Shown: piece after piece, positions 1 to 64,000 of the stretch | Numbering within the stretch: the stretch's first letter is position 1 | Layout: every line of letters starts with the position of its first letter | Source of the DNA: Candidatus Phycosocius spiralis | GTDB taxonomy: Bacteria; Pseudomonadota; Alphaproteobacteria; Caulobacterales; Aquidulcibacteraceae | Direction: 5' to 3' | Assembly: GCF_030158815.1 (NCBI RefSeq) | Contig: NZ_BPFZ01000005.1 | Coordinates: 1-64,000 of the forward strand | DNA length: 64,000 bases | Notes under the pieces: generated by a model | What the model was told of the DNA's origin: nothing | The model's input: the letters and a program-made list of their open reading frames with translations, nothing else | Database searches by the model: none | Translations under genes and position numbers: made by a program

Positions 1-114
1 AGGTTGCACATTATTGGGTGTAACCAAGGCTGTGGCAGGGCCAGCAAGCAAAAGACCAGTTCCAATCGCCGCCAAAGCAACTGAATTAGCAAATTGTTTC
101 CGTAAACTAATCAT
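1..114 (-). CDS. N-terminus of an exported protein, cut by the window edge
   Basis: Only the first 38 codons are inside the window. They give a classic Sec signal peptide: a charged start (MISLRKQF), a hydrophobic core (VALAAIGTGLLLAG) and a likely cleavage site after PATA. The ATG lies at 114 on the minus strand and a G-rich ribosome-binding stretch (rc of 121-126) sits just upstream, so the start is well supported. The mature protein is outside the window, so no function can be given. Exported or outer-membrane location is inferred from the signal peptide alone. Confidence 0.7.
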   Translation of the reverse strand, partial: MISLRKQFANSVALAAIGTGLLLAGPATALVTPNNVQP

Positions 115-444
115 AATAATACCCCCTTAGTGATGATAGCCGGTCAAGATTACATAGCTGGATCGCTTGAAAATCATTTGGACATTTTATGTTTATGTCC
201 ATTATGTGTCGGTTGCATATGTAACCAATAATTCTAAGAATTTTATTTTGTCAAGCGCTTGTTGCGCCTATGATACTTTGAACACCACCCATGATCGATC
301 CTTGCAAAATATCAGATTTATAATGACTTTTCCCATATCAGCTAAGAATAATACTTTTCCCATCTTTATGACACTTTGGCCTCGCTCGTGTCCTTTAGAC
401 TGACGTCACCGGCTGAGATTGCCAAAAATGAGTTGGATATTCCT

Positions 445-477
445 AATTGCACACCAATTGCACACCAATTGTGCGCC
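445..477. repeat. Threefold 11-bp tandem repeat
   Basis: AATTGCACACC occurs twice back to back (445-455, 456-466), followed by a third copy with two changes (AATTGTGCGCC, 467-477). Each junction contains CCAATTG. It lies about 330 bp upstream of the minus-strand exported protein at 1-114. It could be a small operator array or simple slippage; nothing else in the window repeats it. Confidence 0.6.
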
Positions 478-676
478 GATTGCGTCATGAAGGCATCCCT
501 TATTCTAATATCTACACCAGTCCTGCAAGAGAGTGTCGATAATCATTCGCTTGCGATAGGTCGTGCCAGAGGTGGGGGTGCGTAGACTTAGGGTCATCGG
601 GCAGGCTTTAGGTCAAGGACTTGGAACGGTTCAAGGGCGCGCTTTGCTTGCCTTGAAGCCGTGCCCGATGATGCCT

Positions 677-753
677 GCGCAGGATTGGGTGTCAAGAGGT
701 GCAATCGGCTATGCCGACGCGCCAAGCGCGCCTCTTGACACCCCAGCCTGCGC
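677..753. repeat. 26-bp imperfect inverted repeat with inner hairpin
   Basis: The left arm 677-702 and right arm 728-753 are reverse complements except for about three bases; the core TGTCAAGAGG/CCTCTTGACA is perfect. The 25-nt loop itself contains CGGC-TAT-GCCG (706-716). The element could form a long cruciform or RNA hairpin, or be a degenerate palindromic repeat element. There is no U tract, so it is not a standard terminator. Confidence 0.6.
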
Positions 754-939
754 GCAAAAAATCGAATACGGCCTTTGTGCAGGCAGAGCATGGCGTAAAG
801 GCTGTCCTAGGCGAGATCACCATGAATGATCACCCCCCCTTGGGGGTGTCCATGTCTGCGGCTCGGGGGGGGGACGCGCCAACGTATCACTTGGCCCGAA
901 ATATCGGTGTCAAACGTTACACTGCGGGGCCGCCCGTCA

Positions 940-1647
940 TTATCTGTTCATTAGCCAAGCTTTGGGGTCAGTTCCAAGACGAAGCTCAAGCCTATAATTC
1001 ATTGTGTTAACTGGCGGGGGATTATCGGTAAGCCATTGATTTGGAGCAATATAGATAGCAAAGGTAACCGCTCCTCTGCCACCTTGTGAAAGCGGAAGTG
1101 CACCCGCAGAAGAACAAAGGCTGCGAGTACTCATATCAAAAATTGGATTGATGAGGGCCGTTACTTTATCGAGTGGAACTGTTTCGCTGTGGAGTAAATC
1201 CAGATACTCCAGAGTGCCGCACTTTAATGGCGGATTTGGAAGAACGCGTGGCTTAAAGCCAGCAGCATCCAGCCAAGCCTGGATACGCTTACCCTCCCGA
1301 ATGGCATCGTTGAAGCTAATCTCGCCATTGTTTAAATAGAATATGACGTTATTGCCCCGATCATAGCTATAGTCAGGCGGTGTAACATCCAAAATATTAA
1401 AGATCGTATTGGTGCGAATGACATCTTGAAAACGGATACTGGCATTGGTTTCCCCATCCCGAATGACAACAGTATCAAAATCTGGTCCTTGATAGCCCCC
1501 GGTCTCGTTAAATAATTCCTTTGCAGGTTTTTCACCATTAATTAGATAACTGACTTCATTATTCTTTACCGTAAACTCAAGTTCTTGTTTCATTAGGGTG
1601 GTTCCAATATCGCAACTACATAAGCACCAAGCAGCAGCTATGATCAA
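940..1647 (-). CDS. Putative lipoprotein of unknown function
   Basis: The frame encodes about 235 residues. The N-terminus has a hydrophobic segment ending in cysteines (AAAWCLCSC), which resembles a lipoprotein signal, followed by a mostly hydrophilic, beta-rich mature part with two further Cys. I do not recognise the family. The start is uncertain. Upstream of the TTG at 1647 the same frame continues with QRAK before a TAG, giving a better charged n-region, but no ATG or GTG exists there. Either TTG is used or the original start codon has been lost. Flanks are repeats and a gene remnant, so this is accessory DNA. Confidence 0.55.
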   Translation of the reverse strand: MIIAAAWCLCSCDIGTTLMKQELEFTVKNNEVSYLINGEKPAKELFNETGGYQGPDFDTVVIRDGETNASIRFQDVIRTNTIFNILDVTPPDYSYDRGNNVIFYLNNGEISFNDAIREGKRIQAWLDAAGFKPRVLPNPPLKCGTLEYLDLLHSETVPLDKVTALINPIFDMSTRSLCSSAGALPLSQGGRGAVTFAIYIAPNQWLTDNPPPVNTMNYRLELRLGTDPKAWLMNR

Positions 1648-1728
1648 GATCTTAGCGCGTTGGCAAATCCATAAGTCGACCTTTGAACAATGCTCCTAAA
1701 CTATTGGCGTATTTAGTGATGTTACCAC

Positions 1729-1914
1729 TTGGCGCAGAACTCGATAAGATGTTTTATCGGCTTGCCCCTCTTGGCTGCCACCCTTTGGAAAAAGGCGCGC
1801 AGCGGGCCTGTCGGAGATTTTGGTGGCTATCAAGCCATTAAGCGCGATCCCAAAACGGGTGTGTATGAAGTGGCAACCGAAAGCCGCAAGGATGGTGTGG
1901 CCTTGGCTTATTAG
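1729..1914 (+). pseudogene. 3' remnant of a gamma-glutamyltransferase gene
   Basis: The last 35 or so codons read GDFGGYQAIKRDP, TGVYEVATESRKDG and a terminal A-Y. This is the pattern of the small-subunit C-terminus of gamma-glutamyltransferase (GGYQAI..DP.TGV...A.E.RKDG.A.GY). The catalytic Thr region and everything before it is missing; a complete enzyme is above 500 residues. No ribosome-binding site precedes the frame. It is therefore read as a deletion remnant. The stop is followed by eight G (1914-1921). Identification rests on the short C-terminal pattern only. Confidence 0.6.
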
Positions 1915-2155
1915 GGGGGGGACGAAAACTTGGAAAAGGGCGGTCCATGGGACTGGATAATGCTAGGTAAAGCGTCAATGATCTTAAATGACTTGGAAGG
2001 GAGGGGTTTGCTGCTCATTAAAACGTGACTTCTAACGTTTGTTTCACAACTTGAATTATTCCTCTAAGCTATGTCAATTTAATTTTTGTCCATTAGGGAA
2101 GCTTGAGGCATTGGGACCGTCAAGCAATATAGTTTCCGGACAAGGAGATTGGATC

Positions 2156-2455
2156 ATGCGTACATTGACAGTAGAAGAAGCTGATTTTGTAAGTGGTGGC
2201 TGGTTGCATGTGATGCCAGGTGAATCGTGGGGTGACCCACAAAGTCTAAGTGCTGCATCCAACGCCAATTGTGCCGGAACGGCGGGACTTACTGGCGTTA
2301 CAGCTGGAATGGGAGTCGCCGCTATTGCGATAGCAACTACGCCAGTTGGGATGGCTGTTGCGACGGTTGGGACATTTCTTGGGCTATTTTTTGGCTCGGT
2401 GGCCACGGCCGGTGCCTGTATGCCTGAACCCAAAAGCGAGAAAAAAGCCAAATAG
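2156..2455 (+). CDS. Double-glycine-leader peptide, bacteriocin-like
   Basis: A 99-residue peptide precursor. The start at 2156 is set by AAGGAG at 2142-2147; the longer frame from 2039 lacks such a site. The first 15 residues, MRTLTVEEADFVSGG, match the leader type cut after GG by C39 peptidase/ABC exporters (hydrophobic and acidic spacing, V-S-G-G). The mature part starts WLHVMPGESWG, then becomes a long Gly/Ala/Val/Thr-rich helix-prone stretch with GxxxG-like spacing (about residues 40-85), and ends in a Lys-rich tail. Two Cys flank the hydrophobic part. A paralogous leader occurs at 3130. Export and antibacterial action are inferred; no exporter is in the window. Confidence 0.7.
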   Translation: MRTLTVEEADFVSGGWLHVMPGESWGDPQSLSAASNANCAGTAGLTGVTAGMGVAAIAIATTPVGMAVATVGTFLGLFFGSVATAGACMPEPKSEKKAK

Positions 2456-2697
2456 GACAATATGACAATATGAGAAATTGAATTTTTTTGTTTTTTTACC
2501 TTCTGCAAAACTCGGTCGGGAAGCGAAAAGCAAATTTGAACCTAGGGTTGTCTATGAGTTTAATGCATCTAATTCATGGGCAACCCAAATTCAGTACTTT
2601 ATATCATCTTGGTTCAAAACCATTAAGTGATGCAAAAGAGAAAAGTTTACAGAAACACGGTATTTGAATCTTCAACAATCAAACCGGGAACAAGTTA

Positions 2698-2985
2698 ATG
2701 CAATTTAATGGATCAGTTGACTTGATGGATTGGGTGACCAATTATTCTGTGTATCTGGCCATTTTTTTAAGCGCCGTCCAGGTCATTTTCGGTGGCTATA
2801 TAGCAGGCAGCAATAAAGTAAAATTGAAGGTAAAGGTATTTTATAGTGTATTGCTAATTCTATATGGCATTTTAGTGTTTGTACTCCTCTTTGAACTGAA
2901 ATTTTGGCTATGTTTTTTTATGTTCGTTGTTCTATATTTGACTTTGTATTTGGTCTGGAGGCCCAACAAACAATCAGAGATTTGA
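2698..2985 (+). CDS. Small three-helix membrane protein, possible immunity protein
   Basis: A 95-residue protein made almost entirely of three hydrophobic segments (about residues 16-37, 47-67 and 69-86), with Lys-rich loops between the first and second and a charged C-terminus (RPNKQSEI). It has no recognisable family motif. It lies between two double-glycine-leader peptide genes on the same strand, where bacteriocin loci commonly encode small membrane immunity proteins. That role is an inference from position and shape. The ribosome-binding site is weak (GGGAAC about 8 nt upstream). Confidence 0.6.
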   Translation: MQFNGSVDLMDWVTNYSVYLAIFLSAVQVIFGGYIAGSNKVKLKVKVFYSVLLILYGILVFVLLFELKFWLCFFMFVVLYLTLYLVWRPNKQSEI

Positions 2986-3129
2986 GCGGTTCAACAGGAC
3001 AGTAACAGGAAATAACCTAGATTAAAGTCCGCAATTTAATGAATGTGTGACGTTGCTGTTTTAGCGATGCTCGTCAAAGTTCCGCCCACAATTATTGAAG
3101 TTTACGTGTCCATCAGACCCCCACTATTC

Positions 3130-3363
3130 ATGAGTACATTGACAGTAGAAGAGCTGGAATATCTGAGTGGGAGTCTGGGGCCTGTGGCCATTGTTGCGGT
3201 TAGGGCTGGCGCTGGCGCAGTGCTAGGTGCCGCGGCAGCGGCTGTTAACGAGGCTAATGAAGACGGCCAATCTTTTTCTGATGCAGGCAAAATAGCCGGA
3301 GCAGCAGGTATGGGTGCTGTAGCTGGTGCTGTCGGTGGCTTGTTTAAGGTCAAAGGTTGGTAG
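3130..3363 (+). CDS. Second leader peptide, GS variant of double-glycine type
   Basis: A 77-residue precursor starting at 3130. Its leader MSTLTVEELEYLSGS closely matches that of the peptide at 2156 (TLTVEE...SG), and the DNA is identical over at least 17 bases (TACATTGACAGTAGAAG). The expected GG is GS here. The mature part is Gly/Ala-rich (repeated AGA, GAVLGAAAAAV, GAAGMGAVAGAVGG), like pore-forming class II bacteriocins and microcins. A longer in-frame extension to 3043 lacks leader features and is not favoured. Upstream SD is poor. Function is inferred. Confidence 0.65.
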   Translation: MSTLTVEELEYLSGSLGPVAIVAVRAGAGAVLGAAAAAVNEANEDGQSFSDAGKIAGAAGMGAVAGAVGGLFKVKGW

Positions 3364-3428
3364 CACTATTTGGTTACCGGTCAAACAGGTTGCCATTGTT
3401 TAGCCCCCAACCATCCCTAGGAAGGAAA

Positions 3429-3716
3429 ATGATCTTAATTGCCCTAGCCTGCTGCCTGGCCGATGTCGTGACGACCTATATTGGCATGAAGTTGATCGGC
3501 CATGGCGTCGAAAGCAATGGATGGGTCGTTAAATTGGCAAGGCGGTTTGGCTTGCCCTGGGCGTGTGGCTTATAGCTCTGTCTTGAAGGATTGATCGTCT
3601 ATCTTAGTTCTTTGTTTGGGTTTGAAGCTGCGACTGCTGCGGTTTTTGGCACGGCAGCCGCTTGGAACACCTTCGTCATTCTTCGGTTTCAGTGCCGCAA
3701 AGACAAAAAAACCTAG
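3429..3716 (+). pseudogene. Small membrane protein gene interrupted by in-frame TAG
   Basis: The start ATG at 3429 has AAGGAA upstream. The first 48 codons (ALACCLADVVTTYIG, then SNGWVVKLARRFGLPWA) end at TAG 3573-3575. The same frame then continues for another 46 sense codons with coding character (GLIVYLSSLFGFEAATAAVF, then AWNTFVILRFQCRKDKK) to TAG 3714-3716. Together they make a 95-codon membrane protein resembling DUF5658-type proteins (D..TTY.G....E.N at one end, AWN..V..R at the other). Either a nonsense mutation has killed it or the stop is read through. Confidence 0.6.
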
Positions 3717-3735
3717 ATGTTGTTGCGCGTAGCCC

Positions 3736-4209
3736 TCAACCCGGCACCGCTTTGGCGAGTTTTCTGGCAAAGCTTGAAATGGCGCGATCGGTGTCAGACC
3801 ATGTCCAGCTTCCTTGCGCCCAAGCTATATCGCCGTTCCATGTATGATCGGCTTGGCCGATCAGATTGCCCGCACCATCATAGGCCTTACCCGAGATATC
3901 AGCGCCGCCAATGCCAAAGCTTTGCATCGATAAGCCAGGGCGATCCCCCATTTGTTTTTGAGTAGGACGATTGGCGGTTAGGTCGTTGATGACAACCTCA
4001 ACGCGGGCTGCCCTTGTGCCGAGTTTGTCTTTTAAGTTGCGGTCTATCAAGTCAAAAATGACAGACTTTTCGCGAACACCATAAGTCTCTGTCATCTTTT
4101 TTTCCGCCTTCTCGCTATATGAAACACTGACTTGCAAAGGGTCCGCCGCAGCCACTGAGCCCAAGCATAAGCCTAAGACTAAGATAACTATGGATAATAG
4201 TTTCATCAT
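3736..4209 (-). CDS. Secreted protein of unknown function
   Basis: A 157-residue protein with a clear signal peptide (MMKLLSIVILVLGLCLG, cleavage likely after SVAAA). The mature part starts DPLQVSVSYSEKAEKKM, contains an RVEVVINDL strand and an ADISGKAYDGAGNLIGQADH section. This looks like a periplasmic lipoprotein-like fold in which a tunable expression term is built from small beta strands, but I do not recognise a named family. The start at 4209 is preceded by GGAGAG on the minus strand; the 14-residue longer frame is not needed. No Cys lipobox, so periplasmic rather than lipidated. Confidence 0.7.
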   Translation of the reverse strand: MMKLLSIVILVLGLCLGSVAAADPLQVSVSYSEKAEKKMTETYGVREKSVIFDLIDRNLKDKLGTRAARVEVVINDLTANRPTQKQMGDRPGLSMQSFGIGGADISGKAYDGAGNLIGQADHTWNGDIAWAQGSWTWSDTDRAISSFARKLAKAVPG

Positions 4210-4346
4210 ATACTCTCCTCTTGAAAAGCTTGCTGAAGATGATTGTAGCATGTAGGCACCCGTTGATTAAGTTGAAATGACCATTTGACCATCCTTTTAT
4301 CAGCACTTTAAATCAGAGACGTTAGGGTGCCAGGTCGGATCAATAT

Positions 4347-4901
4347 TTAGATCTTGGGTCTTTGAAACACGATGGTGGCTTCGCCAAACACTATCCCGAA
4401 TTTTTTGACTTTAGCGCGATTGATCAAAACCCCATCGCTTTGCAGCCACATGCGATCATCAAAGGTCACCACAACAGGGCGATTGTCGATTTTAAGTTCA
4501 ACATCATAGACCCACGCCAATTGATTACCCTGCACAAGGCCACGGGCGACTCCGCGCACATCGCCTGCACGACCTTCATAAGTAGTCGGGCCCGTTTTCT
4601 TGATCTTCCAGACGCGGCTTTCTTTAGCGCCGTCGGCATAGTCAAATTGTTCGTCAAGGGTCAGGACAGAGCCATCCCATTGACCGGTGATGTCCACCTT
4701 AAACTGACGGATCAAGGTGCCGCTACGGTCCTGAAATACGCCCCAAGCAGTGGTTTTACCCTGGAAATAATCTTCCAGCACAAGGTTTTGCGGGGCCTTT
4801 GCGGTGGGCGGCGAGGCGGTGGTGGCGCAGCCCGCCAAGCCAAAACTAAGGGCAGCGAACGATGCGCCAATGGCGGTTGCTTTACTAAGGGCTTTGAACA
4901 T
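4347..4901 (-). CDS. DUF3833-family lipoprotein
   Basis: A 184-residue protein with signal peptide and lipobox (FGLAGC, Cys about residue 22), so a lipid-anchored envelope protein. The rest matches the DUF3833 pattern: LVLEDYFQGKTTAWGVFQDR near the N-terminus, a long beta-rich middle (G.WDG..LTLDEQF.Y.DG) and a DDRMWL.SDGVLINRA.V.KFG end. Family members are often encoded near fatty-acid or chalcone-isomerase genes; none is adjacent here. Function is unknown. Start chosen at 4901, with AGGGGA upstream, because it gives the lipoprotein signal directly. Confidence 0.8.
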   Translation of the reverse strand: MFKALSKATAIGASFAALSFGLAGCATTASPPTAKAPQNLVLEDYFQGKTTAWGVFQDRSGTLIRQFKVDITGQWDGSVLTLDEQFDYADGAKESRVWKIKKTGPTTYEGRAGDVRGVARGLVQGNQLAWVYDVELKIDNRPVVVTFDDRMWLQSDGVLINRAKVKKFGIVFGEATIVFQRPKI

Positions 4902-4983
4902 GAGTGATCCCCTTTCAAAGACGATACGCGCAAGACCGGGTAGCGGTTCATGGCCATCACAGTCACACGCGATCCATTTTAGC

Positions 4984-5682
4984 TTAAGGTGCGTCAACCA
5001 ACACCAATTCGGCGTCCACCACCGCTTGGATCGTCAAGATCGGCTCATCCTTAATGGCCGCCCCATCGCGTTCATAAAGATCAATCCCATTGAGCGTGAC
5101 AACACCCTTTGCCGCCGCAAGATAGGCGTGCCGGCCAGCGTCAAGCGCGTAGGAGACTGTTTCACCCGCACGCAAGCTTGCTCCCATTACCCGGGCCTTT
5201 TGGCGAATGGGCAGGGCTTGGCTATCCTCGCTAAAGCCCGAAGCCAACGTCACAAACTGGCCAGAGCGGTCGCCTTTTGGAAACTTTGCAGCCCCCCACG
5301 AAGGTGGCGCACCCTGGGCCTCTGGCAAAATCCAGATCTGATACAATTGGGTCTTAGTGGTTTCCTTATTGTATTCGGCGTGGGTGATGCCATTGCCGGC
5401 ACTCATTACTTGGACGTCACCAGCTTCTGTGCGCCCAACATTGCCCAGACTATCTTGGTGCGTGATGGCCCCTTCGCGCACATAAGTGATGATTTCCATA
5501 TCTGCATGGCTATGGGGATCAAAGCCGGTGCCGGGCTCAATCTCATCATCATTCCAGACCCGGATGGTGCCCCACTGGGTGCGCTTTAAGTCGTGGTACT
5601 GGCCGAAGGAAAAATGATAGCGGGCATTAAGCCAGTCGTTTTTAAACCGGCCAAGGCTGTTGAATTCGCGTTTTTCGATCAT
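4984..5682 (-). CDS. Pirin-family cupin protein
   Basis: A 232-residue bicupin. The N-terminal cupin carries the pirin metal-binding pattern: FDPHSHADMEIITYV about residues 53-67, then GDVQVMSAGNGITHAEYN about 89-106, so the usual two to three His and a Glu are present. The C-terminal half has the typical ALPIRQKARVMGASLRAGE linker and second cupin. Pirins of this YhhW type can act as quercetin dioxygenases or redox-sensitive regulators; which applies cannot be told. Start at 5682 has AGAGG upstream. It is divergent from the TonB receptor at 5872. Confidence 0.88.
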   Translation of the reverse strand: MIEKREFNSLGRFKNDWLNARYHFSFGQYHDLKRTQWGTIRVWNDDEIEPGTGFDPHSHADMEIITYVREGAITHQDSLGNVGRTEAGDVQVMSAGNGITHAEYNKETTKTQLYQIWILPEAQGAPPSWGAAKFPKGDRSGQFVTLASGFSEDSQALPIRQKARVMGASLRAGETVSYALDAGRHAYLAAAKGVVTLNGIDLYERDGAAIKDEPILTIQAVVDAELVLVDAP

Positions 5683-5871
5683 GTTTTGCCTCTTAGCCCT
5701 ATAGATAGGTGCGCGATCTAAACGCACAATGGGCATGCCAGTTCACTTTTACCAGTGTGTCGCCACACTGTCATCGAAAGGAGAAAATACCGACACAAAT
5801 CGCTGAAGTTTCTGTCACCATACCATGATAGCGCCTCGATCAATTCAAACACATCCAAGGTGCATCCTCCC

Positions 5872-8247
5872 ATGCTTCAAAATAAATCCACGGCTACCAA
5901 GCTGCTCCTTCGCTCAACGGCACTCGCAGGCTTTCTCGTCGCCGCTGCGACCCCTGCTCTGGCGCAATCTATTAACCCAACACGTGAGCTCGAGGTCCAA
6001 AGTGACGTGATTATTGTTACAGCCCAAAAGCGCGAGCAGCGGCTGTTGGACGTTCCTTTGGCGATCACCGCTTATAGTGGGTCAACGCTGGATCGCTTGG
6101 GGATCGAGCAATTTGACGATTTGGCGCTTTATGTACCGGGCCTAGAAATCCAAGAGCAAAGCCCCAATAATCCGGGCTTTGTGATCCGCGGTATTACATC
6201 TGACGACGGCTCAGCGACGGCGGAGGCGCGAGTTTCTGTCTTTCAAGATGGCATAGCGATCTCGCGGTCGCGGGGATCCTATGTTGAGCTGCACGACATG
6301 GAACGGATCGAAGTGGTTAAAGGACCGCAATCGACCTTGTTTGGTCGTGGCGCACTCATTGGCGCCATCAGCTTAATCCAGCGCAAAGCCGACCCTATAG
6401 GAGGTATCTACGGCGATGCGAGCGTTGGGTTTGGGGATTTGAATTATCGCGTCGCTCGCCTTGCAGTAAACTTGCCGATAGTGAAAGATACGCTGGCCGT
6501 GCGGCTGTCAGGCATCGTGAAGCAACGCGATGGCTATGTCAAAAATGCATCGGGCGGACCAGCTTTTATGAGCCAGGATGTGAGCGCTTGGCGGGCGTCG
6601 GCCGCTTGGGCGGTCAATGATCGATTGCGCTTTGACCTCATTTATAACTGGCAACAAGATCAACCAACTGGAACCTCGTTTAAGTCCAGAGCCTATGCCC
6701 CTCCAGGTGGCGATACGCTGCCATGGACGGCAGCGGGCTTGTCTAAATTTACCGATCCGCTCGGCAGTCAGTTTGAAGGTGGGCGCGACCTAGGATTGGA
6801 TCGGACCGTGCAAGGCGCGACGTTGCTTTCGGCCTATGATTTAGATGACCATTGGACCTTAAACAGCATTACGGGCTGGCGCTCGTTTGAATCGCTGGAG
6901 GTATTTGATCCCGACGGCTTGGCCTCTCAGGTGCTTCTATTTGCAGAAGATGCTCAAGGTGATCAGTTCAGCCAAGAGTTTCGCCTCAACTTCGATGATG
7001 GCGGGCGATTAACTGGTTTTGGCGGCCTTGGGTATTTTGAAGAGAGCGGCTTCCAGCGTGTGCCATTGCAATATGACGAACGCGGGACCTTGGCGCTCTT
7101 TGCTGCTTTGACAAGTGGTCGTCCGGTTACGGCGCTATTCTCGCCTGCCACTTTCCCAAATTTCCCATCCAATGCAGTTTTGGGTGCAATATTGACCACA
7201 CCGACCCGACTACCATTTAAACCGATCCATCAAGAAGAATTCCAAAACTGGGGCAAAACCCGGGCTGTCGATTTGTTTGCGGACATGACCTATAGCGTCA
7301 ATGAACGCTTGGAAGTCTCCGCCGGTGTGCGCGCCACCAATGAGGCCAAGACCTCAAGCTATCGCGGCCGCTTGATTAACGGGCCTTCAACAATTACGGG
7401 CGGCGGCTTGTTTGCTAACCTGACCCCTGGGACAGAACCTGCTTCTAATGATGATAGTTATGACGGTTTCACCTGGCGCGCTGTGGCGCGCTATGATTTG
7501 AACAAGGACTGGAATAGCTATTTGAGTGTGGCACGCGGGCGGCGCAGTGAAGTGCTCAATTATAATACGGGTCGGCGCGCCTTTGAGACCATCCCGGCAG
7601 AGATCGCTACGTCAGCAGAATGGGGCCTGAAAGGGGTCGCCTTTGATGGGCGGATGCAGCTTGAGGCGGCTCTCTTCCATTATATCTACGAAAACTTCCA
7701 AACTTCAGTCCGCGATGGCGTTGCTATCCGACCCATCAATGCTGGCAACGCTACCACGACTGGTTTTGAAGCGACTGTCCAAGTCGATTTGATCAAAAAG
7801 CATTTGCGCGGGCTGATCACTTTCAGTCAGGCCAAGGGACGCTTTGATGATACCGATAGCGAAGGACGCCCGCAGGTATTTGCTGGCAATAGCTTCCGAC
7901 TGTCACCCGACCAAACCGGCTCACTGGCTTTGATCGCCGATTTTGACGGGTCTTGGGGCGCAATCTCGGTCACGCCGAGCTACACCTTCCAAAGCAAAGT
8001 CTATTTCGACAATGACAATCGCGCCGACAAATCCCAAGACGGCTACGGCCTCTTTAACCTGCGAGCCCGCTATACTTTGCCCAACAAACTGGCCGGATCA
8101 GAATGGGCTTTTGAAGTATTTGGGAATAATTTGGCGGATGAAAACTATATCATTGACGCGGGTAATACGGGCGATGTGTTTGGTATCCCGACCTTTATTG
8201 CCGGGCCGCCGCGTACTGTTGGCGCCCAAGTTGTGGTGCGCTTCTAG
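5872..8247 (+). CDS. TonB-dependent outer-membrane receptor
   Basis: A 791-residue receptor. A signal peptide (ALAGFLVAAATPALA) is followed by a TonB-box-like VIIVTAQKREQ, a plug domain (DVPLAITAYSG, LALYVPGLEIQ, IRGI, then RIEVVKGPQSTLFGRGALIGAISLI about residues 143-168) and a long barrel ending with the aromatic C-terminus VGAQVVVRF. This is the Caulobacter/sphingomonad-rich class of receptors. Substrate is unknown; neighbours give no clue. The start at 5872 is chosen over the earlier frame from 5755 because it begins just before the signal peptide. Only a weak AAGG precedes it. Confidence 0.9.
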   Translation: MLQNKSTATKLLLRSTALAGFLVAAATPALAQSINPTRELEVQSDVIIVTAQKREQRLLDVPLAITAYSGSTLDRLGIEQFDDLALYVPGLEIQEQSPNNPGFVIRGITSDDGSATAEARVSVFQDGIAISRSRGSYVELHDMERIEVVKGPQSTLFGRGALIGAISLIQRKADPIGGIYGDASVGFGDLNYRVARLAVNLPIVKDTLAVRLSGIVKQRDGYVKNASGGPAFMSQDVSAWRASAAWAVNDRLRFDLIYNWQQDQPTGTSFKSRAYAPPGGDTLPWTAAGLSKFTDPLGSQFEGGRDLGLDRTVQGATLLSAYDLDDHWTLNSITGWRSFESLEVFDPDGLASQVLLFAEDAQGDQFSQEFRLNFDDGGRLTGFGGLGYFEESGFQRVPLQYDERGTLALFAALTSGRPVTALFSPATFPNFPSNAVLGAILTTPTRLPFKPIHQEEFQNWGKTRAVDLFADMTYSVNERLEVSAGVRATNEAKTSSYRGRLINGPSTITGGGLFANLTPGTEPASNDDSYDGFTWRAVARYDLNKDWNSYLSVARGRRSEVLNYNTGRRAFETIPAEIATSAEWGLKGVAFDGRMQLEAALFHYIYENFQTSVRDGVAIRPINAGNATTTGFEATVQVDLIKKHLRGLITFSQAKGRFDDTDSEGRPQVFAGNSFRLSPDQTGSLALIADFDGSWGAISVTPSYTFQSKVYFDNDNRADKSQDGYGLFNLRARYTLPNKLAGSEWAFEVFGNNLADENYIIDAGNTGDVFGIPTFIAGPPRTVGAQVVVRF

Positions 8248-8275
8248 GGCTCGAAGGACAGTGGGGCCATCAGGA

Positions 8276-9106
8276 TTATCGAGCGATCGCAAAGACCAAT
8301 ACTGTTCCCCCTTGCGAGGCGCTTAAGGTCATAGTTGAATCACTTAATGCCATCACATCCACACGGGCGAGGGCTTGGAGATATGTTGTCTCCAACTCCA
8401 TAGGGTCACCAGTGATTGCAATACAGGCACGTTGCGAGATGGTTAAAACAATTATTTTGGACTTGCCTGCCTGGCGGGTATGGAAACCGCTAAAGTGATT
8501 GCATCCAGAATATCCAGAAAGGGTGTTTTGTTGAAAGGCCAAAGTAGGTTTTGGACTATCCTTGCTGATCTCAACACCATTCATACGCGTGAGGACCCAG
8601 GTGTGCCCATAAAGGCTAAGTCCCTGATCAGCACGCGGGCTAGTTACGGTTAAGCGCATCAAAATCTTATTATGATTGCCTAGCAGGCGCACCTCGTCCC
8701 CCAAGGCTTCAAGACGGCGGGTGGCTTTGAGGGATGATAAGGTCAGGTTATCGAGCTTTGCCAACTGGCCCAAACAGTTTGCTTCTACGTTTGTTGCAAC
8801 ATTCAAGCGCGTGGTACCATTGGCACCGTGAATCAGCCTACCTGAAAAAGCCCGGCAGCCCGAAAATCCAGCAATCCGATTTTGATCCAAAAAGCTGATG
8901 CGGGGCCTCTGGGCTTGTTGGAACCTGCTCAGCTCTGCGCCATCAAGCTGTTGAGCGACGAATTCACCATCTAGGCTAAGGACCGGGGCAGGTGCACCTT
9001 TAGGAGGGGCGTTGACTTCTTGTGCTTGCGTTCCCCCCCCCCATAGGCTGATAGCAAGGCTTGCCGCTATCATGCGATGCAAAACGCCAATTAAATTGGG
9101 TCCCAT
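8276..9106 (-). CDS. Exported protein with two META (HslJ-like) domains
   Basis: About 276 residues. After a signal peptide (IAASLAISLWGGGTQAQ) come two META-type repeats: one with RIAGFSGCRAFSGRL (about residue 80) and one with LYGHTWVLTRMNGVEI and LSGYSGCNHFSGFH (about 185-225), each with the family's GC(N/R).F.G signature. META proteins are envelope proteins of mostly unknown role; E. coli HslJ affects novobiocin resistance. Start 9106 supplies an Arg before the hydrophobic core but overlaps the SDR gene by 16 nt; ATG 9073 is the alternative. A run of ten G encodes the W-G-G-G in the signal peptide. Confidence 0.75.
   Translation of the reverse strand: MGPNLIGVLHRMIAASLAISLWGGGTQAQEVNAPPKGAPAPVLSLDGEFVAQQLDGAELSRFQQAQRPRISFLDQNRIAGFSGCRAFSGRLIHGANGTTRLNVATNVEANCLGQLAKLDNLTLSSLKATRRLEALGDEVRLLGNHNKILMRLTVTSPRADQGLSLYGHTWVLTRMNGVEISKDSPKPTLAFQQNTLSGYSGCNHFSGFHTRQAGKSKIIVLTISQRACIAITGDPMELETTYLQALARVDVMALSDSTMTLSASQGGTVLVFAIAR
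9033..9042 (-). repeat. G10 homopolymer inside a signal-peptide coding region
   Basis: Ten C on the plus strand, ten G on the coding strand, within the signal peptide codons of the META protein (9106-8276). A one-base slip would truncate the protein within a few dozen codons. Such tracts are typical phase-variation switches in other bacteria; that use here is inference. Confidence 0.7.
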
Positions 9107-10008
9107 GTAAAAACACCATTTGTGGCTTCTAAACCGGTGAACCCACCTGCCAAAGCGGGCATACCATGCTCGATCAGTGTTTCTGGTGTCCATCCATCAA
9201 TCCTCGAAACCGAGCGAACAGGCCGTGGTTGGTCAAAGATGACCAACTCATTGCCGCGCACGCCAAATATCTGGCCACTGATATGGCTGGCTTGGGATGA
9301 ACACAAGCTGACTGCAACAATTGCAACTTGGTCGGCACGCATTTTGGTGCGAAAGCGCTCTACCCGTTGGGCGCTGGCATCATCCTTAACCGGTATCGTG
9401 GCAATCATGCGCGTCCAAGCAAAAGGCGCGATCACATTGGCGCGCACATTTTTCAGGGCCCCTTCCATTGCGATAATCCGCGAAAGGCCCACAACCCCCA
9501 TTTTTGCCGCCGCATAATTGGCTTGCCCGATATTGCCAATGAGCCCAGAGGTAGAGGAAAAGAGCACATAGGCCCCATCCTGCTGCTCCCGAAACAATTC
9601 AATACTGGCGCGCGTCACATTAAAAGCTCCGCGCACATGCACATCGATCACTATGTCCCAATCGGCTTCAGACATTTTATGAAACATGCCGTCACGCACT
9701 ATACCAGCCGGGTTGATGATGGCATCCAGGCCGCCAAAACAATCCTTGGCCTGTTCAATCATGCCTTGGACGCTTTTGAAATCAGTGACGGAGTCTGTAT
9801 TGACCACAGCCTCACCCCCTAAAGCCTTGATCTCATCAACGACGCTTTGGGCAGGCCCAATTGAACCTTCATCGCCACCTGTGACCGAGCCCCCCAGATC
9901 ATTGACAACAAGCTTGGCTCCGACTCTTGCTGCGTGCAAAGAACATGCGCGGCCAATGCCATTGCCGCCACCCGTAATCAAAATGACTTTGCCGTCGAGT
10001 ATGCCCAT
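9091..10008 (-). CDS. Short-chain dehydrogenase of the MFE-2/HSD17B4 type
   Basis: A 305-residue oxidoreductase. The Rossmann motif is TGGGNGIGRA (about residues 13-22), followed by VNDLGG after strand two, a trait of the peroxisomal multifunctional-enzyme-like (3R)-hydroxyacyl-CoA dehydrogenases. The catalytic part shows NPAGIVRDGMF (usually NNAG), S-T-S, and YAAAK (Y/K). The N-to-P change in NNAG is unusual but still in the active-site loop. The C-terminal 60 residues (FDQPRPVRSV..) are typical of this subgroup. Likely substrate is a hydroxyacyl-CoA. MGILDGKV at 10008 is the usual family start; ATG at 10026 is possible. Confidence 0.85.
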   Translation of the reverse strand: MGILDGKVILITGGGNGIGRACSLHAARVGAKLVVNDLGGSVTGGDEGSIGPAQSVVDEIKALGGEAVVNTDSVTDFKSVQGMIEQAKDCFGGLDAIINPAGIVRDGMFHKMSEADWDIVIDVHVRGAFNVTRASIELFREQQDGAYVLFSSTSGLIGNIGQANYAAAKMGVVGLSRIIAMEGALKNVRANVIAPFAWTRMIATIPVKDDASAQRVERFRTKMRADQVAIVAVSLCSSQASHISGQIFGVRGNELVIFDQPRPVRSVSRIDGWTPETLIEHGMPALAGGFTGLEATNGVFTWDPI

Positions 10009-10050
10009 GACATTTCTTTCTATCATTGTGTCTGCTTAACCTATTCAAGA

Positions 10051-11319
10051 TCAGGGGTTTATTTTTTGACCCTCTGGCGCTGCATCCTCAAACCGATCGG
10101 CTATGGCTAAGGGCTTAAAGAGGCGCATCCAAGCGCCAGCGATCAAGATGGCTCCAATTCCCCCGGCAACTACCGCTGTAACAGGGCCCAATAAGCGCGC
10201 CGCGACCCCGGATTGAAACTCACCCATCTCGTTGGATGCGGAGATAAAGACATAGCTGATCGCTGAAACCCTGCCGCGCATCGCATCAGGGGTTGCCAAT
10301 TGCACCAAGCTTGAGCGGACATAAACTGAAATCATGTCGGCCGCGCCAGCAATCACCAAACAAGCTACCGATAACCATAAGTTAATAGATAGGCCAAAAC
10401 CCAAGGTTGCAAAACCAAATACAAACACCGCCCCAAACATCCAACGACCGACTTGGCGCTTAATGGGCACAATGGCAAGGATTATGGAGACAAGGCCTGC
10501 CCCCACCGCACTGGCAGAGCGTAAAACCCCCAAAGCTGTTGGACCCGCTTGTAATATATCGCGGGCAAAAACCGGCAACAGTGCGGTAGCACCAGCCAGT
10601 AAAACAACCGCCAAATCAAGACTGAGAGCGCCCAACACAATCTTATTGTCGCGTACATAAAGCAGTCCTTCTTTGATCATCGCCAAAGTACGGCCACTAT
10701 CTAGTTTTTCCTGGGCTGGGGCTTTGGTCAAAAAGGCTAATAGCCATCCCCCACAAAAGAGTGCGAAGGAGACGCTATAAGGTATTGCAGGCCCAAAATG
10801 GAATAAGAGGCCGCCCAAGGCTGGCCCGATGATGGAACCCCCTTGGAAGCTTAATGACATAAGCGCGATGGCTTGAGGTAATGCGTCGCGTGGGACGAGA
10901 TTTGAGACCATGGCAGAACTGGCTGCTGGTAAAAACGCATTCAACATGCCGGTCACAATCGCAACACCAAAAATTGCCATAATCATGGAAGCAGGCGCGT
11001 AATGCGATGCTATCACCAGCGCAGCCGCAATCCCAACCTTTAGCGCTATACAGCCCAAAATGATCAAGCGGCGGTCAAATCTATCTGCTGCCTGCCCCCC
11101 TAGCAGGGACAAAATCAATAGAGGCAGAAACTGTGAGAGGCCAATCAGGCCCAGAAGAAATGCGCCTTGCTCGATGCTGTCGCCGCGGGCGCGGGCCATG
11201 TCATAGACTTGCCAGCCCATCGCGGTGATCTGGATTTGTGTACCCAATGTCCACAACACTCGTGCCGACCAATATCGGGCGAAGGAGGGATGCGCGAAGG
11301 GGGCAAAGGTTGTTCTCAC
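10051..11319 (-). CDS. MFS transporter, enterobactin-exporter-like (MFS_3)
   Basis: A 422-residue protein with about twelve hydrophobic helices. The N-terminus RTTFAPFAHPSFARYWSARV is typical of this subgroup, and the loop between helices 2 and 3 has GGQAADRFDRR, the MFS motif A. ALPQAIALMSLSFQGGSIIGPALGGLL marks helix 5 (motif C region). The initiation codon is GTG with poor SD. Inner-membrane drug or siderophore efflux is plausible from the family. It is 42 nt upstream of the SDR gene on the same strand, possibly one transcript. Confidence 0.85.
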   Translation of the reverse strand: MRTTFAPFAHPSFARYWSARVLWTLGTQIQITAMGWQVYDMARARGDSIEQGAFLLGLIGLSQFLPLLILSLLGGQAADRFDRRLIILGCIALKVGIAAALVIASHYAPASMIMAIFGVAIVTGMLNAFLPAASSAMVSNLVPRDALPQAIALMSLSFQGGSIIGPALGGLLFHFGPAIPYSVSFALFCGGWLLAFLTKAPAQEKLDSGRTLAMIKEGLLYVRDNKIVLGALSLDLAVVLLAGATALLPVFARDILQAGPTALGVLRSASAVGAGLVSIILAIVPIKRQVGRWMFGAVFVFGFATLGFGLSINLWLSVACLVIAGAADMISVYVRSSLVQLATPDAMRGRVSAISYVFISASNEMGEFQSGVAARLLGPVTAVVAGGIGAILIAGAWMRLFKPLAIADRFEDAAPEGQKINP

Positions 11320-11410
11320 GCCGTTGTGATGGGGCAGTGAAAGGTCTGGGTCAATGCAAGCCCTGCATTTGAAACATCATGAATTGCGACTGCGCGCAGA
11401 GATGTGATGA

Positions 11411-13222
11411 TTAAAGGGGTGCCGTTGCAGCCTCAAGCCAAGCCCGAACATCCTTGTCTAGTTGGGGGCCAATTTCAGCAAGAACCCGCGCGTGATACTG
11501 ATTGAGCCAAGTAAGCTCTTGTGGACTTAACATCGACACTTCGATCAGCCGTCGATCGATCGGGGCTAAGGTTAAGGTTTCAAAGCCGAGCATGGGCCGT
11601 TCCCCACCGGCAATTGGCGCAGCATTGGTTACAAATTGCAAGTTTTCAACGCGAATGCCATAGCCATCAATTTTGTAAAAGCCAGGCTCATTGGAAACAA
11701 TCATTCCCGGCTCAAGTGCCACATGATTGGGGATTTTTGCAATCCGGTGTGGCCCTTCATGCACGCCCAAATAAGCGCCAACGCCATGACCAGTCCCGTG
11801 ATCATAATCAAACCCACCTTCCCACAAGGATAGCCGTGCCAAGGCATCTAATGCCGATCCGGTGGTGCCTGGGGGGAAACGCACGCGAGACAAAGCGATA
11901 TGGCCTTTGAGGACACGGGTAAAGCGATCCTTCATTTCAGCACTGGGAACACCCACAGCAATCGTACGCGTGACATCGGTGGTGCCATCCAGATATTGCC
12001 CCCCTGAATCCAATAAAAATAAATTATCTTGATCCACAGGGCGATTGCTTTCAACCGTTACCCGATAATGTGGGAAAGCACCATTGGGGCCTGCCCCGGA
12101 AATAGAGTCAAAGGAAAGATCCTGCAAAGCACCAGTCGCGATCCGGAATCCTTCAATAGCTTTACAGACATCAATCTCGGTGAGATGGCCTTTAGGGGCT
12201 TGATGATCAAACCAATGCAAGAAATTCGCTAAAGCCACACCATCGCGTGTATGGGCGCGCTTGGCACCCGCAATCTCAACAGGGTTTTTAAGCGCGCGTG
12301 GTAAGATCGTTGGATCAGCGCCGCGCACGACTTGAGCACCGGCTGCATCAAGAATATCAAACACATGAGCAGAGGTTATGGCGGGATCAACTAAGACCCG
12401 TTTGCCCTTGGTGCCTTGTAAGGTGTAGGCAAAGACTTCTTCATCATAGAGAGAAACCTCATTGCCCAAGAAGCCGCGCAGCGCTGGGGTTACTTTTTCC
12501 GGCTTTACAAACAATTGAGCTGTACCGTCTTGCAGCAATACCGCGCTGCCCAGCACAAGAGGTGTTCGGGTCACATCTTTGCCGCGAATGTTAAATAGCC
12601 AAGCTAAGGCAGCGGGTGAAGTTAACACACAGAGTTCAAGACCGTCACTGGCCATTTTTTCACCGATGCGCGAACGTTTGGAAGCGCTGGTTTCGCCAGA
12701 AAAAGCCAGAGGATAGGGTATGATTTCCGTAGTGGGCTCCTTTGGGCGATCTTGCCACGCCCGATCGATGGGATTGACTGAAAGCGCAATCAATTCAACG
12801 CCTGCTTGGCTCGCGGATGTTTTTAATCGCGACAAAGCATCTGGGGCGATCAAGCGCGGGTCATAGCCAATTTTAGTCCCTTCTGATGCTTCTGCTCGAA
12901 GCCAATAGGCTGGGCCTTGTTCAATTAGGTCACGTTGAAGAAACAATTCAGCGGCGGTTTGATTGCGTGCTTGTTGAGAATAGCGCCCGTCAGTAAACAA
13001 AAAAGCTTGATCTTTTAGAATAATGGCTGCACCTGCAGAACCTGTAAAGCCTGTAGCCCAAGCTAAGCGTTCGCCACAATCTGGCAAATACTCATTTTGC
13101 CACTCATCCTCATGGGGGACAAAAATGCCATCAAGTCCTAAATGCTCTAACTGAGCTCGGATCAGGGGAAGGGCTTTGCGACCTTGGTCAGCACCTCCGC
13201 GTACATCATATGTTTGATACAT
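11411..13222 (-). CDS. Xaa-Pro aminopeptidase, M24B family
   Basis: A 603-residue cytosolic metallopeptidase that removes an N-terminal residue before proline. Two creatinase-like N-terminal domains (LDGIFVPHEDEWQNEYLP near residue 31) precede the pita-bread M24 domain. The metal ligands are visible: LLDSGGQYLDGTTDVTRT (Asp, Asp), GTGHGVGAYLGVHEGP (His), VSNEPGFY (Glu) and GIRVENL (Glu). Length equals that of the long eukaryote-like XPNPEP1 group common in alphaproteobacteria, so it is complete. Only weak SD is visible upstream. Confidence 0.92.
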   Translation of the reverse strand: MYQTYDVRGGADQGRKALPLIRAQLEHLGLDGIFVPHEDEWQNEYLPDCGERLAWATGFTGSAGAAIILKDQAFLFTDGRYSQQARNQTAAELFLQRDLIEQGPAYWLRAEASEGTKIGYDPRLIAPDALSRLKTSASQAGVELIALSVNPIDRAWQDRPKEPTTEIIPYPLAFSGETSASKRSRIGEKMASDGLELCVLTSPAALAWLFNIRGKDVTRTPLVLGSAVLLQDGTAQLFVKPEKVTPALRGFLGNEVSLYDEEVFAYTLQGTKGKRVLVDPAITSAHVFDILDAAGAQVVRGADPTILPRALKNPVEIAGAKRAHTRDGVALANFLHWFDHQAPKGHLTEIDVCKAIEGFRIATGALQDLSFDSISGAGPNGAFPHYRVTVESNRPVDQDNLFLLDSGGQYLDGTTDVTRTIAVGVPSAEMKDRFTRVLKGHIALSRVRFPPGTTGSALDALARLSLWEGGFDYDHGTGHGVGAYLGVHEGPHRIAKIPNHVALEPGMIVSNEPGFYKIDGYGIRVENLQFVTNAAPIAGGERPMLGFETLTLAPIDRRLIEVSMLSPQELTWLNQYHARVLAEIGPQLDKDVRAWLEAATAPL

Positions 13223-13380
13223 CCTATCAATTTAGGTATAAGATGGTACCGACGCAAGCCAACCCAAGGAGCTTGTGAGCGGTTAGGGACATTGATTGAC
13301 TTTCCCGCCAATCTAAACAAATTGGAAATGACTATTCCATAAAAAAATAGATTAACTCAGACATTGATACAGGTGATTAA

Positions 13381-14538
13381 TTGACAACGATGCGCGGCCT
13401 ACGAAATCTTGAGTTTTTGTATCGGACCGCCTCCACCAGTCGCGTATTGAATCTCAACCAAGTCTATCAAGAAAGTCGAGAAGAAAAAGATTATGACAGG
13501 CTGCCTTTCTTCTCTGACCCCCTATTAAATCGCGCCATCTATATCAAACATCGGTTGCGTGCTGATGAAGCCTATTTAATGCCACACACCAATCTTGTGG
13601 CGACTAAAATTATTTTCCCATTTGACTCCAATACATTAAAGGCTGGTGGTCAGTCTATTTTCATCGGGCAAACCGGCTATCAGCACACATTGTGGGATAT
13701 GGTGGGCGGAGAGAGTGCGCATGGCGAAGATGACATGATGCGCTTATCGATCATCGATCAATTGCCCTCTTTGGATCCGTTTTTGCTGAAAGAGACCATG
13801 AGTCGTCATGGCTTTGAGGTTGCAGATTGTTATTTTGCGATGTCACCAGCAGATATAGAGCGTATCAGGACTTTTGCAGGCGAACAGATCCGTCAGCTGA
13901 TTTCACTGGCGTTGAGTGGAAGTGATGCTGAAATGTCGACAAGTATAAAGCGTATGGTGGATGCAATCCTGACCAAGGACAATGAAGGACGTTTGGATCC
14001 TTTACGTGTGACATTGGGACTTGATGGCCACCAATTTGAAGAAAGCATTTTCAGCTGGAAAGGCTTTTTATATTATAAATGGCAATTCAGCAGTAATATG
14101 AGCAAGCTCAATAAGATGGCTTCGGCGATCGATCGGGTGACCATGGATGGGGTGCTTGATCGCCAATTGGCAGCAGCCATCAAAACACAAAAAATCGAGT
14201 TAAAAAAAGCCATCAGCAAAGCAGCTCGAAGCTGCGTTGCGATCCTTACCCTTTATGATGACGCATTTAAGGACTTGGTTGAGCATGGGAATGCGGCGGC
14301 ATTTCGCAAATTTCTTCTGGAAGCTCCGCTATTATTCGTCAAATTAGGGTATAGCATGGGGGTTATGTCCCATATTACGAGCTTCTGGGATTTTCGTTTC
14401 CCAAATCCCACACGGCTTTACATGCAAGCTTCCGAATATCTCGATTTGCTCACAGAGTTCCTTGTCAGTTTAACCGAAACAAATTCCGATGAACTCATGC
14501 AAAGATTGCCGTCTCCCCACACTCAGTTCAATGGCTGA
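13381..14538 (+). CDS. Conserved-looking hypothetical protein, 385 residues
   Basis: A long soluble protein without signal peptide or membrane helix. It opens MTTMRGLRNLEFLYRTAS and has a central region rich in charged helices (AIKTQKIELKKAISKAAR) and a W-K-G-F-L-Y-Y-K-W aromatic patch around residue 228. No family is recognised. The start is probably the TTG at 13381, since AGGTGA at 13371-13376 is correctly spaced for it and too far for the ATG at 13390. The 3' end overlaps the convergent prmA gene by 16 nt. Codon use looks like that of neighbours. Confidence 0.75.
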   Translation: MTTMRGLRNLEFLYRTASTSRVLNLNQVYQESREEKDYDRLPFFSDPLLNRAIYIKHRLRADEAYLMPHTNLVATKIIFPFDSNTLKAGGQSIFIGQTGYQHTLWDMVGGESAHGEDDMMRLSIIDQLPSLDPFLLKETMSRHGFEVADCYFAMSPADIERIRTFAGEQIRQLISLALSGSDAEMSTSIKRMVDAILTKDNEGRLDPLRVTLGLDGHQFEESIFSWKGFLYYKWQFSSNMSKLNKMASAIDRVTMDGVLDRQLAAAIKTQKIELKKAISKAARSCVAILTLYDDAFKDLVEHGNAAAFRKFLLEAPLLFVKLGYSMGVMSHITSFWDFRFPNPTRLYMQASEYLDLLTEFLVSLTETNSDELMQRLPSPHTQFNG

Positions 14539-15383
14539 ACATAGGTCAAAGTGGACCAATTTTCCTTACGATAGCGATGTTCGAGGATAAGTCCACGTCC
14601 ATGATAGGCGCGGCGAATGGCAGGCTCTTGATAGGTCAAAAGCCCCGATACAACCAATCGCCCACCCGGCTTGAGCATGACTGCCAAATCAGGCGATAGA
14701 CGAACCAGCGGCTTCATCAAAATATTGGCAAAAATCAAATCAAACGGGCCTTGCGAGCGGATTAAAGCGCGTCGAACCCCATTGGCCACATAGGTTCTTA
14801 TTTTTGATCCTACCCGATTTCGTTTGGCATTAAGGCCCGCAATATAATTGGCGCGGGGATCAATTTCGGTTCCAACAACCACTTGGCTTCCCGTTTTTGC
14901 CGCTGCAATGGCCAAGATGGCCGAACCCGTCCCGACATCAAGTACGCGCTTTGGACTTTTCCCGCGCACCAAGAGACGATCCAAGGCCAGAAGGCAGCCC
15001 GACGTGGTGCCATGGTGTCCGGTTCCAAAGGCTTCGCCTGCATCAATGATGATTTCGATTCTACCATTTTTGGCTTTGCCTGCGTCATGACTTCCCACCA
15101 CCAGAAACCGTCCTGCGGGAACGGGGGGAAGACCTTCCAATGACATCTTAACCCAGTCCGCATCTTCTAGCGGCGCAATGCGCGCATCTAAATCAGGCTC
15201 TGCGATAGCTAAGGCCCCAACGCCCGCCTGCGCGCCCTCCAAGCTATAGGCATAGGCTTCGAGTTTGAATTGACGTCGTTCCAACTCCCACCACCCAACC
15301 GCACCAAAGCCGCCAAGCGTATCAAGGAGTTTTGATGCCGTCTCAATTGTGGCGCGTGGCCCGGTGGCGAGGATGAGATACAT
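14523..15383 (-). CDS. prmA: Ribosomal protein L11 methyltransferase
   Basis: A 286-residue SAM-dependent enzyme that trimethylates L11. The middle has GEAFGTGHHGTTSGCL (the PrmA GTG.H.TT signature, about 117-132), motif I VLDVGTGSAILAIAA, then NGVRRAL, and FANILMKPLVRL, which are diagnostic. The N-terminal domain is short and divergent, as in other alphaproteobacteria. Single gene, divergent from serS (131 nt apart) and convergent with the hypothetical gene at 13381. Confidence 0.93.
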   Translation of the reverse strand: MYLILATGPRATIETASKLLDTLGGFGAVGWWELERRQFKLEAYAYSLEGAQAGVGALAIAEPDLDARIAPLEDADWVKMSLEGLPPVPAGRFLVVGSHDAGKAKNGRIEIIIDAGEAFGTGHHGTTSGCLLALDRLLVRGKSPKRVLDVGTGSAILAIAAAKTGSQVVVGTEIDPRANYIAGLNAKRNRVGSKIRTYVANGVRRALIRSQGPFDLIFANILMKPLVRLSPDLAVMLKPGGRLVVSGLLTYQEPAIRRAYHGRGLILEHRYRKENWSTLTYVQPLN

Positions 15384-15396
15384 CGCGGCGGGATAA

Positions 15397-17210
<1,814 letters not shown>

Positions 17211-17295
17211 GCCGCCCATTCCCTTATCGAAATTCCATTATCCAACACTATTCAGATCGGCTAAACAAGGTCATCAAGAATTTGAGGTAAAACCC

Positions 17296-17709
17296 ATGTA
17301 TGATGCATCATATTATGTTTCGACCATCACATTAGTTTTGGGCGTAGGCCTTGGCATAAAAGGCATGTTTGATCCCATGTGGGCTGCGCAATTGGTTCGC
17401 TTGCAGCCCGCAAACGACCAAGCGGAGGGATTTGGGGAGTTTCGCTCGACCTTTGGCGGCATGTTCCTTGGGTTGCACCTTGGAGCCCTCACTTTTCTTG
17501 TGTTCTGGGGAGGCATGGCGGGTGTTGCGGCTTGTAGCATCCTAGCGGCTGGTTGGTTGTTCACAGCGTTAGGGCGTACCATCTCTTATTGCTTTGACAC
17601 CCATACCAAGCATGTGCATGTGCTACGCTCCATAGCTATTGAGATCGGTGCAGGTTTGGCCATTGCAGCTTGGCCTATTTCTTATTCTTTGAAAAACGCA
17701 CCATTTTAA
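17296..17709 (+). CDS. Four-helix membrane protein, DUF4345-like
   Basis: A 137-residue inner-membrane protein with four hydrophobic segments (about 7-25, 52-72, 78-97 and 114-130). FGEFRSTFGGMFLGLHLGAL in the second segment and a Gly-rich third are the layout of DUF4345 proteins. The start at 17296 follows GAGG at 17284-17287. The longer frame from 17056 runs through the neighbouring gene's antisense and is rejected. Function is unknown. Confidence 0.75.
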   Translation: MYDASYYVSTITLVLGVGLGIKGMFDPMWAAQLVRLQPANDQAEGFGEFRSTFGGMFLGLHLGALTFLVFWGGMAGVAACSILAAGWLFTALGRTISYCFDTHTKHVHVLRSIAIEIGAGLAIAAWPISYSLKNAPF

Positions 17710-17809
17710 ACATTCCAAATTGGAAGGTCAGCGATCGATGAAAGGCCGAACAGCTTAAATGTGATCCTAAGTTAGATGCTCCGCTAGATCCAGTCAGGGA
17801 TTTTGTTAC

Positions 17810-19096
17810 ATGTCGCCCATTCCTTTTTTACCCGAAGAGTTATCTCGGGCTATCGTTAGCCCTAAAACCTATGCGGATCAGCGCGCTTTAGACCAAATCT
17901 TGGCCCAGATTCGGGCAAATTATCCTTTAGCTAAAACACAATTAGATGAGTTTCTGCCGTTTTGGTTTGTGTCCAAGCATGCTGATATCTTGGAAATCAG
18001 CCGCCAGAATGACCTATTTTTGAGTGGGGAATTACCTACCACCCTCACCACTAAGTCGGTAGAGGCCAAGGTTCGCAAGCAAACGGGTGGATCGCCGCAT
18101 TTGATCCGGACATTGGTACAAATGGATGCCCCTGAACATCCAAAATTTAGGGTGATGACCCAAGCTTGGTTTATGCCACAGAATTTGCGGAAGCTGGAAG
18201 ATCAAATTCGCATAATTGCCCGCTATTATATCGATAAAATGGCGGAATTGAACGGCCGCTGTGATTTTCTAGCCGATATTGCGCTTTTTTTTCCGTTGCG
18301 TGTGATCATGGAAATTTTGGGTGTACCTGAAGCCGATGAACCGCGCATGTTAAAGCTGACCCAAGAATTATTTGGTGCACAAGATCCTGAGATGAACCGA
18401 TCGGGTGGCAAAATTGTTGATGAACAAAAAGCCTTGGCCGACATCCAAGCTGTGCTGATGGACTTCTTTATGTACTTCAATCAAATCACGCAGGCACGCC
18501 GCGCTAATCCAAACGAAGATGTCGCAACTGTGATTGCCAATGCTAAAATAGATGGCGAACCCATTGGGGCCTTTGAAGCGGTTAGCTATTATACCATCAT
18601 TGCAACAGCGGGTCATGATACCACCTCATCCTCAACCGCGGCAGGCCTATTTGGCTTGATTGAGAACCCAGATCAATTGGCTGCCGTCAAGGCTGACCCG
18701 ACCATGATTACGGGCTTAGTTGATGAATCGATTCGGTGGGCTACACCCGTTAAACATTTTATGCGTTCTGCGACCCAAGACTATGAACTACGCGGGCAAA
18801 CGATCAAGAAGGGCGATTGGCTAATGTTGTCCTACCCTTCTGGCAATCGCGATGAAGAAGTGTTTGTTGAGCCGTATCGCTTTAATTTAAATCGCACACC
18901 GAACCAGCATTTATCCTTTGGCTATGGCGCACATTTGTGCCTTGGTCAGCACTTGGCTAAAATGGAAATGCGGATATTCTGGGAAGAATTATTGCCGCGC
19001 CTTAAATGGGTCAAATTTGACGGCATACCCAAATTGACGGAAGCCAATTTTGTGGGCGGACTAAAGAATATGCCGATTATCTATGAGATGAACTAG
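17810..19096 (+). CDS. Cytochrome P450
   Basis: A 428-residue soluble class I P450. The I-helix oxygen-binding motif is GHDTTSSS (about residue 267), the K-helix ExxR is in DESIRW (about 305), and the heme loop is FGYGAHLCLGQHLAKME (about 367) with the Cys ligand. The family resembles bacterial P450s that oxidise terpenes, steroids or alkyl chains; the substrate cannot be given. No ferredoxin or reductase gene is adjacent, so electrons must come from elsewhere. It touches the next gene (stop at 19096, ATG at 19099), suggesting co-transcription. Confidence 0.93.
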   Translation: MSPIPFLPEELSRAIVSPKTYADQRALDQILAQIRANYPLAKTQLDEFLPFWFVSKHADILEISRQNDLFLSGELPTTLTTKSVEAKVRKQTGGSPHLIRTLVQMDAPEHPKFRVMTQAWFMPQNLRKLEDQIRIIARYYIDKMAELNGRCDFLADIALFFPLRVIMEILGVPEADEPRMLKLTQELFGAQDPEMNRSGGKIVDEQKALADIQAVLMDFFMYFNQITQARRANPNEDVATVIANAKIDGEPIGAFEAVSYYTIIATAGHDTTSSSTAAGLFGLIENPDQLAAVKADPTMITGLVDESIRWATPVKHFMRSATQDYELRGQTIKKGDWLMLSYPSGNRDEEVFVEPYRFNLNRTPNQHLSFGYGAHLCLGQHLAKMEMRIFWEELLPRLKWVKFDGIPKLTEANFVGGLKNMPIIYEMN

Positions 19097-19098
19097 TG

Positions 19099-19728
19099 AT
19101 GCGATTTGCAGCTTTTACCTTTTTGCTGATAACCTTACTTGGATGGCCTATTGCCAGTTTTGCGCAATCCCAAGAGACGCCCAAGATCCCTGAAATCACC
19201 GTCAATTTGGGTCGGGCGATAACTGACCCTGGCGTCTCAGCTCCTTTAAACAAGCTTGAGCTGGATGTGCCCCAAAGTATTGTGCCTCATGCTGCCCAAC
19301 CTGTGGCACCTGCGCCAGTGCTTGAACTAACTCAGCCAGGTCAACCCTTAACAAAAGCCCAAATTGCCAAAGAAATTGCGCCAAATTTTGATGTTGCAAA
19401 GGATTATGTACGTTTGGTGAAATGCTATGGAACCGCTGATTTCTTGGGGGCCATTACACGCATTCAGGCCAGTCGTCCGGGCGCACCCCCACAAGTCATT
19501 GGCGTTGCTCGAGAGATTATGGCATTAAGGGACGCTATGCAACCTATGGTTTTAGCGGTTTCAACGGTGCGTGGCGAACCGCGCTTTCGCGCCGATTATG
19601 ATGGTGTTGCCCGTGCAGGCCAGCGGGATTTAGCAGCTTCCAAAAACCCTAATGCGACCATGCAAGGCCGCCTTGCCCTTTTAGAATCTTGTCGCCGTGA
19701 TGTCATGCGGTGGCGCGCTCGAAGATAG
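19099..19728 (+). CDS. Exported protein of unknown function
   Basis: A 209-residue protein with a Sec signal peptide (FAAFTFLLITLLGWPIASFAQ). The mature N-terminal third is Pro-rich and probably disordered; the C-terminal half contains VRLVKCYGTADFLGAITRIQ and two lone Cys. No family is recognised. ATG 19099 is used rather than the overlapping GTG at 19096. It begins 2 nt after the P450 stop and its end lies just before mtnP, so the three genes may be one transcript. Confidence 0.7.
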   Translation: MRFAAFTFLLITLLGWPIASFAQSQETPKIPEITVNLGRAITDPGVSAPLNKLELDVPQSIVPHAAQPVAPAPVLELTQPGQPLTKAQIAKEIAPNFDVAKDYVRLVKCYGTADFLGAITRIQASRPGAPPQVIGVAREIMALRDAMQPMVLAVSTVRGEPRFRADYDGVARAGQRDLAASKNPNATMQGRLALLESCRRDVMRWRARR

Positions 19729-19735
19729 GTACAAG

Positions 19736-20602
19736 ATGTCTGATTGGGTTTTAGGGGTTATTGGCGGATCAGGGCTTTATGATATTCCGGGCCTGAATGG
19801 GGTTTGGCGCGCAATTGAAAGCCCATGGGGGCAAGCATCTGACCAAATCTTTGATGGCGAACTTGACGGACAGCGTGTGGTCTTTTTGCCAAGGCACGGT
19901 CGTGGGCATGCAATCGCGCCTTCTGATATCAATGGGCGGGCCAATATCGACGTGCTTAAGCGGGCAGGGGTCACCGATGTCTTGTCCATATCGGCGGTGG
20001 GATCACTAAAGGCCGAACTGCCACCGGGTCACTTTGTTGTGGTTGATCAATACATCGACCGCACCTTTGCCCGTGCCAAAAGTTTTTTTGGTAAAGGCCT
20101 TGTCGCGCATGTTTCGGTTGCACACCCCACTTGTCCGCGTTTGCGTGCGCTTGCAGGCGAAGCCGCACGCCGAATTGGGGCGCAAGTCACCGAAGGTGGG
20201 ACATATGTTGTCATGGAGGGGCCACAATTTTCGACTTTGGCCGAAAGCCAGCTTTATCGCTCTTGGGGTTGTAGTGTGATCGGCATGACCAATATGCCAG
20301 AGGCCAAACTCGCCCGTGAAGCAGAGCTACCTTATGCTTCCATATGTATGGTCACCGATTATGATTGTTGGAATGAAGGTCATGGCGCGGTTGAAGTGTC
20401 GGCCATTATAGAAGTTATGCACGCCAACTCAGCCAAGGCAAAGCATTTAGTTGCAGAGCTTGCTAGGGCTATAAAGACTATCCCGCGTACGCCATCCCCG
20501 ATTGATACCTGTTTGGATTTTGCAGTGATTACAGAGCCAGAAGCGCGTGACTTGGAGCTTGTTAAAAAACTGTCAGCCATTGCTGGGCGGGTATTAAACT
20601 AG
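19736..20602 (+). CDS. mtnP: S-methyl-5'-thioadenosine phosphorylase
   Basis: A 288-residue enzyme that splits methylthioadenosine into adenine and methylthioribose 1-phosphate in methionine salvage. It has the family's GVIGGSGLYDIPG start, FLPRHGRGH phosphate loop, NGRANI, EGPQFSTLAES and the GMTNMPEAKLAREAELPYA substrate site with VTDYDCW. Complete. Start at 19736 has TAGGT upstream and lies 7 nt after the preceding stop. MTAP rather than general purine phosphorylase is favoured by the VTDYDCW segment. Confidence 0.92.
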   Translation: MSDWVLGVIGGSGLYDIPGLNGVWRAIESPWGQASDQIFDGELDGQRVVFLPRHGRGHAIAPSDINGRANIDVLKRAGVTDVLSISAVGSLKAELPPGHFVVVDQYIDRTFARAKSFFGKGLVAHVSVAHPTCPRLRALAGEAARRIGAQVTEGGTYVVMEGPQFSTLAESQLYRSWGCSVIGMTNMPEAKLAREAELPYASICMVTDYDCWNEGHGAVEVSAIIEVMHANSAKAKHLVAELARAIKTIPRTPSPIDTCLDFAVITEPEARDLELVKKLSAIAGRVLN

Positions 20603-20622
20603 GCCGGGAACACGTGTTGCAC

Positions 20623-21399
20623 CTATCCCCGTAAAGCACTTTCCAGCCGCTCTTGCGTCACCGGATAGCCCAAGTCGTCCCTGATTTTGAGAACGCCATC
20701 TTCAATGATCGGCTGCACAATGCCTTGTGGGCGGGCGGCTGCATCGGTGAGTGCCCGGTCAGTCGTGGGAGAAAGTGCTAAAAGCTCAAGATTACGTACA
20801 GTTGGAAAAATGATCTTGCGCTTACCTTCAGCCAATTCCTGTAAGGCTGCCTTTGGCTTAATCCAAAGAAGTTCAACAGCTTCAGTTCCGTCTTGGCAGC
20901 CTATTTGGTCGGCAGGCACGCGGGCTAGATAAAAACGGGTATCAAAACGTTTATGAAGCGCGGGCGGGGGGATCCAGCGTGCAAAAGGGGTGAGATTGTT
21001 GCCCGTCAGCCTTAAGCCTTGGTCGCGAACCAAGGGCAAAAATAAGCTCGCATCGCGGTCAATTTTGTGGCGCATCAGCTTTAAGTCTTGCACCTTGGGG
21101 CCGATCAAAGCGCCATCTAAGTGCGCCAATAAAACGCCGGTCTCCTCAAACGTCTCGCGGATAGCAGCGATGCGGGCTGCCCGCTCATCTGGGGATAAGC
21201 CATCCAATCCGTCGGCATGATCTAACCAGCCTTCCTCAAAATCTGCCACTTCTACCTTGCCCCCGGGCCACACCAATGCTCCGCCCGCAAAACCGATATT
21301 GGCGTGACGCTCCACCATCAACACTTCCAAGCCATCTGCGACATCGCGCACCAAAAGTAAGGTTGATGCCGGATATAAAGGATCTTGAGCCCCGGTCAT
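20623..21399 (-). CDS. Nudix hydrolase
   Basis: A 258-residue hydrolase of nucleoside-diphosphate-type substrates. The Nudix box is GGKVEVADFEEGW... AIRETFEETGVLL, with a long insertion after the first Gly-Glu part, as in the NUDT7/NUDT19-like group that cleaves CoA esters. The core pattern REtfEETG is intact. Its ATG overlaps the thrB stop in a TAATG junction (21399), so translation is probably coupled to thrB. Substrate not determined. Confidence 0.88.
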   Translation of the reverse strand: MTGAQDPLYPASTLLLVRDVADGLEVLMVERHANIGFAGGALVWPGGKVEVADFEEGWLDHADGLDGLSPDERAARIAAIRETFEETGVLLAHLDGALIGPKVQDLKLMRHKIDRDASLFLPLVRDQGLRLTGNNLTPFARWIPPPALHKRFDTRFYLARVPADQIGCQDGTEAVELLWIKPKAALQELAEGKRKIIFPTVRNLELLALSPTTDRALTDAAARPQGIVQPIIEDGVLKIRDDLGYPVTQERLESALRG

Positions 21400-22367
21400 T
21401 ATTCTGGTGCGCCATAATCAGCGGCACTGCGCGCATTGCGATGGAACGCCAGTCTAGCTGCATAATCGCGTGGGTCTTTTTTGCGCACCAATGCCCCGTC
21501 CATCGGTGTCACCCAATCCACCAGACGGGTCAAAAAGAAGCGTAATGCCGCTCCGCGCGCCAAGAGGGGTAAAGCGTTGCGCTCAGACTGGCTCAAGGGG
21601 CGAACGGTTTCATAGCCCATGATCAAGGCACGCCCTTTAACTAAGTCAAACTCGCGCCCATTGGCTTCAAAACACCAAGCATTGAGCATCACCGCCAAAT
21701 CGTAGGCTAAGAAGTCTTCACAAGCGAAATAAAAGTCGATCAGTCCGTTAACGCGATCACCTAAGAATAAGACATTGTCGGGGAATAGATCAGCATGAAT
21801 GATTCCACGCGGCAAATCCCTAGGCCAATTGGCCGCAAACTCTTTCAAGTCCTGATCAATAGAAGGGGCAATACCGGGCTCCAAGTCTTCGGAATGAGCC
21901 GCCCGCCCGGCCCATAATTCCGACCAATTGTGTGGCCCTAAATCATTGGGGCGCTTTTGTGGGTAGTCTGCCAAAGCAAGATGAAGCTGTGCCAAGGCGG
22001 CGCCCGCCGCGCGGGTTTGCGATGAGGGTGGGTGTTGGGAAGAAACTCCGTCCAGGAAAGTGCATAAAGATGTCGGTTTCCCCCGGATCATTTGAACCAT
22101 TTCCCCATCTTGGGTCCGGATAGGCCGTGCCGCAGGCAAACCAGCATTCGCCGCAGTCTCAGTCAGGCCCAAGTAAAAAGGCAAGTCGTCTAACACCACA
22201 GACTTCTCATAAATCGTCAATATGAAGCGGCCTTGACGGACTTCAATCAGAAAATTAGAGTTTTGAATCCCCTCAGCAATGCCCTTGAAATTACGTAACC
22301 CATCAAGGCCCCATGCATTCAATAAAGTGGCAAGTTCTTCATCAGTGGGTTCAGTATAAACAGCCAT
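21399..22367 (-). CDS. thrB: Homoserine kinase, APH-fold type
   Basis: A 322-residue kinase for the threonine pathway. It belongs to the alphaproteobacterial aminoglycoside-phosphotransferase-like ThrB, not the GHMP type: MAVYTEPTDEELATLLNAWG start, GIAEGIQNSNFLIEV nucleotide loop, catalytic IIHADLFPDNVLF (about residue 196) and metal-binding LIDFYFACEDFLAYDLA (about 217). Complete. It is the middle gene of a three-gene minus-strand operon: Smr-like protein, thrB (6-nt gap), Nudix (TAATG). Confidence 0.92.
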   Translation of the reverse strand: MAVYTEPTDEELATLLNAWGLDGLRNFKGIAEGIQNSNFLIEVRQGRFILTIYEKSVVLDDLPFYLGLTETAANAGLPAARPIRTQDGEMVQMIRGKPTSLCTFLDGVSSQHPPSSQTRAAGAALAQLHLALADYPQKRPNDLGPHNWSELWAGRAAHSEDLEPGIAPSIDQDLKEFAANWPRDLPRGIIHADLFPDNVLFLGDRVNGLIDFYFACEDFLAYDLAVMLNAWCFEANGREFDLVKGRALIMGYETVRPLSQSERNALPLLARGAALRFFLTRLVDWVTPMDGALVRKKDPRDYAARLAFHRNARSAADYGAPE

Positions 22368-22373
22368 ATTCAG

Positions 22374-22688
22374 CTATCGCACCTTTGACGCCAGTCTGAC
22401 AATCCAGCCTCCAGCCTGTACAGGCATAGCGCGTTTCGCATTTCCCACACGGATAGCGTCGCGCAGCAGACGACCCACCGGCTGAAACAAGGGTTGCGGG
22501 GTCTCTCCTGTTGGCGGGTCAAATCGAAACCAAAGTCGCTTCTCTTCCGCCCCTTGATGGGCAAACAAGGCAGCCTCAACCAGAGCCAGCGCTTCCATCA
22601 CGCCTTTACCGTTTAGATCAATCATATGGGCGACATCGATATTTTGGGTGGTTAGGGCGCTTGCATCTTCAGTTTCAAAAAAAGGCAC
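22374..22688 (-). CDS. Small protein, possibly a divergent Smr domain
   Basis: A 104-residue protein. HMIDLNGKGVMEALALVEAAL resembles the LDLHG...EA opening of Smr (MutS2 C-terminal) domains, and the end GGWIVRLA fits the G.G...V.L close, with a PVGRLLRDAI helix between. The His of LDLHG is Asn and the H/T-GkG loop is not clear, so nuclease activity is doubtful. I infer Smr ancestry, not function. The stop lies 6 nt before thrB, so it is co-transcribed with it. Confidence 0.55.
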   Translation of the reverse strand: MPFFETEDASALTTQNIDVAHMIDLNGKGVMEALALVEAALFAHQGAEEKRLWFRFDPPTGETPQPLFQPVGRLLRDAIRVGNAKRAMPVQAGGWIVRLASKVR

Positions 22689-22913
22689 TGTTCCACCTCA
22701 AGCCAGAATTCATAACCAAAAAGTTAAGACCAAGTTGTACAATCAAGATATTGTTTACGCAAAAGGTAGCAAAATTCACTTTCTAGCAAGGTTTTAGGAA
22801 GATTCAGTTTACCATCTCCCCTCACAGTAGCATTCTGAGCGTTCAAGAGCTCAGGGCGTGTTTATAAATGATTGGTTCAGAATGTAGCCAACACGGGTAA
22901 AGGAAGAGTACAC

Positions 22914-23195
22914 ATGGCTTATGATATGAGCGATACTTCGCAGGTCAAAAGGACCACAGAAGCTGGGACCATGGATCCCAATGCCAATTTGTTTGCGCTG
23001 GGCCTTTCCTACGCAACAGGGGTTGGTGCCGATTTGGATTATGTTGAAGCGCACAAATGGTTTAACATTGCCGCCATGCGCGGCGATGATGAAGCTAAAC
23101 TTCGGCGTCAGGAATTGACTGCGATGATGACGCAATCACAAATCTCCGCGGCTCAACGTGCGGCACGTGAATGGTTGCAACGCACCGCCAACTAA
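22914..23195 (+). CDS. Sel1-repeat protein
   Basis: A 93-residue protein with one and a half Sel1-like helical repeats: ANLFALGLSYATGVGADLDYVEAHKWFNIAAMRGDDEAK matches A...LG..Y..G.GV..D...A..W...AA..G. Sel1 repeats mediate protein contacts, often in signalling or envelope processes. The start at 22914 has AAAGGAAG upstream. No signal peptide, so cytosolic. Stands alone before the tRNA gene. Confidence 0.8.
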   Translation: MAYDMSDTSQVKRTTEAGTMDPNANLFALGLSYATGVGADLDYVEAHKWFNIAAMRGDDEAKLRRQELTAMMTQSQISAAQRAAREWLQRTAN

Positions 23196-23357
23196 TTAGG
23201 CTTAGCCTACCCGTTGCGGCAGAACCTCTCGTGTCCAATAGGCCCGGTTTTCAGTCTTGATCAACGTAGCCCGATATTGCAAGAATCAGGGTGTGCAGCG
23301 CCACTGAACTCCTGCTCTTGCTCTGCGCCTATGCCTCAGGCTATCACTCCGCGGTGC

Positions 23358-23448
23358 GGAGACGTGGCCGAGAGGCTGAAGGCACTCGTTTGCTAAATGA
23401 GCGTGCTCCAAAAGGGCACCGAGGGTTCGAATCCCTCCGTCTCCGCCA
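23358..23448 (+). tRNA. tRNA-Ser (anticodon GCT)
   Basis: A 91-nt class II tRNA including encoded CCA (23446-23448). The acceptor stem pairs GGAGACG (23358-23364) with CGTCTCC (23438-23444). The anticodon loop is TTGCTAA within CTCGT/ATGAG. The long variable arm TGCTCC..GGGCACC is typical of serine tRNAs, and the T loop is GGTTCGAATCC. It decodes AGC/AGU. Confidence 0.97.
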
Positions 23449-23615
23449 TTATTTTCATATAGAAACAAGGTATTAACTGGATCAGAGTGTGACTATTGCC
23501 AATTAAGGAGCCAATTCTGGGCAAATTGAAGGCTTTCTAATTCAAAGAATTATCCAATTCTTCATGATTGTTGGCTCAAAATCACGTTGATTAATGCTGC
23601 TAGACAAACCTTGAT

Positions 23616-24728
23616 CTACACAGCACCATTTGTTGTTGTCCAGCGCCAAGTTGCGCCATCACTCCATGCAATGCCGCCGGGCGAGCCATCTATATGGATC
23701 AATGCCCCTTTCCCAGCAAAACCAGCATTAGGCAATGAGTTTTGAACATATGTGTTAAGTTTTATTGGGTTTGCTAATATGATACGCCCACCCGGCGATG
23801 CACTTATGTAGATTGAGTGATTAACCCCCGGAATATTATTACCTATTTCCATACGAAAACTAATATTTGTTGGATTTGTTAATCGATCAACGTCCCATGT
23901 AAAGCCTAAGCGAGGATATTGTGGTACATTGTTAACCACGATAGGCTTTGGTGTTAAATGCAAGCCGCGCCAAAACGCATCGACCCTATCGCTCTGGTAG
24001 CTGCCAAGGGGGCCAATCTCAAAGAATTCATCGTCGGACTTTGTTAAAGTAACTCTATCATTAATATGGTTTAGGATTAATGCGTTTATCAGTTTGAGTG
24101 TATTGCCGTCATATCCAATTGATAATCCTTCTTTCCATGCCCCGCCGGGGGTAGCCAGTTCAATTTTATACGTATCACTATCGACATAGCCTGATCGAAC
24201 CTTAGCTCCGTTGAGGGTTTCATGCAGGATCAACGAGCTTTTGTTGGCATTAAGCCTATTAAGACTTGCATATACCGAACCAGCATATGTGCCTGTTTCT
24301 CCTGCCTGAAGGCTTAATCCCCGACCAATGGCTTTTATTGACCAATCAGATGTATCCGACCCACCAATTGCCAACAGGCCTAGGCTGGTTCTCAGTGGAA
24401 CCCAGTCGTTGGACAAACGAAGTAGAACCAAATTTTCTTCCACAACGGTGAGTATTGTCCCAGCTGGGCAAATAACATATTGCCATACCCCAGCATCGAA
24501 TGTCGCAATTGATCCAATTGGAAAACCATTCCAAGCCCCCGTTCCCGCTGCGTTGAGCAGAAAACAATCACCATTCTCTGTGGAATTGGCTGGGGGTGAG
24601 CTGCGCCTTGATAACACACAAGCTCCCAATAAGGTGTCTATCTTTTTTAGGGCAGAATTGAGCGTTACATGTTTGTCAGCCTGACTTGCAACCAGCCACT
24701 CCATCTTTGTTCTTGGGGAAGTTTCCAT
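23616..24728 (-). CDS. DUF2793 phage-tail-type protein
   Basis: About 370 residues. The N-terminal 100 residues match DUF2793: ASQADKHVTLNSALKKID, PPANSTENGDCFLLNAAGTGAWNGFPIGSIA and GVWQYVICPAGT. This domain is found in tail-fibre-like proteins of prophages and gene transfer agents. The C-terminal part is beta-rich and ends GIAWSDGATWRWTTTNGAV, also seen in tail proteins. ATG 24728 is preferred; GTG 24737 is only 3 nt from the GGAG. No other phage gene is nearby. Composition is AT-richer than neighbours, and the adjacent tRNA is a usual phage integration site. Confidence 0.75.
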   Translation of the reverse strand: METSPRTKMEWLVASQADKHVTLNSALKKIDTLLGACVLSRRSSPPANSTENGDCFLLNAAGTGAWNGFPIGSIATFDAGVWQYVICPAGTILTVVEENLVLLRLSNDWVPLRTSLGLLAIGGSDTSDWSIKAIGRGLSLQAGETGTYAGSVYASLNRLNANKSSLILHETLNGAKVRSGYVDSDTYKIELATPGGAWKEGLSIGYDGNTLKLINALILNHINDRVTLTKSDDEFFEIGPLGSYQSDRVDAFWRGLHLTPKPIVVNNVPQYPRLGFTWDVDRLTNPTNISFRMEIGNNIPGVNHSIYISASPGGRIILANPIKLNTYVQNSLPNAGFAGKGALIHIDGSPGGIAWSDGATWRWTTTNGAV

Positions 24729-25221
24729 GTTAGTCACAGTCTCCTTTGCCTAGCTCTTCAGTTTAGCAAAGAGATGTCAGAAGGGGGATTAATGTTAGTC
24801 CTATCCCTGTAATAGTGGCGTGGCTCTAGGATGATTAATCCTTGGTTGCCTGAACGAATGATGGTGTTTAAGATCAGTTTGGCGCTCAAGCTTGGCTGGC
24901 TTAGTAAGATGGATGGCGGAAAAATCAGTCGCATAAGCCAAACTGATATCGTCTGGCGGCGCGATCGTAAAAGGAAAATCATTGCCAGCCCTGTCTGGTT
25001 AATGGCAATTCCTAGGCACCTTGTCCAAGTTGAGTGAAGTTTTGGGTCTAATCAAGCATCAATAATTGCATGACCCACTCATGATGAGTGGAAGAAGTAT
25101 TTTGGGTTAGATCCAAACAGATACCCCATTAAGGTAAGTTTCTAGAAATGAAAGCATCTGTCATCATCATTGCATCCTTGCTTGGGATACTCAATATGAG
25201 CTAACAGGAAAGGGAGTAGAC
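24729..25221. other. Intergenic region with a 17-nt perfect palindrome
   Basis: No gene is visible. The right part holds CCACTCAT-G-ATGAGTGG (25075-25091), about 130 nt upstream of the PEBP gene. Confidence 0.5.
25075..25091. promoter_or_regulatory. Possible operator palindrome
   Basis: CCACTCAT and ATGAGTGG are perfect reverse complements around one G. It lies 130 nt upstream of the PEBP start at 25222. It is too short for a stable terminator and has no U tract, so a dimeric-regulator site is the simplest reading. Confidence 0.35.
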
Positions 25222-25773
25222 ATGCTTTTGAAACACATCTCCATAGTTACAACATTTGCCGTCGCTGCTGTTGCCAGCTCCGCTTGGGCAGAAGAGTTTA
25301 GGCTCTCAAGCACTTCCATTGCCGAAGGGGCAAAACTTAGCCCAACTCAAGTCTTTGAGGGATTTGGCTGCCATGGTGGCAATCAGTCGCCGCAATTGAC
25401 GTGGACGAACGCACCTGTGGGAACCAAAAGTTATGCCATAACCGCTTATGACCCTGATGCGCCAACGGGTTCGGGTTGGTGGCATTGGAATGTTGTGAAC
25501 ATTCCGGCCAGTGTGACAGAACTACCGACTGACGCCAGCAGAAAGGGCGCGTTGCCGAAAGGCGCGATGGAAATCCGCAACGACTATGGCGTGTCTGGGT
25601 TCGGCGGTGCATGCCCCCCACCGGGCGAAATGCACCGCTATATCTTCACCGTACACGCGCTTGGCATTGACAAGCTCGATCTACCTAAGGAGGCAAGCAA
25701 TGCTTTGGCTGGCTTTATGATCCGCGCGAACTCAATCGGCAAGGCCAGCATTACCGCCGTCTATAACCGCTAA
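25222..25773 (+). CDS. YbhB/YbcL-type PEBP family protein, exported
   Basis: A 183-residue protein of the phosphatidylethanolamine-binding (Raf-kinase-inhibitor-like) family. A signal peptide (TTFAVAAVASSAWA) precedes EEFRLSSTSIAEGAKL, GGNQSPQLTWTNAPVGTKSY, the ligand-site DPDAPTGSGWWHWNVVNIP and GYGGxCPPPGEMHRYIF-like segment (FGGACPPPGEMHRY). All hallmark regions are present. Periplasmic location is predicted. AAAGGGAG precedes the start. Physiological ligand is unknown. Confidence 0.9.
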   Translation: MLLKHISIVTTFAVAAVASSAWAEEFRLSSTSIAEGAKLSPTQVFEGFGCHGGNQSPQLTWTNAPVGTKSYAITAYDPDAPTGSGWWHWNVVNIPASVTELPTDASRKGALPKGAMEIRNDYGVSGFGGACPPPGEMHRYIFTVHALGIDKLDLPKEASNALAGFMIRANSIGKASITAVYNR

Positions 25774-25803
25774 ACAAATTGAAGAACATTAACTACAGCT
25801 TGT

Positions 25804-25832
25804 GCGGTGCATTCTTGCATTGAATGCACCGC
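25804..25832. terminator. Hairpin after the PEBP gene
   Basis: GCGGTGCATTC (25804-25814) pairs perfectly with GAATGCACCGC (25822-25832) around a 7-nt loop, 30 nt after the PEBP stop. There is no U tract, so it may act as a transcript-stabilising hairpin rather than a strict intrinsic terminator. Confidence 0.6.
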
Positions 25833-26011
25833 CCTATTGCGAAGGCGCTAACCTTTTTGGCAAGGCCAAGCGAGCGTTGACTTGACGGTCTACCATTCTT
25901 TGGGTTCAATCAGAGACTGTAAGAGTTTAAGTTATGCGTTCTTAGGATCACTACAAATAGGGGGATAGAAGGAAGCGTTTAATAGTCTGGATCCTTGCGG
26001 CCCTAGCGTCT

Positions 26012-26650
26012 TTGTCGACGGTAAGTGTCGCTGCTGCCAAGTCATTTGTTGATTCGACGTTGGGCGATGTAAAGGCTGAGGAGCGAGTCGTTGTGCCAAA
26101 CCCACAGCCAGTCCAGCTGCTATTCCAGTTCAAGACGGCAGGCAACTTGAACGCACAGGCAACGAAATTTTTGAAAGAGCAAGTCTCAGCCCAAATCCGC
26201 ACGAGCGGGGCTTTCTCTGAAGTCTCCGAAGCGCCCGTGAACGGTGGGGCGGTTATGCAGGTCTCGATCGACAATCTGATCGCGCAAGGGGCTGTCGGCC
26301 AAGGAATTAGCGCAGGGCTGACCTTTGGTCTGGCTGGTCAATTGGTGGCAGACAATTACGAAGCCAAACTTGAATATGTTTCAGGGCCTACCGCCACAGC
26401 TGTAACCACCACAACTCGGCACCGGCTTTTGACGGTTATCGGCCTTCATGCGGACCCCGAGAATGCTGTTCGGGTTCGAAATGCTAACGAAGGGATCAAA
26501 ATGATCGTGCGCCAGATTCTCGACCGATTAGTAACAGACCTGACCCGGGATCCGAGGTTCGGCGCGTCTGCTCCAGCTGCGCCCTCAAGTGATCCAGCGC
26601 CGCTGACGCCGGCAGAGACAACAGAACCTGCGCTCGCACCCGCAGAGTGA
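26012..26650 (+). CDS. Exported protein of unknown function with no normal start codon
   Basis: About 212 residues from the TTG at 26012. The frame clearly begins earlier: from 25961 it reads an RRKRLIVWILAALAS type signal peptide, just after an in-frame TAG (25958-25960), yet has no ATG, GTG or TTG before 26012. The best-placed codon is ATA at 25982, 6 nt after AAGGAAG (25969-25975). The mature part has LLFQFKTAGNLNAQATKFLKE, a Gly/Ala hydrophobic patch and an Ala/Pro-rich acidic tail. No family is named. It overlaps the start region of the next lipoprotein gene, so the two form an operon. Confidence 0.65.
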   Translation: MSTVSVAAAKSFVDSTLGDVKAEERVVVPNPQPVQLLFQFKTAGNLNAQATKFLKEQVSAQIRTSGAFSEVSEAPVNGGAVMQVSIDNLIAQGAVGQGISAGLTFGLAGQLVADNYEAKLEYVSGPTATAVTTTTRHRLLTVIGLHADPENAVRVRNANEGIKMIVRQILDRLVTDLTRDPRFGASAPAAPSSDPAPLTPAETTEPALAPAE

Positions 26651-26655
26651 TCAAA

Positions 26656-27219
26656 ATGAAAAGACTTCTAACTCAGGTGGCTCTAGTAGTGACGCTTGCG
26701 GTGGCAGGATGTGCTACGCCTGCAGCTCAACTGCCACCGACGCTTGATACTTTGCAGGCCTTTCGAACCGCGACTTTTCCATCGATGTCACTGGGAACAT
26801 TTGAACTGGCACCAGGCCTGCCACCAGGGATGGATCGTGGATTGATGGTTCGCGCTGAGTCCTTGCGGCCTCCAAACGGTCTCTCGTTTGCTCAGTTTCT
26901 CAAAGACACAATGGAAGTGGAAATGACAGCCGCGGGCCGATTCGACCCCGCGTCCTCAGTCGTGATCTCTGGCCAACTTACAGTCAGCGAAGTCACTACG
27001 ATGTCTACGCCAAATGGCGCACTGGGTGCCCGTTTTCGTGTGCACCGCAATGGTGTCGAAGTCTTTAACAAGGAATTGGTCGTGCGCGACAGCTGGGAGT
27101 TTCAATTCATCGGCGCAATTGCGATACCCGAGGCGCAAGCGCGCTATACCGCACTTTATTCCAAGTTGGTGCGATCTTTAGTGAACGACGCGGATTTTCG
27201 ATTGGCTGTCTCTCCTTAA
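26656..27219 (+). CDS. Lipoprotein of unknown function
   Basis: A 187-residue protein with a lipoprotein signal (VALVVTLAVAGC, Cys about residue 19). The mature part includes LSFAQFLKDTMEVEMTAAGRFD, VISGQLTVSEV and FNKELVVRDSWEF. Its layout resembles small outer-membrane lipoproteins with a YajG- or LptE-like beta/alpha fold, but I cannot assign a family. ATG 26656 is preferred to the GTG at 26647 that overlaps the previous stop. It shares an operon with the exported protein upstream; the two may act together in the envelope. Confidence 0.75.
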   Translation: MKRLLTQVALVVTLAVAGCATPAAQLPPTLDTLQAFRTATFPSMSLGTFELAPGLPPGMDRGLMVRAESLRPPNGLSFAQFLKDTMEVEMTAAGRFDPASSVVISGQLTVSEVTTMSTPNGALGARFRVHRNGVEVFNKELVVRDSWEFQFIGAIAIPEAQARYTALYSKLVRSLVNDADFRLAVSP

Positions 27220-27263
27220 TAGAAGGAACTACGCGCCCTCGTCGTTCGTAAGGCCCATCGGCC

Positions 27264-27404
27264 ATTCAAGTTAGGAGCACATACCTCTCGTGGGTATTGT
27301 GAAGGTACTGATGGTTGGCCTGTGGGCTCCAAGCAGGGAGTCTGCACTTGAAAGTGTCCACAGACCCGTGCCCCATGCACAAGCTCACCGCCTCCGCTTG
27401 GAAC
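27264..27404 (+). ncRNA. Structured RNA candidate, 6S-like
   Basis: The 240-nt gap between two genes contains a foldable RNA. A closing stem pairs 27264-27278 (TTCAAG..AGGAGC) with 27390-27404 (GCCTCCGCTTGGAA). A loose central bubble contains a small hairpin ATACC/GGGTAT (27281-27296). The apical stem CTGTGG/CCACAG (27320-27325, 27358-27363) carries two hairpins, CTCC-AAGCA-GGAG and CACT-TGAA-AGTG. Length near 140 nt and the rod-with-bubble layout fit 6S RNA, the RNA polymerase-binding regulator. The usual neighbours (zapA, a formyl-THF cyclo-ligase) are absent, so this is provisional. Confidence 0.45.
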
Positions 27405-27457
27405 CCAAACACCCCCCAAGCGTTTGATTGGTTCCCCCAGATTGATTGGAACCCATC

Positions 27458-27814
27458 ATGACTGAAGAGAATATAGATGAAATTGTCTAACAGACCGATG
27501 CGCTCCGGATTTCCAGCACTAAGGTTGTAGGTGTGGGCGTTTATCGGCCGTCGGGTGAGCGGATTGGTACGATCAAGCATAGCATGATCAATAAGCGCAC
27601 TGGCCAAGTAGCTTATGCTGTGATGAATTTCGGCGGCTTCATGGGCATGGGCGAGGATGGTTATCTGATTGCTTGGAGTCTTTTGACCTTTCGCGAATTG
27701 CCAGATGGCTATGTTGTTGACCTATTAGATAAAGGATTGGCCAATGGCCCTGATCACACACTAGACCTATCGGATGCTAAAGTGCACACATGGTCCGATG
27801 GCGCGGCGAGTTAG
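27458..27814 (+). pseudogene. PRC-barrel protein gene with an early in-frame TAA
   Basis: The ATG at 27458 starts MTEENIDEIV and meets TAA at 27488-27490. The same frame then continues without interruption for 107 codons: QTDALRISSTKVVGVGVYRP, then SGERIGTIKHSMINKRTGQV, NFGGFMGMGEDG, to TAG 27812-27814. The last hundred codons are a full PRC-barrel domain (beta-barrel found in photosystem and ribosome-maturation proteins). Either the gene is a recent pseudogene, or translation restarts at the GTG at 27533 and yields an intact 93-residue domain. Paired with the broken gene at 27824. Confidence 0.65.
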
Positions 27815-27823
27815 GGGGCGAAC

Positions 27824-27967
27824 ATGGGCGAAGAACCCCCTATTGTCAAAACGGGCGACGAAGCGCGTTAAGGTGTTCGCGTTAAAGGCATGACCATTGT
27901 TTAGGCCTTGTCCCTGCTTGCTGCCATCGTTTTGGTTGCCGTCATTGCCATGCTGGCTGCACCCTAA
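27824..27967 (+). pseudogene. Small membrane protein gene with two in-frame stops
   Basis: AGGGGGC precedes the ATG at 27824. The frame reads MGEEPPIVKTGDEAR, TAA (27869-27871), GVRVKGMTIV, TAG (27902-27904), ALSLLAAIVLVAVIAMLAAP, TAA (27965-27967). The DEAR-x-GV pattern followed by one membrane helix is that of short alphaproteobacterial membrane proteins where x is Gln. Both internal stops are therefore one C-to-T change from a Gln codon. It is 9 nt after the PRC-barrel stop. Confidence 0.6.
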
Positions 27968-27982
27968 CCCCGACGGGTTAGG
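27963..27982. terminator. Hairpin between convergent genes
   Basis: CCTAACCC (27963-27970) pairs with GGGTTAGG (27975-27982) around CGAC. It lies between the broken small gene and the convergent chemoreceptor stop at 27994. No long U tract, so a weak or bidirectional terminator. Confidence 0.5.
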
Positions 27983-27993
27983 TGTAGACCCGG

Positions 27994-29364
27994 TTAGGCG
28001 GCCCGAACGCGTTGTAAGAAGTCCCTCACTTCTTGTTTCATCCTGTCGGCTTGTTGGCCAAGTTCACGTGCAGCGCCAAGGCTTTGGTTTGCGGCGGCAC
28101 CTGTCTCATTGGCACCTTGTTGAACCATTTGGATCGCGTTACTGACCTCTGCCGTAGCGCCGGCAACATCGGTGGTATTGCGGCTGATTTCCCGCACGGC
28201 AGCCATTTGTTGTTCAACTGCGGCTGCAATGGAAGACGAGATCTCGTTGATGGCATTGATCGTGCCGCTGATGTCAGCAATGTCCCCAACAGCACGTTCA
28301 GTGACTTCTTGCACGCCTGTAATTTGTGCCGAGATTTCATCTGTGGCTCGCGCTGTTTGGCTCGCTAGATTTTTCACTTCAGAAGCAACAACAGCAAAGC
28401 CACGTCCAGCCTCTCCAGCTCTTGCAGCTTCAATGGTGGCATTGAGTGCTAATAGATTTGTTTGACCCGCAATCTGAGATATCAAGCCAACAACTTGACC
28501 GATCCGCGAGGCCGCCTCTGACAGAGCTGCTACGGTTGCGTTGGTGGCCATGGCTTTGGCCTCAGCATCACGGGCAACATTTGCAGCTTGGGATACTTGT
28601 TGAGCGATCTCACTGATTGAAGATGCCATCTCTTCGGCAGCGGCTGCTACGGTTTGGACATTGCCAGCCGACTGCTCGGCTGTATTGGCCACAGCGGATG
28701 AATGACCAGATGTTAAGCTGGCAGTGTTGGCGAGTGTTTCAGAGGTTGCCTCCAACTCTGTTGCAGCCGATGCGACGGTTTCCACGACTTGAGATACGGA
28801 GAGTTCAAACGAATTGGCCAGTTCGTCGAGTGCAGTTTTGCGCGACTTTTCAGCGCTTTCCATATAGACTTCGACCGCAAAATCGAGGTCTAGTAAAACG
28901 GCTTGCATCACGGCTTTGGCAAAGCGCGTTGCGGGTTTGTCTGGGTTAGTTGCACCCAAAAACCTACCCCCTTTGACACCCTTACCCCCTAAGGCTAGGC
29001 GAGCAGTGGCTTCTTCTGCGATCCGTGCAGATAAGAGCGAATAGCCTCCGATGAACCAAGTAGGTGCTAGGCCAAGCCGCGCATGAATGCCCCAAATTTT
29101 GCGGACAGATGCTTCGTAGTCAGCAGCAAAATCTGCTTTGGCGATCAGCATCCAATGATCGAGCTGTTTCTCGCGGACATGGGCAATAACTGAGCCGTTG
29201 AATACTGCGCTAACATCGGGCCAACCGTTCATATGGTTATAAAATTCGTCCAGCAACCCCGGCATGATCTCAGGGAGCAAGGGTATTAATTCTCGTAAAG
29301 TCGAGCGCGTATGTTGATCGATATTTTGAAACCGAATTCGTTCATTGATACTCACGCTTTCCAT
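27994..29364 (-). CDS. Globin-coupled methyl-accepting chemotaxis protein
   Basis: A 456-residue soluble chemoreceptor without membrane segments. Residues 1-160 are a protoglobin sensor domain ([25 protein letters not shown], then [18 protein letters not shown], where the His is the probable heme ligand), as in HemAT oxygen sensors. The C-terminal half is an MCP signalling coiled coil with the hairpin tip [20 protein letters not shown] followed by [20 protein letters not shown]. Start 29364 has GGGAG 7 nt upstream; the earlier in-frame 10 codons are not needed. No other che gene is in the window. Confidence 0.92.
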
Positions 29365-29841
29365 AGAATTCTCCCACGCCACACACTTGCGCAACCAATC
29401 AATGACAGTTACCCCCTAATGAAGATTTAAAAAGATCAGAAATTCTCAAATTATACTGCAAAATAGATTGATTTTGTACCTGAGATGCAACCTTCAGACA
29501 AAAATGTCTTAAATGATTATAGATTTTTTATTATGCAAATATATGAATCTATGAGATTTGTTTATTTTTTGTCTTGGATTGATGTGGACAAGATAATTGT
29601 TGCCTCAATAGACAATTTTGGTCTGTGATTGTGTGATTAAGATGCAGAGGTGTGATGCCAAGGCCATGTTGGGGTAGCTAGCGAAAAATGCGACAGTTGC
29701 GAAAGGTGCTAGCACAATTGCAAGAACCGTGTCTATTTTACGTTGAAAAGACGCAATCACTGATCTTTCCTTCCACAAGTTCTGTGGATGACAGCATGCG
29801 CAGAATGTATTAAGATCACTTTTTAGTCACTAGGGCAATCG
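29365..29841. other. AT-rich intergenic region
   Basis: No gene is visible. The middle (about 29400-29620) is markedly AT-rich with several T-rich and TATAAT-like stretches. It must hold the promoters of the divergent chemoreceptor and cysteine hydrolase genes. No repeat or riboswitch-like fold is obvious. Confidence 0.5.
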
Positions 29842-30477
29842 ATGACTGAATCAAGTCTAGATCTAGATTATAACCAAGCAGGGTTTGGTGGTCGATTGGC
29901 ATGGGGTGAAAGACCAGCCCTTGTTTTAGTGGACCCAGTATTGGCTTATATCAACCCTGAAAGCCCGCTTTATGCTGGGCAAAGTGCCCAAGATGCCCTA
30001 ACCGCGATGATCACTTTGCGCAGCCTTGCACATAGGCTTGCAATTCCTGTCGTACTCACCGGTGTCAGATTTCAAAGAGGTGGGATAGATGGTGGGCTGT
30101 TTTTTAAAAAAGTGCCAGCATTAAAATTGTTTGAAACCGACAGTCCAATGGCTGCTTTTCCAGAAGCCTTATCACCAGCCCCAAGCGATATCATAATTAT
30201 GAAAAATTATGCATCAGCTTTTTTTGCTACGTCGCTGGCTTCAACTTTGAATGCGCTAAAGGTCGATAGTGTGTTCATTGGCGGTTTCTCAACTTCGGGT
30301 TGTGTTCGTGCAACCGCTCTTGACGCCATGCAGTGTGGATTTGCACCCTTTGTGGTCAGACAAGCCTGCGCAGATCGCGACCCGCGCCCACACGAGGCCA
30401 ATTTGTTTGATCTTCAAGCCAAATATGCTGAAGTTATCGAATTGGACGTGGCTTTGGCTCAGTTGCAATCGCGCTGA
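29842..30477 (+). CDS. Isochorismatase-like cysteine hydrolase (N-carbamoylsarcosine amidase type)
   Basis: A 211-residue hydrolase. The catalytic triad is visible: Asp in PALVLVDPVLAY (about residue 31), Lys in IIMKNYASAFFAT (about 118) and Cys in FSTSGCVRATALDA (about 152), with the cis-peptide before the last strand. Length and the R-L-A-W-G-E-RPALVLVD start match N-carbamoylsarcosine amidohydrolase-like enzymes. In creatinine/N-methylhydantoin breakdown that enzyme acts after HyuA/HyuB, which are encoded next door on the opposite strand. Linking it to that pathway is inference from context. Confidence 0.82.
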   Translation: MTESSLDLDYNQAGFGGRLAWGERPALVLVDPVLAYINPESPLYAGQSAQDALTAMITLRSLAHRLAIPVVLTGVRFQRGGIDGGLFFKKVPALKLFETDSPMAAFPEALSPAPSDIIIMKNYASAFFATSLASTLNALKVDSVFIGGFSTSGCVRATALDAMQCGFAPFVVRQACADRDPRPHEANLFDLQAKYAEVIELDVALAQLQSR

Positions 30478-30561
30478 TGGCATCAAGCCATGCTAATGTA
30501 CCACACGCGCCAGAGCATATGCCTAATACAATCATGTTCACCTTGGATTGAGGCACATCCC

Positions 30562-31773
30562 TTAGATCGCATTGACCGCTTTTAGAGCTTCAATTTTAGT
30601 ATCATCATAGCCCAATATGTTTTGGAGCACTTCTAGCGTGTGTGCACCCATATCAGGCCCCGTCCATCTTACATTGCCTGGTGTTTCGGATAATTTGGGG
30701 AATACATTTTGCATTTTAAACCCCCCTAAGACTGGATGTTCGACCTCAATGATAGCTTGACGCGCGGCAAAATGTTCGTCTTGCAGCATCTCAGGTGCAC
30801 GATAGATCCGCCCGCACGGTACGCCCCCTTGTTCGCAAATGTCTTCTAAGGATTGGGATGTTTGGGTTCGCGTCCAAGCAGAAATTAGCTCATCCAGCTC
30901 ACCTTGGTGCTCCCCCCGGGCAATATGGGTTGCATAACGGGGGTCATGGGCGAGTTCAGGTCGGCCCATAAGTTCAGCCAAACGGCACCAGACCGTATCT
31001 TGATTGGCTGCAATGATTAACATTCCATCGCTGGCAGGATAGATGTTGGATGGTGCAATTTTAGGCAAAATTGAACCCGCTCTCTCCCGAATATAATTGC
31101 CAAATTGAAAGTCTGGGATCAGGCTTTCCATCATGGCAAAGCAACTTTCATAAATGGCCGCATCAACCATTTGCCCACGCCCTGTTTTCCGACGATGCTC
31201 TAAGGCAGCCAGCGCACCAATGGTCGCGAAGGTTGCTGCCAATGTGTCACCAATGGAGATTCCAGCCCGTGACGGCATACGGTCAGCTTCACCCATCACA
31301 TAACGTAATCCGCCCATAGCTTCGCCAACACTGGCATAACCAGCCTTATGGCTAGACGGGCCGGTCTGACCATAGCCAGAAACGCGGATCATGATGATAC
31401 CGGGATTAATCGCCGATAAAGTATCGTAGCCAATGCCCCATTTTTCCATGGTACCGGGTCGAAAATTCTCAAGGACAAAATCGGCATCTGCCACCAGATC
31501 TTTAAGTATCTGCTGGCCTTCAGGTTTACGCATATTCGCGACAATGCACTTTTTATTCCGAGCAACAATGGGAAACCAAAGGCCTTGTCCCTTTGGCTTG
31601 ATTGGACCCCAATCCCGCATCGGGTCACCTTGATCTGGGGGTTCAATTTTAATGACTTCGGCCCCTAGATCGCCCAAGAGCTGACCACAGAAAGGCCCTG
31701 CCAGTAACACACCCAATTCAATCACACGCAAACCCTTGAGTGGGCCAGTGGCTTCGGGACTACTCTTGCTCAT
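30562..31773 (-). CDS. CaiB/BaiF family CoA-transferase (class III)
   Basis: A 403-residue enzyme that moves CoA between carboxylic acids. The start GPLKGLRVIELGVLLAGPFCG and the LGDLGAEVIKIEPP segment are family hallmarks; the active-site Asp is expected in SIGDTLAATFA (about residue 176). GRGQMVDAAIYES and GVPCGRIY follow in the correct order. Its ATG overlaps the hyuB stop by 4 nt (ATGA at 31770-31773), so it is translated with hyuB. It likely activates the acid produced by the hydantoinase-type enzyme. Confidence 0.92.
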   Translation of the reverse strand: MSKSSPEATGPLKGLRVIELGVLLAGPFCGQLLGDLGAEVIKIEPPDQGDPMRDWGPIKPKGQGLWFPIVARNKKCIVANMRKPEGQQILKDLVADADFVLENFRPGTMEKWGIGYDTLSAINPGIIMIRVSGYGQTGPSSHKAGYASVGEAMGGLRYVMGEADRMPSRAGISIGDTLAATFATIGALAALEHRRKTGRGQMVDAAIYESCFAMMESLIPDFQFGNYIRERAGSILPKIAPSNIYPASDGMLIIAANQDTVWCRLAELMGRPELAHDPRYATHIARGEHQGELDELISAWTRTQTSQSLEDICEQGGVPCGRIYRAPEMLQDEHFAARQAIIEVEHPVLGGFKMQNVFPKLSETPGNVRWTGPDMGAHTLEVLQNILGYDDTKIEALKAVNAI

Positions 31774-33656
31774 TGTGCGGCGATCTTATCACGATTACGC
31801 GCCCGCCAAACAGGCTGAACAGGGGCAGGAAGGCCTGTATCTGCCAAACAGCTGACACGAAGTTGATCCAATCCTGGGCCAAACTCAAAGACCTGTAGCG
31901 GTCTACGCTTTGATTTCAATGTTTGCCGCAATTGATGAGTTGCAGCTTGATCAACGCTGCCTTCATGATCACATATTACACCATAGGCGCGCGCGCCATC
32001 TACGGAGATGAGACCACCACGCACTTCAAGCCCAACAAGTTCTGGGTCACGCTCAAGTGCATCTCCCCAACCACCGCCCCCCCAAGTGACATAATGCAAT
32101 TCATCCCCTTTCTCGACGATAACGCGATCCATTTTGGATCCCAGTGGGATGTTTTGACCATTAGCCTTAACCAACCTTTTCCAAGATCTTGCACCTGGTT
32201 GTCCACCATTGACGCCCCAAGGGGGAACAAACCAGCGATCATCATGGATTGAAATGGTGCCGTTTTCTAAGAAATGATAGACCATATTAATGCCATTACC
32301 ACCTCGATTCAGGCCTGCACCACCTGAATCAATAGCGCATTCATACTTCTCAATGCGCAAGGGGAAGTAGCGCTCCAAAAATTCATTGGGTACATTGGTG
32401 AAGCCTGGCCATAAGGAGTGGCCATCCGCACCATCTCCTAAGAAACGACCAGGAATACCGCCGAAACCGATTTGGAACAATTGAAACCACTCCCCATCGG
32501 GATGAAAACCAGAATACATTAAATGCGGGCTGGAAGAAAAACCCGCTGCGCATAAAAAGTCAGGTTGTTTTTGGCCCAATAGGGCACCCAGGACATCAAA
32601 GATACGCCCCAGCGCATGGGTGCGACAGGACAAAGCGGCCGGGAATTTGGGTTTCAGCAAAGAACCTTCTGGAATTCGTACATCAACTAGATCATAAAAA
32701 CCGTCATTGAACAAAATTTGGGGGTCAAAGACCATGATCATATAGATGCCGAAAAACATCTTGAACATGTTTTCATTGAGATAAAAATTAATGCTCGAAT
32801 CCGATTGGGGATCTGTTCCTTCAAAATCCAAAATGACACGATCGCCTTCCCGCCACATGCTGCATTTGATTTTGAATGGCCCAGCACCCTTGCCATCATC
32901 GCAAATGTAATCTTCAAAAAAGACAGGCTCCTCTCCAATAGCCTGGCCGATCAGAAATTGCATTGCACGCCGATTGCGGTCCAAAAGATGGTTCATAGCA
33001 GAATTGACTTGATCGTCACCAAAGCGCTCGCACATTTCAATTAATCGCCGTGCAGCTACCCGGCAAGCTGCTACAATCGCAATGAGATCAGCACGATACC
33101 ACTCAGGCATTCGACTTTGGTGGGTTGCAATTCTCAAAATATCCTCTTGCAAAACTCCCTTTCGATAGAGTTTAACGGGTGGGAGGCGCATACCTTCCTC
33201 AAAGATAGATGAAGCATCCGTTGGTAAGGATCCTGGTACTTTACCCCCGACATCGGTCATGTGACCAAACATCGCCCCCCAAGCTACCAGGCGGCCATCA
33301 TGATGGATTGGCATAATCACAAGTTGGTCTGAGGTATGGCTAATCGCCCCATCGCATGAATAGGGGTCGTTCAATAAGATGACATCGCCTTCTTCAATTT
33401 CGCCATCATATCTGGTCAAAAAACCTTGCAAGAACGAGCCAAATTGGCCGACTACCATTCGGCCCTTTGGGTCTGCAATCATAGGAAAAGCATCGCCTTG
33501 CTCCCGGATACCAGGTGACAGAGCCGTGCGAAATAACGTCGCATCCATTTCGACACGCGCATTACGTAAAGCATTTTCAATTATATCCAGCGAAACAGGA
33601 TCAACTGGAGTTGGGATGAAGGGGCGAGGTTTGGTTTCAAGGATGGTTGCGGGCAT
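31770..33656 (-). CDS. hyuB: Hydantoinase B / oxoprolinase family subunit
   Basis: A 628-residue protein. It opens PVSLDIIENALRNARVEMDA, with LSPGIREQGDAF, and contains NDPYSCDGAISHTSD, MFGHMTDVGGKVPGS and the C-terminal GGGGWGDALERDP. These define the HyuB/acetone-carboxylase alpha family. Together with HyuA it performs ATP-dependent hydrolysis of hydantoins, 5-oxoproline or lactams, or carboxylation of ketones. Which substrate is used cannot be told from sequence alone. It lies 44 nt after hyuA on the same strand. Confidence 0.92.
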   Translation of the reverse strand: MPATILETKPRPFIPTPVDPVSLDIIENALRNARVEMDATLFRTALSPGIREQGDAFPMIADPKGRMVVGQFGSFLQGFLTRYDGEIEEGDVILLNDPYSCDGAISHTSDQLVIMPIHHDGRLVAWGAMFGHMTDVGGKVPGSLPTDASSIFEEGMRLPPVKLYRKGVLQEDILRIATHQSRMPEWYRADLIAIVAACRVAARRLIEMCERFGDDQVNSAMNHLLDRNRRAMQFLIGQAIGEEPVFFEDYICDDGKGAGPFKIKCSMWREGDRVILDFEGTDPQSDSSINFYLNENMFKMFFGIYMIMVFDPQILFNDGFYDLVDVRIPEGSLLKPKFPAALSCRTHALGRIFDVLGALLGQKQPDFLCAAGFSSSPHLMYSGFHPDGEWFQLFQIGFGGIPGRFLGDGADGHSLWPGFTNVPNEFLERYFPLRIEKYECAIDSGGAGLNRGGNGINMVYHFLENGTISIHDDRWFVPPWGVNGGQPGARSWKRLVKANGQNIPLGSKMDRVIVEKGDELHYVTWGGGGWGDALERDPELVGLEVRGGLISVDGARAYGVICDHEGSVDQAATHQLRQTLKSKRRPLQVFEFGPGLDQLRVSCLADTGLPAPVQPVWRARNRDKIAAQ

Positions 33657-33700
33657 GGCAGGTTCCTCATATGGTCTGCGTTAAGAGAAGGCTTTTGATG

Positions 33701-35752
33701 CTAAGCGGGATTGATCAAAATATTGCCAAGTTTATCGACTTTAGCAACGCAACCAGGCAAAACGAGAGCGGTGGAATCCATTTCAGTAATGATAGCTGGG
33801 CCCGTCAATTGATCGCCAGCTCTAAGCTTCGCGCGATCATAGATCGCCCCATCCTGCCAACCCCCATCAACCCACATTTTATGATCGGCGACCCGGGCGG
33901 CACTTGGATCTCCATTTCCCTGTGCAATCGGTGCTGTAGGCAGTTCAAGGGCTTTACCCAGTGCGACACAGCGCAAATTCACTAATTCATGTTCGGTTTC
34001 CATATTGAAAGTGAATAGCCTGCGATGTTCCTCATCAAAGGCAGAAGCCAATTTTTGAATGCCCCCGGATTTGAAATCAGCCAAAACAACTGGCATGGGC
34101 ACTTCAAAGCCTTGGCCATAATAGCGAACATCAATCTCAAACTTAAGGCTGATTTCCCCCTGTGGAATACCATCTGTTTCTAAAGCAGATTTGGCTTGAT
34201 CGGCCATTTCAGACAAAGTCCGATACACTTCTGCATCGCTGGTTTGCGATCGTCGTTTGGAGAAACTTCGTGCTGTCTCGGCACGAGAGCGGGTTGTTGC
34301 ATCCCCGGCCGCGCATAAGACTCCTGGGCTGATTGGGACAATAACAGGCCATGAACCCATTAATTTGGCAACTGCATTTGAATGCAAAGACCCAGCACCA
34401 CCAAAACCCATCAAGGCAAATTCGCGCGGATCATATCCTTGTTGCACAGAGATCATACGCAGAGCACCAAACATATTTTCATTGACAATATCAATAATTC
34501 CACGAGCAGCTTCCATTAAATCAACGCCCATCGCATCGGCTATTTTCTGGACAGCAGCAATGGCCGCGGCCTTATCCAATTTCATCCGCCCGCCCAGCAA
34601 TACTTCGGGTAGATAGCCAAGAACTAAATTTGCGTCTGACACCGTTGCTTCGCTTCCACCCCGACCATAACAGGCAGGTCCTGGCATTGCACCAGCCGAC
34701 TGAGGTCCAACCCTCAGGGCTTTAGTCAGTTCTGGTACATGGGCGATTGAACCCCCACCAGCACCAACTGTGCGGACATCTAAGGAAGAAGCGCGAACCG
34801 ACAGATGAGCAACTTCGGTAGTGCGTTGTAGGCGCGGCTCTCCATGTTCGATCAGTGCAACATCTGTGGAAGTTCCTCCCACGTCCAAAGTCAAAATATT
34901 TTTGAAGCCAGCATTTCTGGCCACAAAAATTGCACCCGCAACGCCCCCTGCAGGCCCTGACATTAACAAATTGACTGGCTTCAACTCAGCTGCCTGCGCA
35001 CTCATTAATCCACCATCCGAGCGCAGCAGTGACACATGGCCATGCATCCCCATTTTTGACAATTCTGTCTTGAGGTTGCGTACATATTTGCCCACAACCG
35101 GGCGCATAGCTGAGTTGGCGACCGTTGTCAGCGTTCGCTCATATTCATACATTTCTGGTAATATTTCATGGCTTAAGGAAATAGGCATCTGTGTACCAAA
35201 CACTTCAACCGCTATTTCTCCGACACGTTTTTCGTGGGTGCCGTTGAGATAAGAATTCATCAAACAGATGGTTAATGCATGGACACCGCGGGCCTTGAGC
35301 TTGGCAAGTTCAGCACGGATATTCGCCTCGTCTAGGGGACGAACTTCTTGGCCTTGGGCGTCTATACGGCCCCTGATCTCAACTGTGTTTTCCAAAAGTG
35401 CCATCGGCGTTGGCTTGGGCCAGATGATCCAAGCGGCCAACCCACCTGGTACATAAGAGCGCGCAACCTGCATGATGTGGCGATAGCCCTCGGTCACGAT
35501 TAATCCAACAACCCCGCCCTTACCCTCTAACACAGCATTGGTCGCCACCGTGGTCCCATGCAAAAACACATGGATATCGCTTGGGGAAATTCCGGCCGCT
35601 TCACAGATTTGCTTTGTCCCCTCAACCACTGCAATCGAAGGATCATGAGGCGTTGACGGAGTTTTACCCCGCCAAGTCTGCCCGTTGGCTTCATGAAACA
35701 ATAGAAAGTCTGTAAATGTTCCCCCCACATCAACGCCTAGACGATAGGTCAT
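33701..35752 (-). CDS. hyuA: Hydantoinase A / oxoprolinase family subunit
   Basis: A 683-residue ATPase subunit. The N-terminal phosphate-binding GVDVGGTFTDFLLF, LHGTTVATNAVLEGKGG, the second nucleotide motif LTLDVGGTSTDVALIEHG and GAGGGSIAHV are all intact. The C-terminal part (YYGQGFEVPMPV, INLRC-like VNLRCVALG) is typical. ATP is used to activate the substrate carbonyl. The start at 35752 has a very strong GAGGAGGA site; the longer frame from 35857 runs into the upstream lyase gene. It follows that gene by 17 nt, so the operon is lyase-hyuA-hyuB-CoA transferase. Confidence 0.93.
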   Translation of the reverse strand: MTYRLGVDVGGTFTDFLLFHEANGQTWRGKTPSTPHDPSIAVVEGTKQICEAAGISPSDIHVFLHGTTVATNAVLEGKGGVVGLIVTEGYRHIMQVARSYVPGGLAAWIIWPKPTPMALLENTVEIRGRIDAQGQEVRPLDEANIRAELAKLKARGVHALTICLMNSYLNGTHEKRVGEIAVEVFGTQMPISLSHEILPEMYEYERTLTTVANSAMRPVVGKYVRNLKTELSKMGMHGHVSLLRSDGGLMSAQAAELKPVNLLMSGPAGGVAGAIFVARNAGFKNILTLDVGGTSTDVALIEHGEPRLQRTTEVAHLSVRASSLDVRTVGAGGGSIAHVPELTKALRVGPQSAGAMPGPACYGRGGSEATVSDANLVLGYLPEVLLGGRMKLDKAAAIAAVQKIADAMGVDLMEAARGIIDIVNENMFGALRMISVQQGYDPREFALMGFGGAGSLHSNAVAKLMGSWPVIVPISPGVLCAAGDATTRSRAETARSFSKRRSQTSDAEVYRTLSEMADQAKSALETDGIPQGEISLKFEIDVRYYGQGFEVPMPVVLADFKSGGIQKLASAFDEEHRRLFTFNMETEHELVNLRCVALGKALELPTAPIAQGNGDPSAARVADHKMWVDGGWQDGAIYDRAKLRAGDQLTGPAIITEMDSTALVLPGCVAKVDKLGNILINPA

Positions 35753-35769
35753 GCATTCCTCCTCAAATG

Positions 35770-36681
35770 TTATGCTGTTAACGGCTCTTGCGCTGGAAAG
35801 TTTCCAGCACGACTGACCATGGCAGGTAAGGTTCGTTTCATGATGTGGGTTAACCATGTGCTGGCATCGATCAATCGATCTAAATCAAGGCCGCTGATTA
35901 TCCCAGAGCGGGTTAGTAGATAAACCAAGTCCTCTGTCGGGATATTTCCTGTGGCTTTGGGCGCAAATGGACAACCGCCTAAACCACCTAAGCTTGAATC
36001 CAAAGTGGTAACACCCGCTTCATAGGCAGCCCAAGCATTGGCCAAGCCTGTATTACGCGTATTATGAAAATGTGCACGCAAAGGAATGTCGCCAATGACT
36101 TTCCGCACAGCCGATAAGAGGGCAGTTACTTGGGCCGGCACACCAACCCCGATCGTGTCGGCTAGTGCGATTTCACACGGGCCAGATTCAGCAAGTTCTT
36201 CTGCCATTGAAACCACGCGAGCGGGATCAACTTTGCCTTCAAAAGGGCACCCAAAGGCCGCAGAAATCGTCACTTGCCCGCTGCGCCCATGGGCTTTTGC
36301 CATGTTGATAATGGATTTGGAGATAGCGACGCTATCGTTAGAAGTCTGCCCTTGGTTTCGCATCGCGAAAGTATCGCTGGCCACAGCAACAGCGCCCAAT
36401 TGATGCACTTTGGTTTGTAACGCACGCTCCGCCCCACGTTCATTGAGGACAAGACCAATATAGACAATATCATGGGTATCAGGCAGGCTCTCCATCACGG
36501 CCTCCGCATCGGCCATTTGCGGCACCCGCCGTGGATTGACAAAACTGGCCGTTTCAAGCCGTTTTACCCCTGCAGCTATCATACGCTCAATCAGCGCAAT
36601 TTTGACGGAGGTTGGCACAAGTTCAGGTTCGTTTTGCAAACCGTCCCGCGCACCTACCTCAACAATTTCTATCGGCCTCAT
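35770..36681 (-). CDS. Hydroxymethylglutaryl-CoA lyase family protein
   Basis: A 303-residue TIM-barrel lyase. EVGARDGLQNEP at the start (catalytic Arg-Asp), AAFGCPFEGKVDP, LADTIGVGVP, HFHNTRNTGLANAWAAYEAG with metal-binding His pair, and the active-site-Cys loop SLGGLGGCPFAPKATGNIPTED are present. This is the HMG-CoA lyase signature, but related citramalyl- or other 3-hydroxyacyl-CoA lyases share it. It is the first gene of the operon with HyuA, HyuB and the CoA-transferase, so it probably cleaves a CoA ester made by that transferase rather than serving leucine catabolism. Start at 36681 begins RPIEIVEVGARDG. Confidence 0.9.
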   Translation of the reverse strand: MRPIEIVEVGARDGLQNEPELVPTSVKIALIERMIAAGVKRLETASFVNPRRVPQMADAEAVMESLPDTHDIVYIGLVLNERGAERALQTKVHQLGAVAVASDTFAMRNQGQTSNDSVAISKSIINMAKAHGRSGQVTISAAFGCPFEGKVDPARVVSMAEELAESGPCEIALADTIGVGVPAQVTALLSAVRKVIGDIPLRAHFHNTRNTGLANAWAAYEAGVTTLDSSLGGLGGCPFAPKATGNIPTEDLVYLLTRSGIISGLDLDRLIDASTWLTHIMKRTLPAMVSRAGNFPAQEPLTA

Positions 36682-36842
36682 GGTCACAAGTCTCTTTTCA
36701 AGCTGTTTCTTGCAAATTCCATGTTGGTAACCATGATTGGTCGCCAATATCCAAGTATGGGGATCACGTTTGACTTCATCATGTGGACCGATTTCCTTAT
36801 CAGCAAAAATGCCGGAAAAACAGGCCTCTGATCAAAATTTAG

Positions 36843-36877
36843 AGGGCACGATTTGCCTTAATAGCAGCACGTGCCCT
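36843..36877 (-). terminator. Terminator-like hairpin after the TonB receptor gene
   Basis: AGGGCACG (36843-36850) and CGTGCCCT (36870-36877) form an 8-bp stem around 19 nt. It lies 18 nt past the stop of the minus-strand receptor and 161 nt before the lyase start. A short A/T-rich run follows in the minus direction. It would separate receptor and catabolic operon transcripts. Confidence 0.5.
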
Positions 36878-36894
36878 AAAAAAGATGAGTTGGT

Positions 36895-39216
36895 TTAGAA
36901 TTTAAAGCTCAGCTCAGCACCGATGGTCCGCGGTGTTCCTTTGGTTACGAAGTTAAAGGTCAAACCTGCCGGTGGGGGTACATTGAGAACAACAGCGTCC
37001 ACATTGTATTTTTTGTCGAAAAGATTGCGTGACCACAAACTTGCAGTCCAATTATCACCTGAGATTGCAATTCTCGCATTCACTAAATCCAACTGAGGCC
37101 GTTCTGTGCCCTTGGTATTTTCGGTATCAAACCACATTTTGCCAGTCTGATTCCATTCTAACCGCGTAACCAAATCAAGATTGGATGAAATGGAACGATC
37201 ATATTGCACCCCCAAAACTAAGGAATGATCGGGTGTGAAGGGGAAATCCTTACCAATCGAGGCCGGAACTTCATCGTTTTTGCCAATTTTGGAGTTCAAA
37301 ATCCCAGCACCACCAAAAAACTTCCAATTGTCATCTAAGAGGAAGTTAAAATCAAACTCCCCACCAGTAATCTCATTCTCCTGAACGATGGATATCACGC
37401 GTGCCAGTGAGAAGGGGAAAAATTGGAAAAAATGTGCGTTCTCCACTTTGGTCGAGAAAAGTGCACCGTTCAGACTTAACCTACGGTCCAAAAGAATGGA
37501 TTTAAATCCAAGTTCAAACGATTTCGAAGTCTCTTTTGGAAAATCATCACGCACAGTGGTGTTGGTTTTACCATCGATGGTCAAGATTGCATTTCGGCTT
37601 CCTAACGCATTGAAGCCGCCTGATCGGAACCCTTCACCATAAGTACCATAGAGGCTGATGGCGTCATTAGCTTTGTATCGAAACGAGATGCGAGGCTGAA
37701 CTTGGTCAAAATTATTTTTTCTCTTAACTCCGATCAGCGCAACCGGACCTGTGACCGTATTAGTATTTTCCCGCTCTTCTTTATCATAACGTAAGGCTAA
37801 AGATGCTTCTAACTTTGGTGTTATGTCGTAAGCAGCTTGACCAAATATAGCCCAAGCAGAATTATCATTGTTGCCACCTGTACCTTGGGTACCGGCCGCA
37901 CCATTGACCAAAACAGGGGCTTGTCGGATACTGGTGCCAAATCCAACATCTCCCGTCAGCAATAAGATGTCACGTTGGAACGAGATGACATAAGCGCCGA
38001 CAATATAGCGAAACCGTGCCTGCCCATCTGATGTAAAGCGGATTTCAGCGCTGGTGTCTTCTTGATTGCGCTCTTGATATTGGGAGCCATCGCGATCTGT
38101 TGGACCATAACCTTCATAAAGGGCAGGATTGGTAAAAAAGTCAGTAGGGGATGGATTAACTGGGCTTGGCGGCCCTAATAAGCCAAATAAGGCCAAGTCT
38201 GCGGCACCTTCCCCTCCCATATTTTCATCAAGAGCATTATGCGCCACAAAGGCAGACAAAACACCATCTGCCACGTCCCAAGTCATTTTTGCGGAGAGGT
38301 TCCAGCGGTCCTGCTTGTTGAAGGAGGCCAAATTGCCGGCAAAGGGTAACGAGGTGTCACCCGTATTGACGCCTTGGGTAAAGCCTGGAGTAAAGGACAA
38401 TTGGTTATTGAACGCAAAGGCATAGCCATCGATGTGGCCCCATCCTGCTTGTAGGTCAAACTCAACGGACTCGCTGGCATCAATGATTAAGCGGCCGCGC
38501 AGCACTTGTTCTTGGAATGGATCTTCTTTCGTGTTGCGCGTGATATTATCAAAATAGCCTTTACGGTCACTGATATGAGCGGTGATCCGACCATAGACAT
38601 TGCTTGCCAAGGGCCCCGAAATAAAACCGCCAAGCTTATATTCTTGGCCCTCTATCTCATAGCCTGCGTTGATTTGACCTTCAAACTGGTTGCGAGGCTT
38701 CATAGTATTAACCAAAATAGCCCCGCCAATTGCATTACGTCCGTAGATAGAGCCAATCGGCCCCTTAATCACTTCGATGCTTGCGATGTCGGAAAGCTCT
38801 TGATTGAATGCGTTTGGATTGGGTACCAAAACACCATCCAGCACGTAGGCAAAGGGCGGTTCTGTATCGCGGGGTTGGATCACTCCACGAATATGGACTT
38901 GCGATTCCCCCACATTGGTTGTTTGGATGAAAGAAACATTCGGCGTCAGAGCAATAAAGTCTGCCGGGCGATCAATCCCTGCATCTTTAATTTGAACAGC
39001 CGAGAAATTTTGTACGGCCAGAGGCACATCCTTGGCGCTTTCTTGGCGTTGGCGTGCACCGGTTACGACGATGACATCACGTTCCTTGGGAGGGGCTACA
39101 GAGGCATCGGGGGCAGTTTGCGCCTGTGCATTGGATACAATAGAACCCATAAGAGCAGCAGATACCAAAACAGTCGAGAAAGACAAAACCTGCTTGTAAC
39201 TGGTCATTTTTATCAT
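36895..39216 (-). CDS. TonB-dependent outer-membrane receptor of the hydantoinase locus
   Basis: A 773-residue receptor. Signal peptide (VLVSAALMGSIVSNAQAQ), TonB-box-like DVIVVTGARQRQ, plug (DVPLAVQNFSAVQIKDAG, VHIRGVIQP, ASIEVIKGPIGSIYGRNAIGGAILVNT) and a barrel ending PRTIGAELSFKF. Start 39216 has GGGGGAT upstream. It is encoded immediately before the lyase-hyuAB-CoA transferase operon, same strand, and presumably imports its substrate. It resembles the sphingomonad type receptors that accompany small organic catabolic loci. Substrate unknown. Confidence 0.9.
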   Translation of the reverse strand: MIKMTSYKQVLSFSTVLVSAALMGSIVSNAQAQTAPDASVAPPKERDVIVVTGARQRQESAKDVPLAVQNFSAVQIKDAGIDRPADFIALTPNVSFIQTTNVGESQVHIRGVIQPRDTEPPFAYVLDGVLVPNPNAFNQELSDIASIEVIKGPIGSIYGRNAIGGAILVNTMKPRNQFEGQINAGYEIEGQEYKLGGFISGPLASNVYGRITAHISDRKGYFDNITRNTKEDPFQEQVLRGRLIIDASESVEFDLQAGWGHIDGYAFAFNNQLSFTPGFTQGVNTGDTSLPFAGNLASFNKQDRWNLSAKMTWDVADGVLSAFVAHNALDENMGGEGAADLALFGLLGPPSPVNPSPTDFFTNPALYEGYGPTDRDGSQYQERNQEDTSAEIRFTSDGQARFRYIVGAYVISFQRDILLLTGDVGFGTSIRQAPVLVNGAAGTQGTGGNNDNSAWAIFGQAAYDITPKLEASLALRYDKEERENTNTVTGPVALIGVKRKNNFDQVQPRISFRYKANDAISLYGTYGEGFRSGGFNALGSRNAILTIDGKTNTTVRDDFPKETSKSFELGFKSILLDRRLSLNGALFSTKVENAHFFQFFPFSLARVISIVQENEITGGEFDFNFLLDDNWKFFGGAGILNSKIGKNDEVPASIGKDFPFTPDHSLVLGVQYDRSISSNLDLVTRLEWNQTGKMWFDTENTKGTERPQLDLVNARIAISGDNWTASLWSRNLFDKKYNVDAVVLNVPPPAGLTFNFVTKGTPRTIGAELSFKF

Positions 39217-39974
39217 AAAATCCCCCATTAATTGCTATACCAAGTCCTTGATCACGCCGAGCTCACGCAAAGACATCTGATCGCGTGATATGAATAAGGT
39301 TGATTTTGGATACAATAGAAGAAAATCCTAATTGTCAATCTACTCTGCCAACAACCCGTTTGCCCCAAGGTTGGGCAATATATGGACATGACAAGGTCAG
39401 GATTGTGCTAAATTGTTTGGGTTGATCTACACACGCTTACGATCCAGTCTTGTTGTCTTGGTTGGGCGTTTAGTGCCGTGTTTTAACTTGGCATTGGAAG
39501 CTTGGTTGTACCAGTAACTTTTATATCATTGGCGGCAGGGTGGTTAGATCAAGCCCACCACTTCTTGCCATTGCGCTTCCCAAGCACCAATCGCCAAAGA
39601 TTTGATAATCGAAAAAGGCTTTTGGAGAGACCTTGCCAACCCTAAAGCTTCTATGCATAGATCGTGGAGGAATCCGGCGAAACCCTATGGTTCATCAAGC
39701 ATAGGCGATCAATGTCAGAAAGGGCAGACCGCGTCCTTGGCCTTTGGCGTAATCGCGCGTGCCTTGTACCGATTGATCCTTGCTTATAGGACTTAAGGCC
39801 ATGGAGGACATAAGAACTTAAAGGACATATGCTTCGTGCGTTATAAGATGAAGGGGTGTTGTCACTGCGGACTAATGGCCTGCCACCACCTACAGTGCCA
39901 ACACAAAATGGATGATTTTGGTAGACGATCCTGGGTAGAGGATGCTTTGGCCACTGTGGCAGGCTAAAGTAGAA
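39217..39974. other. Intergenic region between receptor and regulator
   Basis: No supported gene is seen in 750 nt. A 64-codon frame at 39602-39796 has no ribosome-binding site and an odd composition. A TTGGATACAA element (39306-39315, near-palindromic TTG...CAA) sits about 90 nt upstream of the receptor start; such sites are bound by FCD-type GntR regulators, so it is a weak operator candidate. Extra remnants of an older gene could be hidden here, but none is recognisable. Confidence 0.45.
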
Positions 39975-40643
39975 CTAGACAGTCGGTTTTGTGCTTTCTC
40001 GACTAATCGCATGCCAAGCAGCGAGAATATGGCTACGCATGACAGATGCGGCCCAGGCGCCATCGCGGGCACGAAAAGCTGAAACCAATTCAATATGGTG
40101 TCCGGCACTGCGGATCAGATCAGCCTTATCATAGCGCAGGATCGTGCGCACCGAGAGTGGGATATGGATGACATGTTCCAGCATGGTACTCAAGCGGATA
40201 CTTTGCGCCGCTGCGACAATGATGGCGTGAAACTGACCATTGAGTTCACCAAATTTGGTTCGGCCTTCGTCGAGCTGATCAACATCAGTTAGAGGTGTAA
40301 CCCCATAAAGCATTTCTTCAGCTAAGGAGGCCAAATGGTCTAATTCTTTGAGGCTGATCCGAGAAGCTGCGCGCTCTGCGGCTTTGGACTCAAGAAGGGC
40401 GCGCAATGAAAACACATCTTCCAATTCTTCTTGGCTCCATTTTGGAACCACTGCCCCCAAATGGGGTCGTCGCAGCAAAAGGCCTTCGGAGCTGAGCCGT
40501 CTTATGGCTTCGCGTACAGGGGTTCGGCTGACCCCGGCTGAAATAGCAATTTCAGCCTCAGACACATGTTCGCCAGCGGGCACGTCGCCATTGAGAATTT
40601 GGTTTTTAAGATAGAGATAGGCCTTTTGAGCTGCAGCAGACAT
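39975..40643 (-). CDS. GntR-family transcriptional regulator, FCD type
   Basis: A 222-residue repressor or activator. The winged helix is AYLYLKNQILNGDVPAGEHVSEAEIA..GVSRTPVREAIRRLSSEGLL (residues 9-57). The FCD ligand domain follows with the metal-binding Asp/His set: DVFSLRALLES, LNGQFHAIIV and GHHIELVSAFRARD, RSHI. FCD regulators usually sense organic acids and sit beside the operons they control. Here that would be the TonB receptor and hyu operon, 760 nt downstream on the same strand. Confidence 0.9.
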   Translation of the reverse strand: MSAAAQKAYLYLKNQILNGDVPAGEHVSEAEIAISAGVSRTPVREAIRRLSSEGLLLRRPHLGAVVPKWSQEELEDVFSLRALLESKAAERAASRISLKELDHLASLAEEMLYGVTPLTDVDQLDEGRTKFGELNGQFHAIIVAAAQSIRLSTMLEHVIHIPLSVRTILRYDKADLIRSAGHHIELVSAFRARDGAWAASVMRSHILAAWHAISRESTKPTV

Positions 40644-40967
40644 ATGAGTTCCTTAAACCGCTGACCTAGATGGCCATCCACGGCATTTATAAGTGCCTTT
40701 TTGATGTGTCTAGCATGTGTTAGAATTGCCTAGGTTTTGGGAGAAGGTCAAAGGTGAAATAGGTTTGGGCTTTTTGCCAGAACTTATGTGCCAGAACCCT
40801 TTTTTTGAGCCTAGTTATTGTGCTGAACTAGGTTAAAATTAAATCCACTCCAAGCGCCTGGGGAACAAACTTTGACGATATGCATTGATGACGATATGCA
40901 TTGATTATACCTTTGTATACGCCACATTATGTGTCCCAACCAATATGGAAATCAATGAGGTTTCATC
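40644..40967. other. Divergent promoter region with tandem repeat
   Basis: The gap between the regulator and cytochrome b561 genes contains a perfect 16-bp tandem repeat (40874-40905) and TTTGTATACGCC just after it, similar to FCD-regulator half sites. No gene is seen. Confidence 0.45.
40874..40905. repeat. Perfect tandem repeat, two copies of 16 bp
   Basis: GACGATATGCATTGAT occurs at 40874-40889 and again at 40890-40905 with no spacer. Each contains the palindrome ATATGCAT-like core. It lies 62 nt before the cytochrome b561 start. It may be a duplicated regulator site or slippage product. Confidence 0.75.
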
Positions 40968-41519
40968 ATGGCGCAATCCACATCTGATCTATCCTATCCC
41001 AAGAGTGCTGTCCTATTGCATTGGCTCATGCTTGCCCTGATCATTGGCGTTTATGCAACTATTGAGCTGCGCGAAAATTTTCCAAAGGGGAGTGAAATCC
41101 GGGAGGCCTTCAAGACATGGCATTTCATGCTGGGTCTTTCCATCTTGGCCTTGGTTTGTTTACGCATTGTATTGCGTTTGGGGATCTGGAAAGTGCCGCC
41201 GATCACACCCTCACCCCCAAACTGGCAAAATCGCTTGGGCGGTTTGGTGCATGTCGCGCTTTATGGCTTGATGATTGGGATGCCAATTGGAGGCTGGTTG
41301 ATTTTAAGCGCTGCTGGCAAAACCATTCCATTCTGGGGCTTAAGCCTACCGCCAGTCATTGAGCCCAACAAATTCTTAGCTGGCCAAATCAAAGAAATCC
41401 ATGAACTCGGCGGCACCTTGGGTTATGGCTTGATTGGATTGCATGCGCTTGCGGCTTTGTTCCATCATTATATTAGAAAAGACAATACGTTAATTCGTAT
41501 GTTGCCAGGGCGGGGTTGA
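40968..41519 (+). CDS. Cytochrome b561
   Basis: A 183-residue di-heme membrane protein with four transmembrane helices. The heme-ligand His are in AVLLHWLMLALI (helix 1), KTWHFMLGLS (helix 2), and GLIGLHALAALFHHY (helix 4), with EIHELGG before it. It shuttles electrons from quinol to an acceptor, for example superoxide in the E. coli CybB case. Start has GAGG nearby. Complete and well conserved. Confidence 0.9.
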   Translation: MAQSTSDLSYPKSAVLLHWLMLALIIGVYATIELRENFPKGSEIREAFKTWHFMLGLSILALVCLRIVLRLGIWKVPPITPSPPNWQNRLGGLVHVALYGLMIGMPIGGWLILSAAGKTIPFWGLSLPPVIEPNKFLAGQIKEIHELGGTLGYGLIGLHALAALFHHYIRKDNTLIRMLPGRG

Positions 41520-41870
41520 ACCATTCCTCTTCCCTCGCTTAGGGCCTAGGCCTCATCTTCGGCGCAGTGGTGTCAGGATAGGCAGTTGGTGGAGGTTGTG
41601 ATACCTTCATTCTAAGCGGTGATAAGGTGACTTGTATCGCTTTGGTTACGCTGCAGCGAACTCGTTGTTAGGCCGCCTTTGCTGGGAAAGTCAGTGGTTT
41701 GATGCCGACGTGATATCGGTGGCGGTGACTTGGGTTATATAGCCGTTGAAGTATTGGAAGATGGCGGTGTGGGCTTGTAGCAGGTGGGCCAATTGGTCGC
41801 GCTAGATTCAGCGCTTCTTCACCCAATGCCCGTTAGCCTTAGTCGCTTAAGCCGGATTGAAACGCACATC
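41520..41870. other. Non-coding or degraded stretch
   Basis: No intact gene. Short readable patches exist on the minus strand but are broken by stops in all frames and match no family I know. It precedes a broken gene, so erosion of an older insertion or gene is likely. Confidence 0.4.
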
Positions 41871-42643
41871 ATGACAGATTTAAAGGGCAGTCAGCTCGAG
41901 CGATTCTCAAAAGTTGCTGAGGTTACAATCGCATTTTGGGTCATGAAGATTGCAGCGACCACTTCGGGTGAGACAGGTTTGGACCTTATTTCGATGACCC
42001 TGCACGTGGCTATGTTGGCAGTAGCTTAATCCAATTATTGGTTTTGCAGTCGTGCTGATGCTCCAAATGCGCGCCAAACGTTTTTAGCCATGGCTATATT
42101 GGTTGGTTGATGGCGACTAGGACCGCAGGGACCACCATTTCAGACATGCTCGACCGCAGTTTTGGTCTGGGATATGGCCTTGGGACGGCTTTGATCGCGA
42201 CGACTATGATAGCAGTCCTTGTGACTTGGCGTGCCACAACCGGAAGCTTGCGGGTGGATCATATCAGTGGTGGCCGCGCCGAGAGCTTTTATTTGGTGTC
42301 AATTTTGGTTTCCAACACGTTGGGAACGGCGGTGGGTGATTTTTTAGCCGATAGTTCTGGCCTTGGCTTTTTGTGGAGCAATGCTTTGATCAGTTCAGGG
42401 TTGCTCTTGATTGGAATTGACTATTTTTTAACACGCATTTCACGCACACTTTTGTTTTGGTTCGCTTTTGTCCTAACCCGACGCTTTGGCGCGACCATGG
42501 GTGACTTTTTGACCAAAACCCAAGACCTTGGCGGTTTGGGCTTCGGCACGATGGGTTCGTCGGCGGTGCTTTTGGTCATATTGATTGGGATGATTTTTCT
42601 GACCTATGGCCGAGCACAATCGAAACCTAACCAAGTAACTTAA
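41871..42643 (+). pseudogene. Broken COG4705-type membrane-anchored protein gene
   Basis: Three reading frames together form one protein. 41871-42026 gives FSKVAEVTIAFWVMKIAATT and SGETGLDLISMTLHVAML. A second frame then gives GFAVVLMLQMRAKRF, an in-frame TAG (42085-42087), PWLYWLV. A third frame from 42107 to 42643 gives ATRTAGTTISDML, ESFYLVSILVSNTLGTAVGD and LTRRFGATMGDFLTKTQDLG. These are the family's repeated GT..GD and LTR.GA..GD motifs in the normal order. At least two frameshifts and one stop break it. The 3' part alone (42107-42643) remains open for 178 codons. Confidence 0.75.
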
Positions 42644-43113
42644 TGAAAGCCACGAATGGGCTTGGGGTTAGCGAGAGCTGGAATAGGGGCAATAGAAATC
42701 CCATCCTCCAGCAATTCCCGGGCTTCTTCTTGGGTGGCGAGGCCATAGATCAAGCGCTTATCTTCCTCGCCTTCATGCATGGCACGCACGTCGCTGGCAA
42801 AGGTGTCGCCGACATAATCATAGTTTTTCTCAATATGCTCTTTCCAGCTTTGAAAGAAAGCGCGCATGGGCTCTGGCAACGTTAAGCTCTCTTCAGCCAT
42901 CGCCACGGGGACATAGGTCTCCTCTGTCAGCGTCTCACGCTCTTTGCGCGATGACACAACAGCAGGTGCCATTGGGGCTTTTTCAACCTGTATTGAGCCA
43001 CAAATCGGGCATTCGACCAATCCAGCTGCGAGCTGGTTCTCATAGCCCGCGATGGAATCAAACCACGCTTCCCAGCTATGGGCGTGGTTACACGCTAATG
43101 CATATTTAATCAT
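42640..43113 (-). CDS. DUF1178-family protein
   Basis: A 157-residue soluble protein. MIKYALACNHAHSWEAWF and the Cys pair CPICGS near residue 36 suggest a small zinc-binding N-terminus, followed by the EKNYDYVGDTFASDVRAMHEGE and YGLATQEEARELLEDGI segments that define DUF1178. Its start overlaps the nitrilase stop by 4 nt (43110-43113). The grxC-nitrilase-DUF1178 order is common in alphaproteobacteria. Function is unknown. Confidence 0.88.
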   Translation of the reverse strand: MIKYALACNHAHSWEAWFDSIAGYENQLAAGLVECPICGSIQVEKAPMAPAVVSSRKERETLTEETYVPVAMAEESLTLPEPMRAFFQSWKEHIEKNYDYVGDTFASDVRAMHEGEEDKRLIYGLATQEEARELLEDGISIAPIPALANPKPIRGFH

Positions 43114-43928
43114 GGTTTTTGGTAAGCGCGATCATGGGTTAGGCACGGGATTTTGGTGCGCGCACTGGTGACGCGTTCAAGATCAAGGTCCGCCAAAAGG
43201 ACGCCCGGTTCATCATGGGCAAGTTCAGCGATAATCTCGCCCCAAGGGTTCACGATCAAGCTATGACCATAAGTTGCCCGGCCATCTTCATGATTGCCAC
43301 CTTGAGCTGGGGCCAAAATATAGGCACCTGTTTCAATCGCGCGCGCACGCAATAAAGTGTGCCAATGGGCTTTCCCGGTTGGTGCGGTAAAAGCCGCTGG
43401 CACGACAATCATGTGCGCACCGGCCTTTGCGAGATCGCGAAACAAGTGGGGAAAGCGCAGATCATAACAAATCGTCAGCCCTAAAGTGCCCAAGGGCGTA
43501 TCCACCACAACTGCTTTGTCGCCGGGCTCATAGGCATGGCTTTCGCGGGTTTCCTGACCCGCACCCAAATTCACGTCAAACAAATGGATTTTGTCATAAG
43601 TCGCGCGTAGATCACCTTCAGGGCCAAATAGATGGCTGCGATTGGCGGCCTTGCCGCTGCGCCGCTTTAAGAGGGCAGAACCAATCAGAAGATGGACATT
43701 ATGGGCTTTGGCTTGCGACCCATACCAGGCGAGGGCTTCAGCTTCATCCTCAAACAAAGCCTCTTCTTCAAAGCGCGTGCGATCGCGCTGCAGGATGTTA
43801 GTGCCCTCGGGCGTCACAATCAGCTTTGCACCCGCTTTGGCAGCACGGTTCAATAAGGGCTCAAGCTGCGCTCGCGCGACACTCAAGCGCGCAGGCGTAC
43901 GCAATTGAAGAACGGCAACTTTTACCAA
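43110..43928 (-). CDS. Carbon-nitrogen hydrolase (Nit1/deaminated-glutathione-amidase-like)
   Basis: A 272-residue nitrilase-superfamily enzyme. The Glu-Lys-Cys triad is in VTPEGTNIL (about residue 42), TYDKIHLFD (about 119) and GLTICYDLRFP (about 154). ETRESHAYEPGD is typical of the Nit group that repairs deaminated glutathione, consistent with the glutaredoxin gene next to it. The start is TTG at 43928, two bases after the grxC stop, or slightly downstream. Operon with grxC and DUF1178. Confidence 0.88.
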   Translation of the reverse strand: MVKVAVLQLRTPARLSVARAQLEPLLNRAAKAGAKLIVTPEGTNILQRDRTRFEEEALFEDEAEALAWYGSQAKAHNVHLLIGSALLKRRSGKAANRSHLFGPEGDLRATYDKIHLFDVNLGAGQETRESHAYEPGDKAVVVDTPLGTLGLTICYDLRFPHLFRDLAKAGAHMIVVPAAFTAPTGKAHWHTLLRARAIETGAYILAPAQGGNHEDGRATYGHSLIVNPWGEIIAELAHDEPGVLLADLDLERVTSARTKIPCLTHDRAYQKP

Positions 43929-43930
43929 AA

Positions 43931-44185
43931 TTAGGCCGCCAATAAGGGGTCAACGCCACCCTTGGCCTCCAAAGCCATCAAATCATCGCAGCCGCCCACA
44001 TAGGTATCGCCGATAAAGATTTGGGGAAACGTATTTCTGCCGGTGAGCTCATTCATTTTAGCACGAACATCAGGTTTTGTAGCGGCCTCAATATTGGTGA
44101 TAGTGGCACCCTTTTTTTCCAGAAGTGCTATGGCCCGCTCACAATAGGGACAATAAAATTTGGTATAGATGGTTACGTTCGCCAT
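43931..44185 (-). CDS. grxC: Glutaredoxin 3
   Basis: An 84-residue thiol oxidoreductase. The redox site is FYCPYCERA (CPYC, residues 12-15), followed by RNTFPQIFIGDTYVGGCDDL with the cis-Pro and GG..D glutathione-binding parts. It reduces disulfides with glutathione. First gene of the grxC-nitrilase-DUF1178 operon. Confidence 0.95.
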   Translation of the reverse strand: MANVTIYTKFYCPYCERAIALLEKKGATITNIEAATKPDVRAKMNELTGRNTFPQIFIGDTYVGGCDDLMALEAKGGVDPLLAA

Positions 44186-44256
44186 GGTTTGGCCCTTAAA
44201 TTGGAGTTGCTAGCCTTTTCATATAGAGATGATTGTCGCGATTTGGAGCCCCTGTC

Positions 44257-44793
44257 ATGACCGAAATAAGCACTTCAGAACCATTGGCAACCGATCAAGC
44301 CCATGCTTTGGGCAAAATGTTGTTGGAAGATGGCGGCTTTGCCCGCTTAACCGCTAGGGATCAAGCACTGGTTTGCGCGATTGCGCACCGGGTTCACACC
44401 ACCCAAGACGCGAACGAAGCCTTTGAAAGTCAAGTCACTTTTGGGGAACGTTTGGCGGACCGCGTTGCAGAGATTGGCGGTTCTTGGGGGTTTGTATCTG
44501 GCTTTGGTGTGTTTTTGGTTGTTTGGGCGCTCTTGAACCTAGTCATTTTACAGGGTCAAGCCCGTTTTGACCCTTATCCCTTCATCTTTTTGAACTTGAT
44601 CCTCTCCATGTTGGCGGCGATCCAGGCGCCCATCATCATGATGGCGCAAAACCGGCAGGCAGAAAAAGACAGGCTGACCACGCGCATGGACTATGAAGTC
44701 AATGTCAAATCAGAGCATGAAATCGCTCTCTTGCGGCTTCACTTGAGCCAGCTACACGAAAAGCTGGATCGGCACTTGGCCAAAGCACCTTAA
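44257..44793 (+). CDS. DUF1003 membrane protein
   Basis: A 178-residue protein with two transmembrane helices: SWGFVSGFGVFLVVWALLNL (about 84-103) and YPFIFLNLILSMLAAIQAPII (about 115-135), followed by MMAQNRQAEKDRLTTRMDYEVNVKSE. FGERLADRVAEIGGSW and the NRQ..KDR segment define DUF1003. The C-terminus is a cytosolic coiled coil (LLRLHLSQLHEKLDRHL). Start 44257 has GGAG upstream. Confidence 0.9.
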   Translation: MTEISTSEPLATDQAHALGKMLLEDGGFARLTARDQALVCAIAHRVHTTQDANEAFESQVTFGERLADRVAEIGGSWGFVSGFGVFLVVWALLNLVILQGQARFDPYPFIFLNLILSMLAAIQAPIIMMAQNRQAEKDRLTTRMDYEVNVKSEHEIALLRLHLSQLHEKLDRHLAKAP

Positions 44794-44803
44794 AGGATCA
44801 TAC

Positions 44804-45376
44804 ATGCGCATCGTTTCGGGACGCTGGAAAGGCAAGGCTCTTGTATCCCCAAAAGGGTCCGGTACCCGTCCTACTTCGGACAAAGCCCGCCAAGCGATTT
44901 TCAACATTATAGAGCATGCGCCTTGGTCCAACGGTTTACAGGAAGCGCTTGTATTGGACGTTTTTGCTGGAACTGGCGCATTGGGCCTTGAAGCTTTATC
45001 GCGCGGCGCGCGCACTTGTTTATTCATAGATCATGACCCAAATGCACGGGCGGTCTTGGCTAGCAATATCGAAGCTTGCGCCGCACAAGGTATTAGCCGC
45101 GTCTGGAAGCGCGATGCGACATGTTTAGGGGTTATGCCAGCTTCTGCAAATGGCCCGTTTGACTTAGTATTCGTCGATCCACCTTATGGAAAAGGCTATG
45201 ATGGTGCGGTTTTGCGGAGCCTGAGTGAGGGTTGGCTCAAGGCTGATAGCTTAATCGTTTTAGAACGGGGCCGCGCTGAACCCCGTTTGGAAACTTGTGG
45301 TTTTGATATCATTGATCATCGCGACTATGGCGCAGCGCACCTCGTGTTTTTGAAGCCTATGCGCCAAGCGATCTAA
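44804..45376 (+). CDS. rsmD: 16S rRNA (guanine966-N2)-methyltransferase
   Basis: A 190-residue SAM-dependent enzyme acting on 16S rRNA G966. MRIVSGRWKGKAL, RPTSDKARQAIFNII, motif I VLDVFAGTGALGLEALSRGA and catalytic VFVDPPYGKGYD are diagnostic. Complete. Its 3' end overlaps the convergent J-domain gene by 4 nt. Confidence 0.95.
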   Translation: MRIVSGRWKGKALVSPKGSGTRPTSDKARQAIFNIIEHAPWSNGLQEALVLDVFAGTGALGLEALSRGARTCLFIDHDPNARAVLASNIEACAAQGISRVWKRDATCLGVMPASANGPFDLVFVDPPYGKGYDGAVLRSLSEGWLKADSLIVLERGRAEPRLETCGFDIIDHRDYGAAHLVFLKPMRQAI

Positions 45377-46134
45377 GCCACTTGGCTTGGATCTAGGCCT
45401 GGTTTTGGCACTACTTTGTTTTCTCTGCGAGGACGACGGGCGAGTGCTAATAGTCGCTCAAGTGCCCCAACCGCCCGATCGGTAATGGTCTCAATGACTT
45501 CAATATCAAGATAGAGGTCACCTGCAGGTCTGCCCTTGGCGGCTGGTAAGCCCCGCCCTGCAACCAATAGGCGATCACCGTCAAGGGTGGCCTTTGGTAC
45601 ATTGATGCGCAAGCGGCCGCTGGGGGTGTCCACATCCACAACGCCACCAGCTTTGGCTTGGACGGCTGAAAGAATGAGCGGGGTTACAATATTACCGCCC
45701 TCCACTTCATAACCATCGCAATTAGCCACGCGGATAACACAAGTAACTTCGGTTTTGCCGATACAGGCCCTCACACGATCGCCTGTTCTTGTCCCTGCGG
45801 GGATTCGAACAATGGCTTTACCAAGCGGACAAGATCCCTTGACTGACCCACCGCGCACAGCGATCCAGATCGAAATCTCAAGGTCAATTTCGGCCATTGT
45901 GTGCGGAGGGGGTGTTGTGTTTAGACGGATATCTGCAGAGGCTGCACCGCGCGTGATCGCGCGATAGGCTTCTCGCGCTTCCTCAAAGCGCTGCCTTGCC
46001 GCGGGGTCGCTATTGATATCAGGATGATAGGCTTTGGCCACAGCACGAAACGCTGCTTTGGCGGCACGCGGATCGGTGGACGGTGCTATTCCTAAGATGG
46101 CAAAGGGTGACGACATGGCAGAATCATGAGCCAT
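45373..46134 (-). CDS. J-domain protein with DnaJ-like C-terminus
   Basis: A 253-residue co-chaperone of CbpA-like type. The J domain is at residues 8-65 (FAILGIAPSTDPRAAKAAFR, AYHPDINSDPAARQRFEEA, with the essential HPD). The C-terminal substrate-binding beta domain is reduced: GTRTGDRVRACIGKTEV and LDGDRLLVAGRGLPAAKGRPAGDLYLDIEV; the Gly/Phe linker is short and the zinc finger absent. It probably stimulates DnaK. A second ATG at 46116 is possible. Confidence 0.85.
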   Translation of the reverse strand: MAHDSAMSSPFAILGIAPSTDPRAAKAAFRAVAKAYHPDINSDPAARQRFEEAREAYRAITRGAASADIRLNTTPPPHTMAEIDLEISIWIAVRGGSVKGSCPLGKAIVRIPAGTRTGDRVRACIGKTEVTCVIRVANCDGYEVEGGNIVTPLILSAVQAKAGGVVDVDTPSGRLRINVPKATLDGDRLLVAGRGLPAAKGRPAGDLYLDIEVIETITDRAVGALERLLALARRPRRENKVVPKPGLDPSQVA

Positions 46135-46248
46135 CCACAGTTAACGGCCTGTAAACTCACTCGTAAAAAATGCTTCCATGGATATCCATCCTATCTTTGC
46201 CTTTGCGCGCAAGTTGGCGAAAGCGGATTGGTGCACTAGATTGCCACT

Positions 46249-46917
46249 ATGACCGCGAATCGCTTAATTCCCCCAACTCCGTCAGAAGCTGACTATCAAG
46301 ATAGCGCTGCTGAAAAGCCAAGCGATCTTGATGGGGCCAATGATCCGATTACGCTCTTTGCTTCTTGGCTGGGTGAAGCACGTCAAAGTGAACCCAATGA
46401 CCCCAATGCCATGGCCTTGGCGACGGCTGATACTGATGGCCTGCCCGATGTGCGCATGGTTCTCCTAAAAGATTTTGATCACAACGGCTTTGTTTTTTTC
46501 ACAAATCTCGAAAGCTATAAGGGCCAACAATTGGCGGCTAACCCCAAGGCTGCTTTATGTTTTCATTGGAAAAGTCTGCGCCGACAAGTAAGGGTTCGCG
46601 GGGTAATCGAGGCGGTCAGTGATGCGGAGGCCGATGCCTATTTTGCCTCTCGCGCACGCGATAGCCGCCTTGGCGCGTGGGCAAGTGCGCAATCGCGCCC
46701 CTTGGAGGATCGTTTTGCCTTAGAAAAAAGTGTGGCAAGCTACACGCTCAAATTTGGCGTCGGGCCCGTACCCCGGCCAAGTTTTTGGTCGGGTTTTAGA
46801 ATCATACCATTGCGTATTGAGTTCTGGCGCGACCGTCCTTTTCGCCTTCATGATCGTTTAGAATTCATGCGCGATCAGGCAAGCTCAGCATGGACTACAT
46901 CCAAGTTATATCCTTAG
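46249..46917 (+). CDS. pdxH: Pyridoxamine 5'-phosphate oxidase
   Basis: A 222-residue FMN enzyme making pyridoxal 5'-phosphate. [29 protein letters not shown] (FMN/PLP contacts), QVRVRGVIE and [14 protein letters not shown] are hallmark segments; the C-terminal PNPOx domain follows ([20 protein letters not shown], ending KLYP). Complete, monocistronic, divergent from the J-domain gene. Confidence 0.95.
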
Positions 46918-46956
46918 TTTTTCACAGTTTTTCTAAATAGATTGAAAGTATTAACC

Positions 46957-47817
46957 ATGCGCAAAGACCTAAAGGCTTTTGTTGTCACAGGGGCATCAAG
47001 TGGGATCGGCCGCGCGATTGCTGATCGTTTGGTCGCGCAGGGACATTATGTATTCGCCTCCGTACGAAAGCCCGCCGACGCACAAGTGCTCAACGCCGCT
47101 TTTGGTGCAAATGGTCAAGCGGTTTTGTTTGATGTGTCGGACATGGCCGCCATTGAAGCGGCGGCAAAGCAGGTCGGCGAGGTGTTGGGCACCAAAACAC
47201 TATCTGGCCTTGTGAACAATGCGGGCATTGCCCTGCCAGGGCCAGCCCTCCTTCAGCCCATGGCCGAAATAGAGCAGGTCATGAACATTAATTTCATGGG
47301 CGTGGTGCGCTGCTGTCGCGCTTTTGCACCGCTCTTGGGTGCTGATCCTGCCCGCACGGGCCCAAAAGGGCGCATTTTAAATATCACGTCGGTTTCAGGT
47401 AAATTCGGCTATCCCTTTACCGCAGCCTATGTTGCGGCCAAGCACGCGGTTGAGGGTTTTTCTGATAGTTTGCGTCGTGAACTCTTATTGGTTGGCATTG
47501 ACGTTATTGTAGTGGGCCCCGGTGCTGTTAAAACCCCGATTTGGGAGAAGGGGGCAGAAGCCGGGGGGAGGCGATATGCCGAAACGATCTGGGGCAAGCC
47601 GCTGGAGCGATTGACCAAAAGCCTCGCAGCAATGGATGAAGAAGGCCTTGAAGCTGAGATTGTGGCCGATGTGGTCGAAAAAGCCTTAACCATACCCCAT
47701 CCTAAAACCCGTTACGCGCCAGTGCCCAATAAGCTCGTCAATTGGTGGCTGGCGCGCTTATTGCCTGCACGCATAATTGATCGGATAATTGGGAAAAACC
47801 TGTCCTTATTGCCTTAG
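46957..47817 (+). CDS. Short-chain dehydrogenase/reductase
   Basis: A 286-residue NAD(P)-dependent oxidoreductase. VVTGASSGIGRAIADRL (Rossmann), VNNAGIALPGP, NITSVSG and the catalytic YVAAKHAVEGF (Tyr and Lys) are intact. The C-terminal part resembles the retinol/steroid-dehydrogenase-like group with a 40-residue hydrophobic-basic tail (NWWLARLLPARIIDRIIG). Substrate unknown. It precedes an acyl-CoA synthetase on the same strand. Confidence 0.9.
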   Translation: MRKDLKAFVVTGASSGIGRAIADRLVAQGHYVFASVRKPADAQVLNAAFGANGQAVLFDVSDMAAIEAAAKQVGEVLGTKTLSGLVNNAGIALPGPALLQPMAEIEQVMNINFMGVVRCCRAFAPLLGADPARTGPKGRILNITSVSGKFGYPFTAAYVAAKHAVEGFSDSLRRELLLVGIDVIVVGPGAVKTPIWEKGAEAGGRRYAETIWGKPLERLTKSLAAMDEEGLEAEIVADVVEKALTIPHPKTRYAPVPNKLVNWWLARLLPARIIDRIIGKNLSLLP

Positions 47818-47968
47818 TTTCTAAGTCAGACGGCCATTTCAACATTCTTGTGATCCCATGAAGTCGATTGCCCAGTTGACGTGGGCAACCCATGGCTTAG
47901 GAGACATGTCAATCGCCATGCCACACAAAGCTGTATGGCTGATCAACTATATTTTTGGGGAGAAGATC

Positions 47969-49603
47969 ATGCTTGGTTTGATGCAGAATTGGCCGCTAAC
48001 GGTCGATAAAATTATGGACCACGCCGCGACAAATCATGGTCGCCGTGAAGTGGTGACGCGTTCGGTTGAAGGTCCAATCGTTCGAACAACCTATAGCGAG
48101 ATCCATGCGCGCGCCAAGCAAGTTTCAAATGCTTTATTAGCCGAAGGCATCGCCCACGGCGACCGAGTGGCGACTTTGGCTTGGAATTCGGGTCGCCATC
48201 TGGAGGTTTGGTATGGGGCTATGGGCATCGGGGCCGTACTCCACACCCTTAATCCTCGCTTATTTCCCGAACAATTGGTCTATATCATCAACCATGCTGA
48301 AGATAAGTTGATCTTCACCGATTTAACCTTCCTGCCGCTGTTGGAAGCCCTCAAAGACAAGTTAGCCACAGTAGCCCGTTATGTGGTTTTGACCGACAAG
48401 GACCATATGCCAGAGTGCGGCCTCAAAGGGGTGATTGATTACGAAAGCTGGATCAGCGACCATAGTGCGCAAGCGAGCTGGGGTGGGTTTGATGAACATA
48501 CTGCCGCCGGCTTGTGTTATACATCTGGCACCACCGGTAATCCCAAGGGCGTTTTATACTCCCACCGCTCTAATGTGTTGCACACCCTATTGACAATGCA
48601 GAAGGATGTCATGGGCCTTGGCGCACGCGATGTTATTTTGCCAGTTGTGCCGATGTTCCACGCCAATGCTTGGGGTGTTGCTTTATCTGCACCTGCTGCT
48701 GGTGCCAAAATGGTAATGCCTGGGGCCAAGATGGATGGGGCGTCAATCTATGAGCTGTTGGAAAGTGAGTATGTTACCTTCTCTGCAGCCGTTCCAACCG
48801 TGTGGATGATGTTGCTGCAATATTTGGAATCAACCAATTCGCGGCTCTCGACGCTCAAAAGGGTGGCCATAGGCGGATCGGCGGTACCAGAGCGTATCAT
48901 GCGTCTGTTTGAAGAAAAATATGGGGTCGAAGTACTTCATGCCTGGGGTATGACCGAAACCTCCCCACTTGGTACCTTGGGGTCACTGGGTCCAGAAGCT
49001 GATGGCCTGTCCCATGAAGAACAAATCAAGCTCAAACTGAAGCAAGGTCGCCCGCCTTTTGGAGTCGAGATCAAAATTCTGCGCGATGGCATGCAAGCGC
49101 CACGTGACGGGCAAACTTTTGGCAATCTTGTGGTGCGCGGTGCAGCGATTGCAGCGAGCTATTTCAAAGGGGAGGGGGGGGATATCCTTGATCAGGACGG
49201 CTTCTTTGATACCGGCGATGTCGCGACCATTGATGAGCACGGCTTTATGCACATCACTGACCGCGCGAAAGACGTTATCAAGTCAGGTGGCGAATGGATC
49301 AGCTCCATCGATGTGGAAAATGTCGCAGTGGGTGCACCAGGGGTTGCCGTAGCGGCAGTGATTGGAAAGTATCATCCAAAATGGGATGAACGCCCCTTAC
49401 TGATCCTTGAAATGGCCAAGGGTGCTTCATCGACCAAAGCAGATATATTTGCTTATTTGGATGGGAAAATCGCCAAATGGTGGATGCCCGATGATATTGT
49501 GTTCGTGGATGCGATCCCCTTGGGCGCGACCGGCAAAATCAATAAATTGGCATTGCGTGAAACATTTAAAGCTTATGAGTTACCCACTGCATTGGTATCC
49601 TAA
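47969..49603 (+). CDS. Long- or medium-chain acyl-CoA synthetase
   Basis: A 544-residue AMP-forming ligase that activates fatty acids. [18 protein letters not shown] (P-loop, about 195), [53 protein letters not shown] (adenylate-binding and hinge Asp-Arg) and [10 protein letters not shown] (catalytic Lys) are present. The start at 47969 has GGGGAG upstream; the 37 codons before it lack family features. An eight-G run (49174-49181) sits in the coding region at KGEGGDIL. Part of a lipid-use pair with the preceding SDR. Confidence 0.92.
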
Positions 49604-49717
49604 GATCTGTTATCTGCCTAAATGGTCAAAAGGTTAGTTGTGCCCAAAGTTTAGATATGAACATGTGCTGATAAGTTCGTGATAGGTTGTACGCACCTAT
49701 GAAGGAGATTAGGCAGA

Positions 49718-50530
49718 ATGGAAACCTCCTCGCGCCTTTTAAAGGCTCGTGCCATCTTATTGTTGCTAGGGGTGGCATTAGCGATCTTTGTGCCCATCTG
49801 GATTGGGGTTGCAGCCTTGGGAACCAAATTTGGCCTGTGGCCATGGACGGTGGGACTCCTCAAAATGATCGGTAGCATCGGCGTGCCACTGATTGGCCTT
49901 TTATTCGTCATGACTTTCATCACCAGCTTTTTGGTGGTTTTCATTAAACCAAGAGCGGGCTTTAACGCGCTCTGCCTGATGTGGTTGGTGAGTATGGGAG
50001 CTATCAGCATGGCTTTCATAGCAATATCGACTGCGCGTGCAGTACCGCCCATCCACGATATCTCAACCGATCCTCGTGAGCCCTTAGCATTTTCAGCGAC
50101 CATGATCACAGCACGGGGGTCAAACTCCAATCCGGTACTTGACCCAAAGGAGGCAACCGTCCCCTTTGACAAAAACAATCTAGGCCCATGGTCGGGCCGG
50201 ACCTTGGCTGATATCCAAGCAGAAGCCTATCCCGCCATTAAACCGCTAATCTTAAAGGGTGTTAAACCGTCAGATGCCTATAGAAAGGTTGAGCGTGCCA
50301 CCAAAGCTATGGGGTTGATCATCGTCAGTCAGGACCCGGCAACCATGCGACTTGAAGCAACGGCACAGTCTTTTTGGTTTGGATTTAAGGATGATGTTAT
50401 CGTCAGCGTGCATGACATGGGTGATGGTGCACGAGTGGATATGCGCTCAATAAGTCGCGTGGGTGTGTCAGACCTTGGTGCCAATGCGAAGCGCGTTTCA
50501 ACACTCCTAGCGGCGGTGAAAGGCACTTAA
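49718..50530 (+). CDS. DUF1499 membrane protein
   Basis: A 270-residue protein with three N-terminal membrane helices (about residues 12-34, 47-75 and 82-103) and a C-terminal DUF1499 domain: PREPLAFSATMITARGSNSN, AYPAIKPLILKGVKPSDAYR, then MGDGARVDMRSISRVGVSDL. This domain is common in alphaproteobacteria and cyanobacteria; its role is unknown. The start has AAGGAG about 26 nt upstream and a closer AGGCAG. Confidence 0.88.
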   Translation: METSSRLLKARAILLLLGVALAIFVPIWIGVAALGTKFGLWPWTVGLLKMIGSIGVPLIGLLFVMTFITSFLVVFIKPRAGFNALCLMWLVSMGAISMAFIAISTARAVPPIHDISTDPREPLAFSATMITARGSNSNPVLDPKEATVPFDKNNLGPWSGRTLADIQAEAYPAIKPLILKGVKPSDAYRKVERATKAMGLIIVSQDPATMRLEATAQSFWFGFKDDVIVSVHDMGDGARVDMRSISRVGVSDLGANAKRVSTLLAAVKGT

Positions 50531-50599
50531 ACCCTGCCAATTCAAGGCTATTTTGCGGCATTATTGACAATTTTGGAAGTTTGGTGGCAATCAAGTCTA

Positions 50600-51064
50600 A
50601 TGCAAGCGCAATATCTTACATGCCAAACCGTATCCGTCCTTGGTGCGCTTTTGGCTATGAGCGCAAGCCCAAGTCTGGCTGGGATTGCAGATGTTGGCAC
50701 AAAGGCCAAAGCGGCTGAGGTGCCAGCCAATGTGGTTGCGAAAAGCCCTCCCGCTCAAGATGAAGACCTAAGTAAATCCGTAGATGTCATCATTGTCTGG
50801 GGCTTTCGGGTTCGCTCAAAGCTTTATGAAGAACGCAACCCACCCTTACGCGAAGGCTATGAAACCCTTGTCAAAAAACCCGAATGTGTGAGTTCTGTCT
50901 GCGGTTATGTGGTGTTTTATGACGGGCAAAAATGGCGCTCTACTAATGTGTTGGCTGGGGATGAAGAGCGCCTGCGACAGCTGCAAAAGCAACTTGATTA
51001 TGAACACCAGACTCTGGTCATTGTCCATCCCAATGGTCAAAATCGGACGGTTCCTGAGTTTTAG
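50600..51064 (+). CDS. Small exported protein of unknown function
   Basis: A 154-residue protein with a signal peptide (TVSVLGALLAMSASPSLAG). The mature part has VDVIIVWGFRVRSKLYEERN and a pair of Cys (KKPECVSSVCGYVVFYDG) that may form a disulfide, then LRQLQKQLDYEHQTLVIVHP. No family is recognised. The start at 50600 is chosen because it lies right before the signal peptide. Same strand as DUF1499, 69 nt downstream. Confidence 0.7.
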   Translation: MQAQYLTCQTVSVLGALLAMSASPSLAGIADVGTKAKAAEVPANVVAKSPPAQDEDLSKSVDVIIVWGFRVRSKLYEERNPPLREGYETLVKKPECVSSVCGYVVFYDGQKWRSTNVLAGDEERLRQLQKQLDYEHQTLVIVHPNGQNRTVPEF

Positions 51065-51124
51065 TCCAGATCTATAGATTGAACTTGTTCTAATAAGGTT
51101 TTTCAAGCGCCAAGCAAGCTTAGG

Positions 51125-52024
51125 TTAGACGAGCCTAAGATGGGTATCTATGGCAGGTTCACCCTCGCATCTGACCTTCCCGATTTTGATTAGGCGGCTA
51201 ACATGGGCTAACACTGAATGGCTAGCGGCAGGCCAAAGATTTTGGTCAATCGTGGCATAGATGATAGGAACAATGTCACGAATACGGGCATGTCCAGCTT
51301 CCAAACAGGCCAAGATTTGTGCCTCTCTGTCTAATCGATGTTTACGATAAGCCGCAATGAACGGTGCAGGTTCCCTAATAGGTGGACCGTGGGTTGGCCA
51401 AATGGTCGTAAACTGACGAGCAGCAATTTTTTCGAGACTGTTGAGATAGTCGTCCATATCGCCATCTGGTGGGCTGATCACCGTCGTAGACCAACCCATA
51501 ATATGGTCGCCAGAAAACAGGCAGTTTTCTTCCCTAAGCGCATAGCACATGTGCCCAGAAGTATGACCAGGGGTTGAAATGGCTTCCATCGACCAGCCAT
51601 TTCCCTCAATCAAACTACCATCGTGGATAATAGTGTCGGGACGAAAGCCGCTGTCATCGCCTGCTTCAAGTTGGACTTCTGATTGACTGGGCAGTTCAAT
51701 TGCGCCTGACGCGAAAACCGAACACCCAGCCCAACGCGCTAAGGGGTGAGCTAAAGGGCTATGATCCATATGGGAATGGGTAACGAGAACATGGCTGACG
51801 GTCTCGCCATGCAAGATTGACTTTAAGGCGTCAAAATGGTCCGTCATATCAGGCCCGGGGTCAAGCACGCACACATCCCCATGGCCGATGATGTAAACCC
51901 CGGTCCCCGTAAATGTGAACGGACCGGGATTATTGGCAATCACACGGCGAATAAGCGGGCTGACTTGCTCAACAATGCCATAGTCAAATTTGATGTCGCG
52001 AACAAAGGGAATGCTGACTGCCAT
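51125..52024 (-). CDS. MBL-fold metallo-hydrolase, LACTB2-like
   Basis: A 299-residue metallohydrolase. The zinc motif is THSHMDHSPLA (about residue 80), followed by TPGHTSGHMC, FSGDHIMGW and PTHGPPI as the other metal ligands. The C-terminal winged-helix (DIVPIIYATIDQNLWPAASHSVLAHVSRLIKIG) is the LACTB2/RNase-like addition. Substrate could be an RNA or small ester. Start overlaps the stop of the small upstream frame in TAATG. Confidence 0.92.
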   Translation of the reverse strand: MAVSIPFVRDIKFDYGIVEQVSPLIRRVIANNPGPFTFTGTGVYIIGHGDVCVLDPGPDMTDHFDALKSILHGETVSHVLVTHSHMDHSPLAHPLARWAGCSVFASGAIELPSQSEVQLEAGDDSGFRPDTIIHDGSLIEGNGWSMEAISTPGHTSGHMCYALREENCLFSGDHIMGWSTTVISPPDGDMDDYLNSLEKIAARQFTTIWPTHGPPIREPAPFIAAYRKHRLDREAQILACLEAGHARIRDIVPIIYATIDQNLWPAASHSVLAHVSRLIKIGKVRCEGEPAIDTHLRLV

Positions 52025-52224
52025 TAACGACCTCCACCAGCTTGATGCTGGAGTTGAGTGACGGCATTTGTTAGGGCTAAGACAAGCAAATGCGTAATTT
52101 TGAGTTTCTCAGATGCAGGCAAAGCGATCGGTGGACCCATGTCAGTCCGATTTGAATCAACAGCATAGATCAAACCGTCACTTCGGTTGCCTAAGATGTT
52201 AAGACCACCCCAATCTAACTTCAA
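52024..52224 (-). CDS. Doubtful small ORF, possibly a gene remnant
   Basis: A 66-codon frame with a TTG start and no ribosome-binding site. The end (LPASEKLKITHLLVLALTNA, VTQLQHQ) reads like the C-terminus of a real protein, and it overlaps the MBL gene by one base. I do not know the family. It could be the 3' remnant of a longer gene that once led this operon, or a small coupled gene. Confidence 0.3.
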   Translation of the reverse strand: MKLDWGGLNILGNRSDGLIYAVDSNRTDMGPPIALPASEKLKITHLLVLALTNAVTQLQHQAGGGR

Positions 52225-52254
52225 TAGAGTGCAATACTTTGAAATTTTCGCAAT

Positions 52255-52494
52255 TTAGGTGGGTGAGACAACCTCATCCAAACTGTGCAGCCAACACGCT
52301 TTAGTATCCATAAAGAAACGCACATCTTCCTGACGACGCTTGATATAAACAAAAGCGGGACGAACCCTGAGATATGGGGTTGATAAATCTGCTACCAAGC
52401 CATTGGGTGCATGATTATCAATAAGTTTTTTTATAGACTTTGCCTGGTTTGCGGACACATGGCAGCGCCATAATCGCTCCGTCATGAACGCCAT
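52255..52494 (-). CDS. Doubtful ORF, 79 codons
   Basis: A frame reading KSIKKLIDNHAPNGLVADLS and YLRVRPAFVYIKRRQEDVRF. Its composition is protein-like, and it lies in a region otherwise without genes. No start signal of quality and no family recognised. Possibly the remains of a larger hypothetical gene. Confidence 0.3.
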   Translation of the reverse strand: MAFMTERLWRCHVSANQAKSIKKLIDNHAPNGLVADLSTPYLRVRPAFVYIKRRQEDVRFFMDTKACWLHSLDEVVSPT

Positions 52495-53142
52495 TGGCTT
52501 CTACCTTCTCAACTGCACAACTATGTGTTTGGTTCGGATCCATTGTTAGGCATTGCCAAAAGCCGCTGCAAATGTGGCGGCAACGATTGATTTGCTTAAA
52601 TCTCGGGCATCGAAATCCATTGTGGTTGACCATACTTGGGTAAAGCAACTTCATGGCATATGGCTAGGTCACTAAAATGCATCCACAAATCAGAACGTTC
52701 ACCTGACCGAGCTGCTCGATCTCCTGCCCAACATAGGCTCGGCCATTGTAAGTACCACAGCCTAATGCGGTCAGGGGCGAAGCCAGTGGTGAGTTCTGTT
52801 TGTGGCCTTACCTTAGAAAAAACTACAAGTTAATAGCATCTCCAAATCGCGATTTCCCTAAAAAGCTTGCCCGTAAAAGAAAATCTTGCTCCTGTGTTCG
52901 GGCTGTGAACCCAGACCGTCTCCATATAAAATCACGCAACCCCATCAACAAAAGCATCATTTCAAAATGTCGGTTAGTGCATGAAATCACCACCCCTGCG
53001 CCTAAGAAGCATAAGGGTACCCCGCCATATCCTACCTAATGCGACATAAAGTTGGAAGGATTATAAGGTTGAATCGTGAAGCTGGTTACACAGCTGAGCG
53101 TCATTTACGGTAGCGGCTTAGAGACGTAAAATCAAGGGTTGA
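52495..53142. other. Gene-poor stretch
   Basis: Only overlapping short frames rich in Cys, Arg and Pro on both strands; no signal of coding, repeat or RNA fold. Together with the doubtful frames before it, this 900-bp gap looks like an eroded gene or insertion. Confidence 0.5.
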
Positions 53143-53568
53143 TTAAGGTTTCAGTGCGCGCAAAACCGGAACTAAGCCATGCAAATCATAGCCAGCCCCG
53201 CCAGCGGCTTCAACCAAAGCATCCGGGTCGGCCCCACCACTTGCTTGGGCTAAGGCCCATAAATTGGTGGAGCGTGTACCGCTTCGGCAATAGGCTAAGA
53301 CCGGGCCATTAGCCGCTTCGAGTGCGGTGCGCATGTGGGCAATCGATGAAGGATCGGCAGGCCCTGTGATCGGAATGTGGCTAAATCCCAAATCATGGCT
53401 TTTGCAGGCCGCAGCAATCACTTCTGCCGTCACTTGATTGCCGTCCTCATGATCGGGTCGATTGCAGATGATCGCTTTAAATCCGGCTTGGGCAGCATAA
53501 GCCACATCGTCCACACTGATTTGAGGTGCAGCAGAAAAATGGGCGGTGATGGGACGAAATGCAGTCAT
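53143..53568 (-). CDS. TIGR01244/DUF442 sulfur-transferase-like phosphatase domain protein
   Basis: A 141-residue protein with the Blh/DUF442 fold related to dual-specificity phosphatases and rhodaneses. ISVDDVAYAAQAGFKAIICNRPD, EDGNQ and the active-site loop VLAYCRSGTRSTNLWA (Cys and Arg) are intact. It is found fused to a sulfide-linked MBL dioxygenase in other bacteria. Start at 53568 has AAGGATG upstream; the earlier frame from 53673 is not needed. Confidence 0.88.
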   Translation of the reverse strand: MTAFRPITAHFSAAPQISVDDVAYAAQAGFKAIICNRPDHEDGNQVTAEVIAAACKSHDLGFSHIPITGPADPSSIAHMRTALEAANGPVLAYCRSGTRSTNLWALAQASGGADPDALVEAAGGAGYDLHGLVPVLRALKP

Positions 53569-53783
53569 AATTACATCCTTATAAAGCAATGATCGTGATG
53601 GGTGTTGAGCTTCGGGCAGCCACAACAAAAGGCAAAATGAATGGAAAAGCAAGAGATTGGTTCTTCCAGTCATTGGTCAATCGACTGGCATGGTGCGTTG
53701 ACAATGCGCGCACCTTACACGATTGCATTAGCTATGCACCTGCGTGTGTTTAGTTTAAGCTTGTTACGAGAAATGAACAACCA

Positions 53784-54713
53784 ATGTTAGCCTATACAAT
53801 GCGGCGGTTGTTGGTGGCGATCCCCACGATGCTGGTGATCATTACTGTTGCGTTTTTTATGATGCGCTTTGCCCCTGGCAGTCCTTTCGACTCTGAGCGC
53901 GCGCTATCTCCTGAAATTCGCGAGCAACTCAATCGATTTTACGGTTTTGATAAGCCTATTTTTCAGCAATTTGTCGACTATCTTGTCGGCTTGGGCCATT
54001 TACAACTTGGTCCCTCTTTAATCTATAAAGATCAAAGTGTAAGTGAGATCATAGCGTCAGGCTTTCCAGTATCTTTGTCGATCGGACTTTGCGCACTGGT
54101 TCTTGCAACCTGTGTTGGCGTACCTATGGGCTTATTTGCAGCGCTTAAACAAAATAGTGCCCCAGATTACTCCATCATGGCGCTGGCTATGGTAGGGATA
54201 TGCGTGCCGTCCTTAGTGGTCGGGCCAATTTTGTCCCTGGTGTTTGGCGTTTATTTGGGATGGCTTCCAACGGCAGGGCTTAACTTGGGCAAAATGACAT
54301 TTGAGACATTGTTATTGCCGGTTGTCACCCTATCCTTGGCCCAAATTGCCATTATTTCTCGCTTAGTTCGATCCAGCACCGTTGAAATACTGCGTTCCAA
54401 CTTTGTTAGAACAGCCCGCGCAAAGGGTCTGTCAGAGTTTCAGGTCCTATCTAAACATGCGTTACGGGCAGCCCTTCTGCCTTTGGTCTCCTATCTAGGA
54501 CCCGCATGCGCAGCCCTGATTACAGGCTCAGTGGTCGTCGAAACTGTGTTTCAACTGCCAGGTATTGGTAAGAATTTTGTGACCAGTGCCTTGCAGCGTG
54601 ATTATCCAGTCGTGATGGCTGTTGTTATTCTTTATGCGGGTCTGATCATATTTCTTAATCTAATGGCTGATTTAGCCTATGGTTTGTTAGATCCAAAGGT
54701 AAAATACGAGTGA
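53784..54713 (+). CDS. oppB: Oligopeptide ABC transporter permease, OppB type
   Basis: A 309-residue inner-membrane permease. It has the MLAYTMRRLLVAIPTMLVII start, six hydrophobic helices, and the cytoplasmic ATPase-contact loop NFVRTARAKGLSEFQVLSKHALRAALLPLV (residues about 212-240). PLVSYLG...GSVVVETVFQLPGIG is the typical end. It forms the translocation pore with OppC, which overlaps it by 4 nt (GTGA at 54710-54713). Confidence 0.9.
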   Translation: MLAYTMRRLLVAIPTMLVIITVAFFMMRFAPGSPFDSERALSPEIREQLNRFYGFDKPIFQQFVDYLVGLGHLQLGPSLIYKDQSVSEIIASGFPVSLSIGLCALVLATCVGVPMGLFAALKQNSAPDYSIMALAMVGICVPSLVVGPILSLVFGVYLGWLPTAGLNLGKMTFETLLLPVVTLSLAQIAIISRLVRSSTVEILRSNFVRTARAKGLSEFQVLSKHALRAALLPLVSYLGPACAALITGSVVVETVFQLPGIGKNFVTSALQRDYPVVMAVVILYAGLIIFLNLMADLAYGLLDPKVKYE

Positions 54714-55612
54714 CACTTTTGTCTACACCCCATGAGAATACAGCTATTCTTCATAAAGCTGTACAAGGTCGATCCCTGTGGGAAGATGCGCGACGTCGGC
54801 TCTTTCGTAACAAGGCAGCAGTCACAAGCATGTTTGTGCTGGGCTTTATGACCTTTATGGCCATTTTTGGCCCATTGTTTTGGCCTCATGATTATGAAAC
54901 GATCTATAATGATCGTGTGATGATCGCGCCGACATTGGAGCATCTTCACATTTTTGGTACCGACCCGCAGGGCAGGGACCTTTTCGTGCGGCTGTTGTTT
55001 GGTTTGCGCATGTCCTTGTCTGTTGGCCTTGTAGCGACCGGAGTTTCGTTATTGATTGGCGTGATTTGGGGCGCGACGGCAGGCTATATAGGTGGCCAAG
55101 TTGATCAAATTATGATGCGCATTGTTGATGTGCTTTATGCATTACCCTTTATCTTTTTTGTCATCATTTTGATGGTTGTGTTCGGGCGCAACCTCATCTT
55201 GATCTTTGTGGCTATTGGTGCCGTTGAGTGGCTTACCATGGCTCGGATCGTGCGGGGCCAGACCATCTCATTGCGTAAAAGAGAGTTTGTTGAGGCCGCA
55301 GAGGCTGCAGGCGTGCGGCGTTCAAGCATTGTGCTCCGCCACATCGTCCCCAACGTCTTAGGCCCGGTCGTCGTATATGTAACCTTGACCATCCCCGCTG
55401 TGATCCTGACCGAGAGCTTTTTGAGTTTCTTGGGGCTTGGCGTGCAAGAACCGATGACCAGCTTGGGTAATCTGATCTCTATCGGTGCGCGCGAAATGGA
55501 GATTGCGCCGTGGCTTTTAATCTTTCCCGCCGTAACCATGATGATCACGCTGTTTTGTTTTAATTTCATCGGTGATGGGTTGCGTGATGCCATTGATCCG
55601 CGCGATCGCTAA
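54710..55612 (+). CDS. oppC: Oligopeptide ABC transporter permease, OppC type
   Basis: A 300-residue permease. An N-terminal region SLWEDARRRLFRNKAAVTSM is typical of OppC, followed by HIFGTDPQGRDLFVRLLFGLRMSL and the loop KREFVEAAEAAGVRRSSIVLRHIVPN. GTG start overlaps the oppB stop, so translation is coupled. No OppD or OppF ATPase gene follows; the next gene is on the other strand. Confidence 0.9.
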   Translation: MTLLSTPHENTAILHKAVQGRSLWEDARRRLFRNKAAVTSMFVLGFMTFMAIFGPLFWPHDYETIYNDRVMIAPTLEHLHIFGTDPQGRDLFVRLLFGLRMSLSVGLVATGVSLLIGVIWGATAGYIGGQVDQIMMRIVDVLYALPFIFFVIILMVVFGRNLILIFVAIGAVEWLTMARIVRGQTISLRKREFVEAAEAAGVRRSSIVLRHIVPNVLGPVVVYVTLTIPAVILTESFLSFLGLGVQEPMTSLGNLISIGAREMEIAPWLLIFPAVTMMITLFCFNFIGDGLRDAIDPRDR

Positions 55613-55629
55613 AGTCTTGATGGGTGCGC

Positions 55630-56199
55630 CTAACTGAGGCGGCGAACGCGGTAGCCTTTGTTACGCCCTTCCACCGTTAAGATGAACGAACCTAAAGCTG
55701 CTGTTCGGATTTTGACATTGAAGGGCGTTTTTCTGGGCGCATTGAATGTATCGGCTTCGTTTAACTGCCAAGTTTGACCATTTTCCAACGTCAGCATGAT
55801 TCTGCCCCCGACCTCGCGATAGGCAGAAACCACAAATACTTGCTCTTCAAGTGCTGCTTCTTCGGTCGCGGTCGATTTTTCAGACCCCGTCTTCACCTCT
55901 GGCGCACCAATAGCTGGAAAACCCAAGCGCGGTAATGATGGCAATGAAAACCCGAAGGCTTCACGGCGTACTTTCTGTATGCGCTGTTGATCGAAGGTAA
56001 CAATCTCAGACTTCGCTTCTTTGGCTTGAATGCTCAAAACGGCCGCATCAAAACAGGCCAGCCGCGCAGAACTTTCCAATTTCTCGGTGCAGGCATAAAT
56101 GGGAGCCAAGGGGGATTCGCTTTTTGACGGTTGAGCAAATCCATTTGAACCCATAGAAGCTAAGCCAAAAATCAAAAGACATGCGTTAAACTTGTTCAA
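55630..56199 (-). CDS. Exported protein of unknown function
   Basis: A 189-residue protein with a signal peptide (LLIFGLASMGSNGFAQ). IYACTEKLESSARLACFDAAV is a motif seen in alphaproteobacterial exported proteins of unknown role, with two Cys. The C-terminal beta part (GGRIMLTLENGQTWQLNEAD) is an OB-like strand arrangement ending RRLS. It is inserted between oppC and oppA on the opposite strand. Confidence 0.75.
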   Translation of the reverse strand: MNKFNACLLIFGLASMGSNGFAQPSKSESPLAPIYACTEKLESSARLACFDAAVLSIQAKEAKSEIVTFDQQRIQKVRREAFGFSLPSLPRLGFPAIGAPEVKTGSEKSTATEEAALEEQVFVVSAYREVGGRIMLTLENGQTWQLNEADTFNAPRKTPFNVKIRTAALGSFILTVEGRNKGYRVRRLS

Positions 56200-56316
56200 T
56201 TCAGTTCATCTCCGTAATTTGAAGTCAGCATAATCTTGGGCTTGGAACTTCGATAAGTTAGACCTTGCGCGGATCGCTACACACGATACTCTAGTCCGAT
56301 GGAGAGAGACATTAAA

Positions 56317-57963
56317 ATGAAAATCACACATCGTTCGATTGCTCATGCGACCACAGCCTTAATGTTGAGTTTAGCGCTTGTATCGTGCGGTGGTGGTAAT
56401 GAAGCGGATAAAGCCCGCACCTTGCACTTTGGCAATAGTGCTGAGCCTTTGTCCCTTGACCCGCATCAAGCGTCTGGGGTTTGGGAGAACCGCATCATTG
56501 GCGATTTGTTGATCGGTCTGGTAACCGATGACCCTAAAGGTCGCCCGATCCCCGGTATGGCAACTGGTTGGACTACAAGCTCGGATGGTTTGGTTTGGAC
56601 GTTTAAGCTGCGTGATGCGCTTTGGTCGGACGGGGTTCCGGTTACTGCGGACGATTTTGTTTACGCATGGCGTAGGATTATGACTACCAAACCCCCAGCC
56701 AAATATGCCTCCATCCTTTATGTCATCAAGAATGCCGAGCAGATCTATGACGGCCGCATCAAGGATGTGACCCAATTGGGTGTTCGGGCAATTGACGCGA
56801 AAACCCTTGAGGTTACGTTAGATCACCCAGCACCCTATCTTCCCGGACTTTTGACCCATTACACGTCATTTCCCATTCCAAAGCATGTTGTCGAAAAAGT
56901 GGGCTCGGCGTGGATCAAGGCAGAGAATTTTGTTGGAAACGGCCCGTTTAAACTCAAACAATGGAAACCGAACGATTTCGTCCATGTTGTACGCAACACC
57001 AATTATTACGAGAATGCCAAGGTTTGCCTTGACCAGATTTTTTATTACCCAACCACTGATGACAATGCTGCAGAGCGAAGGGTTCGCACTGGTGAACTTG
57101 ATATCAACGCCAATTTCTCCGGGTCACGCCTCGAGGAAATCAATAAAAACCTGCCAGGCTATGCCCGCATCCACAGCTATACCGGCTTGACCTATTATCT
57201 TTTCAATATGCGTAAACCCCCTTTCAATGATGAAAGAGTGCGCGCTGCTATCTCCATGACGGCCGATCGTGAGTTTGTGACCTCACAAATTCTGAAAGCT
57301 AAGCAAGAGCCTGCATATAGTCTCGTACCCCCTGGCGTTGCTCATTATACATCAGGGGCAGTTACCACCGATTTTAAAGGCCAATCATTGCAGACTCGTC
57401 TCGTGAGGGCTCGCAAATTGCTGGAAGAAGCCGGATATGGCCCATCAAAACCGCTCAAATTCACCTTTAGTTTCCGCAATACCAACGATAATCCACGTGT
57501 AGCCCCGGTTGTTCAACAAAATTGGGCAAAGATTGCCCCTTGGGTTCAGGTGGACATCCTCGGTGCTGAGACCCAAATCAATTATGAGAAGCTACGCAAT
57601 GGCGATTTCCAATTGGGGGATGCTGGCTGGATATCCGATTTCAATGACGCCAAGAACTTTGTGTATCTGTTCCAAACTAGCACCGATCAACTTAACTACG
57701 GCAAATATAGTAACCCTGAATTTGATCGCTTGATGGATGCCGCCGACCTCGAAAAAGATACCAAAAAGCGTGCAGCTTTAATGCAAGAGGCCGAAGCGCT
57801 GGTGCTAAAGGAAAATGGCTTGATGCCAATGTGGTTTCTAACCAACCGCAATCTGGTCAGCCCGCGGATAACTGGGTGGGAAGACAATGCAGTGGACATT
57901 CACCGCGCCCGCTATTTGTGCACCACCGACGCCTTGAAATCTGCGACGCTACCAAAATCTTGA
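56317..57963 (+). CDS. oppA: Oligopeptide-binding lipoprotein, OppA type
   Basis: A 548-residue periplasmic solute-binding lipoprotein (lipobox LALVSC, Cys about residue 22). LHFGNSAEPLSLDPHQASG, the SBP family 5 core (WTFKLRDALWSDGVPVTADDFVYAWRR), and GNGPFKLKQWKPNDFVHVVR are the peptide-binding hallmarks. The binding domain is complete. The start at 56317 follows GGAGAGAG. The SBP is separated from oppBC by a minus-strand gene, an unusual arrangement. Confidence 0.93.
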   Translation: MKITHRSIAHATTALMLSLALVSCGGGNEADKARTLHFGNSAEPLSLDPHQASGVWENRIIGDLLIGLVTDDPKGRPIPGMATGWTTSSDGLVWTFKLRDALWSDGVPVTADDFVYAWRRIMTTKPPAKYASILYVIKNAEQIYDGRIKDVTQLGVRAIDAKTLEVTLDHPAPYLPGLLTHYTSFPIPKHVVEKVGSAWIKAENFVGNGPFKLKQWKPNDFVHVVRNTNYYENAKVCLDQIFYYPTTDDNAAERRVRTGELDINANFSGSRLEEINKNLPGYARIHSYTGLTYYLFNMRKPPFNDERVRAAISMTADREFVTSQILKAKQEPAYSLVPPGVAHYTSGAVTTDFKGQSLQTRLVRARKLLEEAGYGPSKPLKFTFSFRNTNDNPRVAPVVQQNWAKIAPWVQVDILGAETQINYEKLRNGDFQLGDAGWISDFNDAKNFVYLFQTSTDQLNYGKYSNPEFDRLMDAADLEKDTKKRAALMQEAEALVLKENGLMPMWFLTNRNLVSPRITGWEDNAVDIHRARYLCTTDALKSATLPKS

Positions 57964-57998
57964 TGTAAGCGCACAAAAAAACGCGGTTTGAACATAAA

Positions 57999-58024
57999 AG
58001 CCCGGCAGGTGATCCTGCCGGGCT
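57999..58024. terminator. Intrinsic terminator after oppA (bidirectional)
   Basis: AGCCCGGCAG (57999-58008) pairs perfectly with CTGCCGGGCT (58015-58024) around a 6-nt loop, then TCTTCATTT. It lies between convergent oppA and S9 peptidase genes, 35 nt after the oppA stop and 25 nt from the peptidase stop. Confidence 0.85.
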
Positions 58025-58049
58025 CTTCATTTCATGTCTTATGGGTAGC

Positions 58050-60107
58050 CTATTTGGCAGCCTTCTTGCCGCCCGATAGCTTCAATCCAGGCTCTTTAAA
58101 CTGAGCAGAGATGTTCCCGCAATTATTGCTCATCCAGTCGAGAATGAGGGTCAAGAATTGCTCTTTATGCTCAGGATACATTTGTCTCAACTGGTGCGAC
58201 ATACGTGGGATTTCCACATATTTAAATGTCGCACCCGGATTTACCTGACGCATCCGTGCCGCCGCCGTCCTTGAGTGAATGGTATCGGCTTGACGATCAT
58301 AGTCGCCATGGAAAATCAACCAAGGGATGATGACGTCTTCAAGGTGTTTCATGGGATCATAGCCAGCAACGGTGACGCCTTGAATGATGCGTTGCAGGCG
58401 ATCTTCACCCCAATCGGTTGAGATACGTTCCAAATCGATGGCAGGAGCGCCTGAAATCGCGCATTGCCATAGGCCGGCTGAGCGACCGCCGGATCGGACA
58501 GCTGCTGCTGCGGCGGCAAAGCCACCGTAGGAATAGCCATACATCATCATACGATTAGGGTCGGCTATGCCTTGTTCGACCAACCATTTAGCGCCATCAT
58601 CCTTATCATCTTGCATGATAGCGCCCCATTGCTTATCGCCACCCTTCCATAGGGCTTTGCCAAGACCTGTTGAGCCGCGATAATTGGGCATGAGGACCGC
58701 AAACCCACGCGTAGCGAACATTTGTGGCCAAAAGCTTGCATCAAAATCCATGTCATCGCGTGCCCAAGGTCCGCCATGGGGCATCACAACAAGGGGAAGC
58801 CTGCCGTCACGGTCCTTGTCATAGCCCGGTGGCAAATAAAGGGGAGACGGAATTTTAAAGCCATCGCGGGTCGGATAGACGACCCATTCTGCAGGGCCTA
58901 GTTTATCGCGATCCCAACCCTCTAACAAGGAGCCAATGCGAATAAGCTTGCGTTTATCCTTTAACAAAAAGTACGTAGTTGGTACATTTGGTGCCGTAGC
59001 CGACACCAAGATATTTGCGCCGTCGCTGCGTACTGTAAAGTTGATATTGGTACCTGGAAGTGCTTTTTCCAGTAAGTCGTATATGTGCTGATCATCTGGA
59101 TCATAAAATTGGCATTCCTCAGATGGGCCGCTCCAACATATTACACGCAAGGGATCATTTTTTATCGCTTCGAAATCACTCGGCGTGCCAAAACCCGCAT
59201 CTGAAATGTCAAACTCGGTATTTGCCGCAATGGGCGGGCCCACTGTGTCGGTCGCAACGTCGTATTTTGCTAACACGGCATAATTGGTAGTGCGGTCTGT
59301 CAGGATATAAATTGACTTATTATCATTTGTAACACGTATGGGAGTGAAATTTGCACGATCATTGAGTGGGTTACGTAACGCAGGCAACTCTTTCCATTCT
59401 GCTTTGTTGTTTTCGCGGAAATAACGGTAAGTTGTGTAAATCCCGTTGGAAGCGCGCGTTTGTGATTTGAGCTTTATATTGCCAAGACCATCGCTCCAAA
59501 GGAAACTCTCATTATCACCAGTTCGGGCATACCTATCTTTCCGCCCGGTTTTGACATTAACCTTTACAATTTCGGTTCCCGAAAACCTACTAATCATCAT
59601 CAGGACAGAGTCTTCTTCATTGGGCAAACGGTGAAACAAATCGTAGCCGATAATGCGATCCTCATCACGCGTGTTCATCGCTTCTTCGTTTGAGATATCA
59701 ATAAACGATGACCCATCAATTGACGCAATCGCCGCCCGATTTTGCCAATTCGAATCCGCCCCTGCACTGACTGGCTGATTGGCAGTCACCAACAACTTAG
59801 CATTCTTCACGAATGAGAAACCAGTAAAGCGCATGGTTTTCGAGCCGAACTGCGTTGGCGGCTTTGACATGTCATCGGTTGACCAGACGCGCACAACAGG
59901 GTTCTGACCGGGTAGGCCGGCCAATGCCGCAATATGCTTGCCATCTGGACTTATCCGCGCATTCCATACACCCCAGTCGCGGGCCATCGCTTCAATGGGG
60001 AGTGCTGGGCCTTTGGGCTTCCATCCCTGAGTCTGCGCCTGAGCGGGACTTATAAATCCGATAGCACTTATGGTGGTGGCAAAAAATGTTGTTATTCGCT
60101 TGATCAT
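58050..60107 (-). CDS. Secreted S9 family peptidase (prolyl oligopeptidase-like)
   Basis: A 685-residue serine peptidase. Signal peptide (FFATTISAIGFISPAQAQ), beta-propeller-like N-terminal half (WGVWNARISPDGKHIAALAG and further DGK repeats) and alpha/beta hydrolase half. Nucleophile MYGYSYGGFAAAAAAV (GxSxGG), Asp in LIFHGDYDRQADTIHS, His in RMSHQLRQ complete the triad. The start at 60107 has AGAGG upstream. Such enzymes cut proline-containing or dipeptidyl peptides in the periplasm or outside; here it sits divergent to a large TonB receptor. Confidence 0.9.
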   Translation of the reverse strand: MIKRITTFFATTISAIGFISPAQAQTQGWKPKGPALPIEAMARDWGVWNARISPDGKHIAALAGLPGQNPVVRVWSTDDMSKPPTQFGSKTMRFTGFSFVKNAKLLVTANQPVSAGADSNWQNRAAIASIDGSSFIDISNEEAMNTRDEDRIIGYDLFHRLPNEEDSVLMMISRFSGTEIVKVNVKTGRKDRYARTGDNESFLWSDGLGNIKLKSQTRASNGIYTTYRYFRENNKAEWKELPALRNPLNDRANFTPIRVTNDNKSIYILTDRTTNYAVLAKYDVATDTVGPPIAANTEFDISDAGFGTPSDFEAIKNDPLRVICWSGPSEECQFYDPDDQHIYDLLEKALPGTNINFTVRSDGANILVSATAPNVPTTYFLLKDKRKLIRIGSLLEGWDRDKLGPAEWVVYPTRDGFKIPSPLYLPPGYDKDRDGRLPLVVMPHGGPWARDDMDFDASFWPQMFATRGFAVLMPNYRGSTGLGKALWKGGDKQWGAIMQDDKDDGAKWLVEQGIADPNRMMMYGYSYGGFAAAAAAVRSGGRSAGLWQCAISGAPAIDLERISTDWGEDRLQRIIQGVTVAGYDPMKHLEDVIIPWLIFHGDYDRQADTIHSRTAAARMRQVNPGATFKYVEIPRMSHQLRQMYPEHKEQFLTLILDWMSNNCGNISAQFKEPGLKLSGGKKAAK

Positions 60108-60150
60108 AATTCTAGCTACCTCTCTAAGCAAGGATTGCGTGTTAAATTAA

Positions 60151-60183
60151 ATCTGGTTGACGTCAAGTTGACGTCAACCAGAT
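60151..60183. promoter_or_regulatory. 33-nt perfect palindrome with tandem TTGACGTCAA
   Basis: ATCTGGTTGACGTCAA (60151-60166), one central G, then its exact reverse complement (60168-60183). Each half ends in TTGACGTCAA, itself a palindrome, so two such 10-bp sites lie 11 bp apart, one helical turn. It is 44 nt upstream of the S9 peptidase start and about 300 nt upstream of the receptor. A cooperative dimer-pair operator is the natural reading; the regulator is unknown. Confidence 0.7.
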
Positions 60184-60362
60184 CGATTTTTGTAAAAATC
60201 AAAGTAACCCTTCTTTTCCCCGAGGCAAGATTGCTTTCTGTGCTGCATGGATCTGCTTCGCACTGTGGCAAACATGTTACAAATAAGAATTAACTGAAGT
60301 TGGATCGGGGTTTGGGCAGGCAAACTCCTTGCATGTTTAGCGACTTCGCGTTCTATCTATTT

Positions 60363-60403
60363 CAAATTGTTCAGAGAGATCTAGTGCAAATTGTTCAGAG
60401 AGA
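60363..60403. repeat. 17-bp direct repeat, two copies
   Basis: CAAATTGTTCAGAGAGA occurs at 60363-60379 and at 60387-60403, start-to-start distance 24. It lies 80 nt upstream of the TonB receptor start. It may be a regulator-binding pair or leader sequence of the transcript. Confidence 0.75.
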
Positions 60404-60430
60404 GATGTTAAAATTAGGCTTTCTGCACTA

Positions 60431-60470
60431 TCTCTGCACCATCTTTCAATTCTCTGCACCATCTTTCAAT
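60431..60470. repeat. Perfect 20-bp tandem repeat, two copies
   Basis: TCTCTGCACCATCTTTCAAT is repeated exactly at 60431-60450 and 60451-60470, directly before the ribosome-binding site of the receptor gene. A partial third copy (TTCTGCACTA) lies just upstream. Within the mRNA leader, copy number could affect translation. Confidence 0.85.
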
Positions 60471-60483
60471 TTGGGGGAAGACC

Positions 60484-63400
60484 TTGAAAAAATCTATACG
60501 TGGTTCTTTAATCGGCGCTACTGCTTTGACTGCAATGGCATTCATTCCTGGTTTGGTGAGCGCTCAAACTCCAGCAGCTCAGACTACACCATCCACAAGC
60601 ACATCCAAAGCACCACCAAAAACGGCGGAGACTGTCATTGTGACTGGGTCCCGCATACGCCGCGATACTTTCACCACCGCCTCGCCTTTAACAGTCATCA
60701 CGAACGAAAATGCGGTTCTTGCAGGGAGTATAGATGCCACTGAAATTCTTCAAGGATCAACCGCCGCTGCCGGCTCGGGTCAGATCAACAACTTTTTTAC
60801 GGGATTCCTTGTTGATGGGGGGCCGGGTATTCAAACAGTGGGTCTCAACAGCTTAGGAGCTCAACGAACCCTCGTTCTATTGAACGGTCGGCGTATGCCA
60901 CCTTCTGGTGTTGGTGGTAGTGTTGGTCCAGTAGATCTAAACATCATCCCAAATTTGGCAATTTCCCGCTATGAAATCGTGAATGAAGGTGCTTCCCCTA
61001 TTTATGGGTCTGATGCAGTTGGCGGTGTCGTTAATGGTATAATTCGCAAAAACGTTAATGGATTTGAAGCAAGGGGCGCTACTTCAGCATCATTTGATGG
61101 CGGGGGTAATGATTATACACTCGGGGCTTTATGGGGCAAAACCGAGGACCGCTGGAATGTAATGGTTAGTGGTGAATATTTTAAACAAGATGCGTTCAAA
61201 TATGGCGATCGCGATTTTTGTAGTGCTAACTATGTTTTTGATGCGGATACTGGCAAACGCGCAGACTTCATCGACCCTAAAACCGGCAAGCCACGTTGTT
61301 TTGGCTTTGGTGGTTCCGTCAATCGAATTATTCCACAAGGCAATGCTGCTACAGGAACTGGAAGCTGGGTTGCTGATGCTTCCCAAACAGCGCGTCGCGT
61401 TGGCCGAAATCCTTCCACAGGTGCTCCAGATACATTGCTTGCCGTGCCAGGCTGGCGGCGTGTCTTTAGCCCTCCACCCGGGCAATTAGGTGAGCCAGTT
61501 GCCAATCAACTCGATTATGGGTTAGATAAAATTACTGATACGGATATTATCTCACCATCCGATCGTGCAGTGGTGTACGCGACTGTTTCTCGTGATTTAG
61601 ATCTATTAGGTGGCGTAGAAGTCTATGGTGAGTTCTTGGGGGCTAATCGTAAATCAACCCAAACACGATACGCCCAATTATTCTTCTTTGGAAACGTTCC
61701 TGGTGGACTGACGGCGTTCAACATCTTTAATCCATTCAGCACACCTACGACACCTGTTGCGGCGCAGCCGGTTATTCTTCGGCCATTTACTTTCAAACAA
61801 AATGTCGGCACTTATCAAGCCTTGGGTGGTTTACGAGGAAAGACAGATAAAGGGATCTTTGGCGGCTTCAAAAATGGGGACTGGGATGTCTATGTTCAAT
61901 CTAGCCTTGGAGAAGGCAAATACACAGGATCTGTTGTTTACCAAGATCGCCTTGAAGCATCACTCCAAGCAACCCGTGATCCTCTAACTGGTGCACTTAC
62001 ATGCCCGTCGCCCATACTTACAGGAGGCAATTGCGTGCCGATCAACTTCTTTGACCCACGCGTAGTTGCAGGTAATCTTACCCCTGTTGAGGAAGAGTAT
62101 CTTTTTGCTGATCCAAGGTCGAACAAAGGTAAAACCACCTATAAGCAGACCGTTGTAGAAGCAAACATGACTGGGGATTTTTTCAGGTTTCCATCCGCCT
62201 CAGACGATGTAAAAATCAATCTTGGCATGCATTATCGTAAAATGAGTTTGAATGATGTACCAGGTGTCATAACGCTCCAACAAATCCGCCCTGGCGTATC
62301 TAATTCATCGCTCGTGTCGACCGCCGGTATAACAAAAGGCAAAGACTCGGTTTGGGAAGCCTATACCGAAATATCTGCCCCATTAATGGCAAAAAAACCA
62401 ATGGTTGAAAGCCTCAATGTGCTGTTGGCCTATCGCTACACAGACTATGATTCATATGATTCCAATTCGACCTGGAAAGCCACGATCGACTGGCGGATAG
62501 TTCCAGAAATATCACTCATTGGGATTACTGGAACTTCTTATCGCGCTCCGGGCCTATATGAATTGTTCCTAGGTGATCAAACAGGCTTCCTGGGGCAGTC
62601 CTCTGTTGACCCATGTATTCAATGGGGCCAGTCCACAAATCAAACACTGGCTGATAGATGCAAGAGAGATGGTGTACCCCCAGACTATACAGGAAGTGGG
62701 TCGAGTGCACAGATCACCAGACGTGGCGGAAAAGGTGTGTTAAAGGAAGAAACCTCCAAATCGAATATCATCAGCTTGGTGTACCGTCCATCTAAGATAG
62801 ATTTGAACTTAAGGCTTGATTTTTGGCAGATTAGCGTATCTGATCAAATTGGCCAATTTGGTGCAGCCAATATAGTTAATACCTGCTATACAGATACTTC
62901 TGGTCGCGCTGATACTTTCTGCAAACTATTCACCCGAGACACCAATAAAGATTCTCCTCGGTTTAACAATATCCTTAACATCTTTGACTCATTTGTGAAT
63001 ATTAATGAGACTAATGTTGAAGGCATCGACTTGAAATTTGTTTATCGCAAGAGTTTTGCAATCGGTGATTTAACGGTTGATTCTCAGCACCGCTGGACAA
63101 CAAAAAACGCAACCGGAATATTTACAGACGATGAATTGGAAGAGTCTCAGGGTACAATAGGTGACCCAATCTATAATTCGATCACTCAATTCAGGTTTAA
63201 GCGCCAAGACTGGACCTATGCTTGGACGGTTACTGCAATTGGACCTTCAAATCAAATCAGATTTTTCAACGACGGTAATAATATCGTTAAGCAGCGCCCT
63301 GGAGACTATTATTCCTATAACGGACTGACATCTGTTTTTTATAAGACAAAAACAGAAACGACCATTACCCACGCGATTGCAGTTCAGTATAAATCAGATA

Positions 63401-63555
63401 ACTGGACTATTGTTGGGGGTATCAGTAATATTTTCAACGATCTTGCCCCAGCCATTTCAACGGGTGTAGTATCCAGACTTGGTGTAAACCCTTTGACTAG
63501 TCAATATGATATCGTCGGTCGATCCCTAACGCTAGATCTTGTCCGCCGCTTCTAG
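60484..63555 (+). CDS. Large TonB-dependent receptor with TTG start
   Basis: A 1,023-residue receptor. Signal peptide (LIGATALTAMAFIPGLVSAQ), Thr/Ser/Pro linker, TonB-box-like ETVIVTGSRIRRDTF, plug with QTVGLNSLGAQRTLVLLNGRRMPPSG and SRYEIVNEGASPIYGSDAVGGVVN. These are typical of the GSRI receptor class common in Caulobacter-like and marine bacteria. The barrel ends RSLTLDLVRRF. The start is TTG at 60484, 3-5 nt after a strong GGGGGAAG; the longer frame from ATG is absent. Divergent S9 peptidase and nearby OppABC suggest peptide uptake. Confidence 0.9.
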   Translation: MKKSIRGSLIGATALTAMAFIPGLVSAQTPAAQTTPSTSTSKAPPKTAETVIVTGSRIRRDTFTTASPLTVITNENAVLAGSIDATEILQGSTAAAGSGQINNFFTGFLVDGGPGIQTVGLNSLGAQRTLVLLNGRRMPPSGVGGSVGPVDLNIIPNLAISRYEIVNEGASPIYGSDAVGGVVNGIIRKNVNGFEARGATSASFDGGGNDYTLGALWGKTEDRWNVMVSGEYFKQDAFKYGDRDFCSANYVFDADTGKRADFIDPKTGKPRCFGFGGSVNRIIPQGNAATGTGSWVADASQTARRVGRNPSTGAPDTLLAVPGWRRVFSPPPGQLGEPVANQLDYGLDKITDTDIISPSDRAVVYATVSRDLDLLGGVEVYGEFLGANRKSTQTRYAQLFFFGNVPGGLTAFNIFNPFSTPTTPVAAQPVILRPFTFKQNVGTYQALGGLRGKTDKGIFGGFKNGDWDVYVQSSLGEGKYTGSVVYQDRLEASLQATRDPLTGALTCPSPILTGGNCVPINFFDPRVVAGNLTPVEEEYLFADPRSNKGKTTYKQTVVEANMTGDFFRFPSASDDVKINLGMHYRKMSLNDVPGVITLQQIRPGVSNSSLVSTAGITKGKDSVWEAYTEISAPLMAKKPMVESLNVLLAYRYTDYDSYDSNSTWKATIDWRIVPEISLIGITGTSYRAPGLYELFLGDQTGFLGQSSVDPCIQWGQSTNQTLADRCKRDGVPPDYTGSGSSAQITRRGGKGVLKEETSKSNIISLVYRPSKIDLNLRLDFWQISVSDQIGQFGAANIVNTCYTDTSGRADTFCKLFTRDTNKDSPRFNNILNIFDSFVNINETNVEGIDLKFVYRKSFAIGDLTVDSQHRWTTKNATGIFTDDELEESQGTIGDPIYNSITQFRFKRQDWTYAWTVTAIGPSNQIRFFNDGNNIVKQRPGDYYSYNGLTSVFYKTKTETTITHAIAVQYKSDNWTIVGGISNIFNDLAPAISTGVVSRLGVNPLTSQYDIVGRSLTLDLVRRF

Positions 63556-63574
63556 GCACCACCACGGATGAAGC

Positions 63575-63606
63575 AAAAGACGGCCTTTCGGGGCCGTCTT
63601 TTTTTT
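63575..63606 (+). terminator. Intrinsic terminator of the receptor gene
   Basis: GACGGCC (63579-63585) pairs with GGCCGTC (63592-63598) around TTTCGG, flanked by AAAA and eight T. It lies about 20 nt after the receptor stop. Classic rho-independent form. Confidence 0.92.
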
Positions 63607-63873
63607 GTATGTAGATCGATGATACTTCACCTATGCGCGCTGCACATTCAGCCGTTAGTCTTGGTGTCTTTAGGTTGGCCTTCGTCCCATAGTTAATGCG
63701 CTCATGGCGATTACGCCAAAATGTGAGACACTTTAGCAACAATGTGCACCACTCGTTTCATTTATGTGACATTAGAACGTTGACGAGTTGTAATGAGATG
63801 TTTAGCTCGTAAAGTATTATCTGACTATTCGCGCCCAAGCGTGAACAGGTAGGGGACAATTGGAGGTTCCAAC
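63607..63873. other. Intergenic region before the last gene
   Basis: No gene of quality is seen; short frames lack signals. It must hold the promoter for the gene starting at 63874. TTGGAGG at 63860-63866 is its ribosome-binding site. Confidence 0.45.
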
Positions 63874-64000
63874 ATGAAAATTTCTTTGACCCGTGAGCTG
63901 TTGCTCGCGAGTACTATTGTTGCAGGATTAGGTTTCACTGCACCAGCTTTTGCTCAAAGTGCAGGATCCACCCCTAATAATTCTGCCAATGAAAAAGCGG
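63874..64000 (+). CDS. N-terminus of an exported protein, cut by the window end
   Basis: The first 42 codons give a signal peptide (LLLASTIVAGLGFTAPAFAQ) and a Ser/Asn/Pro-rich start of the mature protein. A strong GGAGG precedes the ATG. A TonB-dependent receptor is likely from the signal-and-linker style seen in the gene before, but the diagnostic plug is not in view. Confidence 0.65.
   Translation, partial: MKISLTRELLLASTIVAGLGFTAPAFAQSAGSTPNNSANEKA

Follow-up and report, generated by a model that had tools for sequence, protein, structure and literature searches.

A probable lineage-specific bacteriocin cassette with two double-glycine leader precursors and a small membrane protein in a Caulobacterales genome

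The window analyzed here covers the first 64 kb of C5, a contig of a Caulobacterales genome (G000; 2.5 Mb, 48 contigs). According to the ORF list, it carries near its left end three frames, all on the forward strand, in the order pre1, a hydrophobic 95-aa ORF and pre2 (Table 1). This is the arrangement described in an earlier note on this DNA, which had reported two precursors around a small membrane protein. The 95-aa gene is separated by 242 nt from pre1 and by 144 nt from pre2. In-frame starts were also listed further upstream, a TTG at 2039 and an ATG at 3043. The sequence AAGGAG precedes the pre1 start at 2156, and no ribosome-binding site was visible ahead of pre2 at 3130. Neither promoter-like enrichment nor a terminator-like site between pre1 and pre2 was found. 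The contig begins 2,155 nt upstream of pre1, leaving the left side open. In this interval, a 235-aa orphan frame on the reverse strand (940–1647) with a CLCSC lipobox-like start adjoins the cassette and could encode an orphan partner protein; as a relative of the partner proteins described below it was rejected, giving no match at E 0.01. Directly 3′ of pre2 (3429–3716) lies a membrane-protein-like frame, broken by a stop at 3573–3575.

Table 1. Coordinates of the cassette features and of the right-flank marker in the window.
Feature	Position	Strand	Remarks
pre1 5′ stretch with ribosome-binding site, CCGGACAAGGAGATTGGATC	2136..2155	+	BLAST and alignment; common to other G000 leader genes
pre1, 99-aa precursor	2156..2455	+	Leader 1–15, MRTLTVEEADFVSGG; mature part 84 aa
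pre1 double-glycine leader coding stretch	2156..2200	+	
Candidate immunity protein, 95 aa	2698..2985	+	Hydrophobic, three TM-like stretches
pre2, 77-aa precursor	3130..3363	+	Leader 1–15, MSTLTVEELEYLSGS; mature part 62 aa
pre2 leader coding stretch	3130..3174	+	C6c-leader match begins at ATG
171-aa ORF	3736..4251	-	Marker of conserved right flank

The mature part of pre1 has two cysteines flanking a hydrophobic, Gly/Ala-rich stretch and a polar tail, MPEPKSEKKAK; that of pre2 consists of 29% Ala and 21% Gly. Both have a net charge of 0, and each precursor contains one GxxxGxxxG glycine zipper, GTFLGLFFG at residues 72–80 of pre1 and GAVAGAVGG at residues 62–70 of pre2. The leader and the Gly/Ala-rich, Cys-bearing body presumably resemble those of microcin V. 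The mature parts had been said to differ from each other, and indeed no similarity between them was detected at E 0.01. The AlphaFold model of pre1 was poor (pLDDT 56), with helices at 28–52 and 63–87 of low confidence. The 95-residue protein had been called a three-helix protein; hydropathy did indicate three TM-like stretches, whereas the single-sequence AlphaFold model was plain helical, with two long helices at 3–34 and 39–93 (mean pLDDT 78). Pfam and NCBIfam searches with pre1, pre2 and the 95-aa protein returned nothing over cut-off. Below the 21.5-bit cut-off, pre2 matched TIGR03949 (lactobin A/cerein 7B class IIb bacteriocins) with 16.9 bits and E 0.004; pre1 was absent from the matches to this model. 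PDB sequences searched with pre1 and pre2 gave nothing meaningful, and plasmid sequences searched with pre1 and the 95-aa protein gave no match.

The leaders end in GG in pre1 and GS in pre2, a difference that had already been pointed out. They had been reported to match over at least 17 identical bases; the longest DNA word common to both is 19 nt (at 2160 and 3134), occurs nowhere else on either strand of the window and is absent from the six other G000 leaders. A leader regex, composed after the leaders had been seen, matched twice in the window and not at all in 30 first-order Markov sequences of equal length. When 64 bases of pre1, including 20 bp before the ATG, were searched against genomes, five other G000 leader genes were found at 78–80% (E 4e-8 to 5e-10) and pre2 at E 2e-5, with 93% identity across some 30 bases; among the eight congeners there was one match, in G008 (E 0.004), and none in the other seven. 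A C6-leader DNA query found seven matches in G000 (pre1 included), nine in G008 and one each in G002, G005 and G006, with no match in G001, G003, G004 or G007. Both searches combined, G000 has at least eight leader genes: three on C6 (a, b and c), those on C10, C19 and C3, pre1 and pre2. The genome search for further leaders that the earlier note had proposed thus yielded six more, beside the exporters and elsewhere. Its expectation of relatives with a conserved leader was borne out for the leader itself, in G008, G002, G005 and G006, whereas the same mature parts were found in none.

Compared codon by codon with the six other G000 leaders (pre2 set aside), pre1 shows 6–8 synonymous and 2–4 non-synonymous changes, where about 23% of random single changes are expected to be synonymous. 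The corresponding numbers are 4–6 and 4–6 for pre2 against those six leaders, and 2 and 6 for pre1 against pre2. Judging from these sequences, a recent local duplication of the pre1 and pre2 leaders is possible; it is made doubtful by the pre2 leader, which over its 45 bases has 12 differences to pre1 and 9 to C6c.

The two precursors might instead be independent one-peptide bacteriocins that are neighbors by chance, pre1 with the 95-aa protein as its immunity protein, and pre2 with an immunity gene that is either missing or represented by the broken frame at about 3429–3716. The affinity of the whole pre2 leader to C6c and the dissimilar mature parts are consistent with this explanation, as are the other G000 members, which come singly with one partner each, and the excerpted text of PMC5380434, according to which 14% of Cdz-like systems have two adjacent proteins. 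On the other hand, the 19-nt word exclusive to pre1 and pre2 among the G000 leaders hints at a common local history, and no terminator-like site separates the two genes. We consider two independent bacteriocins unlikely, although this is the alternative that deserves the most weight, and prefer to treat the three genes as one cassette.

The earlier note had placed the exporter elsewhere and had set a genome search for a C39 ABC exporter as a test of its reading in advance. Pfam PF03412 scored over cut-off at four places on C6, representing two complete 730-aa ABC exporters and two N-terminal remnants; in the Pfam search of the contigs, C39 exporters in G000 were found only there, so that the note had placed the exporter correctly as far as this assembly goes. 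The two exporters, identical at 712 of 730 positions, carry the motifs ECGLAC, HYVVL and HDPARG, placing Cys43, His116 and Asp136, which we take to be catalytic. The CvaB triad, as given in excerpts of PMC9746304, agrees with Cys, His and Asp of the exporter as catalytic residues. When the window was searched by tblastn with exporter and adaptor, the sole match covered 40 residues (E 0.057). The best of 190 matches of the exporter, to the NHLP bacteriocin exporter model TIGR03796, reached 460.5 bits, short of the cut-off of 853.3. In its best segment, the exporter is 92–95% identical to copies in Hyphomonadaceae bacterium UKL13-1, Candidatus Phycosocius, Aquidulcibacter paucihalophilus and, as incomplete copies, two MAGs, which suggests that G000 belongs near Aquidulcibacter within the Caulobacterales. 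The order in relatives is exporter, divergent leader gene, partner gene and 487-aa adaptor (loci L010, L011 and L014, and L127 with a partial exporter); the L127 adaptor matches HlyD_3 over cut-off.

A full adaptor is present in five of the eight congeners (G001, G002, G003, G005 and G008). The match in G004 is only 35% over 161 residues, and none was found in G006 and G007. G006 has a leader gene without an adaptor, and G001 and G003 have an adaptor with no leader gene found. In the 48 contigs of G000, the HlyD-type adaptor is represented only by 5′ pieces of 28 to 53 residues, measured as 28, 52 and 52 on C6, and nothing else speaks as strongly as this fragmentary state against the system working in this assembly. 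The adaptor may sit in an assembly gap, because the C6 array described below ends in a transposase close to the contig end. HlyD-family proteins on C15, C1 and C12 adjoin proteins of 532, 1044 and 1083 aa; they were set aside by context as adaptors of this exporter, their neighbors being MFS- or RND-pump-like by size, and one of them could still serve. TolC-type PF02321 proteins are encoded on C14 and C12.

Somewhat less likely still than two chance neighbors is a decaying cassette, i.e., one that was formerly functional and is now left without a complete exporter and with pre2 weakly translated. The adaptor fragments, compared with full 487-aa copies in most congeners, would fit such decay, and so would the lack of a visible pre2 ribosome-binding site and the stop-broken frame after pre2. 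Against it, pre1, the 95-aa gene and pre2 are intact frames, the differences between the pre1 leader and the others are mostly synonymous, and the adaptor could lie beyond the C6 transposase. 

The C6 array (L007, C6:128000-147500, from 8029 onward, and into L008) opens with a full exporter; cargo a and its hydrolase-like partner of 681 aa come next, followed by an adaptor remnant. In the middle are the second full exporter and cargo b with a 186-aa lipoprotein-like partner, after which an adaptor remnant reaching to residue 52 is joined to an exporter remnant from residue 93. The array ends with cargo c, its 659-aa S9-like partner, an identical 52/93 junction and the transposase (rve, HTH_21). 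Because the junction is present twice, recombination presumably caused a duplication here. We take the array to resemble the orphan toxin–immunity modules of contact-dependent inhibition (CDI), in that displaced tandem cargo–partner units keep flanking secretion-gene fragments; the two presumably differ in that CDI relies on type V secretion and the large CdiA, whereas on C6 the exporter is of the C39 ABC type and the precursors measure about 130–160 aa. Upstream of the exporter array, L007 4587–4861 holds a tandem repeat whose unit measures about 85 bases. A repeat is also common to the left end of C5 (window 574–626 and 743–849) and the end of C6 (L008 4544–4695), and is found in L124; this is perhaps a dispersed repeat where the assembly broke.

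The mature parts of the six other G000 leader genes are 113–141 aa long and show no similarity to pre1 or pre2. As partner, the gene following each cargo was picked by eye; the scan covered 13 partners, seven in G000 and six elsewhere. TM-like stretches or a lipobox-like motif were seen in five of the seven G000 partners (C6b, C10, C19, C3 and the 95-aa protein of the window); the hydrolase-like partners of C6a and C6c had neither near the start. The same features were present in four of the six partners outside G000 (G008-C46, G002, G008-C35a and UKL13-1); they were lacking in G008-C35b, and the Phycosocius partner had an internal stretch only. Cargo–partner gaps in G000 were −32, −10, 126, 112, 4, −4 and 242 nt, the last being that of the window, and did not exceed 126 nt in six of the seven. 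The C6c pair recurs in G006, at 52% over 119 aa for the cargo and 39% over 644 for the partner, and the G008-C35a pair in Phycosocius, at 69% for the cargo and 49% for the partner. Three comparisons, at E 0.01, argue against strict pairing: C6b and C19 have 39% similar cargo and partners without a match; the UKL13-1 partner is like the G008-C35a and Phycosocius partners (29–31%) without a cargo match; and the C6a partner is like one of G008-C75 (26%), again without a cargo match. The cargo match between C3 and G002 is confined to the first 28 mature residues (54%), suggesting a modular build.

Of 17 mature parts, 12 had a loose motif, [VIFLMT][VITFA]V[TVWPK][AGR], no more than 60 residues past the leader, and we take this motif to be like the TonB boxes of receptors and group B colicins. 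The regex was composed after the sequences had been seen; among 2000 composition shuffles, the mean was 0.71 and no shuffle reached 12. A strict form (VT, then A or G) was present in seven of the 17. The background was taken from residues 16–75 of another 305 ORFs at 25 loci, without de-duplication; 11 of these ORFs contained the loose motif and two the strict motif, both of the latter being TonB-dependent receptors with plug domains. Not counted among the 17 were same-gene duplicates in overlapping loci (L008, L010, L014 and L046) and five of the nine G008 DNA matches, which gave no full precursor by regex, one of them being a 20-residue frame. The motif is carried by five of the six G000 leader genes outside the window, and is lacking in C6c, pre1, pre2, G006 and G005. 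Leader genes bearing it (VIVTA, IIVTG and the like) lie at L120:4769-5236, L121:5151-5612, L122:5272-5742 and L007:10378-10839 and 15415-15885, and each adjoins a membrane, lipoprotein-like or hydrolase-like partner.

The cassette itself is lineage-specific. pre1 was found only in G000 among 60 family genomes (none in the 59 others), and the 95-aa protein only in G000 among 299 order genomes (none in the 298 others). When the order was searched with pre2, nine sequences outside G000 matched (E 0.001–0.009) and were rejected as relatives, being low-complexity stretches; eight lay inside frames of 244–676 aa and one contained a stop. The 171-aa ORF, a DUF3833 gene and a pirin-like gene occur together in all eight congeners without the cassette, and at E 1e-3 the matching loci (10.7–13 kb each) yielded no pre1, 95-aa protein, pre2 or 235-aa ORF. 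The TonB receptor of the window (5755–8247) had no match at these loci either, and therefore the conserved block comprises only the three genes. To see whether C5 and C6 join, the next conserved gene of the congeners, presumably QueC-like, was traced; in G000 this gene group lies on C2, so that synteny is broken and C5 and C6 may or may not be neighbors. The GC content is 0.36–0.50 over 2001–3500 vs 0.51–0.56 over 4501–12000. Together, the absence from congeners, the location of the next gene group on C2 and the low GC suggest that this stretch was gained or rearranged.

The cassette was then compared with known systems. In excerpts of PMC5380434, Cdz-like proteins are described as 60–151 residues long, with G[G/A/S] at the end of the leader, one or two glycine zippers and a short charged or polar C-terminus. 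The window precursors agree in length (99 and 77 aa), leader end (GG in pre1, GS in pre2), zippers (one each) and C-terminus (MPEPKSEKKAK in pre1 and, weakly, FKVKGW in pre2); no type I exporter was found within about 10 kb, on a contig that starts 2,155 nt upstream of pre1. As in the excerpted description of CdzC/CdzD/CdzI, the contact-dependent bacteriocin of Caulobacter crescentus, there are two small glycine-zipper proteins (86 and 84 aa there) and a type I exporter, and both belong to the Caulobacterales. Three TM stretches are predicted for the immunity protein CdzI; the 95-aa candidate immunity protein has three by hydropathy, against two long helices in its AlphaFold model. This likeness is one of description, and unlike the order cdzC-cdzD-cdzI, that in the window is peptide–membrane protein–peptide, with the exporter on another contig and the adaptor not seen in full.

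Class II microcin signals end in GG or GA in the excerpted PMC9746304, which fits pre1 and does not fit pre2. The C39 ABC exporter with Cys, His and Asp is present (PF03412 and motifs); of a membrane fusion protein, only 5′ fragments were found in G000. For the remaining two of the five microcin components, the TolC-type proteins on C14 and C12 and the 95-aa protein are candidates. Like class II microcins such as microcin V (excerpts of PMC9746304 and PMC12511343), the cassette combines a double-glycine signal, a C39 ABC exporter and a small membrane protein nearby; unlike them, it has two peptides, one with a leader ending in GS. The same excerpts state that microcin V is not predicted to have its own TonB box, in which it differs from the other G000 cargo with TonB-box-like motifs. 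The nap island of Neisseria gonorrhoeae, as excerpted from PMC11798529, similarly has several GG-motif helical peptides and one immunity-like protein; its mature parts are 16–36 aa, cationic and autolysis-linked, compared with 62 and 84 aa and a net charge of 0 in the window. Since the exporter proximity of Cdz-like systems, the full adaptor of microcins and, in pre2, their signal end were lacking, the cassette was filed in neither class. By analogy, it most likely works like one or the other. Known microcins all come from Enterobacteriaceae according to excerpts of a review (PMC10233263), and the excerpts of PMC3482391, on polymorphic toxins, do not treat C39-exported precursors of this sort. 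Among the matches listed in the open-licence literature on microcins, C39/double-glycine leaders (alphaproteobacteria included), TonB boxes and Phycosocius bacteriocins, no description of the leader family was found.

These comparisons suggest that the locus is probably a lineage-specific bacteriocin cassette, Cdz-like or class II microcin-like, with a putative small membrane immunity protein and export in trans. Speaking against it are the fragmentary adaptor, the GS end and missing ribosome-binding site of pre2, the gaps around the 95-aa gene, which are wider than most in G000, the orphan status of pre1 and the 95-aa protein, the low-complexity nature of the pre2 matches, the poor pre1 model and the lack of promoter-like enrichment. 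That pre1 and pre2 are exported leader peptides is very likely; all steps beyond leader homology are inferred. An exporter on C6 would use its C39 domain to cut after GG in pre1 and GS in pre2, and would then secrete both mature parts in trans. These peptides, each having a hydrophobic stretch that contains a glycine zipper, might insert into or aggregate at the membranes of competitors, either separately or together as a Cdz-like pair, joint action being a rather doubtful proposal. The 95-aa membrane protein would shield the producer.

The earlier note had left the choice between a bacteriocin and a signalling cassette. A bacteriocin is the better reading because immunity-type partner genes recur beside other members, and signalling is less favored. 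Double-glycine leaders serve pheromones as well as bacteriocins, and the toxicity of pre1 and pre2 is only putative, as would be compatible with peptide signals exported by a C39 transporter. However, no sensor or regulator was recognized among the few neighbors scanned, the mature parts (84 and 62 aa) are large, hydrophobic and zipper-bearing, and an immunity-type partner is present, making signals very improbable. That the frames are open by chance, as the orphan status of pre1 and the 95-aa protein and the post hoc regex might allow, is scarcely credible given the homology of leader and upstream DNA to leader genes elsewhere in G000 (E down to 5e-10) and the absence of matches in the 30 randomized windows. 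The earlier interpretation is supported in the main; it had not anticipated the fragmentary adaptor, the larger leader family, most members of which have another build, or the restriction of the cassette to one lineage.

Whether this probable bacteriocin cassette also stands at the margin of a polymorphic microcin system, one with arrays of orphan modules in which a single C39 exporter serves many scattered precursors, appears evenly balanced to us. In such a system, the precursors would have in common a mobile start module, consisting of ribosome-binding site and leader, followed in many by a TonB-box-like entry motif and then by exchangeable toxic bodies, each adjoining an antidote of its own, which would be a membrane, lipoprotein-like or hydrolase-like protein. 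Recombination at leader and exporter ends would bring in new bodies, and old ones would persist as tandem orphan modules with clipped adaptor and exporter genes. If true, the eight precursors with a common leader and the one exporter type of this Caulobacterales genome would amount to a natural library of peptides, possibly able to cross outer membranes. Cargo with TonB-box-like motifs would make microcin passage via the Ton system directly testable, and the window pair would be a Cdz-like variant without the motif, possibly with another way in.

In L125 and L126 (G008, C72 and C75), several further leader matches are clustered; for some of these the regex gives no full frame, and small ORFs of hydrophobic appearance lie in between. 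Large S9/alpha-beta-hydrolase-like proteins lie near some of the cargo (L007:10808-12853, L008:555-2534, L128:4189-6234 and L126:7734-9830), and possibly provide immunity by cutting the peptide or act as modifying enzymes.
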